64,000 bases of DNA, taken from assembly GCF_000214215.1 (NCBI RefSeq), contig NC_015559.1:1054001-1118000 (forward strand), read 5' to 3'. Numbering within the stretch: the first letter of the stretch is position 1; every line of letters begins with the position of its first letter. The notes beneath the pieces were generated by a model. It was not told the DNA's origin. It made no database searches and worked only from the letters and a program-made list of their open reading frames with translations. Shown here piece by piece: positions 1 to 64,000 of this stretch. A program made the position numbers and the translations under genes. This DNA is from Marinomonas posidonica IVIA-Po-181 (GTDB taxonomy: Bacteria; Pseudomonadota; Gammaproteobacteria; Pseudomonadales; Marinomonadaceae).

Positions 1-1305
<1,305 letters not shown>

Positions 1306-1360
1306 CTATTATAGGCAAAAGCAAGACGGTAATACAGGGATATGAGGCTAGGTTAAGCAT

Positions 1361-1400
1361 AAAAAAAGCCCAGTATTGTCATTTCGACAATACTGGGCTT
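1361..1400 (-). terminator. Rho-independent terminator of icd
   Basis: A perfect 15-bp stem (AAGCCCAGTATTGTC and its complement) encloses a 5-nt loop. On the minus strand it is followed by a run of seven T. It lies 24 bp past the icd stop codon. Confidence 0.9.
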
Positions 1401-1423
1401 GGTATCGCTTGGTTAGCGAAAAC

Positions 1424-3643
1424 TTACAGTGATGCTAACGCTTGATTAAAGGTCGCGCTTGGGCGCATGATCTTAGCGACTTCGTCTAAGTTCATGTGGT
1501 AGTAACCAGTCAAGTTAGCGGCTTTGCCTTGCACTTCAGCCAATTCAGCAACGATCGTTGCTTCATTTTCTGTCAGAGCTTTGGCAAGTGGTGCGAATTT
1601 CGCCGCAAGCTCTGCATTGTCAGATTGTGCTGCCAATTCTTGAGCCCAGTACATGGCTAGGTAGAAGTGGCTGCCGCGGTTGTCGATCTCACCTGTTTTA
1701 CGAGATGGTGACTTGTTGGTATCAAGCAATTTCCCCGTTGCTTTGTCTAGACAGTTTGCCAAGACTTTTGCTTTTTCGTTGTTGTGCTTGATGCCAAGCT
1801 CTTCAAACGAAACGGCAACGGCAAGGAATTCGCCTAGGGAGTCCCAACGAAGGTGGTTTTCTTCCATTAATTGCTGAACGTGTTTTGGTGCAGAACCACC
1901 CGCGCCTGTTTCATACATACCACCGCCATTTAGCATTGGCACGATAGATAGCATTTTAGCAGACGTACCAAGCTCCATGATTGGGAACAAGTCGGTTAGG
2001 TAATCACGTAATACGTTACCAGTCACAGAAATCGTATCTTGACCACGTACAATGCGCTCCATAGAGAAACGGATCGCTTCGTTGTAAGGCATAATATGGA
2101 TGTCTAAGCCATTTAGATCGTGCTCTTGTAAGTACTTCTCAACTTTTATACGCAGTTGAGCGTCATGAGCACGTTCTTCTTCAAGCCAGAAGACAGCGGG
2201 TGTATTGGATTGACGTGCACGAGTAACACCCAGTTTCACCCAGTCACGGATTGGTGCGTCTTTGGTTTGACAAGCACGCCAAATATCACCTTGCTCTACG
2301 TCGTGTTGCATCAACACATTGCCTTGCTCATCAACAACGCGCATAGTGCCGTTAGCTGGTAATTCAAATGTCTTATCATGTGAGCCGTATTCTTCGGCTT
2401 TCTGTGCCATCAAGCCAACGTTTGGTACTGTGCCCATGGTTACAGGGTCAAAAGCACCGTTGGTTTTACAGAAGTTAATGACTTCTTGGTAAATGCGCGC
2501 GTAAGTACTTTCTGGCATGACTGCTTTAGCATCATGAGCTTTGCCGTCACGGCCCCACATTTTACCTGAATTACGGATCATCGCCGGCATAGAGGCATCG
2601 ACAATCACGTCGCTTGGTACGTGAAGGTTGGTAATGCCTTTATCAGAATCCACCATCGCAAGTTCTGGACGTGAAGTGTATACGTCTTGGATTGCTTGTT
2701 TGATTTCTTCTTGCTGTGCTTCTGGAAGTGTTTTGATCTTGTCGTAAACACTACCTAGACCGTTATTTGGGTTAACGCCGATTTCTTTAAAAAGTTCACC
2801 GTATTTTTCAAACACGTCTTTGTAGAAAACCGTAACCGCGTGACCAAAAACGATCGGGTGTGACACCTTCATCATGGTGGCTTTAACGTGCAAAGACCAC
2901 ATGATGTCGTTGTCTTTTGCATCTTGTAGCGTTTGTTCGAAGAAAGCGCGCAGTGACTTGCTGCTCATGTTCATGCTGTCTAGTACTTCACCAGCAATCA
3001 AAGGTAAGGTTTTCTTCACTTCAACAGAACCGTCTTGTCCAACGAATTCGATGCGAACAGTTTGGTCTTTTTCCATGGTGATAGATTGTTCAGAGGAGAA
3101 AAAATCACCGCCACGCATGTAGTCAGCGTGAGACGTTGAGGTTTTTTTCCATTTGCCCATGGAGTGAGGGTTTTTGCGAGCAAAGCCTTTTACGGCAGCA
3201 GGTGCGCGGCGGTCAGAGTTACCTTGACGAAGCACTGGGTTAACGGCACTACCAAGTATTTTAGCGTAACGTGCTTGAGCGTCTTTTTCCGCTTCTGTTG
3301 TTGGGTTCTCAGGGTACTCAGGCAGACCGTAGCCTTGTTCATTCAACTCTTTAATGGCTGCATACAGCTGAGGTAGAGAAGCACTGATATTTGGCAATTT
3401 AACGATGTTTGCTTCTGGAGAGGCGGTTAGCTCGCCTAGAAACTTAAGGCCATCTGCAGCTTGTTTGTCAGCCGGTAGAGTGTCAGAAAAAGCAGAGATG
3501 ATACGGCTCGCTAAAGAGATATCCGTTAATTCTAGTTCGATGTCTGCTTCTTTTGCGAAGGTGCCAAAAATTGGCAGCAAAGACGATGTTGCTAATGCTG
3601 GTGCTTCATCGGTCAACGTGTAGTAGATGGTTTGTTTCGACAT
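1424..3643 (-). CDS. icd: Monomeric NADP-dependent isocitrate dehydrogenase
   Basis: This cytoplasmic TCA-cycle enzyme oxidises isocitrate to 2-oxoglutarate with NADP. The 739-residue length and N-terminus ([19 protein letters not shown]) fit the large monomeric class (about 740 residues), not the ~415-residue homodimeric enzyme of E. coli. The stretch [20 protein letters not shown] near residue 145 is typical of the class. The start has a clean AGGGG ribosome site 7 nt upstream. A 220-bp gap containing the hflD terminator separates it from hflD, so it should have its own promoter, and it ends in its own terminator. Only this class is present in the window; a second dimeric enzyme elsewhere cannot be excluded. 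Confidence 0.96.
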
Positions 3644-3830
3644 GTAATTCCCCTAACATTTCAGGCGTTATGCCCATTGGATCGAAGATGACTTTAAGCC
3701 GCCATTCCTAATTTTAACAAAATTGAGATGGTTAAAAATTTGCCCGACATAGTAACGAAAAAATGCATTCAGAGATATCGGTTGCAAACTATACTCGTAA
3801 TTAACGCAACTTATTCTTGTGCATTTTCAA

Positions 3831-3865
3831 TCATTAAAAAAGGCCTTTACGACCTTTTTTAATGA
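3831..3865. terminator. Terminator hairpin after hflD
   Basis: The arms TCATTAAAAAAGG and CCTTTTTTAATGA are 13 bp and perfectly complementary, with a 9-nt loop. The A/T tracts lie inside the stem, so it could work in either direction. It directly abuts the hflD stop codon and is likely its terminator. Confidence 0.75.
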
Positions 3866-4495
3866 TTAACTACGTGACTCTAATGCGTTTAACAGTGCTT
3901 TTCGTTTAAAAATTAGGTGCCAGCGTTTGCCACCTAATTGGCGCCATAGCATGGCGGCCCTAACACCTGCCATTAAAATGGCGCGAACTTGGTTGGCGAC
4001 GTGAGCCTGTTGTAAAAAGCGACTGTCACCGTGCACTTGAATTCGAAATGGCAATGTACTGAGTGTGTCCTGATACATGCCCGAGATCGAGGCCATCATG
4101 TTTTCGTGTAGGACCGAATCGTAATGCTCTTTTTTGGCTGCGATCTGAGTAATTTGTTGGCCAATTTGAGACAGCATATCTGGGTACTTTGAGAGTTTGC
4201 TTTCAAGATGAATTAAACTGAGAGCGTACCTTAAGGTATTTGGGTTCACGCTGTTGCGATCTTTGCCAAGCGCTTTTCTGGTGATTTGACGTCCGATCGC
4301 AAGGTTGCTTTGGCAATCCCACTGTCCACCATAAATGTCTTCGGTACCGTCAGCATTGAGAATCAACACGCTGTCGATTAGGGGCTGAAGGTAGGTCTTA
4401 TCTACCTGGCCGGTTTTAGCCAGATTCGCGACCAGCTCCGCAGCTTGAAAAACGGCAGATAGGGCAATGGTTTGCTCTTTTTCTCTGTTACTCAC
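3866..4495 (-). CDS. hflD: Lysogenization regulator / high-frequency-lysogenization protein HflD homologue
   Basis: HflD is a small, mostly helical peripheral membrane protein that in E. coli binds phage lambda CII; its normal cellular role is unclear. The 209-residue product fits the family length (about 210). The N-terminal helix contains SAVFQAAELVANLAKTG, typical of the family, and the position directly downstream of mnmA supports the call. The start is GTG (GTGAGTAACAG), preceded by a GAGAAG ribosome site. Sixty-seven bases separate it from mnmA, so the two are probably cotranscribed. The tail is basic (FKRKALLNALESRS). Confidence 0.9.
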   Translation of the reverse strand: MSNREKEQTIALSAVFQAAELVANLAKTGQVDKTYLQPLIDSVLILNADGTEDIYGGQWDCQSNLAIGRQITRKALGKDRNSVNPNTLRYALSLIHLESKLSKYPDMLSQIGQQITQIAAKKEHYDSVLHENMMASISGMYQDTLSTLPFRIQVHGDSRFLQQAHVANQVRAILMAGVRAAMLWRQLGGKRWHLIFKRKALLNALESRS

Positions 4496-4562
4496 GTTGT
4501 CTTCTCTTTCTCTTTTTGCGTGTTATCAGGTGATGGAACTAAGGCTGCTTGTTGCGCCAAGA

Positions 4563-5684
4563 TTATTTATTAAAGGCAATGTTAATGATGCCGCCACCTA
4601 AGCATACATCATCCACATAAAATACCACGGACTGTCCGGGGGTGATGGCTCTTTGTGGTTCTTTAAACGAGACTTCCACTCGCCCATCGGCTAGTTCGTT
4701 CATCGTGCATTCTTGATCTGGCTGACGGTAACGGCATTTTGCTTTGCAGGTCAGCGGGAAGGTCGGTTTTTCTCGCGCCACCCAATCAAAGTTATCGGCA
4801 ATTAAATGGGTTTTGAACAAGGATTCATGTTGGCCACCTTGAGTGACCATCAGTACATTGCGCTGCAAATCTTTTTCCACCACGTACCAAGGGTCATCTG
4901 AATAATTGGCCAGACCACCTATGCCTAGGCCTTGACGCTGACCTATCGTGTGGTACATCAGGCCGTGATGGCGGCCAATTGTATCGCCTTCGAGTGTTTC
5001 GATGTCGCCTGGTTGGGCGGGCAAATACTGTTCAAGAAAGTCTTTAAAACGACGTTCACCAATGAAGCAAATGCCTGTGCTGTCTTTTTTGTTGTGGGTG
5101 ATTAGGTCGTGTTCTTCTGCCAAACGACGCACTTCTGGTTTTTCTAATTCCCCGACGGGGAAAAGCGATTTGGCAATTTCGTCTTTTCCAACCGCGTGCA
5201 AAAAGTAGCTTTGATCTTTGTTGTTGTCTAAGCCTTTTAGCAAGATTGGCTCGCCATCTTGCTCGCCGCGTCTTACATAATGGCCTGTGGCGATGAAGTC
5301 TGCGCCCAACGCCACAGCGTATTCAAGGAAGGCTTTGAATTTGATTTCCTTGTTACACAAGATGTCTGGGTTAGGGGTTCGACCTGCTTTGTATTCGGCT
5401 AAGAAGTGTTCAAAAACATTGTCCCAGTACTCAGCAGCAAAGTTGGCGGTATGGAGTTTGATGCCTAATTTATCGCTTACCGCTTGGGCATCGGCTAAAT
5501 CTTCTTTGGCAGTACAGTACTCTGTGCCATCATCTTCATCCCAGTTCTTCATGAACAGGCCTTCAACCTGATAACCCTGCTGCATTAAAATTAAAGCTGA
5601 TACAGAGGAGTCAACACCGCCTGACATACCGACGATGACTTTTTGGGCGCTGTTTGCGTTGTTGGCAAGGGAGCTGTCGTTCAT
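4563..5684 (-). CDS. mnmA: tRNA-specific 2-thiouridylase MnmA
   Basis: MnmA adenylates and thiolates U34 of tRNA Lys, Glu and Gln, taking sulfur from the Tus relay. I place the start at the ATG at 5684 ([10 protein letters not shown], 373 residues), with AGAG upstream. The open frame runs further, to 5786, but those residues do not look like the family. The PP-loop GMSGGVDSS is at about residue 19. The two catalytic cysteines are in NPDILCNK (C110) and GICFIGE (C206). The sulfur donors TusBCDE are encoded 15 kb away in this window. It lies directly downstream of nudJ, as in E. coli. Confidence 0.96.
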
Positions 5685-5807
5685 TTTTTCTCTATTCTCA
5701 TTTTTAGAGAGGCCGAGCCTCAAATACATTCGTTGGTCGAAATTGTACCATTTTCGTTTCCATCGATGCGAATGGCTCAAAGGCATTGATGGTTTATTCC
5801 TATCTTT

Positions 5808-6278
5808 TTAACGATTTTCTGGTATTAAAAACTGATTCGACAAAAACGCTAAAGGCATTGTGGGTTTGTTTTGTGAATCTTCAATGCAGGCATTAATAAG
5901 TGGGCTGCGATGGGGAAAGCTTTGTATTTCGTCCCAGCTAAGCCAATGTGACGAGAGAATGTCGTCGTCAAGTTGATCACTGATATGTTGAACTGGGCGG
6001 CATAGAATGCACAGTCTATGGTAAGTGTCGGCGCCTTTGTAAGGGGTAAAAGCATATAAGCCGACTAGGCCGATGGGTTCTACTAGCCAGCCAGATTCCT
6101 CTTGTGTTTCTCGAATGACAGCTTGCAGCACGTCCTCGTTATTTTCGACGTGTCCGGCTGGCTGGTTGAGTACGATTTGATTGTCCTGCCATTCTTTTAC
6201 TATGAGGTACTTTTGATCTTTCTGGACGAGAGCCGCGACGGTTAGGTGCGGTAGCCTGTTTCTTTCTTTGTTGTTCAA
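5808..6278 (-). CDS. nudJ: Nudix hydrolase NudJ-like (HMP-PP / nucleotide phosphatase)
   Basis: The Nudix box is clear: [22 protein letters not shown] matches GX5EX7REUXEEXGU, with the metal-binding glutamates intact. In E. coli NudJ hydrolyses the thiamine precursor HMP-PP and some nucleoside di- and triphosphates; substrates here are inferred from position and similarity. The 156-residue length fits the family. The first 140 bases overlap the 3' end of rluE in another frame, and the N-terminal beta strand (LTVAALVQ) lies inside the overlap, so the long overlap seems genuine. It is followed closely by mnmA on the same strand, as in E. coli. Confidence 0.9.
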
Positions 6279-6849
6279 ACTGGTGAACCTCGTGTTGCAA
6301 TTCGCTTGTGGTATCCGTGTATTGCCATTCTCCTGGTGCTAGATCATCGAGCGAGTATGGGCCGATGGCGTAGCGGATTAGTCTAAGGGTTGGGAATCCA
6401 ACGGCGGCCGTCATGCGTCGTACCTGGCGGTTCTTTCCTTCCTGTATTTGCAGACTGAGCCAGCTGGTGGGAATGTTTTTACGCTCTCTTACAGGGGGAT
6501 TTCTCGGCCAAATACTGGGTTCAGTCATATGCTCTGCTTGAGCCGGTTTTGTGAGGCCGTCTTTTAACTCAATGCCTAGTCTAAGTTGCTCAAGTGCTTG
6601 GTCTGATATGTCGCCTTCGACTTGCACCCAATAGGTTTTAGGCATTTTGAATCTTGGGGACGCAATCAAGTGTTGCAATGGGCCCTGATTGGTCAGCAAT
6701 AATAAGCCTTCAGAATCATAGTCTAAGCGTCCCGCCGAGTAAAAATCTGGCGCATCAATAAAACCGGCGAGGCTCGTTTTTTCGCCTTCAGAGGTAAACT
6801 GACTTAATACTTGGAAAGGTTTGTTAAACTTAATTAAATGGTTTGGCAT
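6139..6849 (-). CDS. rluE: 23S rRNA pseudouridine synthase RluE
   Basis: RluE isomerises U2457 of 23S rRNA. The catalytic motif [16 protein letters not shown] contains the invariant Asp near residue 43, and the conserved [10 protein letters not shown] loop follows near 140. The family core ends at about residue 180 ([10 protein letters not shown]). The rest is a 50-residue tail rich in K, R, S and P, encoded partly over the start of nudJ in a different frame. E. coli RluE is 217 residues, so the 236 residues here reflect a longer tail. An S4 domain is absent, as expected for RluE. It probably starts the run rluE-nudJ-mnmA-hflD. Confidence 0.93.
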
Positions 6850-6896
6850 GTTTGGACTAAAGATTTACTCTCTCGATAAATAGGAGACAAACAAAA

Positions 6897-6929
6897 ATAT
6901 CTTACTTCTGCTGAATGGAAGTAAGATAT
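6897..6929 (-). terminator. Terminator hairpin of the cold-shock gene
   Basis: Twelve perfect base pairs (ATATCTTACTTC with its complement) enclose a 9-nt loop. On the minus strand the stem is followed by TTTTTG. It lies 43 bp downstream of the csp stop codon. Confidence 0.8.
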
Positions 6930-6972
6930 CAAAGTTGGCCCCAAATATCGACGATGATAATAGCGGCGTTGC

Positions 6973-7254
6973 TTAGGCGGGTTGGGTTTCTTTCTTGGGT
7001 TCTTCTTTTAGTAGATTCTCATTTGCTGGTGGTTTATTGTTCACTTCGGTCGAGATGGGGTTTATTTCGATCGCGTGTAAGCCTCGCTCTCCTGGTTCAA
7101 CGTCAAAGGTAACGGCTTGACCTGCTTTTAAGGTTTTATAGCCTTCAACATTGATAGCGGAATAATGAATAAACAAGTCTTCGTTGAAATCCTCAGACAC
7201 AATAAAGCCATAGCCTTTCGCATTATTGAACCACTTTACAGATCCGTGATGCAT
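6973..7254 (-). CDS. Cold-shock domain protein (CspD-like) with C-terminal extension
   Basis: A 93-residue single-stranded nucleic-acid-binding protein. RNP1 (KGYGFI, residues 13-18) and RNP2 (LFIHY, residues 27-31) are intact. The cold-shock fold ends near residue 67. A charged, proline-rich tail of about 26 residues follows (from VNNKPPANENLL), which ordinary 68-70-residue Csp proteins lack. Divergent placement next to clpS is the usual setting of cspD, a replication inhibitor in stationary-phase E. coli, but function here is inferred. The start has AAGGAG 7 nt upstream. Confidence 0.92.
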   Translation of the reverse strand: MHHGSVKWFNNAKGYGFIVSEDFNEDLFIHYSAINVEGYKTLKAGQAVTFDVEPGERGLHAIEINPISTEVNNKPPANENLLKEEPKKETQPA

Positions 7255-7567
7255 GAGTCACTCCTTATCCACTCAAGATATTAAATCGCTATTTAAGTTT
7301 GCTTTGGCCTGCCTTTGTCATCGGCTTTTTGGCGGCTTCAGCATTATCTGTTCAGGGTAGAATGCTAAATAAGTGCAAACTGTTTTTTATTAAACAGTGT
7401 TAAAATCAACCTTAATAAGCATTGATTGCACTTTTAGTTACCCTAATAATGAGCGTAGAAGCCGTTTTGGGATTTGTAAAATCCAAGTGCGAATGTGTAG
7501 CGTAAATAAGTGGTAATGAGTCAAATTTGGCAAATTACGTGAAAAATTGTAGCCTCAGAGGCATAGA
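7255..7567. other. Divergent intergenic region between csp and clpS
   Basis: This 313-bp AT-rich stretch must carry both promoters. It contains a small inverted repeat, ACTGTTT...AAACAGT (7379-7398, 6-nt loop), of unknown role. I see no reading frame and no clear sigma-70 pair. Confidence 0.5.
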
Positions 7568-7915
7568 ATGATTGTAAATCAGCAAATTAGACTAACATCA
7601 GAAGATGAGCAGCATGGTCATTCTGGTATAGCGATTGCGCCAGAAGAAACAGAATTAAAACCACCATCCATGTATCAGGTGGTGTTATTTAATGATGATT
7701 ATACGCCAATGGATTTTGTCGTATTTGTATTACAGCGTTTTTTTTCAATGGATGGAGAGAAAGCTAATCAGGTAATGTTAGAAGTGCATACCAAGGGGAA
7801 AGGTGTCTGTGGCATTTATCCTTTTGATATTGCGGAAACGAAAGTGGCAATGGTTCAACAGTTCGTAGAGCAAAACGAGCACCCCTTAATGTGCGACCTA
7901 CAAAAGGTTGACTGA
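7568..7915 (+). CDS. clpS: ATP-dependent Clp protease adaptor ClpS
   Basis: ClpS delivers N-degron substrates (N-terminal Leu, Phe, Tyr, Trp) to ClpAP. The 115-residue product has a flexible N-terminal arm of about 35 residues and the folded core from [18 protein letters not shown], including the NDDYTPM segment that forms the substrate pocket. The motif [17 protein letters not shown] is also present. clpA follows 20 bp downstream on the same strand with its own ribosome site. With aat 3 kb away, the window holds adaptor, unfoldase and N-end transferase of one degradation route. Confidence 0.97.
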
Positions 7916-7935
7916 TTCAGAGAGAGGGAATAGCA

Positions 7936-10188
7936 ATGTTAGATAAAGAACTAGAGCAAACCCTGAATACAGCTTTTAAAGCGGCCCGAGACAAACGTCA
8001 TGAGTTTATGACGGTAGAGCATTTGTTGTTAGCACTCATTGAAAACGGTGCGGCCTCCAATGTGCTGAAGGCCTGTGGCGTGAATTTAGAGACTTTGAGT
8101 AACGAGCTCGAAGAGTTTGTCAACAGTACAACCCCCTTGATTCCTGAAGATGATGAAGAACGTGAGGTTCAGCCAACTCTTGGTTTTCAGCGTGTGCTAC
8201 AGCGAGCAGTTTTCCATGTTCAATCTTCAGGTAAGCGCGAAGTAACCGGCGCCAATGTGTTGGTGGCTATTTTTAGTGAACAAGAAAGTCAAACTGTTTA
8301 CCTGTTAAAGCGTCATGGCGTCGCGCGTATTGATGTGGTCAATTATGTGGCTCACGGCATTTCTAAGCTAGGTGACTCTTCTGAGGAAGTGGATCAAGAA
8401 GAAGATGCGGAAGATACCAGTACGGCACCTTTGCAAAAATTTGCTTTGAATCTGAATGAAGAAGCCAAGAATGGCAAAATTGATAAATTGATTGGTCGTG
8501 AATACGAGGTTGAACGCGTTATTCAGACTTTATCCCGTCGTCGAAAAAACAATCCTTTGCTTGTGGGGGAGTCGGGCGTCGGTAAAACGGCCATTGCTGA
8601 AGGCTTGGCTAAGCGCATTGTTGATGGGCAAGTGCCCGATGTCATTGCGGATGGCGTGGTTTACTCTCTGGATTTAGGGGCATTACTGGCCGGAACGAAA
8701 TATCGCGGTGACTTTGAGAAACGCTTGAAGCAATTACTAGGCGAGTTGAAGAAACTGCCTAATGCGATTCTGTTTATTGATGAAATACACACCATCATAG
8801 GTGCGGGTGCCGCCTCTGGTGGGGTGATGGATGCGTCGAACTTATTGAAGCCTGTACTTAGTTCGGGTGGTTTGCGTTGCATTGGTTCAACGACCTTCCA
8901 AGAGTTTCGTGGTGTGTTTGAAAAAGATCATGCGCTCGCTCGTCGTTTTCAGAAAATTGATGTAAACGAGCCAAGCGTGGACGATACTTATCAAATTCTC
9001 AAAGGCATTATAGGGGCGTTTGAAGAGCACCATCAAATCAAATACGAAGAGCCTGCTTTGTTGGCGGCAGCAGAGCTTGCTCAGCGCTATGTGACGGATC
9101 GTCATATGCCAGATAAGGCCATCGATGTGGTGGATGAAGCTGGCGCGTATCAGCGCTTACAACCAGAAGATAAGCGCAAAGCCGTGATTACCGTAGCGGA
9201 TATCGAAGACATTGTTTCCAAAATAGCGCGAGTGCCAGTGAAAGCGGTGAATTCCGATGATAGGCAGGTGCTGTCAAACTTAGAGCGTAATTTGAAAATG
9301 GTGGTGTTTGGACAGGACAATGCCATCGATTCATTGTCGTCTGCGATCAAATTGTCTCGTGCAGGTCTAAAGGCAGAGCAAAAACCCATTGGTTCATTCT
9401 TAATGGCGGGGCCAACCGGGGTCGGTAAAACTGAGGTGACTAAGCAGCTGGCCAAACAATTGGGCTTAGAGCTAATCCGCTTTGATATGTCGGAATATAT
9501 GGAGCGCCATGCGGTGTCTCGTTTGATTGGTGCGCCGCCGGGCTATGTTGGCTTTGATCAAGGTGGTCTGTTAACGGAAGCGGTTACCAAGAACCCCCAC
9601 AGTGTTGTTCTATTAGATGAGATTGAGAAAGCTCACCCTGAAGTCTTTAATCTGTTATTGCAGGTGATGGATCATGGGACTTTGACGGACAATAATGGTC
9701 GCAAAGCCGACTTCCGTAATGTGATTTTGATTATGACCTCAAATGCAGGGGCCGAAGAGTTGGCACGTCGTTCTATTGGTTTCTCTAACCAAGACAACTC
9801 GACCGATGGTATGGAAGTCATCAACCGAACCTTCACACCAGAGTTTAGAAACCGTCTGGATGCTGTTATTCAGTTCCAGCAGTTGGATGAGCGCATTATC
9901 TTCAACGTGGTGGATAAGTTCCTTGTGGAGCTTCAGGCGCAATTGGACCCGAAAGGTGTCTTGTTGGATGTGTCTGATATGGCGCGAGGCTGGTTGGCTC
10001 ACAAGGGCTATGATAGACAAATGGGTGCCCGACCAATGGCAAGGGTGATTCAAGAGCACTTGAAGAAACCTTTGGCCGATCAGATACTGTTTGGTGATCT
10101 AAATGAGGGTGGCACAGTCAAAGTGACATTGGATGAAAAGAAAGATGAGCTCAAATTTGAGGTCATCAAAGAAGCGGTGGTGCATTAA
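7936..10188 (+). CDS. clpA: ATP-dependent Clp protease ATP-binding subunit ClpA
   Basis: ClpA is the AAA+ unfoldase that threads substrates into ClpP. The 750 residues show the Clp-N repeat domain (about 1-145), a first AAA module with Walker A GESGVGKT near residue 210 and Walker B LFIDEIHT, and a second with GPTGVGKT near 492 followed by [14 protein letters not shown]. The length fits ClpA (about 755), and the ClpB middle coiled coil is absent. AGAGAGGG precedes the ATG. It ends just before a strong hairpin terminator and is convergent with infA. Confidence 0.98.
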
Positions 10189-10213
10189 TCGTTTCGATTT
10201 CTTTAATTGAGCC

Positions 10214-10249
10214 AAAAAAAACCACAAGCCATTGGGTTGTGGTTTTTTT
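10214..10249. terminator. Bidirectional terminator between clpA and infA
   Basis: An A tract, ACCACAA, a loop, TTGTGGT and a T tract form one hairpin between two convergent genes. The stem is flanked by A on one side and T on the other, so it can act in both directions. Confidence 0.85.
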
Positions 10250-10284
10250 ATATCAATCTAGTGAATATTCAATGATTGACAGAA

Positions 10285-10503
10285 TTAACGAGCTCGGTAG
10301 ACGATGCGACCTTTTGATAGATCGTACGGTGTCAGTTCTACCTTAACTTTATCGCCTGTTAGGATTCGGATGTAGTTTTTGCGCATTTTTCCTGAGATGT
10401 GTGCAACAACAACGTGTCCATTTTCTAACTCGACGCGAAACATGGTATTAGGCAACGTATCAATGATAGTGCCTTCCATTTCTAAGCCTTCTTCTTTTGC
10501 CAC
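10285..10503 (-). CDS. infA: Translation initiation factor IF-1
   Basis: IF-1 binds the 30S A site during initiation. The 72-residue OB-fold protein is of canonical length and sequence ([11 protein letters not shown] at the start, KGRIVYRAR at the end). The start codon is GTG, with AGGA about 10 nt upstream. It is convergent to clpA and codirectional with aat, which is 228 bp upstream. Confidence 0.98.
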
Positions 10504-10731
10504 AATATGTGTCCTATGGTGTTAACTTAATTTGGTTGGTAGGCGCCGACCTGAATTTGTTCGAGAGCAGTAAGCCTAGAAGAGACTTCTTAGCTTAGTG
10601 AGCGCTAAACGCATAAAACGGTCTCAAAAATGCTAAGAGCGATGTTTAGCAGCACCTGAAATTTTGTCGAGGCATATTTTGCCTAAAAACACGCCACAAG
10701 GCAAATTCCCTGTTTTATTTAGGGCTATTTT

Positions 10732-11481
10732 TTAGACATTAATTGGCTGTTTTTGCCCATTCTTTGAAAATTCTATCAATTTTTGGTTAATTTCAGGTTG
10801 AGGAATAAGGTCTTTAAGTTGTGAAATGAAGTGGTTTCTAGGGCTGAGATTGGCGCCTAATGAGAGTAGGTGGTCGGATTCTACCTGACAGTCTATGAGG
10901 GCGATGTGAAAGTCTTTTGCCTTGTCGCAAAAGGCTTTAAGTGCCATTTTAGAGGCATTTGGCTGCAATGAAAACATGGATTCACCGAAAAAAACTTGCC
11001 CCATCGCAACCCCGTAAAAGCCACCGACAAGCTGTTCTCCTTGCCATACTTCGACTGAATGAGCGAAGCCCAATTCATGAAGGCGAGAATAGGCTTGCTT
11101 AATATCATCTGAAATCCATGTTCCTTCGTTTTTGGCTCGTAAATCGGCGCAATGATGAATGACGGTGTGAAAAGCTTGATTGATCGAAAATTGCAAGTTC
11201 GATTTTTTTAAGGTTTTTTTAAGGGATTTTGCTAGGTGAAAATGATCGGGTGATAAGGTACAGCGTTGCTCTGGATGCCACCATAGAATGGGATCAGGTT
11301 CACTGTACCAGGGAAAAAAACCGTGCTGGTATAAATGGATGAGCCGTTGTGTCGACAAATCCCCACCCATAGCGGATAGTCCTTCTGGATCTTGAAGCGC
11401 TTTATGCGGCTGAGGGGTGTCATAAGGGGATTCAGAGAGAATCAACAACTCACATTCATCATTCGCAAGGACATCTGTCAT
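10732..11481 (-). CDS. aat: Leucyl/phenylalanyl-tRNA--protein transferase
   Basis: Aat adds Leu or Phe from charged tRNA to proteins beginning with Lys or Arg, making them ClpS/ClpAP substrates. The 249-residue product has the family hallmarks GLSAMGGDLS, GFFPWYSEPDPILWWHP and GGFYGVAMGQVFFGESMFS. In Pseudomonas and relatives the arginyl transferase gene ate usually lies between aat and infA; only 228 noncoding bases are here. The C-terminal tail (EINQKLIEFSKNGQKQPINV) is less conserved. The long upstream gap implies its own promoter. Confidence 0.97.
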   Translation of the reverse strand: MTDVLANDECELLILSESPYDTPQPHKALQDPEGLSAMGGDLSTQRLIHLYQHGFFPWYSEPDPILWWHPEQRCTLSPDHFHLAKSLKKTLKKSNLQFSINQAFHTVIHHCADLRAKNEGTWISDDIKQAYSRLHELGFAHSVEVWQGEQLVGGFYGVAMGQVFFGESMFSLQPNASKMALKAFCDKAKDFHIALIDCQVESDHLLSLGANLSPRNHFISQLKDLIPQPEINQKLIEFSKNGQKQPINV

Positions 11482-12079
11482 TAAATTTGCTCTTTGTTTC
11501 TTCAGGTCGATCTCACATTCAAATCGACCTAAAATTCAAACCAACATAACGTCTAAATTGCTATAACATTATGATCGAAAAGTATTATATTTTTTTTAAG
11601 GGTAAAAGCTACCTTTGATAAAAAAGGTAAAAAAACACTAAAGCTTTATTTTTATGACCCGATATGCAGAATGAGGAAGAAAAGATATTCGGGTTGCGAC
11701 TTCCTGACACACTTTATGGTCTATTTTATTTAATTGTGCACAAATGAATAAAGAAAAATGGTCTTTTTAAATTGGATTGGCTGTTTTTTGTTCAAAAAAG
11801 GGTATAAATTGAAAAAAAATAGAAAAAAAGTGCAAGGAGTGCTTGACCAGTAAAGGAAAACTTGGTTTTAATCGATGCAGTCCTAAACAGTAATTCGAAA
11901 AATTGTTGGATGCAGTTTTGGAACTACTAGATAATTTGCTTTTTTGGCAATTGTCACAAAAGTGAAACTGATCGGTTTTAAGATACATGAGTCGTTGATT
12001 TAGTAACGTTTCTTGGTTAGACGAAAATCTATCAAAGGGTCTACAAGGCCACATAATATAATATAAAGGGGAATCTTGA
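11482..12079. other. AT-rich intergenic region upstream of the porin gene
   Basis: This 598-bp region has no convincing gene; short frames in it lack ribosome sites and family resemblance. It must hold the divergent promoters of aat and the porin gene. The porin leader may be long, as is common for outer-membrane protein mRNAs. A small dyad (ACCTTT...AAAGGT, near 11612-11630) is visible. Confidence 0.45.
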
Positions 12080-12958
12080 ATGAAAGCGATTAAACTTGCT
12101 TCTGTGTTTGCAGTATCTGCTGTTGCGGCTGCTGTTTCTACTACAACTATTGCTGCTGAAGCTGTTTTTTCTGGCGAAGCTGGAATTGAATATACTAGCT
12201 ACAGCAACGATGGTAATGGTGATCTTGTTGATGGTACTGATATTGGTGAAGTAGAACTTTCTGTTGACACTGGCGTTGTGTATGCTGAAATTGAAATCGC
12301 TACTAGCGGTGAAGATGAAGGCACAACAGTTGGTATGGAAAAACTTTACGTTAAGCAAGGCGCTGTTTCTTTTGGTCGTTTTGACGGATCTGTTTCTACT
12401 GGCTCTTTCATGGGTATGGATGAGATTTACAGTGGTGTTGATTTAAATACAGGTCAAGGTACTAAAGGTGATACCGATAACACTGGCGTTCGTTACACTG
12501 TGACTCCAGAGTTGACTGTTGCACTTGAAGCAACTGAAGCTTCTGGTTCTGAAGACTCTCAAGTTGGTTTCGCGCTTTCTTATGTTCAAGACTTTGGCGG
12601 ATTTAAAGCGGGTCTTTCTGGTGGCTCTATAGATGATGCGAATGCTGTAAACGTTGGTGTTCAAACTACTGCTGGTCCAGCAACACTATCTTTGAACTAT
12701 GGTGTTGGCGAAACAGGTACAGGTACTACAACTGATGTTGAGCAAATGACAGCATCTGTTGCAATTGCTGCTACAGAAGCTTTGACTTTGACTGTTGAGT
12801 ATTCTCAAGACTTAGAAAGTGCAAACGAGCCTGATGGCACGTACTTTGTTGGTGAATATGCTGCTGGCGACCTTACTTACTACGTGAAAAATTATTCTGG
12901 TGATTTAGTCGGTGATACTGACGAGCGTACTATCGTTGGTGTAAGTGCTACTTTCTAA
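12080..12958 (+). CDS. Gram-negative outer-membrane porin
   Basis: The 292-residue product starts with a signal peptide (MKAIKLASVFAVSAVAAAVS, cleavage likely after TTTIAAEA). It then shows alternating amphipathic strands rich in G, T, S and acidic residues and ends in a C-terminal Phe (VGVSATF), the BAM recognition signal. This is the pattern of general diffusion porins (porin_4-like), though shorter than the usual 330-380 residues. AAGGGG precedes the ATG. Strong codon bias, a long leader and its own terminator suggest high expression of a single-gene unit. Its permeant substrate cannot be read from sequence. Confidence 0.85.
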   Translation: MKAIKLASVFAVSAVAAAVSTTTIAAEAVFSGEAGIEYTSYSNDGNGDLVDGTDIGEVELSVDTGVVYAEIEIATSGEDEGTTVGMEKLYVKQGAVSFGRFDGSVSTGSFMGMDEIYSGVDLNTGQGTKGDTDNTGVRYTVTPELTVALEATEASGSEDSQVGFALSYVQDFGGFKAGLSGGSIDDANAVNVGVQTTAGPATLSLNYGVGETGTGTTTDVEQMTASVAIAATEALTLTVEYSQDLESANEPDGTYFVGEYAAGDLTYYVKNYSGDLVGDTDERTIVGVSATF

Positions 12959-12996
12959 GACTTTCTTTTTTTGAAAAGTCTTTCTTAGGAAATACG

Positions 12997-13025
12997 AAAG
13001 CCAGCCCTTGGGGCTGGCTTTTTTT
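12997..13025 (+). terminator. Rho-independent terminator of the porin gene
   Basis: Eleven perfect base pairs (AAAGCCAGCCC and its complement) enclose a TTG loop. Seven T follow on the plus strand. Confidence 0.92.
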
Positions 13026-13104
13026 ATGGTAAGCTTAACGTGTTTTGGCATGCAGTGGATTAAGCATGTGTTTGTTTTGGTTAGCATAAGATAGGAAGGC
13101 AGTT

Positions 13105-15852
13105 TTGTCAGAAGAGATGAGTGAGTCGGCACGATCACCAATTTGGGATATGTTTGCAAAGCAGGCGGCTTTTATTGCGGCTTTATTGGTGTTGTTTTTT
13201 TTCGCTTTAGCAACCTATTCCTATAACCCACAAGATGCTGGATGGTTTTACTCTGGTTCTGGTGGTGCAATACAGAATTCTATGGGCCCCATTGGCGCGA
13301 CTTTAGCCGATTTGATGTCCGCTTTTTTCGGCGCTTTGTTTTATTCTTTGCCGCCTTTGTTTTTTTGGGTCGCTATTATTGTCTGGCGCAACCCTCACAG
13401 ACTCTTACCCCTTAATAATGCTCTGCTCAGTGTGTTGGGTAGTATTCTCTATTTGAGTTTTGGTTCTGCACTTTGTTTTCTCCACACGGTGGGGGAGCAA
13501 GATCTGCAATATGGTGCGGGTGGCATTTTAGGCCAGAGTTTAGGGATTCTGCTTTATAGTGTCATTGGTTATGATGGTGCCACTCTGGTTAGTCTCGCGT
13601 TCGTTATTTTAGCCTTTACTCTGTTATCGCAACTTCATTGGCTTGGTCTGATGGATAAGTTGGGAGAAGGGGTTTATCAATTAATTTCTAAGTTGAAAAA
13701 TAAGTGGGTGGCTGGTCAGGAAAAGAGAGCCAATAAGTCTGCAAGGCTTGAAGATTCTATGTCTGAGGATTCTGCTGAAGAACCGGCTATTTTTCGCAAG
13801 CAAAAAAATCGCCCGAAAGTCGCTTCAAAGATCAAAGAAGAGAAAGCAACATCCCAGCACAATGTGGCTTTGCAAGGGGAGCCATCCCAAGATCATTTGA
13901 CTGAAGAAGACTCAAATGAAGCGCGACAGTCTAAAAGAAAGTTTTCTTTGGCCTCACTTTTTTCGAAATCAGCTGCGTCGTCCGTTGAAACGACTTCAGA
14001 AACTCCAACGAATAGCATTCAACAAGAACCCGATTTTAATGGGTTGGATTCTCTCTCGGTGGATGAAACTGAGATTGATTTTGGCGACACCCTCTATATT
14101 GAAGAAGAATGGCCTTCCAAACCGACTCAGGCCGAAACACAGGTTTTACCTGAATCGACTCAGACTCAAGTGACTGAACCAGTGGCTGAAGAGGAGCCTT
14201 CAGCGCAGGTTCTGAGTAAGCAGAAGGCGGATGACTTGCTGTTTGGGAATAACGAAGAGGCGACGACACCTGCTCATAAGCCGGCTGTACGGACTTTGTC
14301 GGAAGCTAAGCAATTAGATCACCTAGGTGGTCCATCCTCGTCAGAAGAGCCTGTGAAGCCGCAAGAAAAAAGTTATAGCTTGCCGGATCGCTCTGTTTTA
14401 ACGCAGCCTAAGCCAAAACAAGGTGGGTATAGTGAAGAAGAGTTGCTTTCACTGTCGTCACTGTTGGAGCAAAGGTTGCAAGATTTTGGCGTCAAAGCTG
14501 AAGTGGTAGAAGTCAATCCAGGTCCTGTGATTACGCGTTTTGAGATTCAGCCCGCGCCTGGTGTGAAAGTGTCTCGTATTACCAATTTAGCAAAAGACTT
14601 GGCGCGTTCTTTAAGTGTGATGAGTGTCAGGGTTGTTGAAGTCATTGCAGGTAAATCTACCATAGGGATTGAAATTCCTAATCAGGTCAGGGATACCGTT
14701 TATTTCTCGGAAGTCATTAACTGCGATATGTATGATAATGCCTCTTCGGGTTTGACCCTGTCCTTGGGGCACGATATCTCTGGCGAACCTGTGGTGGTGG
14801 ATTTGGCCAAAATGCCTCATGTGTTAGTCGCTGGTACGACAGGATCTGGTAAATCTGTGGGCGTGAATGCCATGATCTTGAGCATGTTGCTGAAATCGAC
14901 ACCAGACGATGTTCGCATGATCATGGTTGACCCGAAAATGTTGGAATTGTCGATTTATGAAGGTATCCCACATTTGTTGACGCCCGTCATTACCGATATG
15001 AAAGATGCGGCCAATGGCTTACGTTGGTCGGTCGATGAAATGGAGCGTCGTTACAAGCTGATGTCCAAGCTTGGGGTGCGAAACATTGCGGGTTACAACA
15101 AGAAAGTTCGTGAAGCCATTAAAGCGGGCAGCCCAATAGAAGACCCATTATGGCAACCGGAAATGGCGATGTTCTCCGAAGACGGTGTGGCGCGCACTGT
15201 ACCGCATCTTGAACCTTTGCCTTATATCGTCATCGTGGTAGATGAGTTTGCTGACATGATGATGATTGTCGGTAAAAAAGTGGAAGAGTTGATTGCCCGT
15301 ATTGCACAAAAAGCCCGTGCGGCTGGGATTCACCTGATTCTAGCCACTCAGCGTCCTTCGGTGGATGTCATCACAGGATTGATTAAAGCCAATATTCCGA
15401 CGCGTATGGCTTTCCAAGTGTCATCAAAAATTGACTCCCGAACCATACTTGATCAAGGCGGAGCCGATCAGCTGTTAGGTATGGGGGATATGTTGTATCT
15501 GCCGGCTGGGTTACCAACGCCTATTCGTGTACACGGTGCTTTTGTGTCGGATGAAGAAGTACATGCTGTGGTGGAAGAATGGAAACAAAGAGGTGAGCCA
15601 GACTACATCAATGACGTGGTGGTGAACCCAGAGGATTTGATGTCGGGTGATGGCGGTGAAGAGAAAGACGCGCTGTATGATGAAGCCGTAAAGATTGTTA
15701 TTGAAACTCGTAAAGCCTCAATTTCTTCTATTCAGCGACGTCTGAAAATAGGTTACAACAGAGCCGCTAATTTAGTAGAAGCGATGGAAGCGGCTGGCTT
15801 GGTTGGACCAATGGGGACCAATGGGCAGCGCGATATCTTAATTCCAGAATAG
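13105..15852 (+). CDS. ftsK: DNA translocase FtsK
   Basis: FtsK couples septum formation to chromosome dimer resolution by pumping DNA at the division site. The 915 residues show four N-terminal membrane segments (about 18-175), an acidic, low-complexity linker (about 190-445), a RecA-like motor with Walker [10 protein letters not shown] near residue 576 and Walker [10 protein letters not shown] near 710, and the C-terminal winged-helix gamma domain ([23 protein letters not shown]) that reads polar DNA motifs. The start is taken as TTG because AGGAAGG lies 6 nt upstream; an ATG lies four codons later. lolA follows 31 bp downstream. Confidence 0.97.
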
Positions 15853-15883
15853 TCGCGGCTATCATTTCCATAGGAGAATTGTT

Positions 15884-16510
15884 TTGAAAACACGAATGCT
15901 GGCACTGGTCACTTTATTCATTGGGCTCTTATTTCAAGGTGTGGTACAGGCTGAGGAAACACCGGCTCAACGAGTGGCGGCTTTATTGGAGCAAAATCGC
16001 AATATTGAAGGGGAGTTTCGACAAGTAACTTACGATGAGCAGGGCAAGCAGCTGCAAGTCAGTGAGGGTGTGTTTCTTCTTGCAAAACCAAATCAGTTTG
16101 TTTGGGACAGCATTAAACCTTTTGCACAGCGCATTATATCGGATGGTCATATCATTACCATTTGGGATGTAGACCTAGAGCAAGCGACACAGCGTCCTTT
16201 ATCCGGTGAGCTTGGTTCTTCGCCTGCTGCCTTGTTAGGGCAGCCTGCTGAGACAGTATTGCCGCTTTATAACATCACTGCCTTGGGTGCAGAAAAATTT
16301 CGCTTATCTCCGCAAGAAGATCAGGATCTATTTCAAACACTCACCTTATCATTTCGTGATCAAGTGATTGATGCCATGAGTATTTTGGATGCCTTAGGGC
16401 AGACCACGGTCATCGAGTTTAACAATGTTGAAGCGCATGATGGTGTGGCAAAAGAAAATTTCAAGTTGGATTTGCCGGATGATGTCGATTTAATAGTAGA
16501 AGGGCAATAA
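15884..16510 (+). CDS. lolA: Outer-membrane lipoprotein carrier protein LolA
   Basis: LolA is the periplasmic chaperone that carries lipoproteins from LolCDE to LolB. The 208-residue precursor has a signal peptide ending [12 protein letters not shown] and the family segments [12 protein letters not shown] and [21 protein letters not shown]. The TTG start has TAGGAGAA just upstream; the ATG four codons later is the alternative. The stop codon overlaps the rarA start (TAATG), so lolA and rarA are translationally coupled, as in many gammaproteobacteria. Confidence 0.96.
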
Positions 16511-17868
16511 TGAAAGACCTGTTTTCGGATCTGAGCAAGGATGTTTACCAGCCGTTGGCGGCAAGGCTCAGACCCACTGGTTTAGAGGATTATATCGGTC
16601 AATCGCATTTGGTTGGGCCGGGTAAACCACTACGTCGAATGGTTGAAACAGGTCATTGTCATTCCTTTATTCTCTGGGGGCCGCCAGGGGTAGGAAAAAC
16701 CACTTTCGCTCAGTTGTTGTGTCAGGCTCTGGATGGTCACTTCATTGAGATTTCAGCAGTGATGTCTGGGGTCAAAGAGATTCGTGCTGCGGTGGATCAG
16801 GCTAAACAATTACGTCAAATGAACGGCACTCAAACCATTTTGTTTGTGGATGAAGTCCATCGTTTTAATAAATCGCAGCAAGATGCCTTTTTGCCATTTA
16901 TAGAGGATGGTACTTTTCTGTTTATCGGTGCCACCACTGAAAACCCAGCATTTGAGTTAAATTCGGCGCTTTTGTCGAGAGCGCGAGTGTATCGTTTGCA
17001 AACGCCGAGTGTGGATGATTTGAAACAAGTGTTGGTGCGAGCCTTGCAGGATGAAGAAAAAGGTTTGGCCAGTATGAAGTTCGCACTGGATGACCATTAT
17101 TTAGGTATTTTGGCACAGGCGGCGGACGGTGATATTCGTCGAGCGTTAAATTTTTTAGAAATTTTATCGGACTTGGTCGAGCCTGATACGCAAGTGACTC
17201 AGGCCCAGCTAGAAGATGTACTGGGCGGTAGCGTTCGTCGTTTTGATCGCAATGGAGATGTGTTTTACGACCAAATTTCTGCTTTTCATAAGTCGGTTCG
17301 TGGTTCATCGCCTGACGGCGCTTTGTATTGGATGGCGCGAATGTTAGATGGCGGTTGTGATCCCTTGTATATCGCTCGACGCCTATTGGCCATTGCTTCT
17401 GAAGATATTGGCAATGCTGACCCAAGAGCTTTGCAAGTGGGGTTAAATGCGTGGGATATCTTTGAAAGAGTTGGTCCAGGGGAAGGCAATCGAGCCATTG
17501 CGCAAGCCGCTGTGTATATGGCTTGCGCGCCTAAAAGTAATGCCGTGTACCAAGCGTTTAATCAAGTGATGTCTGATGTGGCAGCTCAGCCGAGTTATGA
17601 GGTGCCGATTCATTTGCGTAATGCGCCCACATCGCTAGCAAAAAGTATGGGGCATGGTGATGAGTATCGTTATGCGCATAATGAACCCAATGCGTATGCG
17701 GCAGGGGAAAATTACTTGCCACAAGAAGTGGCTGAAATGCGTTACTACCAGCCTTCGGACAGAGGGCTAGAGAAAAAAATTGCTGAGAAGATGGATTGGT
17801 TATCAGAGCTAGACCGTCAAAGTTTGCAACAGCGTTATTCCGCAACCGATTGGGGAGAGGAGTCATGA
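16510..17868 (+). CDS. rarA: Replication-associated recombination protein A (RarA/MgsA)
   Basis: RarA is a clamp-loader-like AAA+ ATPase acting at stalled forks. It has Walker [10 protein letters not shown] near residue 57, Walker [18 protein letters not shown] near 115, sensor [18 protein letters not shown], and the C-terminal tetramerisation part with [14 protein letters not shown]. The 452-residue length is normal. Its start overlaps the lolA stop and its TGA overlaps the crcB start (ATGATGA context), so the three genes form a tight operon. Confidence 0.97.
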
Positions 17869-18234
17869 TGTATCTGATGATCGCGTTTGGTGGAGCACTT
17901 GGTGCCCTTAGTCGATATGGTATGACCAAATGGATTAACACTTATTGGCACCATCATTTTCCATTCGCTACCATGATGGTCAATCTACTGGGGTGTGTCT
18001 TGATGGGCGTTGCCTTTGTGGTTATCAGTGAGAAAATGCCGTCTCTTGAACCCTATCGACCTCTGGTGATCGTCGGCTTTTTGGGGGCATTTACCACCTT
18101 CTCCACCTTTTCGTTGGAAATTGTCTCATTAATTCACATGCAGGCTTGGCTAACGGCATTAAGCTATTTATTATTGAGCTGCATTTTAGGCGTGCTTGGG
18201 CTCGCCATCGGTATGGCGTTAACTCGCTTTTTTT

Positions 18235-18236
<2 letters not shown>
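17865..18236 (+). CDS. crcB: Fluoride ion channel CrcB/Fluc
   Basis: CrcB exports fluoride through the inner membrane as a dual-topology dimer. The 123-residue product has four membrane segments and the family motifs [11 protein letters not shown] at the N-terminus and [15 protein letters not shown] around residue 75, with the phenylalanine box intact. The ATG overlaps the rarA stop codon. No fluoride riboswitch is expected because the gene lies inside an operon, and I see none. In-frame extension to 17796 would overlap rarA and is not credible. Confidence 0.95.
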
Positions 18237-19595
<1,359 letters not shown>

Positions 19596-19608
19596 TCAGC
19601 GCTTTTAA

Positions 19609-19637
19609 TAAAAAAGCCTCTCGACGAGGCTTTTTTT
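19609..19637 (+). terminator. Rho-independent terminator of serS
   Basis: The A-rich arm ending GCCTC and the arm GAGGC plus T run form a 10-bp stem with loop TCGAC. The T tract nearly touches the first possible start of the next gene. Confidence 0.88.
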
Positions 19638-19651
19638 GTATGAGAAAAATT

Positions 19652-20395
19652 ATGATGGGTAAAGTCTATTTGATTGGAGCGGGGCCAGGTGATCCTGAGT
19701 TACTGACGCTCAAAGCATATCGACTACTAAAGCAGGCGGATGTGGTGTTATATGATCGACTGGTGGGACAGGAGATCATAGAGTTAATACCGGAGAGCGC
19801 TGAGAAAATGTATGTAGGCAAAGCTAAGTCCTTGCATAGCTTGCCACAAGAAGACATTAATTCTTTGCTAGCGGAAAAAGCCAAACAAGGTCATCAGGTT
19901 GTTCGACTAAAAGGCGGCGATCCTTTTATTTTTGGACGTGGTGGTGAAGAGCTGGAAGAGTTGATTGAAGAAGGTGTACCTTTTGAAGTCGTACCTGGGG
20001 TAACGGCGGCAGCAGGTTGTGCTGCATATGCGGGCATTCCCTTAACGCATCGTGATTATGCCCAATCAGTGCGCTTTCTGACAGGACATCTGAAGGATGG
20101 TACGACGGATTTACCATGGGAAGAATTGGTGCATCCTGCTCAAACTTTGGTGATCTATATGGGATTAACTGGCCTTAAAGATATCAGTCAATCTTTGTTG
20201 AAATTCGGTATGTCGCCAACTATGCCGGTGGCGGTGGTAGAGAAGGGAACTTCCAAGGCTCAACGTGTGTTCACCTCCACTATTATCGATGTGTTTGATG
20301 TGGCGACACAGAATGAGGTTAAATCGCCTGCCTTATTAATTATCGGTGAAGTCGTGACTTTGCAAGATAAGCTGGCTTGGTACGGTAAATACTAG
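19652..20395 (+). CDS. cobA: Uroporphyrinogen-III C-methyltransferase (SUMT)
   Basis: SUMT makes precorrin-2 from uroporphyrinogen III with two SAM, the branch point to siroheme and cobalamin. The motifs [18 protein letters not shown] (N-terminus), [16 protein letters not shown] (near 90) and [20 protein letters not shown] are diagnostic. Without the CysG dehydrogenase/ferrochelatase half it is a stand-alone CobA-type enzyme of about 247 residues. I start at 19652 because family members begin MGKVYL; ATG at 19640 is possible but sits directly behind the serS T tract. A repeat element and terminator follow. Confidence 0.95.
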
Positions 20396-20407
20396 TCTCT
20401 GTTTCTA

Positions 20408-20458
20408 GGGGAGGTGCGAATAAGTCTTCTGAAGCCAGTGAACTTGTTCGTACCTTCC
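20408..20458. repeat. Short inverted-repeat element, copy 1 (compact form)
   Basis: The left arm GGAGGTGCGAATAAG pairs with the right arm CTTGTTCGTACCTTCC, with a few mismatches and G-U pairs, around TCTTCTGAAGCCAGTGAA. Both arms recur at 48000-48166, and the left part recurs in reverse orientation at 49419-49458. This copy lies between the cobA stop and its terminator. Confidence 0.8.
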
Positions 20459-20469
20459 TTAGACATAAT

Positions 20470-20510
20470 AACGGAGCCTCTTCTTTGTTGAAGGGGGTCC
20501 GTTTTTTTTT
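20470..20510 (+). terminator. Terminator downstream of cobA
   Basis: AACGGAGCC pairs with GGGTCCGTT with one mismatch, and a run of nine to ten T follows. It lies between convergent cobA and tusE. Confidence 0.8.
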
Positions 20511-20540
20511 ACGTCGAATTTGTAATGAGGCGATGGCCAG

Positions 20541-20858
20541 TTATAGGCAGTTTGCTGGTTTTGGTAAGCCAGCAATCTTCGCAGCCAATTTTGGCGGACT
20601 ACCCGGAAAGAGTGTCATTAAATAGATGCTTCGGCCTTTCTCTGCCCCAAGCTTTTTTGACACAGCTTTGGTTAAGGGGCGCATAGCAGGGGACACTTCA
20701 AATTCGTGATAGAAATCACGTAATAGATGAATGATTTCCCAGTGCTGATCTGTGAGTGTGATGGCTTCCTGAGTGGCGAGTTGGTGCGCTAGCTCGGGGG
20801 ACCAGTCGTCTAGGTTTAATAAATAACCTTCTTCATCTAATAAAGTCGAATCTAACAT
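20541..20858 (-). CDS. tusE: Sulfurtransferase TusE (DsrC family)
   Basis: TusE accepts persulfide sulfur from TusBCD and passes it to MnmA for 2-thiouridine in tRNA. The C-terminal GLPKPANCL has the conserved penultimate cysteine. The second cysteine of true sulfite-reductase DsrC is replaced (KLAAKIAG), favouring TusE. I choose ATG 20858, 5 nt after the tusB stop, giving 105 residues; a TTG at 20870 would overlap tusB. It is the last gene of tusDCBE. Confidence 0.93.
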   Translation of the reverse strand: MLDSTLLDEEGYLLNLDDWSPELAHQLATQEAITLTDQHWEIIHLLRDFYHEFEVSPAMRPLTKAVSKKLGAEKGRSIYLMTLFPGSPPKLAAKIAGLPKPANCL

Positions 20859-20863
20859 AAGGT

Positions 20864-21151
20864 TTACCAACTAATGTGACTGGGTGCTGAGAAGGTTAAT
20901 TCGACCCATTCTGTGTCGCTGAGTGCTTGGCCTAGGCTAGGTTCAATGCCATACGCTTCAGCGTCTCTTTGCAAATAATAAAGGCGGATGTGCTTTTCTT
21001 CTAGTGACGTCATATGCGTTGAGTGAACTTGTGTCAGTCTTAAAATGGCTTCTTCAATCAGGAGGACGGCATCACCTTGCTTTAAGCTTTGTTGCCAAAG
21101 CGATTCCGTGTCGTTTGAGTAGCTCAATTGATTAATCTGGTGGAGTGTCAT
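20864..21151 (-). CDS. tusB: Sulfur relay protein TusB (DsrH family)
   Basis: TusB is the third component of the TusBCD heterohexamer. The 95-residue product begins MTLHQINQLSYS and keeps the core GDAVLLIEEAILRL and YYLQRDAEAYGI of the DsrH family. It lies 2 nt after tusC and 5 nt before tusE, as in the E. coli operon. Confidence 0.9.
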   Translation of the reverse strand: MTLHQINQLSYSNDTESLWQQSLKQGDAVLLIEEAILRLTQVHSTHMTSLEEKHIRLYYLQRDAEAYGIEPSLGQALSDTEWVELTFSAPSHISW

Positions 21152-21153
21152 AA

Positions 21154-21501
21154 TTAAAAGCGAAATACCTGTTGATAGCTTGAGAACAACTCAGACCATG
21201 CGGCTGAATTCAGTGAGGTGATGCCAGGCCATTGAGTTTCTGGGTCTGGGGCTAAGCTAGAAGATTCAACAAAGACGTTTTCAATGTCATAAAATTCCAA
21301 ACCATCGAGCAACTTATGCAGATTTTTACCTTGTTCTGGTGTGGGTTGTTGGTTCTTTGTAAGCAGCGAAAGTGCCGCACCAGAAAGGCAAAGGTCGACT
21401 TTTTGTTCGAACGTTGCCAATACCAAGGCGAGATCTAAGCCTTCTTTACAGGCAAGGCTGCTGTAAGGGCTCGATGTTAAATGTATCAAAGTGTTCTTCA
21501 T
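21154..21501 (-). CDS. tusC: Sulfur relay protein TusC (DsrF family)
   Basis: This is the DsrE/F-fold subunit of TusBCD. The 115 residues include HLTSSPYSSLACKEGLDLALVLATFEQKVDLCLSG cut by a short loop, the usual beta-alpha-beta start of DsrF. It follows tusD by 4 nt and precedes tusB by 2 nt. The assignment rests on sequence pattern and operon position. Confidence 0.9.
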   Translation of the reverse strand: MKNTLIHLTSSPYSSLACKEGLDLALVLATFEQKVDLCLSGAALSLLTKNQQPTPEQGKNLHKLLDGLEFYDIENVFVESSSLAPDPETQWPGITSLNSAAWSELFSSYQQVFRF

Positions 21502-21505
21502 CGTC

Positions 21506-21898
21506 TTACCTGAATTGAATGATTTTTTGGGTAGAGCTCATCAGCTCGACTAAGGTGCCTAGGCCTTCAAGCTGGAAACCATGAGCGAGTGAATGATGAT
21601 TTAATTCATAGCGTTTGCTTTCTGTTTCGTTGATGACGCCACGTCGAACTGCCGCCGCAATGCATAAATATAAGGGGACGTTAAACTCATTGGCGAGGTC
21701 TTGCCATGCTTGCTTTAGGTTGATCTCATCACGTGGTGGCTGAGTTAATGTATTGCCTATTAGTACGGCATCTTCATAAAAAAACACCCCTTTGATGCTG
21801 TCTGGTTGTGCTTTTAACGCGGCTTTAGCAAAGCGCAAGGCCGAATGGCAAGCCTTGCTTTGGTACGGTGAGCCGGTTACGAGAAGGGTGTGTTGCAT
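21506..21898 (-). CDS. tusD: Sulfurtransferase TusD (DsrE family)
   Basis: TusD carries the persulfide in the TusBCD complex. The 130-residue protein has the DsrE fold and the active-site region PLYLCIAAAVRRGV, with its cysteine at about residue 78, matching the E. coli catalytic Cys. It is the first gene of tusDCBE. The upstream hairpin at 21944-21970 separates it from yccA, so the operon should have a promoter in the short gap. Confidence 0.94.
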   Translation of the reverse strand: MQHTLLVTGSPYQSKACHSALRFAKAALKAQPDSIKGVFFYEDAVLIGNTLTQPPRDEINLKQAWQDLANEFNVPLYLCIAAAVRRGVINETESKRYELNHHSLAHGFQLEGLGTLVELMSSTQKIIQFR

Positions 21899-21943
21899 GA
21901 TGCTAAACCTTAAATCCTCAATTAGAGGCGAATTTTACCGATA

Positions 21944-21970
21944 AAAAAGGCCGCAGTCAGCGGCCTTTTT
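21944..21970 (-). terminator. Terminator of yccA
   Basis: AAAAAGGCCGC and its complement form an 11-bp stem with a 5-nt loop, flanked by T on the minus strand. It lies just downstream of yccA and upstream of tusD. Confidence 0.88.
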
Positions 21971-21986
21971 GGTTTCTGTATCAATA

Positions 21987-22646
21987 TTAGTCGTCGCTGC
22001 TAGACATGCCTAGCAAAGACAAGATGCTGATGAACATATTATACAAGGCAACATAAAGATTTACTGTTGCCATGATGTAGTTGGTTTCACCGCCGCGAAC
22101 AATCTCACTGGTTTGCAGCAAAATGATGGCCGCAGAGAAAAGGGCAAAGCCCGCAGAGATGAAAATTTGCAACGCTGGCATTTGTACAAAGAAGCCGGCA
22201 ATAACGGCGAATAAAAGTACGAAAAAGCCAACCGTGATAAAGCCATTTAGGAAACTGAAGTCTTTCTTAGAAACAAGCGCATACGCGGATAAGCCTAAGA
22301 AGGACAAACCTGTGATGCCCAATGCACTCATGATTAAGCTAGCACCATTTGAAAGGCTTAAATAAGCACTTAAAATAGGGCCTAAGGTTAATCCCATAAA
22401 ACCCGTTAGAGCAAATACGCAAAGGATACCGGCCGCACTGTTTTGGCATTTGTGGGTTAGGAACAACAAGCCGTAAAAACCGATCAAGGTTAGAATTAAA
22501 CCTGGGTGAGGTAAGTTCAAAGCCATGCTCAAACCCGCAGTGAAGGCGCTGAACAAAAGGGTTAGCGACAACAGTCCGTAGGTGTTGCGGAGCGTTTTGT
22601 TGGCCGCTTGGGACGTGTGTGTCGAAAGGGCTTCTGAGTAACGCAT
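21987..22646 (-). CDS. yccA: Bax inhibitor-1 family inner-membrane protein (YccA-like)
   Basis: The 219-residue product has seven hydrophobic segments and the BI-1 signature at the C-terminus (LQTSEIVRGGETNYIMATVNLYVALYNMF in parts), with the terminal acidic SSSDD. In E. coli YccA interacts with the FtsH protease and modulates its action on membrane proteins. Position beside tusDCBE is usual in Pseudomonas relatives. A hairpin terminator follows directly. Confidence 0.93.
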   Translation of the reverse strand: MRYSEALSTHTSQAANKTLRNTYGLLSLTLLFSAFTAGLSMALNLPHPGLILTLIGFYGLLFLTHKCQNSAAGILCVFALTGFMGLTLGPILSAYLSLSNGASLIMSALGITGLSFLGLSAYALVSKKDFSFLNGFITVGFFVLLFAVIAGFFVQMPALQIFISAGFALFSAAIILLQTSEIVRGGETNYIMATVNLYVALYNMFISILSLLGMSSSDD

Positions 22647-22810
22647 GAGAGTAACTCCTATAAAGTTTATGTTTAACTATGGACTTAATATGAGGTGGAA
22701 AGTTCCAAAGTTCAAGTAAGAATATTTGTTTTATAATGGAAAAGCGACAAAGGCGAGACTTATTAGTAAAAAATGTTGGTTTTTAGTCGTTAGATTGATG
22801 AAGGCTGGCC

Positions 22811-23671
22811 GTGCTTATGGAACTGGCTTTTGATAGACTAAGAAACCTATTAGGTGAAGCGAGACTTATGTTGGAACACGATTATTCCTTACCCATCTCA
22901 TTTTCTATGGCCGCTCAGATCGGCTTAGAAGAAACCGTTCTACTGACGTATTTGCAGCAGCAATTTTATGCGCAACATACTCAAACATTGAGATTGGACA
23001 TGCGTTTGTTAAGTCGCCAATTACCTTTTTGGACCGTGCCGGTGATTTTGCGCTTGTTAGCAAATCTACAGCTCAGTCAGTTTTTGAGCTTCCAGCGTCA
23101 AGATGATCTAATCGAAGTGCAGTTGGCGGCGAAAAAAGCAGACCAAGTGACACCGACTGTCGCGCCTAAAGCGGCGGTGCAGGACGATCAGTTAATGGAC
23201 AAAATGGATCGCTTGCACAAGGCTTCACGTCAAAAGACGGAAGAATTCACACCTCAGCCTAAAACCTACATGACGCAAGCGCCAACACGACACTATGAAA
23301 CCTCGCCGCCGGTTGTAAAAGATCGTCGTGGTGTCACCGACTTTGACTTATATTTAGAGCAAAAAGAACGAGCGCGTCAGCCAGATCAATGGCAACCCGA
23401 AGAAGCGACATTTGAGCAAATCTTGCAAGCAGGGATTTCTCGTGAGTTTGCCTTGGGGTTACAAACAGAGTTTTTGTTACGCATCAAAGAGCAGCGTAAA
23501 AACGTCAGAACTTGGAACAGTGAGTTTTTTAAATACGTAAAACGTCAGTGGCAATACAAACAATCGGATCGGTCTTCATATGAAGGAACCTCAGTCAGTT
23601 CAAAATTTAATAAAACCTCTCGAGAGCAAGTTAGCGACGCCCTCAGCAACATTCACGACACAGACTGGTGA
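22811..23671 (+). CDS. DnaT-domain primosomal-type protein
   Basis: This 286-residue protein has an N-terminal helical/winged region (about 1-105, SFSMAAQIGLEETVLL), a low-complexity linker, and a C-terminal part (about 200-250) resembling the DnaT single-stranded-DNA-binding domain: EQILQAGISREFALGL and RTWNSEFFKYVKRQW. E. coli DnaT helps load DnaB at PriA-dependent restarts. The function here is inferred. The start is taken as GTG with AAGG 6 nt upstream; an ATG is two codons later. The 3' end overlaps the next gene by 92 bp in a different frame, suggesting coupled expression. Confidence 0.75.
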   Translation: MLMELAFDRLRNLLGEARLMLEHDYSLPISFSMAAQIGLEETVLLTYLQQQFYAQHTQTLRLDMRLLSRQLPFWTVPVILRLLANLQLSQFLSFQRQDDLIEVQLAAKKADQVTPTVAPKAAVQDDQLMDKMDRLHKASRQKTEEFTPQPKTYMTQAPTRHYETSPPVVKDRRGVTDFDLYLEQKERARQPDQWQPEEATFEQILQAGISREFALGLQTEFLLRIKEQRKNVRTWNSEFFKYVKRQWQYKQSDRSSYEGTSVSSKFNKTSREQVSDALSNIHDTDW

Positions 23672-24401
23672 TCAGGCTGAGGCTGGCTATGGTGCATCGA
23701 GAGACGCCGGTCCATCGGAGGCCGAGCAACAGACTCGTGTGTTGGTTAACATGCTGTTTGCCCGTTTTAAAGCCATTTACACACACAAGTTTGCCTCAGC
23801 TTATAGCACCCCAGACGAAGTAAAGCTGGCAAAACGAGAGTGGGCCATTGCCTTAAAAGGTTTTCAAGAGCCCTTGTTGGCTTATGCTGTTGAGCGAACA
23901 AAAGAAACCTATGCTTGGCCGCCGACCATATCCGAGTTTTTAAAACTGATTAATACGGCTTACAAAGCGTATGGTTTGATTGATCCGCGTTCGGCCTACA
24001 AAGAAGCTTGTGCATGCCGAGTCGATCCATTGACCTTCCGTTGGAGTCACCCAGCGGTGTATTTTGCTGGTGCTGACACTGGTTGGTACAAGATTAAATC
24101 AGAAGAGGAAAGAGTCACCTGGCCGCTGTTTGAACAGGCTTATTTAAACATTATCGATCGAGTCATTGCCGGTGAGCGTTTAAGCGTACCGCAAGTGGTG
24201 ATGATTGAAGACAAACACACATTGGATGTATCAGAGTTGGCGCAGCAGATTGCCGAGCAGTTAGGTATGGAAGAAGACGCTATTGCCCCACTGCTTTATT
24301 ACACTCAGAAGACACAAGGTTCTGGTATTCGACAACGCTACCGAGAGCTCAGCCAAGCTAAGCTAATAGAGCTTGGTTTTCATGGTCGTTTACCTAACTA
24401 G
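23580..24401 (+). CDS. Phage lambda P-like putative helicase-loader protein
   Basis: The 273-residue product resembles replication protein P of lambdoid phages. The match covers an N-terminal helix (VNMLFARFKAIYTHKF), KREWAIAL, WPPTISEFLKLI, and the SHPAVYFAGADTGWYKI region that parallels lambda P's NAHYWLVTNL. Lambda P recruits and remodels DnaB. The neighbour upstream is DnaT-like, so the pair could be a chromosomal helicase-loading module. The first 50 residues are low complexity and overlap the upstream gene. A later start would shorten the overlap but leave no better ribosome site. Confidence 0.7.
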   Translation: MKEPQSVQNLIKPLESKLATPSATFTTQTGDQAEAGYGASRDAGPSEAEQQTRVLVNMLFARFKAIYTHKFASAYSTPDEVKLAKREWAIALKGFQEPLLAYAVERTKETYAWPPTISEFLKLINTAYKAYGLIDPRSAYKEACACRVDPLTFRWSHPAVYFAGADTGWYKIKSEEERVTWPLFEQAYLNIIDRVIAGERLSVPQVVMIEDKHTLDVSELAQQIAEQLGMEEDAIAPLLYYTQKTQGSGIRQRYRELSQAKLIELGFHGRLPN

Positions 24402-24513
24402 GTGAATTAGATAGTGAATTATATTTTCTGTTTGTTGACAAAGGTTCAATAGCAGGTTGTCATAAGCGTCATGGAGATAACGAAACCTGTATTGAAAGAT
24501 GGCAGAGGTGGTT

Positions 24514-25155
24514 ATGTTAAAAGTTTTAATTGTGGATGATCATGATATGGTCAGCCAAGGCATTAGCCTCGTGTTACAGGACGTTAAAGGTGTCGAGGTG
24601 GTGGGCGTCGCGCACAGTGGTGAGGAAGCCATTGCGCAGTCCAGAGCGACTACACCTGATATTGTATTGATGGATGTGCACATGCCGGGAATCGGCGGAT
24701 TGGGTGCAACGAAAGAAATAAAACGCATTTTGCCGAAAACCAAGGTGATCGCTCTGTCGGCTTTAGATGACAACTTGTATCCCGTAAAATTGATTGAAGC
24801 GGGGGCGTCGGGCTATGTCACCAAAGGCACGAATGCTTCCGAGTTATTAGACGCGATTAACATGGTGTCGAAAGGTGAGCATTATATTTCCAAAGACATC
24901 GCTCAGAAGATGGCCTTGTCTAAATTCTCGATCGATGATCAGGGCTCGCCGTTAGGAGAGTTATCAGACCGAGAGCTGCAAGTTGCACAGATGATTGTTG
25001 ATTGCAAAAAATCCAGTGAAATTGCGGAACACCTTAATGTCAGTCCTAAGACCGTTAGTACTTACCGTACCCGAATTTTCGCTAAGTTAAATATTGACAG
25101 CGACGTTGAGCTTATCCATTTGGCCGTGCGTTACAACGTACTCGGCATGGGCTAG
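24514..25155 (+). CDS. gacA: LuxR/FixJ-type response regulator GacA/UvrY
   Basis: GacA is phosphorylated by GacS/BarA and activates the small RNAs that titrate CsrA/RsmA. The receiver domain (about 1-120) has the acidic pair DDHD, phospho-accepting D in VLMDVHMPG and the conserved KG (VTKGTNASE). The C-terminal LuxR helix-turn-helix is at about 145-205 (LSDRELQVAQMI, VSPKTVSTYRTRI). I start at 24514 because AGAGGTGG lies directly upstream; ATG 24499 is possible. uvrC follows 12 bp later, the classic gacA-uvrC pairing. Confidence 0.96.
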   Translation: MLKVLIVDDHDMVSQGISLVLQDVKGVEVVGVAHSGEEAIAQSRATTPDIVLMDVHMPGIGGLGATKEIKRILPKTKVIALSALDDNLYPVKLIEAGASGYVTKGTNASELLDAINMVSKGEHYISKDIAQKMALSKFSIDDQGSPLGELSDRELQVAQMIVDCKKSSEIAEHLNVSPKTVSTYRTRIFAKLNIDSDVELIHLAVRYNVLGMG

Positions 25156-25167
25156 AACGAGGTTTGT

Positions 25168-26991
25168 TTGAGCCACTCCGAATTTGATTCTAAACACTTT
25201 GTTAGTCATCTTACGACGCGCCCTGGGGTGTATCGTATGTATGATGAGCAAGGTGAATTGCTTTATGTCGGTAAAGCAAAAAATCTAAAAAATAGGGTGG
25301 CCAGTTACTTTCGGCCCACCGGTTTGACCACGAAAACCATGGCGTTAGTGAGTCGAATACAGGCCATTGAAATTGCGGTTACCAAAAGCGAAACCGAAGC
25401 CTTGCTGCTTGAGCAAACCCTAATAAAACAACACCGTCCACCTTATAACATTCTATTAAGGGACGACAAATCTTATCCCTACATCTTGTTATCGAATCAC
25501 CAACATCCAGCCTTGTTATTTCGTCGTGGTGATAAAGCCAAACAAGGTACCTTATTTGGTCCTTTTCCGAGCGGCACGGCGGTGAAAGAAAGTCTGAACA
25601 CCATGCAAAAGGTGTTTAAGGTGCGCCAGTGTGAAGACAGTACTTATGCCAATCGCTCGCGACCTTGTTTGCAATATCAAATCAAGCGTTGCTCTGGCCC
25701 CTGTGTTGGTCTAATCAGTGATGAAGAATACGATGCTGACGTGCGTCATGCGAGAATGTTTCTACAGGGTCGTAATCAAGAATTAACCGATGAAATCAGT
25801 CTGCAGATGACGGATGCGGCTAAAGGCATGGAGTTTGAGCGAGCGGCAGAGCTACGTGATCAAATGATCCAGCTCAAGCACATTCAAGAGCAGCAACATG
25901 TGTATGGTCAGTCTGGTGAAGCCGATGTGATCGCTTCTATCATTCAGCCAGGTGGCTTGTGTGTTCATGTGATGATGGTGAGAAATGGTAAGGTGGTTGG
26001 CAGTAAAAGCCATTACCCGAAAATGCCATTGGAAATCAGTGAAGGAGAATTGCTGTCTTCCTTTATTGCCCAATTTTACCTAGGTGGTGCACAAGAACTA
26101 CCAAAGGCCTTAGTTCTAAGTCATGAGCTGGACGATGCTGAAAGTCTCATGGAAGGCATTTTTGAAACCACAGGTAAGAAGGTAGAGGTTGTTTCAAGTG
26201 TTCGTGGCCAAAGGGCGAGATGGTTAGAACTTGCAAAATTGAATGCCGAACAAGGCTTGCAAGCGCGATTGTCTGATAAACGAAATCATTTTAGCCGTAT
26301 AACTGCGTTGCAAAAGTTGTTAGGCTTCAAAGAACCGCCTGCCCATATGGAATGTTTTGATATTAGTCATTCCAGTGGCGAGGCGACGGTTGCTTCGTGT
26401 GTTGTGTTTGGACCGGATGGACCAGATAAAAAGCGTTACCGGTCTTTCAATATTGAAGGGGTTGAAGCGGGTGATGATTACGCAGCGATGAAACAAGCTC
26501 TGACGCGTCGATATAAGCGCGTCAAAAGCGGCGAAAACCCAGCACCAGATGTTTTGCTCATCGATGGTGGTAAAGGCCAGCTAAGCCAAGCGGAAGCCGT
26601 GTTACAAGAGTTGGGTTTGGTGAATATCTTTTTGTTAGGGGTAGCGAAAGGAGACACTCGTAAACCAGGATTGGAAACCCTATACATTGGATCCAAGGAA
26701 GATGAGGTTGTGCTGCCGCCCGATTCTGCAGCGCTGCACTTGATTCAGCATATTCGTGATGAAGCGCACCGTTTTGCCGTAAAGAGCCACCGTCGACGTC
26801 GGGATAAAAAGCGTCGACATTCGGTTTTAGAAGAGATTCCAGGAATTGGCCCCAATCGCCGAAAAGAATTGCTCACGGCATTTGGTGGTTATCAGGAGAT
26901 GTTATCCGCCAGTCAGGAAGACATTGCCAAGGTAAAAGGCATCAGTGCGAAAAAAGCCGAAGAAATTTACCTCTATTTGCATAAGAGTTAA
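25168..26991 (+). CDS. uvrC: Excinuclease ABC subunit C
   Basis: UvrC makes both incisions in nucleotide excision repair. The 607 residues show the GIY-YIG nuclease (PGVYRMYDEQGELLYVGKAKNLKNRVASY, about 16-45), the UVR helical motif for UvrB (about 205-240), the RNase H-like second nuclease with CFDISHSSGEATVAS, and tandem helix-hairpin-helix motifs at the C-terminus (IPGIGPNRRKELL, VKGISAKKAEEIY). The TTG start has GAGG upstream. It is cotranscribed with gacA and probably pgsA, 63 bp on. Confidence 0.98.
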   Translation: MSHSEFDSKHFVSHLTTRPGVYRMYDEQGELLYVGKAKNLKNRVASYFRPTGLTTKTMALVSRIQAIEIAVTKSETEALLLEQTLIKQHRPPYNILLRDDKSYPYILLSNHQHPALLFRRGDKAKQGTLFGPFPSGTAVKESLNTMQKVFKVRQCEDSTYANRSRPCLQYQIKRCSGPCVGLISDEEYDADVRHARMFLQGRNQELTDEISLQMTDAAKGMEFERAAELRDQMIQLKHIQEQQHVYGQSGEADVIASIIQPGGLCVHVMMVRNGKVVGSKSHYPKMPLEISEGELLSSFIAQFYLGGAQELPKALVLSHELDDAESLMEGIFETTGKKVEVVSSVRGQRARWLELAKLNAEQGLQARLSDKRNHFSRITALQKLLGFKEPPAHMECFDISHSSGEATVASCVVFGPDGPDKKRYRSFNIEGVEAGDDYAAMKQALTRRYKRVKSGENPAPDVLLIDGGKGQLSQAEAVLQELGLVNIFLLGVAKGDTRKPGLETLYIGSKEDEVVLPPDSAALHLIQHIRDEAHRFAVKSHRRRRDKKRRHSVLEEIPGIGPNRRKELLTAFGGYQEMLSASQEDIAKVKGISAKKAEEIYLYLHKS

Positions 26992-27054
26992 GGTTTAGTC
27001 TTTAAACGTTATGTTTTACTGGGCAGGTTTGCCCCAGCATTAATTGGATTTGAA

Positions 27055-27615
27055 ATGAATATACCGAATATTTTAACTTCCGTTCGCATCTTGATGATTC
27101 CGGTATTGGTGGTCATTTATTATTTACCATGGGAAGGGCGCTATCATACCTGTGCCATCATTTTTGCCTTAGCGGCGATTACGGATTGGTTAGATGGTTA
27201 TTTGGCGAGAAAGTTAAATCAGACATCAGCCTTCGGTGCTTTTTTTGATCCAGTCGCAGATAAGCTGATGGTCTCCATTGCCTTAGTGCTATTAGTGGCA
27301 AGCTATTCCAATCCCTTGATGACGTTGGCCAGTGCGGTGATTGTTGGTCGAGAGATTGTGATCTCCGCTCTGCGTGAATGGATGGCGGAAATGGGCAAGC
27401 GCGCCAGCGTGGCGGTGTCTTATATTGGTAAGCTGAAAACCGCCATGCAAATGCTGGCTATTTTCATTTTGTTGGGGTCACGTCCAGATACTTTAATCGC
27501 TCATCTTGGTGAAGGCGTATTGATCGCAGCGGCCTTGCTGACGCTTTGGTCCATGTACGTTTATCTGAAAGCGGCTTGGCCTGAGTTGACGTCGAAGGAA
27601 TCGGATAAAAACTAA
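27055..27615 (+). CDS. pgsA: CDP-diacylglycerol--glycerol-3-phosphate 3-phosphatidyltransferase
   Basis: PgsA commits CDP-diacylglycerol to phosphatidylglycerol and cardiolipin synthesis in the inner membrane. The CDP-alcohol phosphotransferase motif is complete: DWLDGYLARKLNQTSAFGAF, then DPVADK, with all metal-binding aspartates. The 186-residue length and several membrane helices are normal. gacA-uvrC-pgsA followed by tRNA genes is a conserved gammaproteobacterial order. Confidence 0.97.
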   Translation: MNIPNILTSVRILMIPVLVVIYYLPWEGRYHTCAIIFALAAITDWLDGYLARKLNQTSAFGAFFDPVADKLMVSIALVLLVASYSNPLMTLASAVIVGREIVISALREWMAEMGKRASVAVSYIGKLKTAMQMLAIFILLGSRPDTLIAHLGEGVLIAAALLTLWSMYVYLKAAWPELTSKESDKN

Positions 27616-27664
27616 TCAGAATGCAAAAAAGTGCCTAAGTTAGCCATTTATTTAGAATTTTTCC

Positions 27665-27692
27665 TTGACGTGAAAGCTCAAATACATAGAAT
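27665..27692 (+). promoter_or_regulatory. Sigma-70 promoter of the tRNA cluster
   Basis: TTGACG (-35), a 16-bp spacer and TAGAAT (-10) lie 20 bp before tRNA-Gly. A GC-rich stretch (GGCACCG) follows the -10, typical of stringently controlled stable-RNA promoters. Confidence 0.75.
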
Positions 27693-27711
27693 AGGCACCG
27701 TCTTTTGAGAC

Positions 27712-27786
27712 GCGGGAATAGCTCAGTGGTAGAGCACAACCTTGCCAAGGTTGGGGTCGCGAGTTCGAGCCTCGTTTCCCGCTCCA
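27712..27786 (+). tRNA. tRNA-Gly (GCC)
   Basis: The acceptor arm GCGGGAA/TTCCCGC, D-arm TAGCTCAGTGGTAGAGC, anticodon loop CTTGCCAA with GCC and T-arm GAGTTCGAGCCTC are all present. The CCA end is encoded. Confidence 0.97.
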
Positions 27787-27807
27787 TCTTTAAAGATTTC
27801 TGATAGA

Positions 27808-27881
27808 GGCCGGATGGCAGAGTGGTCATGCAGCGGACTGCAACTCCGTGAACGCCGGTTCGATTCCGACTCCGGCCTCCA
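27808..27881 (+). tRNA. tRNA-Cys (GCA)
   Basis: The acceptor arm GGCCGGA/TCCGGCC, the anticodon loop ACTGCAAC with GCA and the T-loop GGTTCGATTCC are present. CCA is encoded. It lies 21 bp after tRNA-Gly. Confidence 0.96.
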
Positions 27882-27891
27882 TAATCAGATT

Positions 27892-27978
27892 GCCCGGGTG
27901 GTGAAATTGGTAGACACACAAGACTTAAAATCTTGCGCTTTAACGAGCGTACCGGTTCGATTCCGGTCCCGGGCACCA
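27892..27978 (+). tRNA. tRNA-Leu (UAA)
   Basis: The acceptor arm GCCCGGG/CCCGGGC is intact. The anticodon loop ACTTAAAA contains TAA, the variable arm is long (TGCGCTTTAACGAGCGTA), the T-arm contains GGTTCGATTCC and CCA is encoded. It is the last tRNA of the cluster and its 3' end borders the accessory islet. Confidence 0.97.
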
Positions 27979-27996
27979 TTTATGGTGCCTTTTTTG
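27972..27996 (+). terminator. Terminator of the tRNA operon, overlapping the tRNA-Leu 3' end
   Basis: GGCACCAT pairs with ATGGTGCC and is followed by six to seven T. The left arm contains the tRNA's GGC-ACCA end, so the same bases serve the mature tRNA and the terminator stem. Confidence 0.88.
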
Positions 27997-28168
27997 TTTC
28001 TGTACCTTTCTAAATTCTTTCTATCTCTTCTATACTAAGCCTTTCAGGCGTTTTCTCTATTTTATAAAGTTCAGCATACGGTTTCATGAACGCAGTGGAT
28101 GACTTCCGGCTCATGGTCTTGTCAGGCGAATACAGCCTAGAGAAATTAAAACAACCATTACTATGAAC

Positions 28169-28198
28169 GAAAAACGCCCCAGTGATGGAGCGTTTTGA
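28169..28198 (-). terminator. Terminator of the WYL-like gene
   Basis: AAAACGC pairs with GCGTTTT, with inner CCA/TGG pairs. T residues follow on the minus strand. It sits just beyond the stop of the gene at 28200. A diverged look-alike occurs at 30811-30838. Confidence 0.75.
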
Positions 28199-28199
28199 T

Positions 28200-29492
28200 T
28201 TATCTGTGTTTCTCTTGAAACTCTATTAACTGTTGTTTTTTCTTTGGGCCGATTCCGCGACGTTTAATAAACTCATTGGGGTCAATTTCTAGGCACTTTT
28301 CAATAGTGGTGTAACCTTCAGCGTATAATTCCCATGCAGCGGGTAAACCAAGCTGAGACAGTTTTGATGCAAACCACTCTTGGCCATGGGTTAGGCTTGC
28401 ATCTTCATTAAGTTCACCAAAGTATTCTTCCATGAATATTGGATGTTCAGAAAGATAGTTATCTATGGCGGTAATCATTTGATCGTCTGATATTTTTGAT
28501 TCGACAATTTCACGAAAGTCGATCAGGTTCGCTAAAAATTCGTCTGGAAGGTCTGGTTCATCCCCAATAGTTAGCTCTAACCATGACTTATCTTGCTTAA
28601 ATTTCTTAGGTAGTGACTTATATTCACTATTGGAAAACATCTTGTAAGCTATGTTTAATTCTTCTAAAGAGGTTTGGGGGGAAACATCGGGCAAAAATTG
28701 CCATGCAAGGGTTTTGAACTCCGCTAAGTCCATTGCATCAGAAAGTAAGTCCGAAAGTTTATCTAGCTGTTTCTCTGTTAAGTCATGGTTATCATAAAGA
28801 TTGTCTTGGGCTTCCTCGCAAGAGAGTACAAAGTTACGCACATCCTCTTCAGTTTCGAGTTCCTTGACCATCTGGCGTGCTTCTGTTTTCGTGGTGGGAG
28901 TGGGAACCGAAGTAAAATTTGTCTTACTTGATAGGTTGTTTGTATCTGTGCTTCCAGTAGATTGACTATCAATGGAAATAGTTTTTCCACTGGTGCTAGT
29001 TGGCGCGAAGACAGTGGTTTGGGCTTGAGTTTGTGAGGCTACACTTTTCTTTTTCAGCTTCCTATTATTGTCAAGTCCAACATAAACAAACAGACAAAAA
29101 ACGATGATAAAACCAATGTAACCAAAGAAATAACCCGCAATAAGGCCAAAGAATAGCGCCATAAAAAAGATAGATTTTTTACTCATTGGATCATTAATCG
29201 AATCGAATATTCTTGCTTTTTTCTTTGGTGATGTATTGGTTTTTTGTTGGTCAAACTGTTGCCATAAAGGAGCGTTGCTGTTTTTTGCGAGTTCCATATT
29301 ATCAAAGCGAAAAGTCTTTTCTGAGTCTGATGCAAAGCACTTAGCGTAAACAGTATATTTGTCTACCTTCAACGGCATGATTGTACGACGGCTACCAGGT
29401 GAACTACCTCCATGATAGATGATTTCAAATACTTCACCGGTTTTTAGTTCAAGCGCTTCTTGCATCATCCGACGCATATCTGAGTGTTCCAT
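28200..29492 (-). CDS. Unknown protein: WYL-like domain, two membrane segments, C-terminal helix-hairpin-helix
   Basis: A 430-residue protein of unknown function. Residues about 18-70 (EIIYHGGSSPGSRRTIMPL, TVYAKCFASDSEKTFRF) resemble WYL-type ligand-sensing domains. Two adjacent hydrophobic segments lie near 107-140 (FFMALFFGLIAGYFFG and FIIVFCLFVYVGL), followed by a Ser/Thr/Lys-rich linker. Helical acidic regions follow. The last 45 residues (LEIDPNEFIKRRGIGPKKKQQL) look like a helix-hairpin-helix. It is divergent from the next small gene and has its own terminator. The position beside tRNA-Leu suggests horizontal acquisition. A role in phage defence or DNA sensing is possible but not shown. 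Confidence 0.75.
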   Translation of the reverse strand: MEHSDMRRMMQEALELKTGEVFEIIYHGGSSPGSRRTIMPLKVDKYTVYAKCFASDSEKTFRFDNMELAKNSNAPLWQQFDQQKTNTSPKKKARIFDSINDPMSKKSIFFMALFFGLIAGYFFGYIGFIIVFCLFVYVGLDNNRKLKKKSVASQTQAQTTVFAPTSTSGKTISIDSQSTGSTDTNNLSSKTNFTSVPTPTTKTEARQMVKELETEEDVRNFVLSCEEAQDNLYDNHDLTEKQLDKLSDLLSDAMDLAEFKTLAWQFLPDVSPQTSLEELNIAYKMFSNSEYKSLPKKFKQDKSWLELTIGDEPDLPDEFLANLIDFREIVESKISDDQMITAIDNYLSEHPIFMEEYFGELNEDASLTHGQEWFASKLSQLGLPAAWELYAEGYTTIEKCLEIDPNEFIKRRGIGPKKKQQLIEFQEKHR

Positions 29493-29542
29493 ATATCCTC
29501 CTTAATCTGATAGTCAGTTGAATATAGGCTATTTTTAAAAGC

Positions 29543-29554
29543 GTGACACGTCAC
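29543..29554. promoter_or_regulatory. Small palindrome in the divergent promoter region
   Basis: GTGACACGTCAC has 5-bp inverted arms (GTGAC/GTCAC). It lies between the start codons of two divergent islet genes and could be an operator. Confidence 0.35.
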
Positions 29555-29608
29555 AATTTTTAAGATGGAACAAGCACTTTCAATGGTTAGTTTTAGTGAG
29601 GGGTTAAT

Positions 29609-29917
29609 ATGTTAGTGAAATTAGCGTTTGTTGCACCAACTGAAGATGAACAGCAATACATGGTATCTATTGATTTGCTTGAACTGCCAAGAGAAGGGGA
29701 TCGGATTTCTTTTTCAAGAGTAAGTGAATCAGGTTCAGAAGATTTTATAGTTAGGGAAGTCAGATGGAATCTAGCTTTTAATGATACTTTAGATAAAGGA
29801 GAAGTGCTTGATGTGTGGGTAACTTGCGAGTTTGCCGAAACATTCTCTTCGAAAGAAAGTCATAAATCATTGTGCGCGAAATTTAAAGAAAGAACGGGAG
29901 TGCATCATCAGTTCTAA
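29609..29917 (+). CDS. Small hypothetical protein
   Basis: A 102-residue soluble, acidic protein that I do not recognise. It seems mainly beta-stranded (MVSIDLLELPREGDRISF, FIVREVRWNLAF), the pattern of a small barrel or adaptor. The ATG has GAGGGG about 6 nt upstream, good support for translation. Codon use is AT-rich like its neighbours. It is divergent from the WYL-like gene across a 116-bp spacer. Confidence 0.65.
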   Translation: MLVKLAFVAPTEDEQQYMVSIDLLELPREGDRISFSRVSESGSEDFIVREVRWNLAFNDTLDKGEVLDVWVTCEFAETFSSKESHKSLCAKFKERTGVHHQF

Positions 29918-30067
29918 AGTATACTGCTCCAGTTTGGAGAGGTTTTAAGAATTAAAATCTAATAGCTGTGTGGGGAAGTGGGAACCTATACCTGTTCAAC
30001 ATGGAAAATCAACTGTTAAAATTAATAATCTATTAAGCTGTTGAGAAGCAAGAAAAGGAAAAATACA

Positions 30068-30490
30068 TTGAGTCAAAACATGGATCGATTTAATGAAGTA
30101 ACTGCCAAAATTTTCGCAAAATTGTATGAGAAATTTCCTATTGAAATTGACATCCATATTGATGAGTTCACGGATGAGTCTGCAGCTGATTTTTATGTTG
30201 CAGTAGATGCTGGAGGTTTCTTTCTTCCAGATGGCGATGTTGAACTTGTTCAGCATACAGTAAGGTGGTTAGTTAGAGAGGGTTATATACATTTAGAGTG
30301 TGAACAAATGTCAAGTTTTGCGGGTTGCACACTAACAAGTAAAGGTTTACAAACCCTTAATAAAATTCCTCAAAGCTTAGATAGGAGCTATGGAGAAAAG
30401 CTTATTGAGGCGATAAAAGACCAAGGGACTGATACGATGAAAAGTTTAGCAAAACAGGTTTTAGAATATGGCACATCGTTAGTGTTTTAA
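30068..30490 (+). CDS. Hypothetical protein with winged-helix-like C-terminal half
   Basis: I start at TTG 30068 because AAGGAA lies 7 nt upstream; ATG 30080 is the alternative. The 140-residue product has an N-terminal helix and acidic strands (FPIEIDIHIDEFTD). A segment follows that reads like a winged helix (VRWLVREGYIHLECEQ, then FAGCTLTSKGLQTLNKI). The C-terminus is helical. Many small unknown proteins of islands share this layout; no function can be assigned. The gene is isolated by a 150-bp spacer. Confidence 0.65.
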   Translation: MSQNMDRFNEVTAKIFAKLYEKFPIEIDIHIDEFTDESAADFYVAVDAGGFFLPDGDVELVQHTVRWLVREGYIHLECEQMSSFAGCTLTSKGLQTLNKIPQSLDRSYGEKLIEAIKDQGTDTMKSLAKQVLEYGTSLVF

Positions 30491-30560
30491 GGGGATATAT
30501 CAAAATAATTTGATAATATTAATTAATGTTAAATACAAACAAAGTTTGGAGAGCTGCTTA

Positions 30561-30794
30561 ATGATTGAGTTTAATGGAAGATTTCCAAAGTTAGATAAAG
30601 CGTTGATTTCTATCTTACAATTTGCGGCTAACATTATTACGTCTAAAATCATTGTTTATACTGTTGGCGGAATTTTACTATTTACCATAGTAAAAATGGC
30701 TATCTTACTTTTAAGCATTTATATGCCTTTAATCATTCGAGGTTTGTATGGTGTATTCTGGATCGTAAAAATAATGTTAAGTTGGTTTGTATAG
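30561..30794 (+). CDS. Small two-helix membrane protein, unknown
   Basis: A 77-residue product from the ATG at 30561, which has GGAGAG 8 nt upstream. Two hydrophobic segments (IITSKIIVYTVGGILLF and ILLLSIYMPLIIRGLYG) are linked by a few residues. A short polar N-terminus (MIEFNGRFPKLDKALI) precedes them. No family is recognised. Upstream in-frame sequence to 30510 lacks a ribosome site. It may belong to the same unit as the preceding gene, 70 bp upstream. Confidence 0.55.
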   Translation: MIEFNGRFPKLDKALISILQFAANIITSKIIVYTVGGILLFTIVKMAILLLSIYMPLIIRGLYGVFWIVKIMLSWFV

Positions 30795-30931
30795 ATGCAG
30801 GAACCTAAAACAAAACGCCCCAATGATAGAGCTTTTCTACGGCGCTAAGTCACAAAGAAGAAAGGTTAATTGTTCGGGTAATTTAAGCCTGTGATAGGCT
30901 ACTGCTTTTATGAGCCATCATCGTAGAAATG

Positions 30932-30958
30932 AAAAAGCCCATCGTTTGATGGGCTTTT
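30932..30958. terminator. Terminator hairpin in the islet
   Basis: AAAAGCCCATC and GATGGGCTTTT form a perfect 11-bp stem with loop GTTT. It may end transcripts from the three plus-strand islet genes. Confidence 0.7.
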
Positions 30959-31108
30959 GGGTACAGCGTTATAAATTAATTGCAAAGTCGATGTTGCTAA
31001 TGACTACTGAGCTTCCCGGGGGAGACACAAGGCACATTAGGACAACTATCAACGATGCTTTAGCATAATATCTCATGCTTCACCTCGTAAAAAGTTGTGT
31101 AAATTTTT

Positions 31109-31228
31109 CGAGAAAGCTTGAGTAAACCAGATCAAAATACTATTCTTGCGATGACGAGTCGGGAATAGTAGCTGGTTAAAACAAGCTTGTTCTCGCGCTA
31201 AGAGGCCTCTTAATTGAGGCCTTTTTTA
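31109..31228 (+). ncRNA. Putative structured small RNA with intrinsic terminator
   Basis: Three nested arms pair in order. CGAGAA-AGCTTG (31109-31120) pairs with CAAGCT (31182-31187) and TTCTCG (31190-31195). AACCAG (31125-31130) pairs with CTGGTT (31172-31177). TACTATTC (31138-31145) pairs with GAATAGTA (31163-31170). The apical loop is 17 nt. A terminator with stem AGGCCTC/GAGGCCT and a T run follows at 31203-31228. No gene overlaps. Such a 26-bp interrupted stem followed by a terminator suggests a transcribed RNA, but strand and function are inferred. Confidence 0.4.
31203..31228 (+). terminator. Intrinsic terminator
   Basis: AGGCCTC and GAGGCCT form a 7-bp stem with loop TTAATT, followed by six T on the plus strand. 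Confidence 0.75.
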
Positions 31229-31568
31229 TTTATAAACCAGATGTAGCAAGGCTTACAAGAATCATTTTGATGCTCAATGGATTCAAAATCAAGGCTTGAA
31301 AAAAACGCAAAAACTAGAAAGTTACCATGACTAAGTGGTTACTAACCTTTCTTTCTTGATCATTCTTTGAACAGCGATTTGGCAAGCGTTGTAAAGGTTT
31401 TTTTTGCAAATTTTTATGCCTAAAGAAAGTGATTTATTTGTCCGAAAAAACTCATTAACCCAACCAAGTAAAAGTTATCAAACATCCCCAACCCCAAAAT
31501 CACTCACTAGCACCTGACTCAACTCTGGTCCTGCCAATCTCACCAAAAAGGGTCTTACACAAGGATCA

Positions 31569-31895
31569 TCAATCAAACCAGCCAGCATCAAAATCCGTCA
31601 TACCCTGGTCCAGTTCATTCAAAATGTCGCTCGATGCGGCGAGCAAGTCATCCGTTGCGCCGGCGGCGGTATCCATGATGGTGTTGATGTTGGCACAATT
31701 GTCTGGCACATCATTCAAATAACTGTCTACAGACTTCACCGCACTGGCCACTTGCAAGTCGTCCAGTAAAGAATCCAACCGTGTTTGTATGTGGGCGTTT
31801 AGCGTGTTGGCTCCCGTACCGTAATTGAGCAGGGCGTTTTGGCAGTTGGTTACTTTGTTGGCTTCTGGCAAGGTGAATCGCTCCTGGTTTCTCAA
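31569..31895 (-). CDS. Hypothetical protein, possibly a 5'-truncated remnant
   Basis: The frame encodes 108 residues from a TTG, but no ribosome site precedes it. The coding-like sequence continues upstream for 14 more codons (EALFVELEGWNEC) to a stop without any start. The product is helical and rich in D, N, A and L (LDDLQVASAVKSVDSYLNDV), ending MTDFDAGWFD. Base composition is more GC-rich than the flanking AT-rich DNA. This suggests the C-terminal part of a longer gene broken by rearrangement. I do not recognise the family. Confidence 0.4.
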   Translation of the reverse strand: MRNQERFTLPEANKVTNCQNALLNYGTGANTLNAHIQTRLDSLLDDLQVASAVKSVDSYLNDVPDNCANINTIMDTAAGATDDLLAASSDILNELDQGMTDFDAGWFD

Positions 31896-32028
31896 GCATT
31901 CGTTCCATCCTTCTAATTCTACAAAAAGAGCCTCATATTAATGAATATGGCACTTCTTCAAGTGCTTCCCCTCTCTTTGGTTTGACCAATTTACATAAGC
32001 AGGTATCGCTTCCTAGCACCTATTCACC

Positions 32029-33204
32029 TTACTTTAGGAGGTTCTTGGCTTTTTTAATGAAAGATAGGCTGATTAAAAAAGCCAATAAAGTTGCTGATGA
32101 CAAGATTAACCAGTAGGGCAAGAGAGCGTGTTCTGGACCTATTTGCGGCTGTATTTCAATATGGAATTGAGCAGCAAGAAAGTTAACCAAGTAACCGCAC
32201 ATTAGTGCGCCACCAATCACGCCAATTAAATACCCGAGTAATGTCTTTTTACCCATTTCTTTGCCGATTACGCCCAATGTGGCAATGTTGGTTGCTGGTC
32301 CCGCCATCATAAACACCAAAACGGCACCTGGTGATACACCGGCTAAAAGCAGTCCTGCGGCAATGGGTGTGGAAGCTGTTGCGCAAATGTACATAGGAAT
32401 AGAAATGATGACCATGATGAGCATCGCGAGAATGCCGTCTCCCCATTGGGCTAAAAAGCCACTGGGTAAATAAGCTTGTACTAATGCGGCAAAACCGATG
32501 CCGATTATTAACCACATACTGATGTCATCCACCAAGTTAGTGGCTGAAAAGCGTAATCCTTTTTGTATTTTTTGGGCCGCGTTGTTCATACGGTTGGTTT
32601 TTTGGGTGCTGCAGGAGGAATTAGGTGCGACGTTGTTTTGTTGTTTCTTGTTGATTGAACAACAAGAGTTTGAGGTGTTTTTGTCGTTGGACGAATTTGC
32701 CGCCGTGTTGTGAGCGGATTTTGGCATTATTGAGTGAGATGAGGCACAACAGGATGGTGTATTGTCTGTTAGCTTGTCGTCAACGGAATAAGAGGATTTG
32801 CTTTGCTTATCTAATGAGTTTACGAATAAGCCCGCAAGAATGGCGCTAAAAATGGCTGCAATTGGTCGAACAATGGCCATGAAAGGTCCAAGCATAACGT
32901 AGGATACGGAGATAGAATCGACGCCTGTTTCCGGTGTTGAAACGAGAAAAGAGCTGGTGGCGGCTTTTGAGGCTCCAGCTCGGCGTAAACCCATGGCCGC
33001 TGGAATCACACCACATGAACAGAGAGGCAAGGGAGCGCCGATGAAGGCGGCTTTTACTGTGGTTTTGATGTCATGACCACCCAGCTGTTGGTTCATCCAA
33101 TTTATTGGAATACAGGTTTTCATTATGCCAGCCAAAGCAAGGCCAAAAATGAACCATGGAGCGGATTCTAAAAACAATTGATAAAAGTGAGATAAAAACA
33201 ACAT
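32029..33204 (-). CDS. SO_0444-type Cu/Zn efflux permease (DUF318/UPF0718 family)
   Basis: A 391-residue inner-membrane permease with two bundles of helices. They are separated by a cysteine-rich hydrophilic loop (about 140-210) containing PSCCASSHS, NSCCSINKK and NSSCSTQK. The core motifs GAPLPLCSCGVIPAAMGLRRAGASKAA (split across a helix) and ATASTPIAAGLLLAGVSPGA are those of the ArsP-like/DUF318 permeases. The start at 33204 lies just after the merR stop (TGACATG), with AAGGAG about 10 nt upstream. An upstream ATG would overlap merR. With the ZntR-like neighbour, heavy-metal export is likely. Confidence 0.88.
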   Translation of the reverse strand: MLFLSHFYQLFLESAPWFIFGLALAGIMKTCIPINWMNQQLGGHDIKTTVKAAFIGAPLPLCSCGVIPAAMGLRRAGASKAATSSFLVSTPETGVDSISVSYVMLGPFMAIVRPIAAIFSAILAGLFVNSLDKQSKSSYSVDDKLTDNTPSCCASSHSIMPKSAHNTAANSSNDKNTSNSCCSINKKQQNNVAPNSSCSTQKTNRMNNAAQKIQKGLRFSATNLVDDISMWLIIGIGFAALVQAYLPSGFLAQWGDGILAMLIMVIISIPMYICATASTPIAAGLLLAGVSPGAVLVFMMAGPATNIATLGVIGKEMGKKTLLGYLIGVIGGALMCGYLVNFLAAQFHIEIQPQIGPEHALLPYWLILSSATLLAFLISLSFIKKAKNLLK

Positions 33205-33205
33205 G

Positions 33206-33652
33206 TCATTGATCTCCTTGATGAACGGAAGATTCATATTGGACTTCGTTTGTGTCTTGTTCTAATGCTTCTAGAATGGTGCAATGAACGGCACTTTCAT
33301 GGCCACCACAGCAGGCATCGGAGAGTTTTTTTAACGAGCTCTGAAAGCATTTTAATTCGGCTATTTTAGCTTCGATTTCAGTCAATTTATCGTCTACCAG
33401 CTGCTTTACATCTGAGCAAGAATTGCTCTCTTTGTTGATTTCAATGGACAGCAATTCTTGGGTTTCAGCTAGGGTAAATCCCACTCCTTTGGCTCGTAAT
33501 ATGAAATGTAAAATGTCTTTGTCTTGTTCCGAATACAGTCGATAGCCTGAGTCTGAGCGAGCTGATGCATGCAATAATCCGCTTTTTTCATAAAAGCGTA
33601 AGGTGTCTTTATTGATCTTGTAGAGTGTTGCGAGTTCGCCAATTCGATACAT
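33206..33652 (-). CDS. MerR-family zinc-type regulator (ZntR-like)
   Basis: A 148-residue metal sensor. The N-terminal winged helix (MYRIGELATLYKINKDTLRFYEK) is followed by a dimerisation helix and a metal-binding end with C79, C114, C115, H118 and C124 (SDACCGGHESAVHC). These positions closely match the Zn ligands of E. coli ZntR. It is cotranscribed with the permease, whose start lies 1 nt past its stop. The promoter at 33691-33722 has the dyad and long spacer that MerR proteins act on, so the operon is likely autoregulated. Zn, Cd or Pb are plausible inducers. Confidence 0.9.
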   Translation of the reverse strand: MYRIGELATLYKINKDTLRFYEKSGLLHASARSDSGYRLYSEQDKDILHFILRAKGVGFTLAETQELLSIEINKESNSCSDVKQLVDDKLTEIEAKIAELKCFQSSLKKLSDACCGGHESAVHCTILEALEQDTNEVQYESSVHQGDQ

Positions 33653-33690
33653 GGTGTTTAGATCCGTCTGGTCACGAAGTGTTAGAAGGA

Positions 33691-33722
33691 ATTATAAACC
33701 TTGGAGTTAGGTCCAAGGTCAA
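33691..33722 (-). promoter_or_regulatory. MerR-type promoter/operator of the metal operon
   Basis: On the minus strand -35 TTGACC and -10 TATAAT are separated by 20 bp instead of 17. A perfect dyad, ACCTTGGA-N6-TCCAAGGT (33698-33719), lies across the spacer. This is the classical layout that MerR regulators untwist on metal binding. Confidence 0.92.
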
Positions 33723-33883
33723 GCAAAGGCAAAATTTAATTGCTCAAACAAACATTCGTATCAAATTGATCAACGTTTTCTTTTGTCACTATGTTTGGGA
33801 AAGGTATTTGAATGCTCAATGTCTCGCTTGCATCGGCTACTTTGTTATCTAAGCAATTAGGCAGCTTTTCAGGGGAAGGTTGC

Positions 33884-34798
33884 TCATCCAATGTTCTGTT
33901 CTTCAAATACCTCTTTGGCGATTTTTTGAAAAGACTGAAAGGCGAATTGCTCCTGTAAAGGACTGACACACCATAGGTACAAATCGCGGGAGACAGGTTG
34001 AATGTGTTCGAGCTTAAGTTCACAGATCGAAAATTCTTCTTTGATCACGGTAACAGGGAAGTGAGGTAGTGCGGCGAGATAGCGGCCAGACGCTAACATT
34101 TTCATGAGCATATAAGCATCATTGCGGAATACGGCTTTGGTTCTTGCGCCGTGGATGCCATAGGATGAGAGCATTTCAGTGGTTTGTTGTTCAAAGTAAG
34201 AAGCGATTCCTAAGCTTAACCAGTCAAGAGACATAAAGTCATCAATCTGAATATCACTTCTATTGGCCAGTGGGTGTTGTTGGCCGCAGAAGATGCCTAT
34301 TTTGTCTTCTTTTAGTCGTTCGCTATAAAGGCTGGTGGTGTTTCTGTCTGATGATTGCGGTGCAATGACGATATCAAATTGATCATCGAGTAACCCTTCC
34401 AATGCAACAGAGGGGTTTAAGCAGGTTATGGTCAAAGACACGTCTGGGTGTTCTTCAATCATGCGATCAATCACTTTGGGCAATACTCCCATTGCTAAAA
34501 GGGAGCCAGAAGCAATGCGCAAATTTTGTTTAATGCCTAATTTATATCGAGAAACTTGTTCCTGTGCAGCACCTAGACGACGGGTAATGGCTCGGCCTTC
34601 TCTAGCAAGGGATTCTCCCACTTGGGTACTGGTCACGCCAAAGCGGCTGCGAGTAAAAAGCTGGGTGCCGGCTTGCATCTCTAAGGTCGCCATTGCTCGG
34701 GTCAGAGTGGGCTGAGCAAGATTAAGGTATTCTGCCGCCGCGGTAATGGAGCCTTTATCAAGAATGGTGGCTAAGTATATAAGGTGTTTGGACTCCAT
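33884..34798 (-). CDS. LysR-family regulator linked to sulP and the TRAP/sulfatase operon
   Basis: A 304-residue LysR protein. The N-terminal helix-turn-helix (ITAAAEYLNLAQPTLTRAMATLE, about 17-40) is intact and a periplasmic-binding-fold effector domain follows. The gene begins 19 bp after sulP on the same strand, so the two form an operon divergent from the TAXI receptor gene. The inverted repeat at 36696-36734 between the divergent units is its likely target. The effector is probably the organosulfate, its desulfated product or sulfate; this is inference. Confidence 0.9.
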   Translation of the reverse strand: MESKHLIYLATILDKGSITAAAEYLNLAQPTLTRAMATLEMQAGTQLFTRSRFGVTSTQVGESLAREGRAITRRLGAAQEQVSRYKLGIKQNLRIASGSLLAMGVLPKVIDRMIEEHPDVSLTITCLNPSVALEGLLDDQFDIVIAPQSSDRNTTSLYSERLKEDKIGIFCGQQHPLANRSDIQIDDFMSLDWLSLGIASYFEQQTTEMLSSYGIHGARTKAVFRNDAYMLMKMLASGRYLAALPHFPVTVIKEEFSICELKLEHIQPVSRDLYLWCVSPLQEQFAFQSFQKIAKEVFEEQNIG

Positions 34799-34817
34799 AA
34801 GGGCATTCTCTTATTCG

Positions 34818-36584
34818 TCAATTGTTTATCTTATTGTGTTTATTATTTGGAAATTGGCGACACTCGTTGAATATTCTCGATTCGCAAACGGCGCATTTTT
34901 GTTTGTCTATCTTATCCAGCATCATGCTGATGGCTTGGTTTGAATTATCGAATATATGATGCTTTAACAGGTTCTGAAAGGTTGGCATCGAGTCAATTTC
35001 ATCGGATACCGTACCTTTTAAGGAACACATAAGTAAATCCCCGCCGAGTTTATTGATGCGCTCTATTTCTGATTCCAGCAAAAGAACGCCTGAGGCGTCC
35101 ATGAAATTAATGCCTTTAGCAACCAATATGAGGTTGCTACGACCCAGCTGCGTGCGTTTAGACATTTCTTTTTGCACGTAATCGACAGAACCAAAATATA
35201 ACGAACCATCAATTCGAATCATTTGAAATTGTGGGCATGTGTTTAAGTCATATCGATCGATGTTACGAATCATTCGATGTTTTGTGGTTTGAAGAGGCGC
35301 CACTTCAATGAGGCGTGGGCGAGATGTTCGACGCAGATAAAAGCCGATGGATAAAATAATACCTAGGTAAATTGCGTATTCTAACGGGATAAACAGAGTC
35401 GATAAAAACGTCCCTATTAGAATGCAGGCTTCAGCAAGATTCAGTTTTAAGGTGTCGATAATGTGTTTGCTGTCGATTAAATTCCAAGCGATCAGCAGAA
35501 CGCTCCCGGCCATCGCTGGCAAGGGTAAGTAGGCTGTACTGGAAGGGATAAAGCAAATAACCAATGCAACGATAACAGCGGCAAACACAGCGGCCAAAGG
35601 GCTTGCTGCTCCTGCATCATAATTAGCCCCTGAGCGAGTGAAGGAGCCCGAACTGGTGTAACAAGAAAATACCCCGCCGATCATATTTGACATGCCTTGG
35701 CCAATGAACTCTTGGTTGCCATCAATGACTTGCTTTGAACGAATCGAAATTGCCCGAGCAATCGAGACCGCTTCAATCAGGCCAAGTAAGGCCACGGCAA
35801 AAGCCCCTGAAAACAGAGATTGTATGGTGGCCAGTGACAGGTCTGGAATCGATACGGGGGGCAAACTGCCCGACATGCTCTCCACCATAGCCACATTATG
35901 ATGCTGTGCGTTTAACAGAAGGCACAGCAGGCTTCCTGCTAGCATTCCAAGTAATAAATAAGGGAGTTTACGATTAATGGTTTTAATCAGTATAGAGGAG
36001 ATAAAAGTCGTCGTGCCGATGGCGAGAGCGTAGAGATTGGTGTCGCTCAGGGTGTGGAGCAAGGCGCTTATTTCCTCAATAAAATTCAAGTCTGCTGGCA
36101 GCGACACGCCTAACAAGTGTTTGATTTGGCTGGTGGCGATGAGTATGGCCGCGCCCGTCGTAAAGCCAATGATGACAGTATGAGAAATAAAATTAACCAA
36201 AGCTCCTAGTCTTAAGGTGCCGAGTATGAATTGAATCACTCCCACCAAAAAACTCAGAGTGACCACTATGGTTAATTGTTCAGTCAGATTACTGTATGAC
36301 ATTTGATTGACAACTGAGGCCACAACGATGGAAAGAGCAGCGGTTGGGCCGGAAATCATATGGAAAGAGCTACCAAATAATGAGGCAACAGCGGCAGAAA
36401 CTATGGCGGTATAGAGACCAAATTCCGGAGGCAGTCCTGCAATATAGGCATAAGCCACACCTTGCGGAAGTACCAAGACTGCGCCCGTTATACCTGCCAT
36501 GATGTCGTTTTTTAGGTCTGAAGCGGTGAGCTTTCGGCCCCAAGAAACAAAGGGGAATAAGGCGAGACATAGGGCTTTTAGCAT
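34818..36584 (-). CDS. SulP-family anion transporter with STAS domain
   Basis: The 588-residue inner-membrane protein has 10-14 helices typical of SulP. They include VLPQGVAYAYIAGLPPEFGLYTAI near residue 38 (shown in part), FSCYTSSGSFTRSGANYDAG (the conserved SGSFSRS-like segment), and a C-terminal STAS domain (GINFMDASGVLLLESEIERI). SulP proteins carry sulfate, bicarbonate or organic anions. Here the divergent neighbours import and desulfate an organosulfate, so sulfate or substrate-anion transport fits. The final cysteine-rich tail (KCAVCESRIFNECRQF) is unusual for the family. Confidence 0.9.
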   Translation of the reverse strand: MLKALCLALFPFVSWGRKLTASDLKNDIMAGITGAVLVLPQGVAYAYIAGLPPEFGLYTAIVSAAVASLFGSSFHMISGPTAALSIVVASVVNQMSYSNLTEQLTIVVTLSFLVGVIQFILGTLRLGALVNFISHTVIIGFTTGAAILIATSQIKHLLGVSLPADLNFIEEISALLHTLSDTNLYALAIGTTTFISSILIKTINRKLPYLLLGMLAGSLLCLLLNAQHHNVAMVESMSGSLPPVSIPDLSLATIQSLFSGAFAVALLGLIEAVSIARAISIRSKQVIDGNQEFIGQGMSNMIGGVFSCYTSSGSFTRSGANYDAGAASPLAAVFAAVIVALVICFIPSSTAYLPLPAMAGSVLLIAWNLIDSKHIIDTLKLNLAEACILIGTFLSTLFIPLEYAIYLGIILSIGFYLRRTSRPRLIEVAPLQTTKHRMIRNIDRYDLNTCPQFQMIRIDGSLYFGSVDYVQKEMSKRTQLGRSNLILVAKGINFMDASGVLLLESEIERINKLGGDLLMCSLKGTVSDEIDSMPTFQNLLKHHIFDNSNQAISMMLDKIDKQKCAVCESRIFNECRQFPNNKHNKINN

Positions 36585-36695
36585 GTACTTTCCAATTGAT
36601 AGACGAAATGGAGTGAAAAAGACTGTGTAAGCATTCTGAAGATACTAAACAACCACATCGTATTCGTAAAATGATAAAAGAAGGCTCTTAATCGA

Positions 36696-36734
36696 CAAAA
36701 ATGAATACATAAAATCTTTTGGTATTCATTTTTG
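36696..36734. promoter_or_regulatory. Large inverted-repeat operator between sulP and the TAXI gene
   Basis: CAAAAATGAATAC and GTATTCATTTTTG are perfect 13-bp inverted arms around a 13-bp AT-rich spacer. The position between divergent units and the T...A dyad geometry suit a LysR-type regulator. Confidence 0.7.
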
Positions 36735-36749
36735 ATTGATTAGTGTCTT

Positions 36750-36761
36750 AAATAATTATTT
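36750..36761. promoter_or_regulatory. AT palindrome near the TAXI gene promoter
   Basis: AAATAATTATTT is a perfect 12-bp palindrome 16 bp right of the larger operator. It may overlap the plus-strand promoter or be a second binding half, though its AT content makes chance more likely. Confidence 0.35.
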
Positions 36762-36832
36762 TACGGATATGATCTGTCGCGTTAGATTGGAACTACCGAA
36801 TAAACAATAATAAGCAAGCGGGAGAACACAAA

Positions 36833-37831
36833 ATGCAGAATGTGAAGAGGTTGCTGCGCCAAAGTCTCAGTACTTTTGGCGTAGTATGTGCGACATCACT
36901 GCTGACGAGCAATGTACTGGCAGCAAAAATAGGCATGGAGTCAGCAACGCCAAACAGTATTTTAGGTATGTTGCCACAAGCGATGGCCCCTTACTGGTCT
37001 AAGCAAGGCGTGGATGTGCAATTGTCTCTTAATCAAACCCTCACTAAATCATTGCTGAAAATCGCAAAGGGCAGTTTGGATTCTGCGGTAATTCCTGGCT
37101 TGGCCTTTTCGGCCTTACAAAATGGCCGAGGCCCATATGCCAAAATGGCTGATAAAGCCAAAGACATGTCTAAAAATGTACGTGGATTATTTACCATTCC
37201 GGGCAGTTACTACCATGCTATTACTCGAGCGGACTCTGGCATTCAGTCATGGCCCGACGCGAAAGGGAAACGGGTTTTTATTGGTCCACCTGCTGGAGCC
37301 GCCAATACTCAAATCAGCTCTTTAGCCGCGGCAGGCGGATTGGCCATTGGTGAATATAAGCCAATTAAAGCGCCTTGGGGGGCGGCTGTACAAAGTTTTC
37401 AAGATGGTCAATTTGATGTCTTTGTGGGTACCTTTTCCCTTGGCTCTCAATCGGTTGCGGAATTAAGTTTAACGAATGAAATTCGAATCTTAGGCATTCC
37501 AGGTGAAAAAATGATGCCGCCGGAAGGTCTAGGCATGCAACCTGCGGAAATCCCCGCCAATACTTACCCAGGTCAAGTAAATGAGGATTCTGCGCTGACA
37601 TGGCAGACCATCATGATGATGGCGGTTAATAAGGACATGTCTGACGATATTGCTTATACATTGACCAAAGAGTTTGTGGATAATCGCATGGCTTTAGCCG
37701 AATCGAACGCCTTGTTTAACGATTTACTGACAACGGATTATTTTGTTGGTGTTAATGCGCCATTGCATCCAGGCGCCGTGCGTTATTACAAGGAAGAAGG
37801 CATTCCCATTCCAGAAGCCTTATTACCCTAA
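36833..37831 (+). CDS. TRAP transporter TAXI-type substrate-binding protein
   Basis: A 332-residue periplasmic receptor. The signal peptide (about 1-30) ends LTSNVLA|AKIG. The TAXI-family pattern is seen in the N-terminal domain (GSLDSAVIPGLAFSALQNG), VFIGPPAGAANTQIS and the C-terminal PLHPGAVRYYKEEGIPIPE. It captures a solute for the fused permease encoded 71 bp downstream. GGGAG precedes the ATG. Few TAXI receptors have known ligands; the cytoplasmic sulfatase in the same operon points to a sulfate ester here. Confidence 0.93.
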   Translation: MQNVKRLLRQSLSTFGVVCATSLLTSNVLAAKIGMESATPNSILGMLPQAMAPYWSKQGVDVQLSLNQTLTKSLLKIAKGSLDSAVIPGLAFSALQNGRGPYAKMADKAKDMSKNVRGLFTIPGSYYHAITRADSGIQSWPDAKGKRVFIGPPAGAANTQISSLAAAGGLAIGEYKPIKAPWGAAVQSFQDGQFDVFVGTFSLGSQSVAELSLTNEIRILGIPGEKMMPPEGLGMQPAEIPANTYPGQVNEDSALTWQTIMMMAVNKDMSDDIAYTLTKEFVDNRMALAESNALFNDLLTTDYFVGVNAPLHPGAVRYYKEEGIPIPEALLP

Positions 37832-37902
37832 CCTTTCTTAATAACCCTATTCTCCAATGTGGATAATTTAAGCGAGGGATGACCTCGCTTAAAGGAGTGC
37901 GT

Positions 37903-39846
37903 ATGTTTTCCTCGTCTCGAGTGATATCGAGTCTGCTTTCATGGATGCTGGCAGCTTTTAGTTTGACCATTGCTTTTTATGGCTTAGCGAATGTGATGCC
38001 TGCGATAGGCGATTTTCGTCTTGGCCCTTTTCCATTGGTCGAATTTAGAGCCTCTTTCTTTGCTTTATGTTTGACCACCATTGCGCTGGGTATGGTTCAG
38101 CAATACATCAAAGGCAAAACACACGGTCTGCATGCCCTTATTAGCTTGGCTTTAATGATGGTGATGCTGTATTGCTGCTGGTCTTTTTATCAAGTGAGCA
38201 GCGAATTGGACGACGGCATGTTTTTGTTTGGTGCCAATGAAATGTGGATTGCGGTATTGGCGGCATCTGGGGCCTTGTATTTTTGTTGGCGAGTTTGGGG
38301 AATTCCTGTTGCCCTGTTAGGCGTAGTCGGCATTGTTTATATGGCGACAGGAGAATATTGGCCTGAACCGCTACAAACCGTTAGACATGATGTTCATGAG
38401 ACCTTAGCGCAAAATTTATTGTATAGCCTTGATACTGGAATTTTGGGCAGTACCTTTGCGATTGTGATTACAACGGTTTTTCCCTTCATTATTTTGGGCG
38501 CCATGTTAGAAGGCATTGGTGCTGGCGACTCCATGATTCGAATCGCCTTTCATTGGATGAGACGAACGGCCGGTGGTCCAGCGCATGCGGCGGTGTTGTC
38601 CTCTGGGCTATTTGGCACCGTATCAGGCAGTGCCGTGGGCAACGTGGTTGGCACAGGTGTGATCACCATTCCGATGATTAAACGTCGTGGGTTTTCAGCC
38701 AATTTTGCGGGTGCTGTAGAAGCTTCAGCCTCCACAGGAGGGCAGATCATGCCGCCTATTATGGGCGCGGCTGCCTTGGTTATGGCGGATTTTGTGGGCG
38801 TGAATTACATGACGGTGATTGTCGCGGTATTGGTGCCTTCGATTGCCTATTACGCCAGTTTGTTTGCCATGATTGTATTTGAATCTCGTCGTTTAGGCAT
38901 ACAAGCCAGTGAGACGGTGGAAGGCGTTGATGTGCCAGTGAAACAAGATTATTTGAATTTAATGCTGATCTTTGTCCCGTTAGCCATCATTGTCTGCTTG
39001 CTGTTATATGGATTGTCGCCTTCTGGGGCTTCTATTACGGCCTTGGCGGCTTTGTTTCCATTGAGTCTTATTAACCCAGAAATACGCGCGAAACCGATAA
39101 AACTCTTGCAGAGTTTGCAAGTTGGCGGACGTACTTTTGCTGGCTTGTTGATGGCCATCGCGGCCGTGAGCATTGTTATTTCGGCATTATCGGCCACGGG
39201 CGTACCAGTCAAATTCAGCGTTTTATTGTCCAGTATCGTTTCGGATTCCCTATTGATTTCCTTATTACTCGCGGCATTTTGTTGCATCGTATTGGGGATG
39301 GGAATGCCGACTTTGCCTGCGTATGTCACCGTGGCGACCATAGCGATTCCCGCTATGGAACAACTTGGTTTGGCGCCATTGACGGCTCATATGTTTGTGT
39401 TCTTTATTGCGGTTGGGTCGGCCATTACACCGCCGGTGGCGATCGCTGCCTTCGCGGCGGCCAGTATCTCTGGCGGTGGTCCGATAGGTACGTCTGTACA
39501 AGCATCGAAAGTCGGCATCATGATTTTTGTGATTCCGTTCACCTTTGCCTTTAACCCTTTGTTATTAAGCGTTGCTCAGTCTGGTGTGCCATTTGAACTG
39601 GTGTCCTGGCTTTGGTTAGTGATCAAGTTGGTTGTGGGGATTTTGTTGTTGGCAACGGCTTTGAGTGGTTTTCACGCACATAAACTGTCTTGGCTTGAGA
39701 TTGTTGGCCGTTTGATGGCCGCCGTGATGTTATTTGCTCCTGGTGTGATTTGGGACCAAATAGGCGCGACTTTCGCCTTACTACTGTGGATATGGCATCT
39801 GCGTTGCGACATTAAGATCATTCAGCGTTTGAAAGGAGTAGAGTAA
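37903..39846 (+). CDS. TRAP transporter fused permease (DctQ-DctM fusion)
   Basis: The 647-residue inner-membrane protein joins a 4-helix small subunit (about 1-160) to a 12-helix large subunit. The DctM-type motifs include GTVSGSAVGNVVGTGVITIP and GMGMPTLPAYVTVATIAIP. These 4TM/12TM fusions usually accompany TAXI receptors. The start at 37903 has AAGGAG just upstream; the ATG at 37879 lies before it and has none. The stop overlaps the sulfatase start (TAATG), so transporter and enzyme are translationally coupled. Confidence 0.94.
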   Translation: MFSSSRVISSLLSWMLAAFSLTIAFYGLANVMPAIGDFRLGPFPLVEFRASFFALCLTTIALGMVQQYIKGKTHGLHALISLALMMVMLYCCWSFYQVSSELDDGMFLFGANEMWIAVLAASGALYFCWRVWGIPVALLGVVGIVYMATGEYWPEPLQTVRHDVHETLAQNLLYSLDTGILGSTFAIVITTVFPFIILGAMLEGIGAGDSMIRIAFHWMRRTAGGPAHAAVLSSGLFGTVSGSAVGNVVGTGVITIPMIKRRGFSANFAGAVEASASTGGQIMPPIMGAAALVMADFVGVNYMTVIVAVLVPSIAYYASLFAMIVFESRRLGIQASETVEGVDVPVKQDYLNLMLIFVPLAIIVCLLLYGLSPSGASITALAALFPLSLINPEIRAKPIKLLQSLQVGGRTFAGLLMAIAAVSIVISALSATGVPVKFSVLLSSIVSDSLLISLLLAAFCCIVLGMGMPTLPAYVTVATIAIPAMEQLGLAPLTAHMFVFFIAVGSAITPPVAIAAFAAASISGGGPIGTSVQASKVGIMIFVIPFTFAFNPLLLSVAQSGVPFELVSWLWLVIKLVVGILLLATALSGFHAHKLSWLEIVGRLMAAVMLFAPGVIWDQIGATFALLLWIWHLRCDIKIIQRLKGVE

Positions 39847-41159
39847 TGACCAATATTATTTACATTGTGGCAGATGATTTAGGTTATGCCGATCTAGGTT
39901 GTTATGGTGGTCGAGAAGCTCAATTTGGCAAGGTATCGCCAAATATCGATAAGCTGGCTGATGAGGGAATGATGTTTGTTGATGGCTATGCAAACTCTCC
40001 TGTCTGTTCACCTACTCGATTTGCCTTAATGACGATGGCGTATCAATATCGTCTTCGTGGTGCACTGGAAGAACCCATTAATAGTAAAAGTATTGGCAGT
40101 GATACATTGGGCTTGCCTCCTCATATACCCACCTTGCCGGGTCAGTTAAAGAAGGCGGGGTATTACACCGGATTGATGGGGAAGTGGCATCTTGGTTATC
40201 CCCCTCATTTTGGTCCAAGGTCATCAGGCTATGATGAATTTTTTGGCATCATGGCGGGGGGCGTGGATTATTTCTCTCATAAAAGTGGTCATGGTGATCA
40301 TGATCTTTGGATCAATGAAGAGGAGCATAAGGAAATTGGCTATTTAACCGATTTGATTTCAGAACATTCTCTAGAGTTCATTCATCGTCGCGCAAAAGAG
40401 GCGCCCGAGCAGCCATTTTTTTTGAGCGTTCACTACACAGCGCCTCATTGGCCATGGGAAACCCGAGAGGATGAGCATTTATCTGGCAAGATGTCGACCT
40501 TGTTTCATCTTGAAGGCGGCAATATTCATACCTACCGAAAAATGATTCATCACATGGATGAAGGTATTGGTCGAATTATGGCGGCATTAGAAGAGCATGG
40601 TTTAACGGATGATACGTTAATAGTGTTTACCAGTGATAATGGTGGGGAGCGCTTTTCTGATAATTGGCCCTTGGTTGGTGGGAAGATGGATTTGACTGAA
40701 GGGGGAATTCGAGTTCCTTGGATCGCTCGGTGGCCGAAGAAGATTGATGCTGGAAAGGTGAGCACACAGCATTGCATGACAATGGATTGGTCTCGTACTT
40801 TGCTGGAAGTCGGGGAAGGGCCGTTTGACCCTGATTACCCTGTCGATGGTGTTTCGTTAATGCCGGTACTGACGGGGAATGCAGAAACGTTTGAGCGTCC
40901 TTTGTATTGGCGTATGAAACACCGCAGCCAAAGAGCGTTACGTTTAGATGATTGGAAATACTTAAAAGTGGATGAGCACGAGTATTTGTTTAACGTCAAA
41001 AATGATGCCCGTGAGCGAGCGAATCTGGGTAAGCGTTACCCTGAAAAACTCGCAGAAATGAGACAGCAATGGCTGGATTGGAATGCAAGCATGCCTCCTA
41101 TTCCTGAAGATGCGGTTGTCAGCCTTGGTTACAGTGTTGCGGACATGCCGCAACGTTAA
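39846..41159 (+). CDS. Cytoplasmic sulfatase (arylsulfatase family S1)
   Basis: A 437-residue sulfatase with the formylglycine motif CSPTR at residues 54-58, metal ligands VADDLGYAD near residues 8-16, GKWHLG near 117, HYTAPHWPW near 200 and FTSDNGGE near 263. No signal peptide: the catalytic fold begins within four residues of the Met. Hydrolysis is therefore expected in the cytoplasm, after import by the coupled TRAP system. The CxPxR motif can be matured by a formylglycine-generating enzyme or an anSME; neither gene is in the window. The exact ester is unknown. Confidence 0.93.
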   Translation: MTNIIYIVADDLGYADLGCYGGREAQFGKVSPNIDKLADEGMMFVDGYANSPVCSPTRFALMTMAYQYRLRGALEEPINSKSIGSDTLGLPPHIPTLPGQLKKAGYYTGLMGKWHLGYPPHFGPRSSGYDEFFGIMAGGVDYFSHKSGHGDHDLWINEEEHKEIGYLTDLISEHSLEFIHRRAKEAPEQPFFLSVHYTAPHWPWETREDEHLSGKMSTLFHLEGGNIHTYRKMIHHMDEGIGRIMAALEEHGLTDDTLIVFTSDNGGERFSDNWPLVGGKMDLTEGGIRVPWIARWPKKIDAGKVSTQHCMTMDWSRTLLEVGEGPFDPDYPVDGVSLMPVLTGNAETFERPLYWRMKHRSQRALRLDDWKYLKVDEHEYLFNVKNDARERANLGKRYPEKLAEMRQQWLDWNASMPPIPEDAVVSLGYSVADMPQR

Positions 41160-41185
41160 ATAGAGAGTGATCCCGTTGTGCCTTT

Positions 41186-41220
41186 AGCCAATTCCTTGTC
41201 ATGGGGAGTTGGCTTTTTTT
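41186..41220 (+). terminator. Terminator of the TRAP/sulfatase operon
   Basis: AGCCAATTCC pairs with GGAGTTGGCT (one G-U) and is followed by seven T. It separates the operon from nnr. Confidence 0.85.
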
Positions 41221-41311
41221 ATTTTCAGGCTGCATAACCTTTTCGCTATTGGTGATCTGTTTTAATGGGCGTAGGATGGATTTAATAGCAGATTCTGAGG
41301 ATGGCCGTGAT

Positions 41312-42820
41312 ATGACTCCCAATCAACATGCCTTACTGACACCGCAACAAATGACTCAAGCCGATCAAGCCGCCGTAGTAGCTGGTGTGCCTGCCTTTAG
41401 GTTAATGGCGGCAGCGGGTAACGCAGTGGCTGAGGCTATTAGGGCGCGATGGTCAAAGCGTCCTGTTTTAGTGATGGCGGGTCCGGGCAATAACGGTGGC
41501 GATGGTTTTGTGATTGCAGAGCAATTGCGCCAACATGGTTGGCCTGTGACTTTGGCTTTTATGGGACAAATTGACCGTATGTCAGAGGAAGCTCAAGCCC
41601 ATGCTAAGGCATGGCAAGGTGAATGGCAGTCCTTGTCCCCAATGCAGTTAGAGGGGGCCGAGTTGGTGGTCGATGCCTTGTTCGGAGCCGGTTTGTCGCG
41701 GCTTATAGAAGGTGTTGCCTATGAGATGCTAGAAGCCGTTGTTCAGTCAGGTTTACCTGTTTGTGCCGTGGATGTTCCCAGTGGTCTTGATGGGACGACA
41801 GGACAGGCGCTTGGAATGGTGGCCAAAGCCGAATTAACTGTGACGTTTTTTCGTAAGAAGCCAGGTCATCTGATATGGCCTGGTCGCTTCTTATGTGGAG
41901 ATTTACTGCTTTGTGATATAGGAATACCAGAGAGTGTGCTCAAGGGGCTAGCCATCAACATCATGGAAAACCAGGTTGATCTATGGCGACAAGACTATCC
42001 TTGGCCTCAGCAAAACGGTCATAAATTTCATCGCGGTCATGTTCTTATCTATGGTGGTCAATGGATAACAGGGGCCAGTCGCCTAAGTGCCCGAGCATCA
42101 CAACGTGTCGGTGCGGGGCTGGTTTCCTTGGCCGTTCCAGAAATCAGTTGGCCAATCTATGCGGCTTCCATGTTGTCTGTAATGGTGAAGCCTCTGGGAA
42201 AAAATCAATCAGAACAAGCCTTTCATCAAGTGTTAAACGACTCTCGTTTTAATGTGGTGGTGATTGGCCCAGGAGCTGGGTTGGATGGAAAAGACAAAGA
42301 CCGTGTCAAACAAGCTGTGTTAGGGACTCTAAAATGTGGTCGAGCTTGTGTGTTGGATGCGGATGCACTGACAGCCTTTTCTGAACAGCCAGAAGTATTG
42401 TTTAGCGCCATTCATGGTCCCTGTGTCCTGACGCCTCATGAAGGGGAGTTTGCGCGATTGTTCCCTCATTTGTCGGAACCATCTGGAAAAGATAAATTGA
42501 GTAGAGCAAAACAAGCAGCACATGAAACTGGTGCCGTCGTCTTGTTAAAAGGTGCGGACACCATCATTGCCTCACCGGATGGGCGGGCCATTATTAATAC
42601 AAATGCCCCCGCTGAATTAGCCACAGGTGGGGCAGGGGATGTGCTAGCTGGATTCATTGCTGGTTTGTTAGCGCAGGGGATGACGCCGTTTTATGCTGCT
42701 GCCGCTGCCGCGTGGCTGCACGGTGAAGTGGCGAATGAGATAGGAGTGGGGTTAATTGCAGAGGATCTTGCCGATGCCTTACCGAATGTTTTGCAGCGGT
42801 TAAAGGCATACCAAGATTAA
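41312..42820 (+). CDS. nnr: Bifunctional NAD(P)H-hydrate epimerase / dehydratase
   Basis: Nnr repairs hydrated NAD(P)H. The N-terminal epimerase half (about 1-210) contains GPGNNGGDGFVIAEQL and AVDVPSGLDG. The C-terminal ADP-dependent dehydratase half contains GPGAGLD, LTPHEGEFARLF and TGGAGDVLAGFIAGLLAQG. I start at ATG 41312 (GAGGATGG upstream), where family similarity begins, giving 502 residues. Open sequence extends to 41201. The usual neighbours (tsaE, amiB, queG) are absent, so this copy stands alone between two catabolic modules. Confidence 0.94.
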   Translation: MTPNQHALLTPQQMTQADQAAVVAGVPAFRLMAAAGNAVAEAIRARWSKRPVLVMAGPGNNGGDGFVIAEQLRQHGWPVTLAFMGQIDRMSEEAQAHAKAWQGEWQSLSPMQLEGAELVVDALFGAGLSRLIEGVAYEMLEAVVQSGLPVCAVDVPSGLDGTTGQALGMVAKAELTVTFFRKKPGHLIWPGRFLCGDLLLCDIGIPESVLKGLAINIMENQVDLWRQDYPWPQQNGHKFHRGHVLIYGGQWITGASRLSARASQRVGAGLVSLAVPEISWPIYAASMLSVMVKPLGKNQSEQAFHQVLNDSRFNVVVIGPGAGLDGKDKDRVKQAVLGTLKCGRACVLDADALTAFSEQPEVLFSAIHGPCVLTPHEGEFARLFPHLSEPSGKDKLSRAKQAAHETGAVVLLKGADTIIASPDGRAIINTNAPAELATGGAGDVLAGFIAGLLAQGMTPFYAAAAAAWLHGEVANEIGVGLIAEDLADALPNVLQRLKAYQD

Positions 42821-42875
42821 ATTCAGCTCGCTTTTAACACTACACCGTAAATTTATGCGTATCTAGTCTCGTTTA

Positions 42876-43757
42876 TTATGAGTAGGTATTAATAAGCGTA
42901 TCCAGCATGGACGCGGCCGCGACCGAGAGACTCGATCTCGGTTGGCAAATAACGCCGACTCGCCACTGGATTCTCGGTTCACTGATGTTTCGACAAATAG
43001 AACCTTGTTCAATGGCCTGTTGTCGGCACAGTTCCGGTACGACGGCCACTCCCATACCTTCGCTGACCATGCGTCCGACAGTCGTCAGTTGGTGAGCATC
43101 AAATGCGACATTGAGCTCAATTCCTACCTTATTAAGGGAGCTTTCGATCTTGGCTCTGACACTTGAAGGGCGCTGTAGCGTAATAAAGTCGTGTTCCAAA
43201 AGAGCCCGCCAAGAGATGGTGTCGTATTTTTCCAATGGATGGTTTTGCGGAAGAATGGCAATGAATCTGTCTTCGTATAATGGATAGAAAGATACATCCA
43301 CAAGATTGCTTGGTTCAAAAGCAATGCCCAACTCAACTTGGTTATTACGAACCATTTCTACCACAACGTCGGATAACACATCATTAATGGCAACCTGAAT
43401 ATTAGGGTAGCTAGCATGGTAGTTTTGAATGGCTTTTGGTAATAGGGACGCGGCAAAAGATGGCATGGAAGCAATGGTGATTTTACCCAGTTGTAAGGCA
43501 AAGCGTTGTTTCATTTCATCTTCCGCATTCTCCCATTGAGCCAATAATCGTCTGGCGATTGGTAGTAATGCTTTGCCTTCTGGTGTTAAGGCGATATGGC
43601 GAGTTGTTCGAGTGAGTAACTTTCCGCCTAAGTCACCTTCTAAGCTTTTAATCGACAGACTCAATGCGGGTTGTGATAAATGCAGCTGAGTCGCCGCACT
43701 GGCGAAACTCATGGATTGCGCGACGGCTAAGAAAGCTCGAACTTGCTTGATGTTCAT
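42876..43757 (-). CDS. LysR-family regulator of the CoA-transferase operon
   Basis: A 293-residue LysR protein with N-terminal helix-turn-helix SFASAATQLHLSQPALSLSIKSLE (split) at about 17-40 and effector domain from about 90. It is transcribed away from the CoA-transferase genes across a 147-bp spacer holding the dyad TTAATAA-TC-TTATTAA. By the usual LysR rule it should control the divergent operon, with acetoacetate or a fatty-acid CoA as likely signal. Confidence 0.92.
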   Translation of the reverse strand: MNIKQVRAFLAVAQSMSFASAATQLHLSQPALSLSIKSLEGDLGGKLLTRTTRHIALTPEGKALLPIARRLLAQWENAEDEMKQRFALQLGKITIASMPSFAASLLPKAIQNYHASYPNIQVAINDVLSDVVVEMVRNNQVELGIAFEPSNLVDVSFYPLYEDRFIAILPQNHPLEKYDTISWRALLEHDFITLQRPSSVRAKIESSLNKVGIELNVAFDAHQLTTVGRMVSEGMGVAVVPELCRQQAIEQGSICRNISEPRIQWRVGVICQPRSSLSVAAASMLDTLINTYS

Positions 43758-43804
43758 CTTGGGTCTCTGAATGGGTTAAATGACGTTGGAGACTGTAGTT
43801 TCAT

Positions 43805-43820
43805 TTAATAATCTTATTAA
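43805..43820. promoter_or_regulatory. Candidate LysR operator upstream of the CoA-transferase operon
   Basis: TTAATAA and TTATTAA are perfect inverted arms around TC. The site lies in the divergent spacer, 85 bp before the A-subunit start. Confidence 0.5.
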
Positions 43821-43904
43821 TAAATAGAAAAAACAAATTTAATTAATTTATCGTGTTGGGTCAAACTGGACGGAATTCAAAAATAATAAGATAGGAGATG
43901 CATA

Positions 43905-44609
43905 ATGGCCGGTTTCGATAAGGTTGTCGCTTCTTATGAAGAAGCGATGGCGGGTTTGAAAGACAATATGACAGTGCTAGCAGGCGGCTTTGGCCTCTGT
44001 GGTATTCCTGAGAATTTGATTGCTGAAATTAAACGAAAAGGCAGTAAAGGTTTGACGCTTGTATCAAACAATTGCGGCGTCGATGGTTTTGGTTTAGGTA
44101 TTTTGCTAGAAGATAAGCAAATTCAAAAAATGGTCTCGTCATATGTTGGTGAAAACGCTCTGTTTGAAAAGCAACTATTGGATGGTGAGCTTGAGGTAGA
44201 GCTGACGCCTCAAGGTACTTTGGCAGAAAAAATGCGCGCTGGTGGTGCCGGAATTCCTGCATTTTATACGGCAACTGGTGTGGGTACCCCCGTAGCCGAA
44301 GGCAAAGAAATAAAACAATTCAATGGTCGTGAATACTTGTTGGAAGAAGCCATTGTGGGTGACTTTGCGATCGTAAAAGGTTGGAAAGCCGACCGATACG
44401 GTAATGTTGTCTACCGTCACACTGCTCAAAACTTCAATCCTTTGGCCGCAACCGCAGGCAAGATAACCGTCGTAGAAGTTGAAGAAATTGTCGAAGTCGG
44501 GGAATTAGATCCCGCGCATATTCATACGCCTGGTATTTATGTCGATCGAGTCGTGCTCGGCACCTTTGAAAAGCGCATCGAAAAACGAACCGTTACGCCA
44601 ACAGAATAA
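43905..44609 (+). CDS. scoA: 3-oxoacid CoA-transferase subunit A
   Basis: With subunit B it moves CoA from succinyl-CoA or acetyl-CoA to acetoacetate or related acids. The 234-residue product contains the CoA-transferase I signatures [18 protein letters not shown] near residue 22 and [18 protein letters not shown] lies upstream of the ATG. The B subunit follows 13 bp later. It could act as AtoD (acetyl-CoA donor) or ScoA/LpsI (succinyl-CoA donor); the sequence favours the latter ([16 protein letters not shown]). Confidence 0.94.
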
Positions 44610-44622
44610 AAAGAGGTTTCCT

Positions 44623-45282
44623 ATGTCACTTACAAGAGAACAAATGGCACAACGTGTTGCTCAAGAGTTACAAGATGGCTTTTACGTGAATCTTGGGATA
44701 GGTATTCCTACCTTAGTCGCCAACTTCGTGCCTAAAAATATGAGCGTAATGCTGCAATCTGAAAATGGTTTACTTGGTATGGGCGAATTCCCAACCGAAG
44801 ACACTATAGACGCGGACATGATTAATGCCGGCAAACAAACCGTCACGACAGTGGAAGGTGCTTCGATTTTTTCTTCTGCTGAATCCTTTGCCATGATCCG
44901 TGGTGGTCATGTGGATTTAACCGTATTAGGCGCATTCGAAGTGGATGTGCAGGGTAATATTGCATCTTGGATGATTCCAAATAAACTGATTAAAGGCATG
45001 GGAGGCGCGATGGATTTAGTGGCCGGTGCTGAAAACATCATAGTCACTATGACGCATGCGTCTAAAAATGGCGATTCAAAACTACTCTCTAACTGCTCTT
45101 TGCCATTAACTGGTAAAGCTTGTATCAAGAAAGTGCTGACGGATTTGGCTTGGTTAGAGATTGAAGAGGGTGCTTTTATCTTGAAAGAAAGAGCACCAGG
45201 TGTGTCAGTTGAAGAGATTATTGAAAAAACTCAAGGTAAATTGATCGTACCGGATAATGTACCGGAAATGACTTTTTCCTAG
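44623..45282 (+). CDS. scoB: 3-oxoacid CoA-transferase subunit B
   Basis: This is the catalytic subunit. The active-site glutamate lies in LQSENGLLGMG (SENG motif) near residue 47. The 219-residue product begins MSLTREQMAQRVAQEL, with AGAGG upstream. The open frame extends back to 44539 inside subunit A and is not used. Subunits A and B, thiolase and transporter form one operon for acetoacetate or short-chain acids. Confidence 0.95.
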   Translation: MSLTREQMAQRVAQELQDGFYVNLGIGIPTLVANFVPKNMSVMLQSENGLLGMGEFPTEDTIDADMINAGKQTVTTVEGASIFSSAESFAMIRGGHVDLTVLGAFEVDVQGNIASWMIPNKLIKGMGGAMDLVAGAENIIVTMTHASKNGDSKLLSNCSLPLTGKACIKKVLTDLAWLEIEEGAFILKERAPGVSVEEIIEKTQGKLIVPDNVPEMTFS

Positions 45283-45316
45283 TGTTGAACCACAAATAAG
45301 AATTATAGGAGCTTCT

Positions 45317-46492
45317 ATGAAAGCTGTTATCGTTGCTGCGGCAAGAACCCCAATTGGTGCGTTTAATGGGGCTTTATCTTCTTTGAGTGCGGTGCAATTA
45401 GGCACTCAGTTATTGTCTGGCATGTTAGCCAAGCAGCCTGTTTTAAAAGATCACATTGAAGAGGTCATTTTGGGCCAAGTTTTGGCGGCGGGTTGTGGTC
45501 AGAATCCAGCACGACAAACAGCATTGCAAGCCGGTTTGCCTAAGCATGTTGGTGCGATGACCATTAATAAGGTTTGTGGTTCCGGTTTGAAAGCGGTGCA
45601 GCTAGCAGCGCAATCTGTATTGAGTGGTGATTCTGCCATGGTGGTCGCTGGTGGCCAAGAAAGTATGAGTCAAGCGGCTCATGTTTTGCCAAATAGCCGC
45701 AATGGTAAAAAAATGGGCTCATGGGAATTACTGGATACCATGGTGATTGATGGACTTTGGGATGCTTTCAACGATTATCACATGGGACAAACCGCTGAAA
45801 ACATTGCCGATCGTTGGCATATTAATCGTGACGAACAGGACGCGTTTGCTGTGCATTCTCAACAAAAAGCCGCTCAAGCTCAAACGTCAGGGCGTTTTGC
45901 CGAAGAAATCCTTCCTATTTCCATTCCTCAGCGTAAGGGCGAGCCTGTCATTGTCGAAGCGGATGAACAAATCCGTTCTGATACTAGCCTAGATTCACTG
46001 GCGAAACTTCGCCCAGCCTTTCTGAAAGAAGGCACGGTAACCGCTGGTAATGCATCGACTTTAAATGATGGTGCCGCTATGGTCGTTGTGACGTCTGATG
46101 AAGAAGCAAAACGTCTAGGTCTGCCTATTTTAGCAGTAATTGAAGCGGCTAGTGCGGCAGGCGTGGAGCCTGAGATCATGGGAACCGGTCCAATTGTCGC
46201 GACTCAAAAGACCCTTGAAAAAGTACATTGGCAGATATCTGATCTGGATTTAATTGAAGCCAATGAAGCGTTTGCCGTGCAAGCCCTATGCGTCAATAAA
46301 GAATTGGGTTTAGACCCAGAAAAAGTCAATGTTAATGGTGGCGCTATTGCACTTGGCCACCCTATCGGTGCTTCGGGCTGCCGAATATTGGTCAGTTTGG
46401 TTCATGAAATGCCTCGTCGAGATGCTCATAAAGGGCTGGCGACCTTGTGTATCGGCGGAGGTATGGGCGTCGCTATGCTGGTCTCTCGATAA
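45317..46492 (+). CDS. atoB: Acetyl-CoA C-acetyltransferase (thiolase)
   Basis: It splits acetoacetyl-CoA into two acetyl-CoA, or runs backwards. The 391-residue enzyme has the nucleophile Cys in NKVCGSGLKAV (about residue 88), NEAFAVQAL, GGAIALGHPIGASG with the catalytic His, and LCIGGGMG with the second Cys. It completes activation and cleavage of acetoacetate begun by the CoA transferase. Confidence 0.95.
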   Translation: MKAVIVAAARTPIGAFNGALSSLSAVQLGTQLLSGMLAKQPVLKDHIEEVILGQVLAAGCGQNPARQTALQAGLPKHVGAMTINKVCGSGLKAVQLAAQSVLSGDSAMVVAGGQESMSQAAHVLPNSRNGKKMGSWELLDTMVIDGLWDAFNDYHMGQTAENIADRWHINRDEQDAFAVHSQQKAAQAQTSGRFAEEILPISIPQRKGEPVIVEADEQIRSDTSLDSLAKLRPAFLKEGTVTAGNASTLNDGAAMVVVTSDEEAKRLGLPILAVIEAASAAGVEPEIMGTGPIVATQKTLEKVHWQISDLDLIEANEAFAVQALCVNKELGLDPEKVNVNGGAIALGHPIGASGCRILVSLVHEMPRRDAHKGLATLCIGGGMGVAMLVSR

Positions 46493-46526
46493 GGGGAGGC
46501 TAATTAAGTAACCAATAAAACCATCT

Positions 46527-46566
46527 AGCAAGGAGAAGGGTCTTGGTTCTTCTGCTTGCTTTTTTG
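46527..46566 (+). terminator. Hairpin between the thiolase gene and atoE
   Basis: AGCAAGGAGAAG pairs with CTTCTGCTTGCT with one mismatch, and six to seven T follow. It may partly end transcription before the transporter gene, giving unequal expression. Confidence 0.7.
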
Positions 46567-46599
46567 TTGTCCAAAAAAATATAAAAATAGGATAAAACC

Positions 46600-47973
46600 A
46601 TGGATGTATTAGAGCAAAAAAAAACAGGCTTACAAAAAGTAAGTCAATTCTTTGTCACACTTCTACAGCGTTATCTACCTGATCCTTTTATTTTTGCCAT
46701 TGTCTTAACGATTGTGGTGTTTTTGTCTGTTATGCCAAGTACAGGGCAAGGCCCGATGCAAGTGGTCAACGCTTGGGCTGGTGGTTTTTGGAACCTGCTG
46801 AGCTTTTCTATGCAGATGGCTATGGTGGTCGTAACTGGTCATGCGATGGCCAGTGCGCCTGCCTTTAAGCGTAAGTTAGCGATGTTGGCGGGGGCCGCGA
46901 AAACACCAGGACAAGCCATTATTCTGGTGACTGTTATCAGTGCGATGGCTTGTTGGGTTAACTGGGGCTTCGGCTTGGTTGTTGGGGCGATATTTGCACG
47001 GGAAATCGCCACCCGAGTGCAAGGCGTCGATTATCGTTTGCTGATTGCTTCGGCTTACAGTGGTTTCTTATTCTGGCATGGTGGATTATCGGGTTCTGTT
47101 CCTTTGTCTATTGCTGGCGGAAAAAATATTGAGACCGTCACAAATGGTGCTGTAACGGCAGCGATTCCAACTTCTGAGACCATTTTTTCCACGATGAATT
47201 TGGTCATTCTAGCGGTTATGCTTGTCACTATTCCGTTATTGAATCGTTTGATGCACCCAGCGTCTCAAGATACCGTCGTAATTGATGCTGAGTTGTTAGA
47301 AAAGACAGAAACAGCGACTATTGAAAAGGAAAATATGACGCCAGCCGAGCGACTGGAAAATAGCCGAGCCTTGTCATGGATTCTTGGTGTGATGGGGTTT
47401 GTTTACATTGTTTATTACTTTTTCACCAAAGGTTTTGCGCTCAATTTAAACATAGTTAACTTTACCTTCTTGTTTTCTGCCATCTTGCTACATGGCACAC
47501 CTAAGAGTTTGCTTAATTCGATTTCTCATGGGGCGCGTAATTGCTCTGGCATTTTGCTGCAGTTCCCTTTCTATGCAGGCATCATGGGAATGATGACGGC
47601 AACGGGAGATTCGGGTGTCTCACTGGCTGGTGTTATTTCACAGGCCTTCGTGTCTATTTCCAATGAAACAACTTTCCCTCTGTTCACTTTCTTGAGTGCT
47701 GGCATTGTGAATTTCTTCGTTCCTTCTGGTGGCGGTCAATGGGCTGTTCAAGCGCCAATTATGATGCCCGCCGGGGCGGCGCTTGGAGTAGATGCCGCGA
47801 AAACGGCCATGGCCATAGCCTGGGGGGATGCTTGGACTAACATGATTCAGCCTTTTTGGGCATTGCCTGCACTAGCGATTGCTGGGCTCGGAGCGAAAGA
47901 TGTGATGGGATACTGTTTAATGGCGCTGATTGGTTCTGGCGTTATTATTTCTTTAGGCTTCTTAATTTTCTAA
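46600..47973 (+). CDS. atoE: Short-chain fatty acid transporter AtoE
   Basis: A 457-residue inner-membrane permease of the AtoE family, which takes up butyrate and related acids. About 12 hydrophobic segments are visible. The conserved parts include YLPDPFIFAIVLTIVVFL near the N-terminus, WVNWGFGLVVGAIFARE, and PSGGGQWAVQAPIMMPAG near residue 375. It follows the CoA-transferase and thiolase genes, closing an uptake-activation-cleavage path to acetyl-CoA. Confidence 0.93.
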   Translation: MDVLEQKKTGLQKVSQFFVTLLQRYLPDPFIFAIVLTIVVFLSVMPSTGQGPMQVVNAWAGGFWNLLSFSMQMAMVVVTGHAMASAPAFKRKLAMLAGAAKTPGQAIILVTVISAMACWVNWGFGLVVGAIFAREIATRVQGVDYRLLIASAYSGFLFWHGGLSGSVPLSIAGGKNIETVTNGAVTAAIPTSETIFSTMNLVILAVMLVTIPLLNRLMHPASQDTVVIDAELLEKTETATIEKENMTPAERLENSRALSWILGVMGFVYIVYYFFTKGFALNLNIVNFTFLFSAILLHGTPKSLLNSISHGARNCSGILLQFPFYAGIMGMMTATGDSGVSLAGVISQAFVSISNETTFPLFTFLSAGIVNFFVPSGGGQWAVQAPIMMPAGAALGVDAAKTAMAIAWGDAWTNMIQPFWALPALAIAGLGAKDVMGYCLMALIGSGVIISLGFLIF

Positions 47974-47999
47974 AGGCCCATTAACTTTAATGACAACAA

Positions 48000-48166
48000 G
48001 GGAAGGTGCGAATAAGTCTTCTGAAAGACCCGAAAGGCGTGGGTTAAGCTCTCTTGATTCTTTGTTAAGCTTGCTGCCAATAGACTTATATTGGACGGCG
48101 AAACTTGCCTCGAATAAAAGAGCGTTATTCCCATGCTGAAGCCAGTGAACTTGTTCGTACCTTCCC
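48000..48166. repeat. Inverted-repeat element, copy 2 (extended form with 110-bp insert)
   Basis: The left arm GGGAAGGTGCGAATAAG and right arm CTTGTTCGTACCTTCCC match the ends of the 20408 copy. In this copy 110 bp (48026-48135) sit in the middle, bounded by CTGAA at 48021-48025 and 48136-48140; the compact copy has a single CTGAA. Either an insertion duplicated 5 bp or the compact form arose by deletion. The insert has no clear terminal inverted repeats. Confidence 0.8.
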
Positions 48167-48181
48167 CAGCCTTTTCATTGT

Positions 48182-48222
48182 AAAAGCCACTGCTTGGATT
48201 ACGAAAGCAGTGGCTTTTTTAT
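48182..48222 (+). terminator. Terminator before lpxR copy 1
   Basis: AAAAGCCACTGCTT and AAGCAGTGGCTTTT form a 14-bp stem, with T after it on the plus strand. It ends transcription from atoE and the repeat. Confidence 0.85.
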
Positions 48223-48376
48223 TTTAAATCATTATCTCAAATTACAAAAAATAGAGAGACGGTAAGTCATTTAATTCTGTCTAATCTCCTTTGGTTATAG
48301 ATGTTATCCTGCAAGGTATTTCATGGCGCTTCGCTTTATAATTAGCAACTAATTTTTAGGTTTGAATGGTTAGCAA

Positions 48377-49390
48377 ATGACAGCGAAGTTCAATGTTAGA
48401 AGTACGTTAAAAGGGATATGCGGTTTTAAAATAGGCTTAGTGAGTCTTTTTTTAATGTGTAGTATGCAAGTCAATGCTACTGAAAATTTTATCTCTGCAA
48501 CACTTGATAATGATGTATTCGTTGGTAAAGACAACGGCTACACCAATGGTATTTATTTTTCTCTTTATAATGTGGGACGTTTAAGGCCTAGCTTTTTGGT
48601 GAGTCCTTTACTCTGGAGTATGCCAAATGGCCGTATTTACAATACGGTAAATATAAACAGCATAGGGCAAACATTAACGACTGCGGAAGACATTACGGAA
48701 GAAAATCCACCATCAACCTCCTTACCGTATTCAGGTTTACTCAAGTATACCAATGCTTATGTTACCGTTGGTCCATATTATGCTGATTGGATTAGTACAT
48801 CATTAGGCATCGTTGGCCCTGCGGCAAAGGGGGAGCAGACGCAAAATGGTGTCCATAGAGCCATTGGTGTTAAACAAGCGCAAGGTTGGGATACTCAGTT
48901 AAAGAATGAAGTTGTGTTTGGCTTCTCTCGTGGTCGTGCTTGGCGAGTTCTTGCGACAGGTTCAGATACCATGGATTTACTCGTTGGTGGACAGGTCAGC
49001 CTCGGAACCATTAGGAGTGGGCTCAATACTGGAGTGATGCTGCGCATTGGCCAAAATCTTCAGGAATCTTATTCCACGGTTTTATTAGCAAGCTCTCGGG
49101 CGTCCAATCCTATAGCCGTCAATAATAGCTGGTTTGTTTATGCCGGTTTCGCTAGTAATTATGTTTACAATCAAATTTTTACCGATGGAAATACATTTCG
49201 CGATAGTCGTTCAATAGACTATGACCATAATTACACGACCTTTTCCGCAGGGATTACTTACTCTGTTGGTGGCGGTGGCGCGTTGACGTTCGCCTATAAC
49301 TCTTCCGTAGCAAAAAACGAAACGGAGGTCAGTCGTCAAACTGAAAAACTGAGTCGCTATGGAACACTAACACTTGCTTGGCAAATTTAG
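48377..49390 (+). CDS. lpxR: LpxR-type lipid A 3'-O-deacylase, copy 1
   Basis: A 337-residue outer-membrane beta-barrel hydrolase (DUF2219/LpxR) that removes the 3'-acyloxyacyl chain of lipid A. The signal peptide ends SMQVNA|TENF. The DND motif (ATLDNDVF, residues 44-46), GYTNG (54-58), H160 in NGVHRAIG and GWDTQLKNE follow the LpxR pattern, with the Asn-Asp pair and His expected at the active site. The barrel ends LTLAWQI. It stands alone between a terminator and a repeat element, beside a paralogue. Confidence 0.88.
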   Translation: MTAKFNVRSTLKGICGFKIGLVSLFLMCSMQVNATENFISATLDNDVFVGKDNGYTNGIYFSLYNVGRLRPSFLVSPLLWSMPNGRIYNTVNINSIGQTLTTAEDITEENPPSTSLPYSGLLKYTNAYVTVGPYYADWISTSLGIVGPAAKGEQTQNGVHRAIGVKQAQGWDTQLKNEVVFGFSRGRAWRVLATGSDTMDLLVGGQVSLGTIRSGLNTGVMLRIGQNLQESYSTVLLASSRASNPIAVNNSWFVYAGFASNYVYNQIFTDGNTFRDSRSIDYDHNYTTFSAGITYSVGGGGALTFAYNSSVAKNETEVSRQTEKLSRYGTLTLAWQI

Positions 49391-49418
49391 ATTGTTGAGC
49401 ATCATGTTGTGGGGCTAA

Positions 49419-49458
49419 GGGGAGGTGTGATTCAGAAGACTTATTCGTACCTTCCCTA
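49419..49458. repeat. Inverted-repeat element, copy 3 (short, reversed core)
   Basis: GGGGAGGTGTGA pairs with TTCGTACCTTCCC. The middle TTCAGAAGACTTATTCG is the reverse complement of the left half of the other copies. It lies 29 bp past the stop of lpxR copy 1. Confidence 0.75.
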
Positions 49459-49601
49459 GAAGAGTCATTGTTATTACATAAAGTCCTCTTTTTTGAAGGT
49501 TATATTAAATCTCTTGTTTCACTTTCATATTGTTATATCTCTTGTTTAGCTTATGTTGCATTCATTAAACTTATAATAGCTGGTAATTTTGGTAACATAA
49601 G

Positions 49602-49621
49602 CTACGAATGAGTCTTCTGAA
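49602..49621. repeat. Partial relic of the repeat's left half
   Basis: CTACGAATGAGTCTTCTGAA differs from the left half of copies 1 and 2 at only about two positions over 19 bp. It lies in the leader of lpxR copy 2. Confidence 0.5.
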
Positions 49622-49729
49622 TTTCGCTCTTATCAGAGACAACGACAATATGGGTTGGCAATGCAAACGATTAAAAAAGTAAGTCTGGATGTTAGCAATA
49701 GTGTGGTGGTTGAACATAAAATAGGGTCA

Positions 49730-50725
49730 ATGAGAACGGCATTTTCAGTGCGACAATTGATTTTGTGTTTGTCTGTTTTGTGTGTAATTCCTGCTTATGC
49801 AAAGAATGATTGGATGTCAGCAACCTTGGACAATGATTTTTTTGTCAATGAAGACAATGGTTATACCAATGGTTTGTATGTGTCGTCATATGAAATTGAT
49901 GATACGCCAAGTTTTGAACCCAATAATGATGTGTGGGTAAAACCATTCATGTGGAGTATGCCAAGTGACCCAGCTTTAACCAGGGTAAAGGTGGATAGTT
50001 TTAGCCAAACCTTAATGACACCAAATGATTTGACCCTTAGAAACCCACCAGAAAGCTCATTTCCTTACGCGGGGTTATTGAGTTATACCAATACCTATAT
50101 CTCAGTGAGAGCGGATCATGCTGATAAAATTAGTACGACGATTGGGGTGGTTGGTCCTTTGGCTTTAGGGAAACAGACGCAGAAAACCATTCATAAAATC
50201 ATCGGTGCACAAGACCCGAAAGGTTGGGATACCCAGCTGAAAAATGAACCCGTGTTTATGATCTCAAGAAGTCGAACTTGGCGAACTTGGGTATCGAAAA
50301 GTGGCAAGATGGACTTTTTAATGGGCGGCGGTGTGAATGTCGGAACCATTAAGAGTGGTGTCAATACGGGGATGATTTTGCGTTATGGGAACCGTATGGA
50401 AAACTCTTTTGCGAGTGTTTTATTATCCAGCTCTCGTATCTCAAATCCGATCGCCGTAGACCATGGTTGGTTTGTTTTTACAGGCGTTTTGTTTAATTAC
50501 GACTTTAATCATATCTTTATGGATGGCAATACTTTTCGGGACAGTCGTTCGATTGATTACGACCACAGCACCAGTATCTTCTCTTCGGGGCTGAGTTATT
50601 CTTGGGGTGACGCGTCTCTAGCCTTTGCGATTAATACTCCCTTTTCCATCAATGGCGACGCTCGTGACAGTGAACTGGATAAATATTTCCGTTATGGCAC
50701 CTTAACCTTTGCATGGGCATTATAG
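49730..50725 (+). CDS. lpxR: LpxR-type lipid A 3'-O-deacylase, copy 2
   Basis: A paralogue of the preceding gene, clearly similar along its whole length. I start at ATG 49730, which gives a normal signal peptide (MRTAFSVRQLILCLSVLCV, cleaved after PAYA) and 331 residues. Open sequence runs back to 49655 (TTG) and 49661 (ATG). The DND motif (residues 34-36), GYTNG, KTIHKIIG with the conserved His and GWDTQLKNEP are intact, so it should be active. It ends with barrel strand LTFAWAL. Its own leader contains a relic of the local repeat. Confidence 0.87.
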   Translation: MRTAFSVRQLILCLSVLCVIPAYAKNDWMSATLDNDFFVNEDNGYTNGLYVSSYEIDDTPSFEPNNDVWVKPFMWSMPSDPALTRVKVDSFSQTLMTPNDLTLRNPPESSFPYAGLLSYTNTYISVRADHADKISTTIGVVGPLALGKQTQKTIHKIIGAQDPKGWDTQLKNEPVFMISRSRTWRTWVSKSGKMDFLMGGGVNVGTIKSGVNTGMILRYGNRMENSFASVLLSSSRISNPIAVDHGWFVFTGVLFNYDFNHIFMDGNTFRDSRSIDYDHSTSIFSSGLSYSWGDASLAFAINTPFSINGDARDSELDKYFRYGTLTFAWAL

Positions 50726-50746
50726 TGTCACCTCAGTGAGTAACAT

Positions 50747-50781
50747 GAGCCCCAGAATGAAAGTTCTGTGACTGGGGGCTC
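50747..50781. terminator. Hairpin between lpxR copy 2 and the DsbA-like gene
   Basis: GAGCCCCAG pairs with CTGGGGGCTC (one bulged base), with inner AGAA/TTCT pairs. It lies between convergent genes. The T run is missing, so termination strength is uncertain. Confidence 0.5.
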
Positions 50782-50799
50782 GATAATCATAGTATTTTA

Positions 50800-51420
50800 T
50801 TAAACTAAGGATGCTAAATACGTTTTCCACTCAGTAGGTTTACCATAGTAAGCGCTATGAGGCAGACGTATGAACTGACCATCTTTTTCGATGATTAAGG
50901 TAGGGAAACCGCTGACTTGTAACTGGCCCATTAGTGTATGACTCTGCTGAATGAGTTTGATCATAAAGGGTTTGGCTTTGGTCATGCGAGTTTGCCATTC
51001 TTTGCTATCCAAATTTAATGAAACCGCTAAAGTTTGCAGTACCTCAGGCTTATCAAGCTCTTTACCTTCTTGGTAATGGGTTTGTTGAATCGCTTTAAGC
51101 ATAGTGTGTGCTTCGATCCCCATCTCTACTCCCACTAAAAATGCTTGGGTTGGCAAATAGGAGTCCAGAATCAATGTACCAGCACTGGTTATTCTGGCTT
51201 TATAAGCGTCACCAAAGTGTGCGTTTGTCATGGCCGCAATTTGAGCATCGGCATGCAAAATGTGCTGTCTGAATGATGGCTCAATCGCACGTTTTGGAAT
51301 CATACCACCAGGGTGATAAGCGATTTCGAATTCGGACGAGTCGGCGAGGATTCTGATTAATTCCGTTGCGCCGTAACACCAGCCACACATAGGGTCGAAG
51401 AAATAATGCGTTTTTACCAT
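50800..51420 (-). CDS. DsbA/FrnE-like thioredoxin-fold oxidoreductase
   Basis: A 206-residue protein with a CGWC redox motif near the N-terminus (FFDPMCGWCYGATELIR, Cys 12 and 15) and the cis-proline region VSGFPTLIIEKDG near residue 168. No signal peptide, so it is cytoplasmic. This matches the FrnE/YwbO branch of DsbA-family proteins, which act on disulfides or glutathione conjugates. Its start overlaps the stop of a 45-residue upstream ORF (ATGGTAA), suggesting translational coupling. A LysR gene is divergent from the pair. Confidence 0.88.
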   Translation of the reverse strand: MVKTHYFFDPMCGWCYGATELIRILADSSEFEIAYHPGGMIPKRAIEPSFRQHILHADAQIAAMTNAHFGDAYKARITSAGTLILDSYLPTQAFLVGVEMGIEAHTMLKAIQQTHYQEGKELDKPEVLQTLAVSLNLDSKEWQTRMTKAKPFMIKLIQQSHTLMGQLQVSGFPTLIIEKDGQFIRLPHSAYYGKPTEWKTYLASLV

Positions 51421-51551
51421 GTGATTTCTCCTTTATGGGCTTTCTTGGCTGCATGCTGCGCATTCGCCTTTAAGAATCCCGTTTTAATGAGCATGGCTTC
51501 TGTTTCATTGTACAGCAGAGCAGAGGCGACCAATGTCATCCGTTTTTTCAT
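51414..51551 (-). CDS. Small ORF (45 residues) coupled to the DsbA-like gene
   Basis: The product starts MKKRMTLVASALLYNETEAM and ends HKGEITW. GGAG lies 7 nt before the ATG. Its TAA sits inside the first codons of the DsbA-like gene (ATGGTAA). The sequence is basic and helical, with no recognised family. It could be a leader peptide or a small protein. The ribosome site and overlap are the only evidence. Confidence 0.5.
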   Translation of the reverse strand: MKKRMTLVASALLYNETEAMLIKTGFLKANAQHAAKKAHKGEITW

Positions 51552-51668
51552 TTTGTTCTCCATAGGGGAATGGTGAATGGATGTCACCATAATAGAGAAT
51601 TGACATGATCAGAAAAACACACAAAAATGAACATGATTGTTTCTTAAATCGTTCTAATACTGAAAGGA

Positions 51669-52574
51669 ATGAAAATGGATCGTGTCATCGCAGCTAAGGT
51701 GTTTATCGACGTGGCTCAGTCGTGTAGCTTTACTGTCACGGCTGAGCGTCTCAATATGTCTCGTCCTATGGTGACTCGTTATGTGGAAGCCATGGAGGAT
51801 TGGCTGAAAACAAGGTTACTGCATCGAACGACCCGTAAAATATCCCTAACCACAGCAGGGGAGGCGTGTTTAAAGGATGTTGAGCTGTGGCTTGAGCAGG
51901 CTGAAAAAATTACCGCTTTGGCGAACTCTGGCAAAGAGTTGTCTGGATTAGTTCGGATGACGGCCAGTATGTCATTTGGTTTCTCCCAATTGATGCCAGC
52001 CATTCAAGACTTTATGGCACAGCATCCTAAGGTGCGAATTGACATCGATTTGGAAGATCAAGCAGCGGACTTAACCGAAAAAAGCATTGATCTCGCGATA
52101 CGCATTGCCGCTAACCCAGATCCTTCTCTCATCGGCAAACCCATTGCCGTATGTGAATCCGTTCTTGTCGCTTCTCCTGACTACCTTAACATGGCACATC
52201 AAACCATTGGCAAGATTCAGCAGCCACAAGACTTGGTCAATCATCGCTGTTTGGGTTACAAGAATTTAGCACGACACAGTTGGCATCTGTCTCAAAATGA
52301 CCAATTTGAATCGGTTTCTTTAGATTGTCATTTAAGTGTTAATGAAGCCACAGCATTGTTACACGGCACACTGAACGGGATGGGAGTGTGTTTACAACCT
52401 AGGTATTTAGCCAATCGCTATATTCAAACTGGCCAGCTTTGTCATGTGTTACCGGAATGGAAACCCAAAGACCTGATGATCTATGCCTTGTATTCATCCA
52501 GAAAACACCTATCACCCAAGGTGCGAGCCTTAATTGATCATTTAGAACAATACTTTGCCCAGCATCCTTGGTGA
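51669..52574 (+). CDS. LysR-family transcriptional regulator (CrgA-like branch)
   Basis: A 301-residue LysR protein with N-terminal helix-turn-helix SFTVTAERLNMSRPMVTRYVEAME (split) and an effector domain containing DLEDQAADLTEKSIDLAIRI. This pattern is typical of the branch that controls small oxidoreductase genes. It is divergent from the small ORF/DsbA-like pair, its probable target. The spacer contains two ACATGATYR-like repeats (near 51604 and 51629). Confidence 0.9.
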   Translation: MKMDRVIAAKVFIDVAQSCSFTVTAERLNMSRPMVTRYVEAMEDWLKTRLLHRTTRKISLTTAGEACLKDVELWLEQAEKITALANSGKELSGLVRMTASMSFGFSQLMPAIQDFMAQHPKVRIDIDLEDQAADLTEKSIDLAIRIAANPDPSLIGKPIAVCESVLVASPDYLNMAHQTIGKIQQPQDLVNHRCLGYKNLARHSWHLSQNDQFESVSLDCHLSVNEATALLHGTLNGMGVCLQPRYLANRYIQTGQLCHVLPEWKPKDLMIYALYSSRKHLSPKVRALIDHLEQYFAQHPW

Positions 52575-52606
52575 GTTAACGAGATAAATGAGTCGATTTG
52601 AATGGC

Positions 52607-53464
52607 TTAGTTGGCTCTAAACCATTCTGCCAGTTCCTGCCATTGCTGTTCTGATTGCGCAGCCAGCATTTCCCCATCCAACATACTTGGGCGGTATTCT
52701 TCGCCGCTGAGTAGACGACACACACCGCCCGTTTCCGTGAAGATCAACACCCCAGCTGCGTGATCCCAAGGCATCATTTTATAGGTTAGGCTAAAGTGAA
52801 AATGCCCGAGCGCCATCTGTCGGTAAGCAGGGCAAGAAGGCAGGTTGTTGATGCGAGCAAAGCGTGTGGCCTTGATGGCAAAGTCTTGTTTTCTGTCGCC
52901 GATATAGGAATGAATCGACATAATACCAGCGTGTTGTTCCAGCGGTGTATCCGCTTGAATATGCAATGCGACAGGCGCTTTTTCGGGAGCGGCATAGTGA
53001 CCTCGCTCTGCCTGAGTGGTGGCTTGGTAATAAGCTCCTTGTCCTTTATTAGCATATACCCAATCATCGTTTACTGGGTCATAAAGCACACCAAAACGAG
53101 TAACGCCTTTGACGACGACGGCTAAAATGATGCCGAAGTCTGAAAGTCCGTGAGCGAAGTTCCAGGTACCGTCAATGGGATCAATGATGACGCAAGTGTC
53201 GGCCTGGTTAATTTTGTCCGTGGTTGATGGGTCGGCTGCGACGGCTTCTTCACCTACAATGGCCCAGTCGGGAAAGCATCGTTGAATTTCTTTGGTGATG
53301 AAGTCTTCACTGGCTTGATCGGCTATGGTCACCAAATCACTGCGACTGGTTTTTTCTTTAATATCTTGGCTTTCAAGTTGGCGGAAGTGAGGCATGACAA
53401 TTTCTTGGCCAGTGCGACGTAAAATATTGATTAACGTGTCCTGTGTATTTTGGTCGAGGTTCAT
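52607..53464 (-). CDS. Inositol monophosphatase-family phosphatase
   Basis: A 285-residue Mg-dependent phosphatase. The metal sites are complete: VGEEA near residue 70, IDPIDGTWNFAHG near 95 and MPWDHAAGVLI near 230. The family includes inositol-1-phosphatase, histidinol-phosphatase, CysQ and fructose bisphosphatases. The C-terminal WDHAAG and the N-terminal SRSDLVTIADQASE fit an IMPase or histidinol-phosphatase-like enzyme; the substrate cannot be fixed. It is convergent with the LysR gene and probably monocistronic. The neighbouring polyol locus might be related, but operon linkage is absent. Confidence 0.88.
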   Translation of the reverse strand: MNLDQNTQDTLINILRRTGQEIVMPHFRQLESQDIKEKTSRSDLVTIADQASEDFITKEIQRCFPDWAIVGEEAVAADPSTTDKINQADTCVIIDPIDGTWNFAHGLSDFGIILAVVVKGVTRFGVLYDPVNDDWVYANKGQGAYYQATTQAERGHYAAPEKAPVALHIQADTPLEQHAGIMSIHSYIGDRKQDFAIKATRFARINNLPSCPAYRQMALGHFHFSLTYKMMPWDHAAGVLIFTETGGVCRLLSGEEYRPSMLDGEMLAAQSEQQWQELAEWFRAN

Positions 53465-53562
53465 GCTTGGCCATTCCTTTTGTTTACTCTACAAGAGGAA
53501 GAAATTATACCTGATGAGTATGACAATTTGTGGTTGATTGCCTGGAAGTTGTTTTTGGGAAT

Positions 53563-53600
53563 AAAAAAAGATCTAGCTAATCGCAAGTTAGACCTTTTTT
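53563..53600 (-). terminator. Terminator of SDR gene 1
   Basis: An A-rich arm ending GATCTAGCT pairs, with G-U pairs, with AGTTAGACC plus a T run. On the minus strand it follows the SDR gene at 53616. Confidence 0.7.
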
Positions 53601-53615
53601 ATCCAGTATGTTGTC

Positions 53616-54401
53616 TCAAGACATGATCAGTCCGCCATCGATGTTGATGGCTTGTCCGGTAATATAAGCGGCATCAGGTCCTGCTAGGAAAGCGACTAAT
53701 CCAGCGACTTCGTGAACCGTTCCTGCGCGTTTCATCGGGATGTTTTCTACCCACGAATCCATCAATTCGCCAGGTTTAAAATCCCCCATGAGCTGTCCCC
53801 AAACTCGGTCATTGTAATCCCACATGTCGGTATGAATGATGCCTGGGCAGATTGAATTGACGGTGATGCCATAGGTGGCGACTTCTTTTGCTAAGCTTTG
53901 CGTTAATCCCATTGCACCAAACTTGCTGGCGGCATAGTGAGGGGTATAGATAAAGCCTTCTCGTGCTTGACCTGACGCGGTATTGATCAAACGCCCACCC
54001 TTGCCAACCGCCTTCATATATCCTATGGCTTCTTTACAGCAGAAGAACATGCCTTTGGTGTTTACATCTAAGGTAATATCCCAATCATTTTCAGTGACTT
54101 CGTCTAACGTTGAAATTCGGATAACGCCTGCATTTTGTACTGAAACATCAATCGATCCTAACAGTTCAAATGCTTGTTTGTAAAAGTGCTTTATTGACTC
54201 TACCGAAGCCACATCACAATTTAAAAAGCTGACAATTTGGTTTGGATAGAGGGCTTTTAATTGATCAAGCGTCGAGCCATAGTCTGTATCGACCGTGCCA
54301 ACCACTATGTTGTAGCCATCTTCTAAAAAACGTTCAGTGATGCCTAATCCTATGCCTTTGTTGCCGCCACAGACGACAAGGTTTTTGTATGCTCTAGTCA
54401 T
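53616..54401 (-). CDS. Short-chain dehydrogenase/reductase 1 of the polyol locus
   Basis: A 261-residue classical SDR: nucleotide loop GGNKGIG near residue 12, NAG motif VQNAGV near 89 and active-site YAASK near 155. The fold ends AYITGQAINIDGG. It resembles sugar- or polyol-oxidising SDRs such as sorbitol or arabinitol dehydrogenase, but not closely enough to name. The ATG at 54401 has AGG upstream. The gene is divergent from the ABC permease gene across a spacer that contains a palindromic operator and a small ORF. This suggests membership of the same regulon. Confidence 0.88.
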   Translation of the reverse strand: MTRAYKNLVVCGGNKGIGLGITERFLEDGYNIVVGTVDTDYGSTLDQLKALYPNQIVSFLNCDVASVESIKHFYKQAFELLGSIDVSVQNAGVIRISTLDEVTENDWDITLDVNTKGMFFCCKEAIGYMKAVGKGGRLINTASGQAREGFIYTPHYAASKFGAMGLTQSLAKEVATYGITVNSICPGIIHTDMWDYNDRVWGQLMGDFKPGELMDSWVENIPMKRAGTVHEVAGLVAFLAGPDAAYITGQAINIDGGLIMS

Positions 54402-54505
54402 GATTGAACCTATTTTCGTTTTAGAATAAAAATTCACAATAGAATAATTAATCATTTTTAGTCAATAAGCCTTTATTATTTTTTAAAGATTAAGTGGGAT
54501 AGATC

Positions 54506-54661
54506 ATGAAACAGATTCAGCCAGCAGATGTAGGGGACTTTTCTTTGTGCTTTTCGGTCATCGAGCGCTTAACCATAACGCTAAATGATAGAGAGTCTTA
54601 TGGAATTTTTTTTGAATCACTTGACAACTTAGAGAGAGTCTATCTAATATCTATTGAATAA
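54506..54661 (+). CDS. Small ORF (51 residues) in the divergent spacer
   Basis: The frame starts MKQIQPADVGDFSLCFSVIE and ends YLISIE. A GGGA ribosome site lies about 7 nt upstream of the ATG. The sequence is hydrophilic with one short hydrophobic stretch and matches no family I know. It ends 13 bp before the palindrome at 54674. It could be a small gene, a leader ORF or a remnant. Confidence 0.4.
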   Translation: MKQIQPADVGDFSLCFSVIERLTITLNDRESYGIFFESLDNLERVYLISIE

Positions 54662-54673
54662 TTAAACGTGACC

Positions 54674-54685
54674 GAATAAATATTC
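54674..54685. promoter_or_regulatory. Shared polyol-locus operator, site A
   Basis: GAATAAATATTC is a near-palindrome, 49 bp before the first ABC gene start codon. It shares its core with sites at 59213 and 62775. Confidence 0.55.
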
Positions 54686-54733
54686 ATATCGTATAAATAC
54701 AAAAATAGAAGAATTATTGTTGGAGTAGTGTTT

Positions 54734-55684
54734 ATGTTGCGAAGCCGTCTTGGTGCATCGTTCTCATTGAGTGGTTCTACAGGCCCGTTAATTGGTTTGC
54801 TACTGCTTTGTGCTTTTCTTTCTTTTTCGACTGAGTCGTTCTTTTCAATACGCAATTTTGTCAACATTCTTGATCAAATAACGGTTTTAGGCATTCTTGC
54901 TGTCGGTATGACGTTTGTCATTCTGATTGGTGGCATCGATCTTTCGGTAGGTTCTGTTCTTGCATTATGCGGGATGGTTATGGGGTTTCTTGCTAAGGAA
55001 CTCGGTTGGCCGATGGAGGCCGCTATTTTGACCGCATTAATTGCAGCAGGTTTGGCTGGGGTGGTTTCAGGAATACTGATCGCTTTTTTCCGAGTACCTG
55101 CGTTTATTGCGACTTTGGCCATGATGTCAGCAGCACGAGGTCTGGCAAATATGGTGAGTGATGGTCATCAAATTATCAGCTTTCCAATTTGGTTTAACCT
55201 AATGGCCGTTATTCGGTACGGCGGTGTCATCACCATCACGGTTGCCATTATGTTTACCGTTTTTGCCATTAGTTGGGCGTATCTTAAATTCACCTCTGGT
55301 GGGCGCAGTCTTTACGCCATTGGTGGTAACGCGGAAGTTGCACGACTTGCAGGCATTAAAGTCAAGTTACACACAGTGGGGGTCTATGTTTTCGCCGCAG
55401 TCCTATCCGGTATTGCTGGTATCTTGCTGGGCGCTAGATTGGATTCTGTGCAGCCGCAGGCGGGGGTTTCCTATGAGCTCGATGCGATTGCAGCGGTTGT
55501 TATTGGAGGAACAAGTTTATCTGGGGGAACAGGCAGCCTAGTCGGCACCATTATTGGTGTATTAATCATTGGTGTGCTACGAAACGGGCTTAACCTACTG
55601 GGCGTTTCTCCTTTTATGCAACAGGTTGTTATTGGTTTAGTGATCGCGTTGGCGGTATCCATTGAAGCATTAAAGAAGAAATAG
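54734..55684 (+). CDS. Sugar ABC transporter permease (RbsC type)
   Basis: A 316-residue inner-membrane permease of the ribose/galactose class. The motifs VGMTFVILIGGIDLSVGSVLAL near residue 60, GRSLYAIGGNAEVARLAGI and AIAAVVIGGTSLSGGTGSLVGT are diagnostic. The start at 54734 has TTGGAG about 8 nt upstream; GTG 54728 is less likely. Unusually it comes first, before the binding-protein and ATPase genes. A hairpin at 55796-55816 lies between it and the binding-protein gene. Confidence 0.94.
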   Translation: MLRSRLGASFSLSGSTGPLIGLLLLCAFLSFSTESFFSIRNFVNILDQITVLGILAVGMTFVILIGGIDLSVGSVLALCGMVMGFLAKELGWPMEAAILTALIAAGLAGVVSGILIAFFRVPAFIATLAMMSAARGLANMVSDGHQIISFPIWFNLMAVIRYGGVITITVAIMFTVFAISWAYLKFTSGGRSLYAIGGNAEVARLAGIKVKLHTVGVYVFAAVLSGIAGILLGARLDSVQPQAGVSYELDAIAAVVIGGTSLSGGTGSLVGTIIGVLIIGVLRNGLNLLGVSPFMQQVVIGLVIALAVSIEALKKK

Positions 55685-55795
55685 AATGACGAGATAGTTT
55701 TAAGCCTCCAAGCGAAGTTAAAACGAAGTGGCAATATTAGTGGATGAATTTGTCATTGAATGGTCTTTTATTGAATTGATATTCCGAGCACTAAC

Positions 55796-55816
55796 TGTCC
55801 GGTATTTTATCGGACA
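55796..55816 (+). other. Hairpin between the permease and binding-protein genes
   Basis: TGTCCGGTA pairs with TATCGGACA (one G-U) around TTT. No T run follows, so it more likely affects mRNA stability or relative expression than termination. The 200-bp gap around it may hold a second promoter. Confidence 0.4.
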
Positions 55817-55885
55817 TCCCTAGAAACCGTATATAAGCAACATGCGGAGTTTAATAAAAATAATATTTTATAAGGGTAAGAGACA

Positions 55886-56815
55886 ATGAAAATCAAAAAA
55901 CTGATAGTAATGTGTGCCTTCACCACTTCTGTTATTTCCGTAGGAGCGAGTGCCGCTGAAATCGAAAAAATTGGTTTGGCGGTACCGAACCTTTCGGCTA
56001 ATTATTTTATTCAAATTAAAGAATCGGTTGAAGAATATGCCACAAAAAAGGGTATCAAGGTTATTACCGTTAATGCGAATGACGACAGTTCGACGCAAGT
56101 GAGTCAAGTGCAAGACTTGATGACGCAAAATATAGATGCTTTTTTATACATACCCGCTGGTGCCGCTGCTGCCACTGTGCCACCGCGATTGGCTCGTAGA
56201 GCAGGGATTCCTGTTGTGAATTTGGATCGCAATGCTGAAACAGAGCCAGGTGATACGTTTATTGCAGGGGAAGGCATTAAGTCCGCTTATAAAGTGTGTA
56301 ACCACATCATTGACCTTGCTGGCGGTAAGGGCGAAATGATCATCATCCATGGTCAAAAAGGCGTCACGCCTGAAGTCAATCGTACCAAAGGTTGTGAACA
56401 AGCGATCGCTGAAAACCCAGGTGTGAAATTGGTTGCGAATCAATGGAGTGAACGTTGGTCGCAGGATGAGGGCTTCTCTATTGCGCAGAACTTGTTGCAG
56501 GCTTATCCAAAAGTGAATTTGATTTTTGGTCAGGCGGATGGCCTTGCTATGGGAGCCTCTAAAGCGGTTGCGGCTTCTGGCCTTAATCACCGAATTTTCG
56601 TTGGTGGTTATGATGGTGATACCGGTGCGTTACTGGCGATTAAAAAAGGTGTGTTTGATGTCACCGCGACTCAAAGTACGCGATCTATGGGGCGTTTGGC
56701 CGTTGACTCTGCGATTAAGCTTGCTGCTGGAGGTCAGGTTCCAAAAGAGCAGATTATCGATGCTGTTTTAACAACGTCTGCCAATGTGGATGCGTTTATT
56801 GCTGATCACCCTTAA
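55886..56815 (+). CDS. Sugar ABC transporter periplasmic binding protein 1 (RbsB type)
   Basis: A 309-residue receptor with signal peptide (MKIKKLIVMCAFTTSVISVG, cleavage after GASA). The two-lobe PBP type I fold shows AVPNLSANYFIQIKESVEEYA, VPVVNLDRN-like (IPVVNLDRNAETEP) and FVGGYDGDTGALLAI. These match the ribose/xylose/polyol group. GGGTAAGAG precedes the ATG. The second receptor encoded at 62803 is quite different, so the locus probably senses or imports two ligands. Confidence 0.93.
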   Translation: MKIKKLIVMCAFTTSVISVGASAAEIEKIGLAVPNLSANYFIQIKESVEEYATKKGIKVITVNANDDSSTQVSQVQDLMTQNIDAFLYIPAGAAAATVPPRLARRAGIPVVNLDRNAETEPGDTFIAGEGIKSAYKVCNHIIDLAGGKGEMIIIHGQKGVTPEVNRTKGCEQAIAENPGVKLVANQWSERWSQDEGFSIAQNLLQAYPKVNLIFGQADGLAMGASKAVAASGLNHRIFVGGYDGDTGALLAIKKGVFDVTATQSTRSMGRLAVDSAIKLAAGGQVPKEQIIDAVLTTSANVDAFIADHP

Positions 56816-56842
56816 GTCGCAAACTTTGGAGCAGAAAACATC

Positions 56843-58339
56843 ATGACGATTGAACGAAAGCCGATACTGACTCTGCAAAATATTTGTAAAAGCTTCGGTC
56901 AGACAGAAGTCTTACACGGTATTGATCTGGAGGTTTACTCCGGAGAGGTTGTGGCATTGTTAGGTGAGAATGGCGCTGGTAAATCAACCACCTCCAATAT
57001 CATTGCAGGCGGTTTTCACCAGAGTTCTGGCGACATGACATGGTTGGGCGAGTCATACTCGCCCAACAGCCCACGAGAAGCAATCAACTCAGGTCTTGTG
57101 CTTATTCATCAGGAACTGCGATTACTAGAGCACTTATCGATTGCGGAAAATGTGTTTATTGGTCGCTGGCCAAGCAAGTTGGGAATGATCAGTCGTAAAG
57201 AGATGGAGGCACGAGCCCAAGCCCAGATTAAACGGTTGGGGTTGAACATTCCTGCCTCTTCTTTGGTACGTGGACTCTCCACAGCAAATCAGCAGCTTAT
57301 TGAAATTGCCAAAGCGTTAGCATTGGATGCAAAGCTATTGATCTTAGATGAGCCTACGGCAGCCCTTGGTGGTGCTGAGACAGAATTGTTATTCGAGCAA
57401 ATTAAGCGGTTAAAAGAAGATGGTGTAGGGATCATTTATATTTCTCATCGTCTGGAAGAAATTCGTAAAGTGGCGGATCGTCTTGTGGTGATGCGCGACG
57501 GCAATACGGTTGAAAAATTTGACAGTGGTGATGTGCCGGTCAGAACGATTGTTGAAAGCATGGTCGGACGAGATCTTAACCAAATGTTCCCGCTTATCCC
57601 AGTACCGAAAGAGGAGACAGGCATAGAAGTGAAACATTTGTCTTCACCTAATGGCGCTTTTCAAGATATCAATTTCTCAGTGAAAAAAGGGGAAATATTC
57701 GGCATTGCAGGTCTTATTGGCGCAGGCCGAACGGAAATGGTTCGCGCGATAACGGGAGCGGACCCCATAGCAACAGGCCAAGTTTTCTTGAACGGTAAGG
57801 ATGTGACCCCGAAAACGCCAACCCGCTCCATTGAGAATGGCGTAGTGTTGGTGCCGGAAGATAGAAAGCTTCAGGGCTTAGTGTTAGATCACTCTATTGA
57901 AGACAATATCGCCTATGCGAATTTATCGACTATTTCCAAGCTAGGCTTTATCAGTCCTAGTCGAATTAAAGATTACGCCAAGACCGCTATAGAACGTTTT
58001 GGTGTTAAGGGGGTCGGTGGGCAAAATGCTGATGAAATGTCAGGTGGCAACCAGCAGAAAGTCATTTTAGCAAAATGGTTGGCGAAGGACCCGAAAGTCG
58101 TGGTGTTAGATGAACCTACCCGAGGTATTGACGTAGGAGCTCGATCATCTATCTACGAAATTATTGTGGAGCTAGCGAACAAAGGTATTGCCGTCATTGT
58201 GGTGAGTTCGGATCTTGAAGAAGTGCTCGGCATTTCTAATCGCATCATGGTTATGGCTGAAGGCAAGATGACCGGCATCCTGGATCGTCAAAATGCGAAT
58301 GATGTTTCCGTTATGGAATTGGCGACAGCGTTTGGTTAA
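56843..58339 (+). CDS. Sugar ABC transporter ATP-binding protein (RbsA type)
   Basis: A 498-residue double ATPase. The first domain has Walker A GENGAGKST at residues 41-49 and Walker B LLILDEPTAAL. The second has the usual degenerate loop GLIGAGRTE near 290 and a clear signature MSGGNQQKV near 395. This arrangement is standard for the carbohydrate uptake 2 (ribose) class. It follows the binding-protein gene by 27 bp and is followed by the second SDR gene. Confidence 0.95.
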   Translation: MTIERKPILTLQNICKSFGQTEVLHGIDLEVYSGEVVALLGENGAGKSTTSNIIAGGFHQSSGDMTWLGESYSPNSPREAINSGLVLIHQELRLLEHLSIAENVFIGRWPSKLGMISRKEMEARAQAQIKRLGLNIPASSLVRGLSTANQQLIEIAKALALDAKLLILDEPTAALGGAETELLFEQIKRLKEDGVGIIYISHRLEEIRKVADRLVVMRDGNTVEKFDSGDVPVRTIVESMVGRDLNQMFPLIPVPKEETGIEVKHLSSPNGAFQDINFSVKKGEIFGIAGLIGAGRTEMVRAITGADPIATGQVFLNGKDVTPKTPTRSIENGVVLVPEDRKLQGLVLDHSIEDNIAYANLSTISKLGFISPSRIKDYAKTAIERFGVKGVGGQNADEMSGGNQQKVILAKWLAKDPKVVVLDEPTRGIDVGARSSIYEIIVELANKGIAVIVVSSDLEEVLGISNRIMVMAEGKMTGILDRQNANDVSVMELATAFG

Positions 58340-58347
58340 ATGCTGAC

Positions 58348-58365
58348 ACCATGACCATGACCATG
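58348..58365. repeat. Three tandem ACCATG units
   Basis: ACCATG occurs three times in a row in the 59-bp spacer between the ATPase gene and the second SDR gene. Slippage could vary the spacing; the role is unknown. Confidence 0.5.
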
Positions 58366-58398
58366 AAGATAAAATAATTTTAATTAGATTAGGTAATC

Positions 58399-59184
58399 AT
58401 GATGCGCGATTTCAACATGAATGCAGCCCAACTGTTTGATTTAACTGGACGTGTTGCAATGGTCACTGGAGCCGGTAGCGGAATAGGGCAATGCATTGCT
58501 CAAGCTCTTGCCAGCTCTGGTGCAAAACTAGTGTGTTTCGATCTTCAAGAAGAAGGTCTGACCGATACCGTGAACAGCATTAGAAGTATGAATGGTGAAG
58601 CCATTTTCTATACTGGTGACGTACGCGATCTTGAATCTCTTCGTGCTGCAGTTCAGTTAACGGAAGACACATTCGGTCGCCTTGATATTTCAGTGAACGC
58701 GGCGGGCATAGCCAATGCTAATCCTGCGTTGGCGATGCAAGCTGATCAATGGCAGCGAATGATCGATGTAAACCTGACAGGCATTTGGCATTCCTGTAAA
58801 GCTCAGGCGGAATTAATGGAAAAAACGGGTGGTTCCATTGTCAATATTGCTTCCATGTCTGGCGTGATTGTTAATCGTGGGCTTGAGCAAGCCCATTACA
58901 ATACGTCTAAAGCAGGCGTGATCCATTTAACAAAAAGCCTAGCGATGGAATGGGTCGATAAAGGCATTCGGGTGAACTCTATTAGCCCGGGTTATACCGC
59001 TACGCCAATGAACACACGACCAGAAATGATTCATCAAACGAAAGAGTTTGAGCGTCAAACCCCCATGGGAAGAATGGCAAGAGTTGAAGAAATGGCAGGG
59101 CCTGCGATTTTCTTATCTTCTGATGCCGCATCATTTTGTACAGGGGTGGATTTGTTGGTCGATGGTGGTTTCGTTTGTTGGTAA
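58399..59184 (+). CDS. Short-chain dehydrogenase/reductase 2 of the polyol locus
   Basis: A 261-residue classical SDR: TGAGSGIG near residue 23, NAAG near 97, catalytic YNTSK near 167 and C-terminal TGVDLLVDGGFVCW. Its look (SPGYTATPMNTRPEM) is that of D-arabinitol, threitol or xylulose-type polyol dehydrogenases. It lies last in the ABC transporter operon, 59 bp after the ATPase gene. It probably oxidises the imported polyol to a ketose that the kinase and transketolase then use. An in-frame start at 58417 (MNAAQLF) is possible. Confidence 0.9.
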   Translation: MMRDFNMNAAQLFDLTGRVAMVTGAGSGIGQCIAQALASSGAKLVCFDLQEEGLTDTVNSIRSMNGEAIFYTGDVRDLESLRAAVQLTEDTFGRLDISVNAAGIANANPALAMQADQWQRMIDVNLTGIWHSCKAQAELMEKTGGSIVNIASMSGVIVNRGLEQAHYNTSKAGVIHLTKSLAMEWVDKGIRVNSISPGYTATPMNTRPEMIHQTKEFERQTPMGRMARVEEMAGPAIFLSSDAASFCTGVDLLVDGGFVCW

Positions 59185-59212
59185 ATCTGCGCCTATATTT
59201 TTTACCTTGCAA

Positions 59213-59246
59213 GAATATATATTCGAATATGAAATTAAATTCATAT
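59213..59246. promoter_or_regulatory. Shared polyol-locus operator, site B (compound)
   Basis: GAATATATATTC (59213-59224) overlaps ATATTCGAATAT (59219-59230). It is followed by ATATGAA-N6-TTCATAT (59227-59246). Three interleaved dyads lie 41-74 bp before the split transketolase start. Confidence 0.6.
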
Positions 59247-59286
59247 AGAGATTGAAGTTTAAAAGTCTTATGTAATAGGAGATGGT

Positions 59287-60117
59287 ATGAATCCTTTCCA
59301 ACTTGATGTGGATGAGCTTGAGAAAAAAGCTCGATCGATTAGACGTAAAATAATTCGGCTGAATGCCGACAGCCCCGCCGGTGGGCACACTGGTGCTGAT
59401 CTTTCTCAAGTTGAGATTGTGACGTCTTTGTATTTTCGTTTATTAAACTGTGCCCCTGATCGTGTTTCGGATGATGATCGTGATATTTATATCCAATCGA
59501 AAGGCCATGCGGCAGGTGGTTATTACTGCTGTCTTGCTGAGGCGGGCTATTTTCCTGAAGAGTGGTTGTCTAGCTATCAACACAATGATTCCCATTTGCC
59601 AGGTCATCCGGTGCGCCAGAAAACCCCTGGAGTGGAATTGAATACGGGGGCGTTGGGGCACGGTTTGCCTGTGGCCGTTGGTTTGGCGTTAGCCGCTAAG
59701 CGTGATGGCCGTTCGAGAAAGGTCTATGTGCTAACCGGAGACGGAGAATTAGCCGAAGGCAGTAATTGGGAGGCGGCTTTAGTGGCCTCCCATTATCAAC
59801 TCGACAATCTTATCGTCATCAATGATAAGAATAGGCTGCAATTGGCTGGATCAACTGAGTCTATTATGAAAACCGATCCGTTGGATCAAAAATGGCAAGC
59901 GTTTGGCTTTTCTGTGACGCAATGTGATGGTAATGATGTTGCCTCAATCGTGAGAACGTTAGAGGCGCTAAAAGCCGAAGGCCAGCCAAATGTGGTGATT
60001 GCCAATACCACCAAAGGCGCAGGCGTGTCTTTTATTGCAGGTCGTCCAGAATGGCATCACAGGGTACCAAAAGGAGAAGAAATTGATCTTGCATTGAAGG
60101 AGCTAGCCGATGTCTAA
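59287..60117 (+). CDS. Transketolase N-terminal (ThDP-binding) subunit
   Basis: A 276-residue protein equal to the first half of transketolase. The ThDP/Mg motif GDGELAEGSNWEAAL starts near residue 151 and ends NDKN near 182. H73 in SKGHAAGG and GHGLPVAVGLALA are the other active-site parts. AGGAG lies just before the ATG. Its stop overlaps the start of the C-terminal subunit gene. Split transketolases of this type are known from sugar-catabolic operons, including apulose-4-phosphate transketolase AptA/AptB; the substrate here is unproven. Confidence 0.93.
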   Translation: MNPFQLDVDELEKKARSIRRKIIRLNADSPAGGHTGADLSQVEIVTSLYFRLLNCAPDRVSDDDRDIYIQSKGHAAGGYYCCLAEAGYFPEEWLSSYQHNDSHLPGHPVRQKTPGVELNTGALGHGLPVAVGLALAAKRDGRSRKVYVLTGDGELAEGSNWEAALVASHYQLDNLIVINDKNRLQLAGSTESIMKTDPLDQKWQAFGFSVTQCDGNDVASIVRTLEALKAEGQPNVVIANTTKGAGVSFIAGRPEWHHRVPKGEEIDLALKELADV

Positions 60118-61060
60118 CAGCGAACATTTAGCCAATGTCATGGTGCAGTGTTTCATCGATGCGGTGAGTAACGGCGTCGATTTGGTGCCCGTGGTGGCGG
60201 ATTCGACTTCCACGTCAAAAATTAAACCCTTTGTTGAGGCCTTTCCAGATCGCTTGGTCAATGTTGGCATAGCAGAGCAAGTTATGGTCGGAACGGCTGT
60301 TGGTCTAGCACTGTCTGGAAAAGTGGCCGCGACCTGTAACGCTGCGCCATTTTTGATTTCTCGAAGCAATGAGCAGGTTAAGGTGGATGTTTGTTATAAC
60401 AACACTAACGTGAAATTATTTGGTTTGAATGCCGGCGCCAGCTATGGGCCGCTTGCAAGTACGCATCACTCAATTGATGACATAAGTATCATGCGTGGTT
60501 TTGGCAATATTCAAATTTTTGCCCCAGCATGCCCTGTTGAATGTAAGCAAATAATCGAATACGCGATACAGCATGATGGTCCAGTTTACATTCGCATGGA
60601 CGGTAAAGCTTTACCTGTATTGCACGATTCTGAATTTCAATTTACACCGGGTGACCCCTCATTGCTAAGAGAGGGTAAACAAGTGGTAATTTGTGCACTG
60701 GGGTCGGTTGTTCATGAGGCCGTTGCGGCCGCAGATAGATTAAAAGACGGTGGAATAGAAGTCTCTGTGGTGAATGTGTCGTCTATTCGACCACTGAATC
60801 GACAAGGTTTAGCCAATCAGCTTAGTGGTACTGACTATGTGGTCAGTGTGGAAGAACACAATGTAAACGGTGGCTTAGGAAGTGTGGTGGCTGAAATCAT
60901 GGCGGAGCAGGGAATAACAGCAAAGTTAGTGCGTTTGGGTGTCGAAGATGGTGGCTACGCGGCTGCAGGTGATCGACCCTATACTCGGAAAATGCTCTCC
61001 ATCGACAGTGGCGGTATCGTGGCCGTCTGTCAGCAACTTGTTAATGAAACAACCGTGTAA
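60110..61060 (+). CDS. Transketolase C-terminal (pyrimidine and C-terminal domain) subunit
   Basis: A 316-residue partner of the preceding subunit. The pyrimidine-binding part contains FPDRLVNVGIAEQVMVGTAVGLALSG with the catalytic glutamate of GIAEQ. The C-terminal domain holds VSVEEHNVNGGLGSVVAEIMAEQG (split), typical of transketolases. The 8-bp overlap with the N-subunit gene (ATGTCTAA) indicates translational coupling, as expected for a stoichiometric complex. Together they form one transketolase active site, while a normal full-length transketolase is presumably encoded elsewhere. Confidence 0.93.
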   Translation: MSNSEHLANVMVQCFIDAVSNGVDLVPVVADSTSTSKIKPFVEAFPDRLVNVGIAEQVMVGTAVGLALSGKVAATCNAAPFLISRSNEQVKVDVCYNNTNVKLFGLNAGASYGPLASTHHSIDDISIMRGFGNIQIFAPACPVECKQIIEYAIQHDGPVYIRMDGKALPVLHDSEFQFTPGDPSLLREGKQVVICALGSVVHEAVAAADRLKDGGIEVSVVNVSSIRPLNRQGLANQLSGTDYVVSVEEHNVNGGLGSVVAEIMAEQGITAKLVRLGVEDGGYAAAGDRPYTRKMLSIDSGGIVAVCQQLVNETTV

Positions 61061-61072
61061 AGTGAGGCTTGG

Positions 61073-62554
61073 ATGCGCAGTGTAATTCTGGCGATAGATG
61101 AAGGCACAACAAATGTTAAAGCCTTGCTGTTGAATAAGCAGGGTGACGTGATTGGCAAGGGAACGGCATCTCTATCGATTCGTTTTCCTGCGGTGGGAGT
61201 GGTTGAGCAAGACCCGTTTGAAATCATTGAAAAGATGAAAGCATCAATAGCGCTCGCATTAGATTCCGTTGCGGAAAATGTGACGATTGAGGCGGTGGCC
61301 ATCAGTAATCAGCGTGAATCCGTTGTGCTTTGGGAACGCAGTACAGGAAAGCCCTTAACGCAAGTGATGAGCTGGCAGTGTCGTCGTTCAGAGTCTCTGT
61401 GCGATACCTTGCGTCAAGATCAGGAGTTTAGTCGCTATGTGCAGGAATCAACAGGCTTGGTGCTTGATCCTATGTTTCCGGCCACCAAGGTGTCAATGGC
61501 GTTACAACAGATTCCAGATGGTCATGCCAGAGCTGAGAAGGGAGAAATTTGCGTCGGTACGATTAACACTTGGATGATATGGAATATAACTCAAAATGTG
61601 TTTGTCACAGACGCGTCTAATGCGGCTCGTACCCAGCTTTACAACATTGCTCAGCAAGTATGGGATGAGGGGATTTTGGCGCGCTTGGGCATTGCTTCTG
61701 AGACATTACCTGAGGTGGTTTCTTCTGCTCAGATTGTAGGGAGGACAAAGGCGTTTGGCGCACTTCCATCCGGCGTTCCGATTGCCTCTCAAATAGGGGA
61801 TTCACATGCAGCGCTCTTTGGTCATGGTGGCTATAACGCCGGTGTGGTTAAAGCCACTTATGGAACAGGCAGTTCGGTGATGGCCGCCATGCCGAACTTA
61901 CCAAGCATTCGTCATGAAATCAGCACCACGATTGCCTGGCAAGATACTCGGTTATTTTATGGACTTGAGGGCAACATCACTCATACCGGTTCGGCGATAG
62001 ATTGGACCCGACGAATGCTCGGAGTGGAGAGTATCGAGGCTATGTGCCAGCTCGCAGGGCAAGCGGATCCTCATCATTCAGTCTTCTTTGTACCTGCCTT
62101 GTCTGGACTTGGTGCCCCGTATTGGGATTTAGAGGCAACCGGAATTTTTTGTGGATTAAAAAGCGCGACAGAAAGAGCGGACATAGCGCGGTCGGCGTTT
62201 GAATCGGTTCTTTTTCAAGTGGCGGATGTGTTTAATGTGATTTCTGATGAGTTGCCGGAAAAGATTGAATACTTGTGTGTGGATGGTGGGCCGACACAGA
62301 ATGATTGGCTGATGCAGGCTCAAGCTGATTTATTAGGTGTTACGATCCGTCGTGGTGACGTGGCGGAAGTCTCGGCTGTCGGTGCGGGGTTGCTTGCAGG
62401 GTTGGCCATTGGCTGGTGGCAAACGAAAGACGAGCTTGCTCGATTGGAGAATAAATTCACTTTATTTCCCCCGCGAGACACAAAGCATGAATATTGGCAG
62501 GACCGTTATCAGTTGTGGTCTTTGGCAGTCAAAAAAGCACGCTTAGCGTTTTAA
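61073..62554 (+). CDS. FGGY-family carbohydrate kinase, glycerol-kinase-like
   Basis: A 493-residue sugar kinase. The N-terminal phosphate loop DEGTTNVKALL, NQRESVVLW, WQCRRSESLCDTL, GTINTWMIW and YGTGSSVMA follow the glycerol-kinase branch, not xylulokinase. The FGGY C-terminal signature region lies near GLGAPYWDLEATGIFCGL and VDGGPTQNDWLMQAQAD. It is 12 bp after the transketolase C-subunit gene, so its phosphorylated product is the likely substrate of that transketolase. It differs from standard GlpK by lacking its FBP-loop context, so another ketose or polyol substrate is likely. Confidence 0.9.
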   Translation: MRSVILAIDEGTTNVKALLLNKQGDVIGKGTASLSIRFPAVGVVEQDPFEIIEKMKASIALALDSVAENVTIEAVAISNQRESVVLWERSTGKPLTQVMSWQCRRSESLCDTLRQDQEFSRYVQESTGLVLDPMFPATKVSMALQQIPDGHARAEKGEICVGTINTWMIWNITQNVFVTDASNAARTQLYNIAQQVWDEGILARLGIASETLPEVVSSAQIVGRTKAFGALPSGVPIASQIGDSHAALFGHGGYNAGVVKATYGTGSSVMAAMPNLPSIRHEISTTIAWQDTRLFYGLEGNITHTGSAIDWTRRMLGVESIEAMCQLAGQADPHHSVFFVPALSGLGAPYWDLEATGIFCGLKSATERADIARSAFESVLFQVADVFNVISDELPEKIEYLCVDGGPTQNDWLMQAQADLLGVTIRRGDVAEVSAVGAGLLAGLAIGWWQTKDELARLENKFTLFPPRDTKHEYWQDRYQLWSLAVKKARLAF

Positions 62555-62766
62555 TCTAACCAATTGCTTTTGAGGGACAGAGCGCTTACGGACACAGTGC
62601 TTAAGAGTCGTAATGGTTTCAGTGATGATGGTTTTACCCCATTAATGTGACATAACGAAAATGGATTTTTTTGGTTTCTAAAATGAAAAATCAGACAGTT
62701 AGATTTTTTACTCTGGTGATATAGACATCTCTTGAGGTGTTTATTACACTTTGAGTGCATAAATAA

Positions 62767-63735
<969 letters not shown>

Positions 63736-63740
63736 AGCTT

Positions 63741-63777
63741 AAGCAGAAGCAAAACTTGTTTTTGCTTCTGCTTTTTT
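63741..63777 (+). terminator. Hairpin/terminator after binding protein 2
   Basis: AGCAGAAGCAAAA pairs with TTTTTGCTTCTGCT around CTTG, then a T run. It may reduce read-through, so the receptor is made in excess over downstream genes. Confidence 0.85.
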
Positions 63778-63804
63778 GACGCCAAATAAGTATCAAGGGT
63801 AGCA

Positions 63805-64000
63805 ATGATGTCTAACTATTCTGTATTAAAAATGCTCTTTTTGAGCCTTGCTTTGATGGGATTGATCGGCTGTCATGTGGTGGAGTTGGATGAAAATGGT
63901 GAACCCATTATTCCGATGTCTGAAGCGGACGCTGAGCTGCTGAAGAATATGACGCCGAATGCCATTGCTGACAAGCTTTGGCCATCTATAAATAAGGATG
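63805..64000 (+). CDS. DUF2291 lipoprotein (N-terminal part, cut by window edge)
   Basis: 65 codons are visible. A signal peptide (MLFLSLALMGLIGC) ends in a lipobox with the lipidated Cys at LIGC. The following ELDENGEPIIPMSEADAELL and MTPNAIADKLWPSI are DUF2291-like. Proteins of this family sit beside ribose-type ABC genes, and their role is unknown. Start at ATG 63805 or 63808; AAGGGT lies upstream. It is likely cotranscribed with binding protein 2 and further ABC genes beyond the window. Confidence 0.75.
   Translation, partial: MMSNYSVLKMLFLSLALMGLIGCHVVELDENGEPIIPMSEADAELLKNMTPNAIADKLWPSINKD

Follow-up and report, generated by a model that had tools for sequence, protein, structure and literature searches.

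A leaderless sulfatase coupled to a TAXI-TRAP transporter in Marinomonas: a candidate module for uptake and cytoplasmic cleavage of organic sulfate esters

In the chromosome of Marinomonas posidonica IVIA-Po-181, a gene for a sulfatase without a recognisable leader directly follows genes for a TAXI-type receptor and a fused TRAP permease. This arrangement raises the question of which ester such an enzyme would meet in the cytoplasm, and how that ester gets there. We analysed a window of 64,000 nucleotides (contig NC_015559.1, positions 1,054,001 to 1,118,000) from this genome, which consists of one contig of 3.9 Mb and contains a single sulfatase. Five genes are concerned:

33884-34798, minus strand: LysR-type regulator (PF03466 and PF00126 above cut-off; ortholog at 12 of 12 Marinomonas loci)
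34818-36584, minus strand: SulP anion transporter with STAS domain (PF00916, PF01740; at 7 of 12 Marinomonas loci)
36833-37831, plus strand: TAXI-type TRAP receptor, with a Sec-like leader recognised by eye (TIGR02122 above cut-off)
37879-39846, plus strand: fused TRAP permease (TIGR02123 above cut-off)
39846-41159, plus strand: leaderless S1-type sulfatase, CSPTR motif at residue 54 (PF00884)

Profiles and coordinates confirmed the gene list and layout of the preliminary description. The stop codon of the TRAP gene and the start codon of the sulfatase overlap by one base in the sequence TAATG, and 19 bp separate SulP from LysR, the latter lying just outside the range first assigned to the unit (34818-41159). 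Adjoining the unit, at 32029-33652 of the window, a gene for a ZntR-type MerR regulator overlaps an SO_0444-type Cu/Zn efflux gene.

Families, folds and location of the gene products

The sulfatase belongs to the S1 family (PF00884, 186 bits against a cut-off of 25 in the profile search). Ten positions, presumably catalytic or involved in metal and sulfate binding (D10, D11, C54, R58, K113, H115, H201, D264, N265 and K280), are the same in all 45 aligned relatives. P56 of the CxPxR motif is replaced by alanine in 5 of the 45, and residue 64 is glycine in 15 and methionine or alanine in 30. The predicted model (mean pLDDT 83) is closest to S1_19 carrageenan sulfatases (6psm, Z 42.9, 31% identity), and these carbohydrate sulfatases are the nearest solved enzymes by both sequence and fold. 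PehA-type hydrolases and Mn arylsulfatases were rejected as assignments, their profile scores being far under cut-off. Choline sulfatase was rejected as well (TIGR03417, 119 bits against an equivalog cut-off of 433), a score that also separates the enzyme from BetC, with which it shares the combination of a leaderless S1 sulfatase and transporter genes; near betC, the accessible text of PMC6189696 places a betaine-type receptor and a putative sulfate permease component.

The protein begins with MTNIIYIVADDLG, a start without a leader, which agrees with the earlier claim that it has no signal peptide; export, one of the findings that were to overturn the proposal, is not indicated by any signal that we found. 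Sec- or Tat-like leaders were likewise absent from the 17 TAXI-linked sulfatase rows (one remnant and one duplicated locus included) and from the 50 rows linked to Bug/TctC receptors, which are unrelated to TAXI. As the leader test is blind to Tat leaders, a separate Tat test was used, which misses the RR-bearing L129 and L131; for high-GC loci, the position of the start codon is not certain. Tat-like leaders were detected in L055, L124, L127, L128 and L132, which have identities of 49-54% and none of which is linked to an importer. Leader-bearing relatives from Oxalobacteraceae (Duganella, Rugamonas; L124, L127, L128 and L131) lie in a common four-gene order, c33, c21, c23, c34, in which the c23 protein resembles an arylsulfotransferase by eye. 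The match in Ramlibacter terrae (L123:9001-10298) falls in two overlapping frames, and this sulfatase may be frameshifted.

The receptor is a member of the TAXI family (TIGR02122, 131 bits against 84), and the nearest folds to its predicted model are six solved TAXI entries (Z 20.6-23.0). The permease matches the single fused type (TIGR02123, 455 bits against 321). The unit thus shares with known TAXI-TRAP systems both protein families and the receptor fold, and differs from them in the translationally coupled sulfatase and in sequence matches to solved receptors that span residues 112-332 only. Because of this limited span, and because the model has weak stretches around residues 1-41, 64-68 and 202-204, a residue-level comparison with glutamate-binding TAXI proteins is impossible. 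Few TAXI ligands are known, glutamate being the common one, as far as the accessible parts of PMC11574862 and PMC12344293 go; the former lists glutamate, 2-oxoglutarate and orthophthalate for TAXI-TRAP systems, the last of these an aromatic dianion. In openly licensed PMC text, no report was found that pairs a sulfatase of this kind with a TAXI or Bug importer; the alkyl-sulfate operon described in PMC3346939 is unrelated.

Both domains of the SulP protein score over cut-off (PF00916, 309 bits against 23; STAS PF01740, 52 against 22.6). The NCBIfam model TIGR00815 is narrowly missed (359 against 380), and the BicA and DauA models match weakly, far under cut-off.

Conservation and upstream region of the unit in Marinomonas

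The sulfatase is present in 12 of 48 Marinomonas genomes, one of the 12 as a remnant, and we compared the window with the 11 other loci. LysR was found at all 12, TRAP at 11, an adjacent TAXI gene at 10 (plus a fragment in G277) and SulP at 7, with TAXI and TRAP both intact beside the sulfatase in 10 of the 12 genomes. The co-occurrence search that the preliminary description had called for thus recovers the TAXI, TRAP and sulfatase order repeatedly within the genus, and the conservation on which it had staked its model is seen, with G262 and G246 as exceptions. In G262 the TAXI gene sits on a separate contig from the rest of the unit. TAXI orthologs (at least 58% identity) occur in every one of the 12 genomes that have the sulfatase, counting G277 with its remnants of both genes, as against 1 of 36 without it, namely G246 (Fisher p 1.9e-10, uncorrected for kinship). 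Because the order recurs in Marinomonas and the receptor follows the sulfatase so closely, the association exceeds chance. From the counts per locus we therefore take the core to be LysR and TAXI-TRAP-sulfatase, with SulP a frequent but optional addition; by this measure LysR is the constant partner of the unit.

Several loci are irregular. G246 (L136:8983-11119) keeps orthologs of TAXI and LysR but has neither TRAP nor sulfatase. Nearby are a putative cyclase and a Rieske oxygenase, and these neighbours of the orphan receptor may hint at its ligand. The G277 locus (L053:9153-11617) combines a full-length LysR match with mere fragments of TAXI and sulfatase interrupted by stops, and we read it as a decayed copy of the unit. 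In Marinobacterium xm-d-530 (L060:6000-7000) the TAXI gene is split over two frames, and in M. zhoushanense (L057:6033-7025) the TAXI match continues past a stop near its end; these broken frames could be assembly errors.

Between the divergent SulP and TAXI genes, three elements were noted:

36697-36733, no strand assigned: inverted repeat AAAAATGAA...TTCATTTTT, an exact dyad in the window and candidate LysR site
36722-36744, plus strand: 23-base conserved block about 110 bp before TAXI
36757-36770, plus strand: conserved TATTTTACGGATAT stretch in an alignment of 7 loci, at like spacing after the 23-base block

The alignment of 7 loci revealed a conserved block before TAXI. The 23-base block scores higher than any of 500 shuffles in 10 of the 16 upstream regions, a count that includes the window itself as the source of the block; it fails to do so in G266, both G262 regions, G246 and two Marinobacterium loci. 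Near both halves of the split G262 unit, it matches at 17 of 23 positions, equal at most to the best shuffles there, and is followed by an ATTTTAC stretch at the same spacing. The dyad is perfect or near-perfect in only some relatives, and an invariant LysR dyad was rejected on account of this partial conservation. The conserved upstream elements suggest shared control of the genes of the unit, which LysR probably exerts.

Partners of the sulfatase outside Marinomonas

We scanned named species genomes for the sulfatase and kept the best 80 loci, 79 of them from outside Marinomonas. Sixty of the 79 have at least 4 kb upstream and at least 3 kb downstream, the 19 with shorter flanks being left out, and neighbours were counted by tblastn in these 60 (all Marinomonas loci, L130 among them, left out). 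Within 500 bp of the sulfatase, a Bug/TctC receptor was found at 43 of the 60 loci, TRAP at 3 and either at 46, leaving 14 with no importer at that distance. Within 3 kb, MarR was found at 29, TAXI at 3 and SulP at 16, of which 12 within 500 bp; the 16 count in L060, where SulP is remote and on the opposite strand. Beyond 4 kb, Bug appears at 8 of the 60 loci and SulP, MarR, TAXI and TRAP at none. Burkholderiales are rich in Bug genes, and it is because of their number there that this comparison of near and distant neighbours matters. The 24 Bug proteins encoded directly before the sulfatase have a median identity of 32% and are no closer to one another than to other Bug proteins, for which reason a dedicated Bug family was rejected; instead, we take Bug receptors to have been recruited repeatedly, perhaps with differing ligands.

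Five of 20 plasmid records were looked at. A Bug gene immediately precedes the sulfatase on plasmids of Comamonas endophytica and Variovorax SRS16, and no importer adjoins it in the plasmid relative from Methylobacterium nodulans. On pNL2 of Novosphingobium aromaticivorans, a TonB receptor and aromatic genes surround a 44% identical sulfatase; the record PP1Y is without annotation.

The sulfatase tree unites 11 rows from Marinomonas with 3 from Marinobacterium in a single clade (support 100). This clade nests in a group of 20 (support 99) that also contains rows from Hydrogenophaga and Azonexus linked to Bug and SulP (L058, L059 and L061), and this group lies inside a larger, Bug-rich Burkholderiales part. 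The TAXI-linked L111 and L116 lie elsewhere, on a long branch of unsure placement. The tree was built by a quick method, has many open forks and leaves out L053, L118, L119, L123, L130, L009-L012 and L014.

A separate SulP tree, from which five wrong-frame rows and six copies were left out, places the sulfatase-linked SulPs in two lineages. Those of Marinomonas and Marinobacterium (n=9) cluster with unlinked paralogs, those of Burkholderiales (n=14; 26-29% identical to the SulP of the window) cluster with other paralogs, and a single clade of linked SulPs was rejected (p-AU 2e-46). Taken together, the two trees indicate that the sulfatase was retained while its importer and SulP changed.

We propose that SulP serves as a sulfate exporter or exchanger. 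It could instead be a bystander, or carry another anion such as bicarbonate or a dicarboxylate, and we give this reading a substantial chance, while holding it to be the less probable one. SulP proteins carry several anions, the weak BicA and DauA matches pointing in that direction at scores far below their cut-offs, and SulP is missing from 5 of the 12 Marinomonas loci. Against it stands the recurrence of two SulP lineages beside the same sulfatase, SulP lying within 500 bp at 12 of the 60 loci and beyond 4 kb at none. The same observations divide the earlier proposal that all five genes form one loop of import, cleavage and anion exchange: the tie between SulP and the sulfatase holds, and the obligatory loop does not, since LysR is present at every Marinomonas locus whereas SulP is not.

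Substrate, maturation and significance

Import of an ester followed by its cleavage in the cytoplasm, as first suggested for this locus, is well supported by genomic context: the enzyme lacks a leader, the TAXI-TRAP-sulfatase unit is conserved, and other importers lie beside the same enzyme elsewhere. The ligand, the direction of SulP transport, the regulation and the enzymatic activity are aspects that we infer.

Aromatic marker sets were found at 3 of the 98 sulfatase loci searched (L054, L116 and L120), two of which share related genes; none is from Marinomonas among the matches listed. The Hydrogenophaga MAG L120 has a meta-cleavage set and a Bug gene around the sulfatase, with an MhpA-type hydroxylase (412 bits against 390), an acetylating acetaldehyde dehydrogenase (467 against 282) and a 4-hydroxy-2-oxovalerate aldolase (592 against 286); an HsaD/BphD-like hydrolase, a BphC-like dioxygenase and a 2-keto-4-pentenoate hydratase-like protein remain under their equivalog cut-offs. 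In L054, genes for a VanA-type Rieske protein, a reductase, an SDR and an ALDH form a row with the sulfatase, accompanied by a second Rieske protein, a TauE protein and, by eye, DctP-TRAP genes. The order Rieske, reductase, SDR, ALDH resembles that which we take to be typical of the tsaMBCD toluenesulfonate genes; the Marinomonas loci differ in having no such genes, and none of the 15 plasmid rows listed carries a tsaM label. In L116, the sulfatase is preceded by a Rieske end, a reductase and an SDR and followed by TAXI and TRAP. L073 and L097 gave only a weak MhpA-like match. No aromatic marker gene lies beside the Marinomonas unit. A 4-hydroxybenzoate hydroxylase is encoded in all 12 Marinomonas genomes with the sulfatase and in 25 of the 36 without it (p 0.044, uncorrected for kinship).

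Because relatives of the sulfatase lie in aromatic-degradation operons, an aryl sulfate is our best guess at the substrate. The distribution of 4-hydroxybenzoate hydroxylase and the reported TAXI system for orthophthalate (PMC11574862) speak for the module as well. Some Marinomonas are plant-associated, and zosteric acid, a phenol sulfate of seagrasses, is a candidate only. The ligand of the TAXI receptor would be an organic sulfate ester, most probably the anion of a small aromatic (phenol) sulfate, which the fused permease would bring into the cell; the leaderless sulfatase would cut it into sulfate and a phenol, the phenol would be catabolised by genes elsewhere in the genome, such as 4-hydroxybenzoate hydroxylase, and SulP, where present, would export or exchange the freed sulfate. 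We consider this module, as a whole, somewhat more probable than not. Counting against it are the small number of aromatic loci, the likeness to carbohydrate sulfatases, the varied Bug receptors, the importerless loci (14 of 60 among the best 80), the gaps in SulP, G246 and the lack of a known maturase.

It is unlikely that the unit takes up a small sugar or sugar acid that carries a sulfate, or another non-aromatic sulfate. S1_19 and other carbohydrate sulfatases are its nearest solved structures, and sugar acids are often carried by TRAP systems; yet reading the open frames by eye we noticed no glycoside hydrolase beside the Marinomonas unit, and in L054, L116 and L120 aromatic rather than sugar genes surround the sulfatase.

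The Pseudomonas Ats system, with the ABC importer AtsRBC and the cytoplasmic arylsulfatase AtsA, imports and then cleaves esters for sulfur. The Marinomonas unit resembles it in the proposed import of an ester ahead of a leaderless S1 sulfatase, and AtsA, whose structure we take to be 1hdh, shares the fold (Z 36.7, 29% identity). The unit differs in having TAXI-TRAP (Bug in relatives) rather than an ABC importer, in the SulP gene often adjacent and in belonging to another sulfatase branch. It would work like an Ats-type import-and-cleave system with other transporters, and for want of the ABC importer we do not file it as a member. Similarly, the unit could scavenge sulfur, esters being imported under starvation while SulP takes up inorganic sulfate under shared control. 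Import and cleavage of the Ats kind serves sulfur supply, LysR-type regulators are common over sulfur genes, and, in a genus that is marine in part, 12 of 48 genomes have this optional unit. We nonetheless regard sulfur scavenging as improbable: sea water is rich in sulfate, so that little would be gained, relatives of the sulfatase are found in carbon-catabolic operons, and SulP and a TauE-type exporter near the sulfatase are better suited to removing a sulfur anion.

The maturation of the active-site cysteine poses a further question. The sole FGE-family match in the genome (L002, C1:2050929-2051597) is a fusion that by eye resembles a kinase and has an end, RGGSWFDIPRVGRSATRYR, without the cysteine pair that we take as the signature of the FGE active site; this genome thus has no recognisable FGE, and no anSME-family match was found in it. 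Among the genomes examined, similar FGE-like ends without active-site cysteines recur in the other Marinomonas and in two of Marinobacterium. Across 26 sulfatase genomes (30 loci fetched, several genomes being drafts, lower-scoring FGE-family matches left out), the cysteine-pair motif occurs in 4, anSME above cut-off in 4 others and neither in 18. A third maturation route is possible, as is catalysis by a plain cysteine, because an unmodified choline sulfatase turns over slowly according to the accessible text of PMC6189696; the same text cites Benjdia 2007 as leaving the maturation of E. coli sulfatases open. The preliminary description of the locus covered neither the pairing with Bug receptors nor the aromatic operons nor the lack of a known maturase.

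A bolder reading is that a cytoplasmic sulfatase lineage moved from Bug operons of Burkholderiales to marine gammaproteobacteria and there acquired a TAXI-TRAP system dedicated to a phenol sulfate and a separately recruited, sulfate-exporting SulP, its cysteine being matured by an enzyme that is neither FGE nor anSME. We hold this reading to be doubtful. A TAXI receptor for a sulfate ester, if true, would extend the range of the family and reveal how marine bacteria gain access to phenol sulfates. The genome of M. posidonica, with one sulfatase and neither known maturase, offers a simple background for studying the maturation of such enzymes, and the retention of the sulfatase while importer and SulP were replaced would point to a real need to rid the cytoplasm of sulfate.
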